DNA from: Methanocellales archaeon
GTDB taxonomy: Archaea > Halobacteriota > UBA148 > JAJOKI01
Direction: 5' to 3'
Assembly: GCA_021129915.1 (NCBI GenBank)
Contig: JAJOKI010000043.1
Coordinates: forward strand, 1-10,196
DNA length: 10,196 nt
This document shows, piece by piece, positions 1 through 10,196 of the stretch. Numbering within the stretch: the stretch's first letter is position 1; each line of letters opens with the position of its first letter. A model generated the notes under the pieces. It searched no databases, was not told the origin of the DNA, and was given only the letters and a program-made list of their open reading frames with translations. The translations under genes were made by a program, and so were the position numbers.

Positions 1-10
1 GAATTACAAC

Positions 11-92
11 TGTTTCATTTTTGGAGGAAATGAAACATCTGTGAGTCCGTCTAAACCTTCGGTTTAGTCGGTGTTCCATCTGTGACATTCAC
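11..92 (+). repeat. Structured palindromic repeat, copy 1
   Basis: This is non-coding. Bases 30-55 are identical to 5300-5325 inside rpl10, and 63-71 are identical to 5334-5342. Hairpin A is CCG (47-49) with CGG (69-71), a U-U mismatch, then CTAAAC (51-56) with GTTTAG (62-67). Where copy 2 differs, the C56-G62 pair becomes T-A, so pairing is kept. On the 5' side a separate 10-bp stem forms between 11-20 and 28-37 around the loop TTGGAGG. On the 3' side CATCTGTGACA (77-87) matches CATCTGCGACA of copy 3 (6110-6120) at 10 of 11 bases. The true left end is uncertain because it lies near the window edge. The function is unknown. Confidence 0.75.
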
Positions 93-110
93 TAAATCAA
101 AGATTCAGTG
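90..110. other. Hairpin after repeat copy 1
   Basis: CACT (90-93) and AATC (95-98) pair with GATT (102-105) and AGTG (107-110) around an AAA loop, with one A-C mismatch. The AAA triloop resembles the loop of hairpin B in the neighbouring repeat family, so this may be a degenerate part of the same element. That link is inference. Confidence 0.45.
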
Positions 111-117
111 CAAAGAT

Positions 118-165
118 AAGTATTCTCTCCTGAAGAATACTTTCGATATAATGTTATACATTATA
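118..165. other. Two AT-rich hairpins upstream of the tRNA
   Basis: AAGTATTC (118-125) pairs perfectly with GAATACTT (135-142) around a 9-nt loop. TATAATG (147-153) pairs with CATTATA (159-165) around TTATA. They may be transcription-termination structures for a gene lying left of the window, or simply consequences of AT richness. No reading frame is convincing anywhere in 1-211. Confidence 0.4.
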
Positions 166-176
166 ATATAATTACC

Positions 177-192
177 AAAACAAATATAAAAT
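177..192 (+). promoter_or_regulatory. Probable TATA box/BRE of the tRNA gene
   Basis: The stretch around AAATATAAA (182-190) sits about 25 bases before the first base of the tRNA, which is the normal archaeal TATA-to-start distance. The purine-rich CCAAAACA just upstream could serve as a BRE. No experimental start is known. Confidence 0.55.
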
Positions 193-211
193 TTGAGGGA
201 GTTCATATACT

Positions 212-415
212 GGGCGTGTGGCCTAGTCTGGATAGGGCGGCAGCCTCCTAACAACCTTTTGGAAAAAGGGGTTTCTGCCTGCGAATCTTTGATTCGAGGC
301 ATGCGGAAACGCCTTCCTACGGAATTTCCGCTGCGCAAGACAGAAAAGATAAAGGTTAATCAAAATCGGGGGAGGGGAAAGCTGTAGATCGCGGGTTCAA
401 ATCCCGTCACGTCCG
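212..415 (+). tRNA. tRNA-Arg (anticodon CCT) with intron
   Basis: The mature parts fold into a standard cloverleaf. Acceptor GGGCGTG (212-218) pairs with CACGTCC (408-414), with one G-U, and the discriminator base is G415. The D stem is 221-224/235-238 with GG at 230-231. The anticodon stem GCAGC (240-244) pairs with GCTGT (381-385). The loop is C T CCT A A, with anticodon 247-249. The T arm GCGGG/CCCGT (391-395/403-407) encloses TTCAAAT. CCA is not encoded. The anticodon reads AGG codons; C35 and A20 (base 232) agree with known arginine identity elements. The intron separates loop position 37 (base 250) from 38 (base 380). The mature length is 75 nt. Identity rests on the anticodon and fold and is quite secure. 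Confidence 0.92.
251..379 (+). other. 129-nt structured tRNA intron
   Basis: The intron lies at the canonical 37/38 site. CTCC (245-248) can pair with GGGG (374-377, one T-G), leaving three-base bulges TA^A (249-251) and AA^A (378-380). This is the helix-bulge core cut by the archaeal splicing endonuclease; the intron-side helix of a full bulge-helix-bulge is poor, so the motif is relaxed. Inside are two clear hairpins: GCCT/AGGC (277-280/297-300) extended by CGAATC/GATTCG (282-287/291-296), and GCGGAAA/TTTCCGC (303-309/325-331) enclosing TTCC/GGAA (314-317/321-324). AACCTTT (253-259) can pair either with AAAGGTT (351-357) or locally with 264-273. No homing-endonuclease frame and no convincing C/D boxes were seen. 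Confidence 0.8.
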
Positions 416-457
416 TTAAATAGAGTGCAGCAGCTCTTGTGAACGTCGTTTTGATGC

Positions 458-903
458 TCAACCGGCCTGCAGGTTGTGGCTGATTTGCCGCAACACCTCT
501 GCGACCCTTCGCTGGACATCGATATTCACTCCCTCTTCTGAGACCTTGCCCTCTCCGACTTCGAGCAGATGCTCTATGTTATCTGCGATTTGGTGAACCA
601 TATCGACCATATCTTCCATGGAGACAAGTCCTGCATAGTATGCATAGAAAAAAGTGGTGCCAGACCTGAGGACCTTGTCCTTGAACGTTGAATGTGCGGC
701 GGCAACTGCCTGACGCGAATAGGACTCGTTCATAAACGGCACCATGTCATCTCCGCCCGGTTCGTGGTGGTTCTAAAATCCGCACATAATCGCGCAATCG
801 CCCACTCTCTCGCCGTTAGATGGGTGCACTCCTTTAAGAAGCGAGTAACTTCCACATATTGCTGTTTATCGAGCTTCTTGAACTTACGATATTTTTCATC
901 CAT
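458..903 (-). pseudogene. DUF5806-like conserved archaeal protein, frameshifted
   Basis: Two reading frames join to give one protein. The N-terminal part runs from ATG at 903 to a stop at 730 and contains TAREWAIARLCADFR, a stretch I recall from the archaeal DUF5806 family. The C-terminal part starts near 742 in another frame with VPFMNESYSRQAV and ends at 458. Family members as I recall them carry about nine residues (like KIGENLPEL) between the MT and VPFM parts; here only two bases lie between, so about 25 bases seem to be missing around 743-744. Without repair, translation gives a 57-residue fragment. The repaired protein would be about 156 residues. The function of the family is unknown. 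No membrane segment or known catalytic motif is visible. The N-terminal start has no strong Shine-Dalgarno site. Assembly error remains possible. Confidence 0.65.
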
Positions 904-1016
904 AGTATTCCAACCATTGGTTTACACTCATACCTCAAAAAGCTTTTTAAGATTTGCACAATATACTGCCATCCAATCTTTTTGAAATATGCCATTAAAT
1001 TAAAAAATAGAGCATC

Positions 1017-1860
1017 CTACTCCAACTCTTTCCAGTTCCAGCCCAAGTAGTCACAAATGATGATGTACGCCATCTCTGGAGGTGTCACATCAAACGATGG
1101 ATTGCACACCGTCACATTTTTTAATGATTTGCGCACTTGGAGGTCCAATACCTCGTCTGGCGAACGTTCTTCTATCTCGATGAACTCTCCTGAAATGGTC
1201 CTGGGATTGAATTTGAATGTTTCTGCCGCAACGATTAAATTCACTCGCGCCTCGTGAGCTGCAAGTGCAAGCTGGGATGTGCCTATTTTGTTCACCACAC
1301 AGCCGTTCACTCCAATCGCATCAGCTCCAACAATTGCCAAATTCACATCCCGCATATAGTATCGCATCGCAGAATCAACGACAAGCGTTGTGGGTATGCC
1401 TGCATCGTTTAGCTGCTGAATCGTGATATGTCCTTGCATTCCCCTGATTAAAAGCCGTGGCAATTATGGCAATTGCGGCGGTAGAGTTACAGTGTGTCAT
1501 GATTACATCTCCATCGCGCACTCGTTTCGCCCCCACACTTCCGATCTGTTTTACTGCCTTTTCCGAGCGCTCTATGAATTGCTCTGCCAAGTGGACCAGA
1601 GAATTCCGCATTTCTTCCACGGTATTGCCCTGATATCGCATTACAAATCTGATCGCGTTTGGCAGGGACACTGCAGTAGGTCTAGTTTTTAACAATATCT
1701 GTGCCGATCTTTTCATCTCCGTGTCGAATTCGTTCGGTGAATCGATATCGATCGATTGAGCATGTACTTTTAAAGCATCAGCTACCGCTCTTGCGATTTT
1801 TCCTGCACCGCGTATCTCCATATTTTTAATCTTTTCCGCTGTTCTGATGATCGATTCCAT
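1017..1860 (-). pseudogene. Ribose-1,5-bisphosphate isomerase, frameshifted
   Basis: The protein belongs to the aIF2B/MtnA-like family and resembles archaeal ribose-1,5-bisphosphate isomerase, which makes ribulose-1,5-bisphosphate for form III RuBisCO in AMP salvage. The 5' part (1860 to about 1441) has RGAGKIARA, the TRPTAVSLPNA segment and catalytic-type Cys124 in MTHCNS. The 3' part, in another frame from about 1436 to 1017, has VVDSAMRYYM with the catalytic-type Asp, then VGADAI, NKIGTSQLALAA and NPSFDVTPPE. Between QG (139-140) and QGHIT only four bases remain where relatives have roughly 14 residues (ending TETRP). About 38 bases are missing, the frame is lost, and both halves of the active site end up in separate frames. 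The start is well supported by AAGGAGGGG just upstream. The gene ends with TAG at the expected place. An eIF2B-related or methylthioribose-phosphate isomerase role is a less likely alternative. Confidence 0.75.
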
Positions 1861-1880
1861 TGTCCCCTCCTTAAAAGGAC

Positions 1881-1907
1881 GATATCAACTATTAAGTATC
1901 ATGATAT
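1881..1907. repeat. Inverted repeat ATATCA/TGATAT near the isomerase start
   Basis: ATATCA (1882-1887) and TGATAT (1902-1907) form an inverted repeat with a 14-base spacer. The 10-mer GATATCAACT (1881-1890) recurs exactly at 3157-3166 after ftsZ, again followed by TGATAT. It may be a regulator site or a remnant repeat. Confidence 0.35.
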
Positions 1908-1912
1908 TAAAT

Positions 1913-1925
1913 ACAATGTCATTGT
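1913..1925. promoter_or_regulatory. Perfect 13-base palindrome
   Basis: ACAATG and CATTGT flank a single T. It lies in the shared ftsZ/isomerase spacer, upstream of the ftsZ TATA box. It could bind a dimeric regulator; nothing in the window names the regulator. Confidence 0.35.
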
Positions 1926-2002
1926 TTAAAGAGAAACATATAAAATAGTATGAAAGACTATATTAACAATACAAGATAAACATTTATATCTCTTTGTGAA
2001 AA

Positions 2003-2016
2003 GATTGTATACAATC
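2003..2016. promoter_or_regulatory. Perfect palindrome at the predicted ftsZ start site
   Basis: GATTGTA is followed immediately by its reverse complement TACAATC. It covers the transcription start predicted from the TATA box at 1983-1990, the place where many archaeal repressors bind. It shares ATTGT/ACAAT half-sites with the palindrome at 1913-1925. Operator function is inferred only from position and symmetry. Confidence 0.45.
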
Positions 2017-2045
2017 CTTGTGATGAAAAAGGAGCGGACATTAAT

Positions 2046-3158
2046 ATGAAGTCTATCGTAGAAGATGCGCTTGCAAGAGCAGAAATGGAGAATGCAGAGG
2101 GGCAAAAGCCCCAGAAGAAGGAATTTGGCGAAACGGATGATGACCTCATTGAAATCTTAAAAGAGCTCAAAACCACCATACGTGTTTTTGGGTGCGGAGG
2201 CGGCGGATCAAATACTATTCAGAGAATGATGGAGGAGGGTGTTGATGGGGCGAACCTGTTTGCATTGAATACAGATGCTCAACACTTGCTTCATATTCAC
2301 GCGAGTAATAAGATTTTAATAGGGCAGAAGAAGACCAAGGGGCTTGGTGCAGGCGGCATTCCGCAGATTGGAGAGGATGCAGCCAAGGAAAGTGAAGAGA
2401 CCATCAGGGCGGCTGTGGATGGGTCTGATATGGTCTTTATCACATGCGGACTTGGTGGTGGAACTGGAACTGGGTCGTCCCCGGTAATTGCAGAAGCTGC
2501 CAGAGATGCGGGGGCACTTACCATAGCCATAGTGACCCTCCCTTTCAGGGTAGAGGGTATGGTCCGGCGAGCAAATGCCGAAGCGGGGCTGGAACGTCTG
2601 CGCGAAATAGCGGATACCGTTATCGTCGTGCCTAATGATAAATTGCTGGAAATCACACCGCGCCTACCATTACAGGCTGCGTTTAAGGTTGCAGACGAGG
2701 TGTTGATGCGTGCGGTTAAGGGGCTCACTGAATTGATTACTAAACCCGGGTTGGTAAATCTCGACTTTGCAGACGTTAGAACAGTTATGCAAAAAGGCGG
2801 AGTTGCCATGATAGGCCTCGGTGAGGCAGACGGCGAGGATAAAGCCATCGAGTCGGTAAAGAGGGCGTTGAGGAGCCCGTTACTTGACGTCGACGTCTCA
2901 GGTGCAACTACTGCATTGGTAAATGTAATCGGCGGGAATGATATGACCGTCGCCGAGGCAGAAGGAGTAATCGAAGAGGTATATCAGCGCATTGATCCAA
3001 ATGCACGTCTAATCTGGGGGGCACAGATTGATCCAACATTGGAGCACACCGTCAAGACGATGATAATCGTGACGGGAGTAAAGTCGTCTCAAATATATGG
3101 GCGAGCAGAGGGACTGAAAGGGACCACTCAGAAGTACGGCATCGACTTCCTAAGATGA
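2046..3158 (+). CDS. ftsZ: Cell division protein FtsZ (archaeal FtsZ1 type)
   Basis: This tubulin-like GTPase polymerises into the mid-cell ring. The 370-residue protein has an archaeal N-terminal extension of about 44 residues before the core begins at [12 protein letters not shown]. The nucleotide-binding tubulin signature GGGTGTG is at 137-143. The T7 synergy-loop acidic residues of NLDFAD are Asp240 and Asp243, so both GTP binding and hydrolysis look intact. It ends in GIDFLR, without the long linker and membrane-tethering tail of bacterial FtsZ. Position directly upstream of secE-spt5 is the usual context of archaeal FtsZ1, which supports that paralogue. The ATG is preceded by AAGGAG. 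The gene is probably expressed from the TATA box at 1983-1990, with a palindrome over the start site. Nothing suggests damage. Confidence 0.95.
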
Positions 3159-3180
3159 TATCAACTGTCATTAATGATAT
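3157..3180. repeat. Inverted repeat overlapping the ftsZ stop
   Basis: ATATCA (3158-3163) and TGATAT (3175-3180) are separated by 11 bases. The first half begins within the ftsZ stop codon. It shares GATATCAACT with 1881-1890, so similar sites flank ftsZ on both sides. Confidence 0.35.
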
Positions 3181-3197
3181 GTGATACTTTGGACATA

Positions 3198-3206
3198 GTT
3201 TATAAT
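3198..3206 (+). promoter_or_regulatory. Possible TATA box for secE
   Basis: GTTTATAAT lies about 28 bases before the TTG at 3232 and overlaps the ATG at 3205. If it is used, the ATG cannot be the start and secE would begin at the TTG with almost no leader. This would give the secE-to-rpl12 operon its own promoter, separate from ftsZ. Confidence 0.35.
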
Positions 3207-3447
3207 GCCATTTATCGGGGATGGTGAAACGTTGGCGAAAAGAATCGACAGCAGGGCATTAGATAGCAGCATATCAAAAAAAATTAGTGAGTATATGAGG
3301 ATAATCAAGTTAGCCAGAAAACCTAGTAAAGAAGAGTTCAATATGATCTCAAAGGTCTGTATAATGGGCGCCCTATTAATCGGCTTAATTGGATTTTCGC
3401 TATACTTCGTGTTGAGCATTCTGCCGCAGCTACTCATAGGCAAATAG
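3205..3447 (+). CDS. secE: Preprotein translocase subunit SecE
   Basis: This is the small SecE/Sec61-gamma subunit that clamps the SecY channel in the cytoplasmic membrane. The sequence shows the family pattern: an amphipathic helix with LARKPSKEEF (residues 36-45) followed by one membrane segment at about 51-72. From the ATG the protein is 80 residues, longer than most archaeal SecE proteins. A TTG at 3232, with GGTGA four bases before it and a possible TATA box about 28 bases upstream, would give 71 residues and may be the true start. The stop is TAG, and the next frame (spt5) continues in the same phase. Identification rests on the motif and on the position before spt5. Confidence 0.85.
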   Translation: MPFIGDGETLAKRIDSRALDSSISKKISEYMRIIKLARKPSKEEFNMISKVCIMGALLIGLIGFSLYFVLSILPQLLIGK

Positions 3448-3465
3448 ATTTTGGAGAAGATTAGT

Positions 3466-3930
3466 ATGGGTGAAAAAACAACCATCTATGTGGTTAAAAC
3501 GACTGCCAATCAAGAAAGATCTGTTGCTAACCTGCTTGCACAAGTGGCGGCCAAAGGGGACTATGACATCAGGGCGATATTGGTCCCAAATGAGTTGAAG
3601 GGATATGTACTGGTTGAATCACCTGCAGGGGAGATCGTAGATGAGGCCATTCATGGTATTCCGCATACGAGAGGTTTGGTTAAAGGGCAATCCAGCCTTG
3701 CTGAAATAGAGCATTTCCTGACGCCGAAGCCGAGCGTTACAGGCATCTCAGATGGTTGTATTGTGGAATTGGTAGCCGGACCATTTAAGGGAGAGAAGGC
3801 GCGAGTCAAGCGAGTGGATGAGGGCCATGAGGAGATTACAGTTGAGTTATTTGAAGCGATGGTACCAATACCTATCACGATTAGGGGAGACCACGTTAGG
3901 GTATTGAGTAAAGAGGAATCCGAGGGTTGA
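3466..3930 (+). CDS. spt5: Transcription elongation factor Spt5 (NusG homologue)
   Basis: Spt5 binds the RNA polymerase clamp with Spt4 and promotes processive elongation. The 154-residue protein has an NGN domain (about 1-85, with [18 protein letters not shown] at the start) and a KOW domain (about 96-125, [19 protein letters not shown]), the complete archaeal layout. The ATG at 3466 is chosen because GGAG lies at 3453-3456 and the protein then begins as in relatives; an upstream TTG at 3451 is in frame but unlikely. It follows secE by 18 bases and precedes rpl11 by 15, so it is probably co-transcribed with the ribosomal genes. Confidence 0.93.
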
Positions 3931-3945
3931 ATAGGAGGAGAAAAT

Positions 3946-4431
3946 ATGACTGAAACGATAGAAGTTCTTGTAGCGGGGGGACGGGCAAATCCAGGGCCGC
4001 CATTGGGACCGGCACTAGGGCCACTTGGAATAAATATCAAGCAGGTAGTCGAGGATATCAACGAAAAGACGAAAGAGTTTAACGGAATGCAAGTCCCGGT
4101 CAAGGTCATCGTAGATGATGACAAAAACGTATCCATTGAAGTGGGAACTCCGCCCACATCTGCGCTGATAATGCAGGAACTAGGGATACAAAAAGCCCCT
4201 GGTGCGGCTGGAATTGGTTCAGTAAGCGACCTCTCCATGGAGCAGGCGGCAAGAATCGCCAGGATGAAGATGGATAGCATGCTCTCAACTACGCTTAAAA
4301 AAGCCACAAAAGAAGTCATCGGCACATGTGTTTCAATGGGCGTTATCGTGGATGGAAAAAGCGCGAAAGATGCCTTAAAGGATGTTGATAAAGGGGAATA
4401 CGACGACGTACTCGCTGACCGAATAGTTTAA
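3946..4431 (+). CDS. rpl11: Large ribosomal subunit protein L11 (uL11)
   Basis: L11 binds the GTPase-associated centre of 23S rRNA at the base of the L10-L12 stalk. The 161-residue protein has the N-terminal proline-rich GPPLGPALGPLGIN (17-30), which closes over the rRNA, then the linker with GTPPTSALI and the RNA-binding C-terminal domain. The start is well fixed by AGGAGG at 3935-3940. Length and composition are normal for archaea. Confidence 0.96.
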   Translation: MTETIEVLVAGGRANPGPPLGPALGPLGINIKQVVEDINEKTKEFNGMQVPVKVIVDDDKNVSIEVGTPPTSALIMQELGIQKAPGAAGIGSVSDLSMEQAARIARMKMDSMLSTTLKKATKEVIGTCVSMGVIVDGKSAKDALKDVDKGEYDDVLADRIV

Positions 4432-4448
4432 AATCTACGAGGAATAGT

Positions 4449-5081
4449 ATGGCACGCAAAGATATATTACAGGCTGTTAAAACGGCTTTAGGCTCACCGG
4501 AACGTAATTTTACCGAAAGCGTTGACTTGGCGATTAATCTTAAAAATATCGACATGGGTCAACCTCAAAATAGGATAGATGAAGCGGTGGTCCTCCCAAG
4601 CGGGGTGGGCAAGCCGGTGAAAATAGCAGTTTTTGCCTCGGAGGAGTTGGCTATAGCGGCGAAGGAAGCGGGCGCAGATATAATTCTTCCACTGGAACAG
4701 ATTGATAAACTCAAAAAAGATAAGGCCAAGTCCATCGCCGATGAATACGATTTCCTCCTCGCCGAGGTACAACTAATGCCATCGATCGGCAAAAACCTGG
4801 GGCAGGTCCTGGGACCACGTGGCAAAATGCCGGACCCCATCCCTCCAAATACAGACATAACTCCGATAATCAAAAGACTGCGAAAGACTGTAAAATTGAG
4901 GTCCAGGGATAAAAAGACGTTTCATACGATGGTCGGATCTAAGTCCATGGCGCCAGAAGAGATAGCTGCCAACATCGAAGCGATTCTCAAGCACATCGAG
5001 GCGAAACTGGAAAAGGGAGTCCAGAATATTCGTTCGATTTATGTGAAAACCACGATGGGACCTGCAGAGAAGGTGATGTAA
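4449..5081 (+). CDS. rpl1: Large ribosomal subunit protein L1 (uL1)
   Basis: L1 forms the mobile stalk near the E site that guides deacylated tRNA out. The 210-residue protein contains the signature LGPRGKMPDPIPP at 121-133 and the KLRSRDKKTFHTMVGSKSM segment. GAGGAA precedes the ATG. In methanogens such as Methanococcus, L1 represses its own operon by binding an rRNA-like site in its mRNA; I looked around the start of this gene and saw no clear copy of that site. One base separates its stop from the L10 start, suggesting translational coupling. Confidence 0.95.
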   Translation: MARKDILQAVKTALGSPERNFTESVDLAINLKNIDMGQPQNRIDEAVVLPSGVGKPVKIAVFASEELAIAAKEAGADIILPLEQIDKLKKDKAKSIADEYDFLLAEVQLMPSIGKNLGQVLGPRGKMPDPIPPNTDITPIIKRLRKTVKLRSRDKKTFHTMVGSKSMAPEEIAANIEAILKHIEAKLEKGVQNIRSIYVKTTMGPAEKVM

Positions 5082-5082
5082 T

Positions 5083-6060
5083 ATGGCAGAAGTGTACAGC
5101 ACCCATATTCCAAAATGGAAGAAGGACGAAGTCAAATGGATTAAAGAGTCAATTAATTCTCATCCTGTAGTGGGCATAGTAAATGTTCATGGAATTCCAG
5201 CAAGGCAATTGCAGCAGATTAGGGCGGAGTTATATGGGACGGCAATTCTGAAGATAGCCCGAAATACGCTCATCGAAAGGGCGCTTGATGAGGTCACAGA
5301 TGAAACATCTGTGAGTCCGTCTAAATCTGTTGATTTAGTCGGATCTGATAAAAAGGTCCGCGTGCTGAAAGAATTTATTGAGGGACAAACTGCACTGCTG
5401 TTCACCGAACTGAATCCATTCAGATTACACAGACAGATCGAGAAAAATAAGTCATCTGCACCAGCAAAGCCAGGAGATATCGCTCCACATGACATCATCA
5501 TAGAAAAAGGTCCAACTTCCTTTAAACCAGGTCCAATAGTGGGAGAGCTCCAGAATGCCGGGGTGCCAGCTGCGATCGAGGGTGGCAAGGTGGTAATTCG
5601 GGAGCGTAAAGTCCTCGTCAAGGCAGGCGACAAAATTCAGCAGCAGGTTGCAGATATTCTGGCAAAACTTGAGATATATCCAATGGAGGTTGGCTTGGAT
5701 TTAAGGGCAGTATATGAAGGAGGAATGATATTCAGACCCGATATATTGGCGGTCGACGAATCCAAATACTTCTCGGATTTCATGACTGCCGTGCGTAATG
5801 CTTTTAACCTATCGATTAATATCGCATATCCTACAAGTGCATCGGTTCCGGTATTACTGCAAAAGGCATCTGTCGAAGCGAGAAGTTTGGCGATTGATGC
5901 GATGATATTTGAGCCAGATGTCATCGATGTACTACTTGCAAAAGCAAATGTTCAAATGGTATCCCTAACAGCCAAACTTTCAGAGAAAGGCTCAGAGTCA
6001 AAATCCAAACAGGTGTCAGAAGAAGCGGGTGAAGTTAAAGAGGGAGAAAAGGATATATAA
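5083..6060 (+). CDS. rpl10: Large ribosomal subunit protein L10/P0 (uL10), with insertion and short tail
   Basis: L10 anchors the L12 dimers of the ribosomal stalk to 23S rRNA. The 325-residue protein has the conserved core: PKWKKDEV near the start, KIARNTLIERAL (57-68), NPFRL (111-115), the KGPTSFKPGPIVGELQNAG part and the Methanosarcina-like LEIYPMEVGLDLRAVYEGG, followed by helices that hold L12. Two things are odd. Residues 72-89 are encoded by copy 2 of the palindromic repeat and appear to be about 17 residues extra between RNTL and NPF. The C-terminus ends in EVKEGEKDI without the GLGALFG tail normally shared with L12, which recruits elongation factors. The reading frame is open throughout. 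L1 lies one base upstream and rpl12 84 bases downstream. Confidence 0.93.
   Translation: MAEVYSTHIPKWKKDEVKWIKESINSHPVVGIVNVHGIPARQLQQIRAELYGTAILKIARNTLIERALDEVTDETSVSPSKSVDLVGSDKKVRVLKEFIEGQTALLFTELNPFRLHRQIEKNKSSAPAKPGDIAPHDIIIEKGPTSFKPGPIVGELQNAGVPAAIEGGKVVIRERKVLVKAGDKIQQQVADILAKLEIYPMEVGLDLRAVYEGGMIFRPDILAVDESKYFSDFMTAVRNAFNLSINIAYPTSASVPVLLQKASVEARSLAIDAMIFEPDVIDVLLAKANVQMVSLTAKLSEKGSESKSKQVSEEAGEVKEGEKDI
5295..5346 (+). repeat. Structured palindromic repeat, copy 2, inside rpl10
   Basis: Hairpin B is an 8-bp perfect stem, CACAGATG (5295-5302) with CATCTGTG (5306-5313), around AAA. Hairpin A follows: CCG/CGG (5317-5319/5340-5342), a U-U mismatch, and CTAAATC/GATTTAG (5321-5327/5332-5338) around TGTT. 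Bases 5300-5325 equal 30-55 of copy 1. It is translated as roughly DETSVSPSKSVDLVGS (L10 residues 73-88). The mRNA carries the folded element inside the coding sequence. Confidence 0.8.
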
Positions 6061-6073
6061 ACGTGATTGAGTA

Positions 6074-6127
6074 TTGGTCATGTTGGAGTCCCGAAGGGAC
6101 TAGATGAAACATCTGCGACATGATCAA
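6074..6127 (+). repeat. Structured palindromic repeat, copy 3, three-way junction in the rpl12 leader
   Basis: An outer stem, 6074-6085 with 6116-6127, has 12 pairs including two wobbles. It encloses hairpin A, AGTCCC (6087-6092) with GGGACT (6096-6101) around GAA, and hairpin B, AGATG (6102-6106) with CATCT (6110-6114) around AAA. Only G6086 and G6115 stay unpaired. AGATGAAACATCTG (6102-6115) equals 5298-5311 in copy 2, and GAGTCC (6086-6091) is shared by all copies. The hairpin order is A then B, the reverse of copy 2. It ends four bases before the rpl12 ribosome binding site, so it may affect L12 translation or L10-L12 mRNA processing; that is inference. Confidence 0.75.
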
Positions 6128-6144
6128 AAAAGAGGTGTTATAAT

Positions 6145-6459
6145 ATGGAATATGTATATGCAGCACTTATATTACACAATGCTGAAAAGAATATTGATGA
6201 AGAGGGCATTACCGCCGTATTAAAGGCGGCAGGTATCGATGTCGATAAATCGCGAGTAAAAGCGCTTGTAGCCGCACTCGACGGCGTCAATATAGACGAG
6301 GCCATTGCACAAGCGGCGTTTACGCAGGCCGCACCAGCAGCAGCGCAGGCTACACCAGTCGCCGAGGAAAAGAAGGAAGAAGATACAAAAGAAGAAAAGA
6401 AGGAAGAAGAAAAGAAGGAAGAAGCCGGAATGGAAGGGCTTGGTGCCCTGTTCGGCTAA
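6145..6459 (+). CDS. rpl12: Large ribosomal subunit protein L12/P1
   Basis: This is the archaeal stalk protein, which dimerises on L10 and recruits elongation factors 1 and 2. The 104 residues show the full layout: N-terminal helical dimerisation domain ([20 protein letters not shown], to about 58), an Ala/Pro hinge (about 59-72), a Lys/Glu-rich segment, and the factor-binding tail GLGALFG at the end. GAGGTG (6132-6137) lies seven bases before the ATG. Its leader contains the three-way-junction repeat. L12 is needed in several copies per L10, so separate translational control would make sense, but is not shown. Confidence 0.95.
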
Positions 6460-6470
6460 TTTCAACATCG

Positions 6471-6502
6471 CTCCCACTTCTTGGATCACAAAGGAGTGGG
6501 GG
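6471..6502. terminator. Hairpin between convergent genes, possible bidirectional terminator
   Basis: CTCCCACTTC (6471-6480) pairs with GGAGTGGGGG (6493-6502) with two G-U pairs around a 12-nt loop. It lies 11 bases after the rpl12 stop and 5 bases after the stop of the opposing small gene. No long T run follows, so intrinsic termination is only a suggestion; mRNA 3'-end protection is another possibility. Confidence 0.45.
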
Positions 6503-6507
6503 ACCAA

Positions 6508-6738
6508 TTACCACCTCTGTTGTTTCGTCAACATCTTCATTCGCCTTTTAATTTCCTCTTCTGCAAACCCCTTGTTATATTCCTTTTTAAGATGACGGTA
6601 TAATTCGATAAAATCCCTGCGCATATGTTTAGAGAGATAAATCGGGCCATGTTCGGCTTCGCCCTCTTTATGAACTCTATCGATTACTTGCTCTGCACTT
6701 TCCCATGCTACTTCTGTTGTTTCCTCTTCTTCTGTCAT
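6508..6738 (-). CDS. Small charged protein of unknown function
   Basis: I do not recognise this family. The 76-residue protein begins MTEEEETTEVAWESAEQV, is strongly acidic at the N-terminus and basic at the C-terminus (IKRRMKMLTKQQRW), and appears all-helical and soluble, with no Cys pairs or membrane segment. The ATG at 6738 is preferred over a longer in-frame start at 6846, because the longer form would add a hydrophobic stretch overlapping alaS. AAGGG lies just upstream. It is divergent from alaS, with 69 bases between starts, and convergent with rpl12. Coding is supported by length, a sensible start and well-mixed charged composition rather than by homology. Confidence 0.65.
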   Translation of the reverse strand: MTEEEETTEVAWESAEQVIDRVHKEGEAEHGPIYLSKHMRRDFIELYRHLKKEYNKGFAEEEIKRRMKMLTKQQRW

Positions 6739-6807
6739 GATACCCTTCTTAAATATGCGCCCCAGTAACAAATACCTTTTTGAAGGTGGGCATATAAATA
6801 AAGCACA
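6739..6807. promoter_or_regulatory. Divergent promoter region of the small gene and alaS
   Basis: TATAAATA (6793-6800) is a clear TATA-like box for the plus strand but lies only about 8 bases before the ATG at 6808. If it is the real box, transcription would begin near 6820 and the in-frame ATG at 6835 would be the alaS start. CAAATACC (6770-6777) is a weaker alternative box that would suit the ATG at 6808. On the minus strand an AT-rich CATATTTAAG (6746-6755) precedes the small gene. Confidence 0.4.
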
Positions 6808-9519
6808 ATGAACGACGAGCAGATTAAAAATAAGATGAAATCCCACTTCTCCAGAGATTATAATAACTTCTACCCGGCCAAGACGTTAGAATCCCTTGGT
6901 TTCTGCAGAAATATTTGTACAAAATGTGGCAAGAATTTCTGGTCTATCCAGCCGCGGGATTTCTGTGATGAACCTGCATGCAGTGGCGGGTATCGGTTTA
7001 TCAACCAGACTATCACGAAGTGGAAATTTGGATATAAAGAGGTCTGGGACGTATATGTAGATGCGTTCAAGAAATGGGATTATGTACCGCTTGACAGATA
7101 TCCAGTCGTATGTAGGTGGTATGACGATCTCTACTTTGTGACCGCGGGCATAAATGATTTTCAACCATATGTCGTTTCTGGGGAAGTGGAGCCGCCAGCG
7201 GATGCGGTGATTGAACCACAATTCTGCCTGAGATTCCAGGATATCGACAGCGTGGGAATCACCGGGAGACATTACACCGGTTTCATAATGGTGGGCCAGC
7301 ATGTGTTTAATACCCCGGATAAGTACGTCTATTTCAAAGAGGAGGGAATAGCCCAGATATATGAGTTTTTAACAAAGGAACTGGGGATCCCTCCACATGA
7401 ATTATACTTCCATGAGGATGTCTGGGCAGGCGGAGGAAATTTTGGCCCGTCGATGGAGTTTTTTTCAAGAGGTCTTGAGCTGGGCAATCAGGTGTACATG
7501 CAATACCAATCACTGCCAGACGGCTCTTATAAAGAACTTCAAACCCAGGTAATCGACATGGGTGCAGGTCTGGAACGATGGTCATGGCTTTCACAGGGGA
7601 CTCCCATGTCATATGATACCGTCTTCCCGGGTGTCATGAAATATTTATACAAATATGGGGGCGCCCCCCCAGATTTCTGGAGCAAGTTCGCGGGATATGC
7701 CGGTCTGTTAAATAGGATGGATGACAGTCGTATTTGGACTGACATGGCATCTCATATGGACATCGAGCCACATGACCTCAAAGAAGAAGTTTACAGGATG
7801 CGGTCGCTTTATGCTTTGGGGGATCACACAAGGACACTTCTGGTCGCACTGCATGATGGTGCACTGCCCAGCAATGTGGGGGGAGGATATAATCTCAGAA
7901 ATATCCTGAGACGTTGTTGGTCACTCATCGAGGAGTATGACATCAATGTCGAGCTTGAAGACCTTTTCAAACTTCATATCGATGAATTTGGCAAATGGTT
8001 CACCGAGCTCAGAGATTATGGAAGTCTGTTCGAAATCCTGCAAATCGAAAGGAGGCGATATGATGAGGCGTTGAGGAAGGGCAGGAACATCGTGCAGAGG
8101 TTGGCACAGAGAAAGGAAAAATTCGACGTAAACAAACTGGTAGAATTGTATGATTCTCAAGGGATATCTCCAACCGTCATAAGGGAATTCGATCAATCCG
8201 TCACGATCCCGGATGATTTTTATCACCGGGTGCAGATGCGGCATGAGAAACAAGATGTGAAAGTAGATAGGACAAAATACGATGTTACAGGGATATGCCC
8301 CACGAAGATGCTTTATTATGAAAAGCCAGCGGCAACGAAGTTTACTGCAAAAGCCACCAAATGGATTGCGCCCACCAAAATAATACTCGACAGGACCCTC
8401 TTTTACCCAAGCAGCGGGGGACAGATGCATGATACTGGAACGTTAAACGGAGTAAAGGTCCTCGATGTCATAAAAGAAGACGGCGTTGTCATACATATTA
8501 CTGAAAAGCCCATCGAAGGCGATGTAGTCGAGGGAGTCATAGATGCCGAGCGGCGAAAGGTCTTGTCCGAGCACCATACCGCCACGCACATAGTAAATTA
8601 TGCTGCTAGAAAGGTCCTTGGAGAGCATATCTGGCAGGCTGGCGCCGAAAAGACCCTTGAAAAGGCGAGGCTTGATATCACCCATTATGACTCCCTGGAC
8701 ATTGACCAGCTGCAGGAGATAGAAAGGGCGGCAAACGAGCTTGTGAAACGGGATATTCCGGTCCGTATCATGGAATGCCAAAGGGGAGAAGCAGAAAGCA
8801 GATATTCTATGAGGATATATCAGGGCGGTGCTGTTCCTGGAAAAACGTTAAGAATTGTTGCCATAGACGATTACGATGTGGAGGCATGCGGAGGCACACA
8901 CGTAAGAAATACATCGCAGGTTGGATTAATTAAGATTATCAACTCGGAGAGAATACAGGATGGTGTCGTGCGATTGGAATTTGTGGTAGGGGATAATGCG
9001 ATGAAAGAGATACAGCATCAGGAGAAAATTTTAAAAGAATTGTCAGACCTGTGGGGAGTTTCACGGGACGACATTCCCAAGACTGCGAAGAAGTTCTTTG
9101 AAGAGTGGAAAGGGCTCAAGAAGGAGAACGCCAGGCTGAAGGAGGAATTGGCTAAGGCGAGGATATCGGACATGGTCAACAGTGCGCGTAAGGTCGACGA
9201 TGTTAGATTAATCTCGAGGACATTTGCCGACGCCGATATAGAAGAATTGATAAAGATGGCACCACTCTTGGCAAAGGGGGATGTAGTTGTGATCCTCGCA
9301 TCCAGCAAGGATGGTGCGAAAATAGTGGTTTCGGCTGGACCTGTCGCAGTCAAGCACGGCATCGACTCGGGCGCCATCGTCCGCGAGTTATCCAAAATGG
9401 TAGGCGGCGGCGGCGGCGGAAAACCGGGGCTTGCGCAAGGCGGCGGACCGAAGGTGGAGAGGTTGGATGGGGCGCTGGGAAAAGGGGCCGAGTTGGTCAA
9501 GAAGCAAATGCGACCTTGA
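6808..9519 (+). CDS. alaS: Alanyl-tRNA synthetase, archaeal type
   Basis: AlaRS charges tRNA-Ala and hydrolyses mischarged Ser/Gly-tRNA-Ala. The 903-residue protein has the archaeal N-terminal cysteine-rich insert (Cys37, Cys40, Cys53, Cys58; CTKCGKNFW), the class II catalytic domain with WAGGGNFGPSMEFF, and the tRNA-recognition domain. The editing domain has an HTATH motif at 590-594 and CGGTH at 694-698, so all four zinc ligands are present. A coiled coil with KKENARLKEELAKA follows, and the C-Ala domain ends with a glycine-rich run (GGGGGGKPGLAQGGG). It appears complete and functional. The start could be the ATG at 6835 instead (see the promoter entry), which would drop nine residues without touching the domains. 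thrC follows after 62 bases. Confidence 0.96.
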   Translation: MNDEQIKNKMKSHFSRDYNNFYPAKTLESLGFCRNICTKCGKNFWSIQPRDFCDEPACSGGYRFINQTITKWKFGYKEVWDVYVDAFKKWDYVPLDRYPVVCRWYDDLYFVTAGINDFQPYVVSGEVEPPADAVIEPQFCLRFQDIDSVGITGRHYTGFIMVGQHVFNTPDKYVYFKEEGIAQIYEFLTKELGIPPHELYFHEDVWAGGGNFGPSMEFFSRGLELGNQVYMQYQSLPDGSYKELQTQVIDMGAGLERWSWLSQGTPMSYDTVFPGVMKYLYKYGGAPPDFWSKFAGYAGLLNRMDDSRIWTDMASHMDIEPHDLKEEVYRMRSLYALGDHTRTLLVALHDGALPSNVGGGYNLRNILRRCWSLIEEYDINVELEDLFKLHIDEFGKWFTELRDYGSLFEILQIERRRYDEALRKGRNIVQRLAQRKEKFDVNKLVELYDSQGISPTVIREFDQSVTIPDDFYHRVQMRHEKQDVKVDRTKYDVTGICPTKMLYYEKPAATKFTAKATKWIAPTKIILDRTLFYPSSGGQMHDTGTLNGVKVLDVIKEDGVVIHITEKPIEGDVVEGVIDAERRKVLSEHHTATHIVNYAARKVLGEHIWQAGAEKTLEKARLDITHYDSLDIDQLQEIERAANELVKRDIPVRIMECQRGEAESRYSMRIYQGGAVPGKTLRIVAIDDYDVEACGGTHVRNTSQVGLIKIINSERIQDGVVRLEFVVGDNAMKEIQHQEKILKELSDLWGVSRDDIPKTAKKFFEEWKGLKKENARLKEELAKARISDMVNSARKVDDVRLISRTFADADIEELIKMAPLLAKGDVVVILASSKDGAKIVVSAGPVAVKHGIDSGAIVRELSKMVGGGGGGKPGLAQGGGPKVERLDGALGKGAELVKKQMRP

Positions 9520-9547
9520 TATGAGCCACCTTCCTTATACACAATGC

Positions 9548-9578
9548 TTTAAATCTTAACACCCATTATGAAGGGAGG
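9548..9578 (+). promoter_or_regulatory. Possible thrC promoter and ribosome binding site
   Basis: TTTAAATC (9548-9555) could be a TATA box about 30 bases before the ATG. GGGAGG (9573-9578) lies only three bases from the ATG, an unusually short spacing. If transcription starts about 25 bases after the box, most of this site would be outside the mRNA, so thrC may instead be read from alaS mRNA. Confidence 0.35.
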
Positions 9579-9581
9579 CTC

Positions 9582-10196
9582 ATGTTCCTAGAATGTATCG
9601 AATGTAAAATCCAATATCCAGATTCGGAAATCATTTACATATGCTCAAAGTGCGGCGGGCTTCTTGATGTCATCTATGATTATTCGAAGATCGATTTTCA
9701 CCCGTCAGCACAACCCCCCTCCGTTTGGAAGTATGAACCACTTTTGCCAATCAGGGGGGACCCGGTATCGATACACGAGGGGGGAACTCCCCTCTACAAA
9801 TGCGACCGGTTAGCGAAGCAAATCAGCATCCGCGAGTTATACGTCAAACATGAAGGCTTGAACCCGACTGGTTCGTTCAAGGACAGGGGGATGACCGTCG
9901 GCGTATCAAAGGCGCTTGAATTAGGAATGCGAACCGTTGCTTGTGCATCCACCGGCAACACATCCGCATCTCTTGCGATATATGCGGCAAAGGCTGGAAT
10001 ATCTGCTGTGGTGTTGCTGCCAGCCGGCAAGGTGGCGATGGGAAAGGTTGCGCAGGCGTTGATGCACGGCGCCAAGGTCATCAGCATTAAGGGCAACTTT
10101 GACGATGCATTCCAGCTGGTGCAAGAGCTGTGTGATCAAGGGGGATTTTACCTTCTCAACTAGGTGAACCCGTTCAGGCTTGAGGGGCAGAAGACC
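9582..10196 (+). pseudogene. thrC: Threonine synthase, 5' part, interrupted by in-frame TAG
   Basis: Threonine synthase converts O-phosphohomoserine to threonine using PLP. The N-terminus has a zinc-ribbon-like pair (Cys5, Cys8, Cys21, Cys24) found in archaeal-type enzymes. The PLP lysine is Lys100 in GSFKDRGM, and ASTGNTSAS (122-130) is the phosphate-binding region. After 193 residues, LLN is followed by TAG (10161-10163), then VNPFRLEGQKT continues in the same frame to the window end. Relatives read NSINPFRLEGQKT, so the stop replaces a conserved serine; one base change from TCG would do it. The remainder lies beyond the window. Nonsense mutation, sequencing error or readthrough are all possible. 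TAG is an ordinary stop in secE and the isomerase gene here. Confidence 0.8.

Follow-up and report, generated by a model that had tools for sequence, protein, structure and literature searches.

A 51-nt two-hairpin insert in the ribosomal protein L10 gene of an archaeon related to Ca. Serpentinarchaeum Met12, with related in-frame inserts in other genes, points to a very small mobile element

The window, i.e. the whole stretch of 10,196 nt analysed here, is contig C17 of G000, a fragmented 730-kb draft genome which is 77% complete. Its gene for ribosomal protein L10 carries an insert consisting of two short hairpins, F4 and F2, in the order GG, F4, GT, F2 (Table 1). As a reference we used its sister genome, G001, which belongs to Met12 (Ca. 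Serpentinarchaeum) and consists of one contig of 1,067,436 bases; the L10 of G001 (P0002) has the source name 'Methanosarcinales archaeon Met12'. From the kinship label given by the genome tool it follows that G000 is a further member of the genus Ca. Serpentinarchaeum. Rfam yielded no match within the window at gathering scores. Searching the window for tRNAs without introns gave none, and the tRNA-Arg gene appeared once introns were allowed. In the threonine synthase frame (9582-10163) an early stop lies inside a conserved stretch that is uninterrupted in the G001 copy, which is either a nonsense change or a sequencing error. On the minus strand, at 1017-1860, a gene which we take to be initiation-factor-2B-like is split into two open frames that overlap, as though a frameshift had occurred near 1375-1463; here, aligning it briefly with one stretch of G001 gave nothing useful. 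Met12 comes from The Cedars and represents Ca. Serpentinarchaeum by a circular genome; in the main text describing it there is no mention of repeats, introns, palindromes, insertions, transposition or non-coding DNA (PMC11176372).

Table 1. Features of the window that bear on the L10 insert
Feature	Position	Strand	Description
Second copy of the repeat	29..71	+	non-coding DNA at contig start; 72-87 then resembles the 3' half of another F4 hairpin
tRNA-Arg(CCT)	211..416	+	129-nt intron (251-379) with other small hairpins
Ribosomal protein L10 (uL10/P0) gene	5083..6060	+	325 aa; carries the insert
Inserted element	5292..5342	+	51 nt; residues 71-87; translation VTDETSVSPSKSVDLVG
Hairpin F4 in the insert	5294..5314	+	TCACAGATG AAA CATCTGTGA; 9 bp, loop 3
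Hairpin F2 in the insert	5317..5342	+	CCG T CTAAATC TGTT GATTTAG T CGG; 10 bp, one T.T mismatch
Palindromic insertion between L10 and L12	6085..6119	.	35 nt; not in G001; contains GATGAAACATC

The DNA of G001 holds the corresponding empty site, GATGA^ATCTGATGAAAAGG, also given as GATGA^ATCTGATG; at the position marked ^ the window has 51 bases more. The flanks of the two L10 genes are collinear and, judged against G001, the insert has no target-site duplication. Its frame is open through all 17 residues. Alignment A1 comprises 20 L10 proteins including that of the window, hand-chosen among 120 matches listed of 2396; the extra residues occur in none of the 19 others, all of which show a clean gap of 17 residues. 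These 19 include P0003, a protein slightly nearer to the window's L10 than that of G001 (92% vs 90%). In the named genome collection only distant relatives of L10 were found. The first-pass annotation was therefore right in proposing an insertion and a gap in the relatives; its estimate of 12-17 extra residues at 72-89 has to be replaced by 17 residues at 71-87. In one homologue, P0014, about 34 residues are duplicated in tandem and in frame, at a site other than that of the window's insert.

At the DNA level the insert folds into two hairpins with a z of -7.4 against 200 shuffles, calculated on 5293-5343, that is, shifted by one base from the insert ends. The AlphaFold2 model of the window's L10 (20 sequences, mean pLDDT 72) agrees with archaeal L10 structures. 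In this model residues 75-88 have a pLDDT below 50 and are located between the helices 61-70/73-76 and 90-98, and the position of the insert is one at which solved L10 structures vary in length. Therefore, the insert is predicted most likely to form a floppy loop. The additional bases might also have come from an assembly artefact or contamination at a repeat, since G000 is a fragmented draft and contig C17 itself starts at another copy of the L10-type repeat. However, the single-contig genome G001 holds the same kind of in-frame inserts and the L10 flanks are collinear with it, which makes this explanation extremely improbable.

This second copy at the contig start had been noticed before, from 26 bases of rpl10 that recur in non-coding DNA at 30-55. 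The match, with 5300-5325, is exact over 26 nt and stops there at both ends; chance alone would give about 1e-8 repeats like this in the window. As had also been described, both copies run on into the same hairpin, CCGTCTAAA..TTTAGTCGG, resulting in 91% identity over 43 nt. A nearly full 27-mer (up to three mismatches) is found in G000 at these two places only, and the 26-mer has just the one other place in this genome, whereas its two hairpins recur in both G000 and G001. Compared with the two genomes, the 66-nt stretch 5285-5350 gave part matches at 7 places in G000 (self included) and 20 in G001, of which the weakest 2 and 4, respectively, have E values above 0.01. The F2 pattern CCGTCTAA..TTAGTCGG, with no mismatch allowed, occurs at 5 places in G000 and 13 in G001, two genomes of the same genus, and gave no match in the remaining 58 of the 60 genomes searched. 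Where F2 is translated in L10, GuaB and PolB, it reads PSKSxDLVG or PSKSSDLIG. Viral contigs were also searched: a loose F2 pattern had 43 matches, three of them with 9 of 11 mirrored positions complementary, none of which is an F2 hairpin by eye; the F4-F2 pattern had no match in this collection, which may omit records very near to the genome of the window.

The composition F4-GT-F2 places the L10 insert in a second type of element, several copies of which, judged by eye, sit elsewhere within the F4 hairpin of another element. The commoner unit is built as T-[25-nt F1 hairpin]-TC-[21-nt F4 hairpin]-CA and is likewise 51 nt long. In the available sequence we counted 36 such F1-F4 units in five genomes, or 33 after dropping those sharing the same 10 upstream bases. 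Nearly all have TC as the two-base linker. A T precedes the unit in 30 of the 33, and it is followed by C in 28 and then by A in 31, so that the ends TGTYG...CRACA form short imperfect terminal inverted repeats. Contig C71 of G000 carries one unit at a site which in G001 is shorter by exactly 51 nt, again with no target-site duplication. There is a short open frame at C71 (91 aa, no Pfam match); since a one-base difference to G001 lies just upstream and the frame is not conserved between the species, this site is left out of the genic cases. Further outward, 30 of 33 units have A as the ninth base after F4 (binomial 5e-14) and 24 of 33 have T as the eighth base before F1 (binomial 1e-7), both columns having been picked after looking. 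The flanking A's stand in the empty C71 site too; therefore, they may reflect a target preference, although at the spacer site 400203 the position is covered by other inserted DNA. Pairing between the flanks, inspected around 27 of the 33 sites, showed no clear excess.

For the F1 hairpin a model, GTTG-x-6 bp-3-nt loop-6 bp-x-CAAC, was built from 11 distinct copies. All 110 cells are paired, five of the ten pairs have changed on both sides, and the covariation score is 0.371 compared with 0.167 in shuffles; the copies were picked by their hairpin form, and some were turned to make the mismatch A.A, a choice that favours pairing. Searching with E <=1, strands merged and up to 150 candidates scored per genome, the model gave 33 places in G001, 12 in G000, 8 in G003, 5 in G008 and 3 in G005, and none in G002, G004, G006, G012 and G013. 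About one chance match per genome is expected at this threshold, the weakest rows thus being uncertain. The matches in G003, G008 and G005 indicate that F1 extends to other families of the order; F2 was seen in this genus only. F1-type 25-mers number 12 in 400 kb of G001, where shuffles give 0.33, and 5 in 271 kb of G000, where shuffles give 1.0; 80 kb each of G002, G005 and G012 contain none. Hairpins of any kind exceed shuffles merely about threefold, at a density like that in the L10 regions of relatives, and for this reason the family is defined by its own sequence and mismatch.

Local quasi-palindromes arising from template switching during replication, with no mobile element involved, would account for stems that remain complementary as their sequence drifts, as is the case here and as template-switch correction would give. 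The end of HisE in G001, which resembles a completed palindrome in comparison with the G000 form, fits this as well. But 36 places in five genomes share one two-hairpin unit whose order is constant and whose linker hardly varies; this, together with an exact 51-nt empty site, argues for dispersal, and we consider template switching very improbable. A CRISPR repeat and a conserved regulatory RNA are further readings that we do not favour.

The observation is wider than first noted: within this lineage, related inserts lie in further important genes as well as in the introns of tRNA genes. Including L10 there are eight species-specific in-frame gains, in seven protein families, for which the sister species has a shorter site. 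GuaB has gained 81 nt, PolB 105 nt in two pieces of 78 and 27 with five bases between them, and TiaS of G001 102 nt; net gains of 42 nt each were found in AsnB and LeuRS, and of 18 nt, with an F4 hairpin, in a DUF2070 protein. TiaS of G000 (L166) has a net gain of 48 nt at a different place from that of G001. It contains hairpins of other sequence, with neither F1 nor F2, and is edged by a 12-nt direct repeat, GACGGGAGTTCC; perhaps a different mechanism was at work in this case. Inserts larger than 51 nt are composites, and the junctions of AsnB, LeuRS and the 400203 spacer show extra local changes and no clean 51-nt gain. Among ten other genomes the gap was seen in all ten for TiaS and in eight for GuaB, the remaining two having no full match; for PolB the matches of all ten begin only past the insert. 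Genic copies were detected via the open frames spanning them, which favours in-frame cases, as disruptive ones would be missed or purged. Within this limit, the proposal of the first-pass annotation that the element entered an essential gene without breaking it, much as Rickettsia palindromic elements do, is supported by the inserts in the seven families.

Gaps against protein families or solved structures point to further inserts in CarB of G000 (about 26 extra residues), the CCA-adding enzyme of G003 (a 17-residue gap), dTMP kinase of G001 (about 20 extra residues, a second stretch being weak) and IleRS of G001 (13 extra residues, less clean). Weak cases are Endo dU and DUF362, with stretches that exceed the matching part of the profile by 13 and 9 residues. 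According to our tally, 10 of the 33 F1 places in G001 fall within eight Pfam-named genes. F1 hairpins of G001 also stand at the extreme 3' ends of HisE (L086 4239-4263) and of an RFC small-subunit gene (L223 1501-1525), and the HisE end differs between G001 and G000.

Scanning 45 sequences with introns allowed, ARAGORN called 42 tRNA genes, of which 27 contain an intron; this tally includes one gene twice, and a few calls look doubtful, for instance a 'stop' tRNA. The introns called in this genus range from 15 to 295 nt. Hairpins of the F1, F2 or F4 type occur within those of tRNA-Lys (295 nt), tRNA-His (290 nt) and tRNA-Gln (178 nt) of G001 and of tRNA-Thr-TGT (84 nt) of G000, all near position 37/38. 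In the intron of the window's tRNA-Arg none of the three was seen. For tRNA-Ile-GAT the intron length differs strongly between the sister species, G001 having 197 nt and G000 21 nt (L085 18279-18552, L098 10659-10756), with the additional DNA consisting of other hairpins. That the same modules are found in tRNA introns up to 295 nt long, near position 37/38, might suggest that the genic inserts are archaeal introns as well, removed from the mRNA by the tRNA-splicing endonuclease as in the tRNA genes of this genus, so that normal proteins are made. However, splicing does not need the property shared by all eight genic gains, a multiple of three in a stop-free frame, although our detection route favours such cases. 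Furthermore, the fold of the L10 RNA consists of separate hairpins with no bulge-helix-bulge discernible by eye. We therefore regard splicing as quite improbable.

The clean gain as compared with G001 and further relatives, the dispersal, the hairpins, the covariation in one hairpin family and the frames that stay open through the insert in several important genes are all directly observed. On these grounds the L10 insert is probably a copy of a mobile, non-autonomous element about 51 nt long and composed of two short hairpins. A recombinase acting in trans would move it, probably by recognising the hairpins. Insertions that hit a surface loop, a tRNA intron or a spacer would be the ones to persist. 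The consensus of the unit is open in four of six frames. This openness, together with a length that is a multiple of three, would explain why the element is tolerated in genes: 51 nt correspond to 17 codons, stop-free frames may make many genic insertions harmless, and the insert would be translated as a floppy loop in the protein.

As to the enzyme, no Y1 transposase (Y1_Tnp) was detected in G000 (77% complete), G001, G003 and G005, and no reverse transcriptase in the five genomes searched. The Y1_Tnp search was positive in 5 of 14 control genomes; G002 has a broken piece only, and is a genome with no F1 match. These results bear on the view that a REP/IS200-IS605-like miniature element is involved, whose mismatched hairpins would have been mobilised, in single-stranded form, by a Y1 (HUH) transposase since lost or supplied externally. 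The constant position of the mismatch, close to the hairpin base, and the C71 gain of exactly one unit with no target-site duplication speak for it; the absence of Y1_Tnp from the four genomes as compared with the positive controls, the location of the only, broken, piece and the flank bias on both sides speak against it, and on balance we think it unlikely. Tentatively, though less probably than not, the mobile element proposed here may represent a new class of minimal element: about 51 nt, two hairpins only, no target duplication and a mobilising enzyme that belongs neither to the known Y1/REP systems nor to the retro ones. Its multiple-of-three length would then let it invade the essential proteome, as well as tRNA introns, across several families of an archaeal order.

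If the reading as a mobile element is true, protein-coding palindromic elements, so far known mainly from Rickettsia bacteria, would extend to Archaea, here to an environmental lineage whose genome is compact. Several important enzymes are available in pairs with and without insert, which would test how proteins accept unselected 17-residue loops. The element is also a possible cause of some long tRNA introns in this genus. Finally, it provides a very small defined unit for studying how such elements move; to our knowledge, this is an open question for the Rickettsia elements, and we know of no established mobiliser for them.

Several known systems resemble the element in part. In mitochondria of Nematomorpha perfect inverted repeats of up to 284 bp are reported from protein genes, with both arms coding; inverted repeats lie within protein genes here too, but as short two-hairpin units dispersed as inserts (PMC6649704). 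REPs are hairpins of 20-40 bp, occurring also as dimers and some within genes, and CGTC families without known transposase exist among them (PMC3733652). Small hairpins, tandem pairs and some genic copies are thus shared with the GTAG/CGTC REPs, and F2 contains CGTC. Unlike here, the REP hosts named in the available text of PMC3733652 are bacteria, our element lacks the 8-9-bp stem and the CCA tail, and Y1 genes, which belong to the REP/RAYT system, were not found in four genomes. The unpaired GTAG or CGTC end tag of REP/RAYT is absent as well, since the CGTC of F2 spans the paired outer stem with its T.T mismatch. MITEs are much longer than the 51-nt element. They share with it, in prokaryotes including archaea, the small non-autonomous form and imperfect inverted ends (PMC10969869; here TGTYG/CRACA), and differ in that our two clean sites, L10 and C71, have no target-site duplication and that no parent element was found in the searches for Y1 and RT.

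As the first pass had supposed, no archaeal coding palindromic element was found in the literature searched, most subscription journals being outside its reach. No RPE family is among the NCBIfam matches listed for seven proteins (the best 25 for two of them), a database which may hold no RPE models. In behaviour, the closest resemblance is to the RPEs, elements of about 150 bp inserted in frame in Rickettsia genes (Ogata 2000, 2002, via PMC10969869). The element described here differs by its archaeal host, its length of about 51 nt, its two tandem hairpins and its additional occurrence in tRNA introns. Like RPEs it is a dispersed palindromic repeat that occupies spacers as well as unrelated genes, in which it lies in frame and leaves the reading frame open, so that the products here would presumably remain functional. 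A similar process in other prokaryotes is called conceivable in the same source (PMC10969869).
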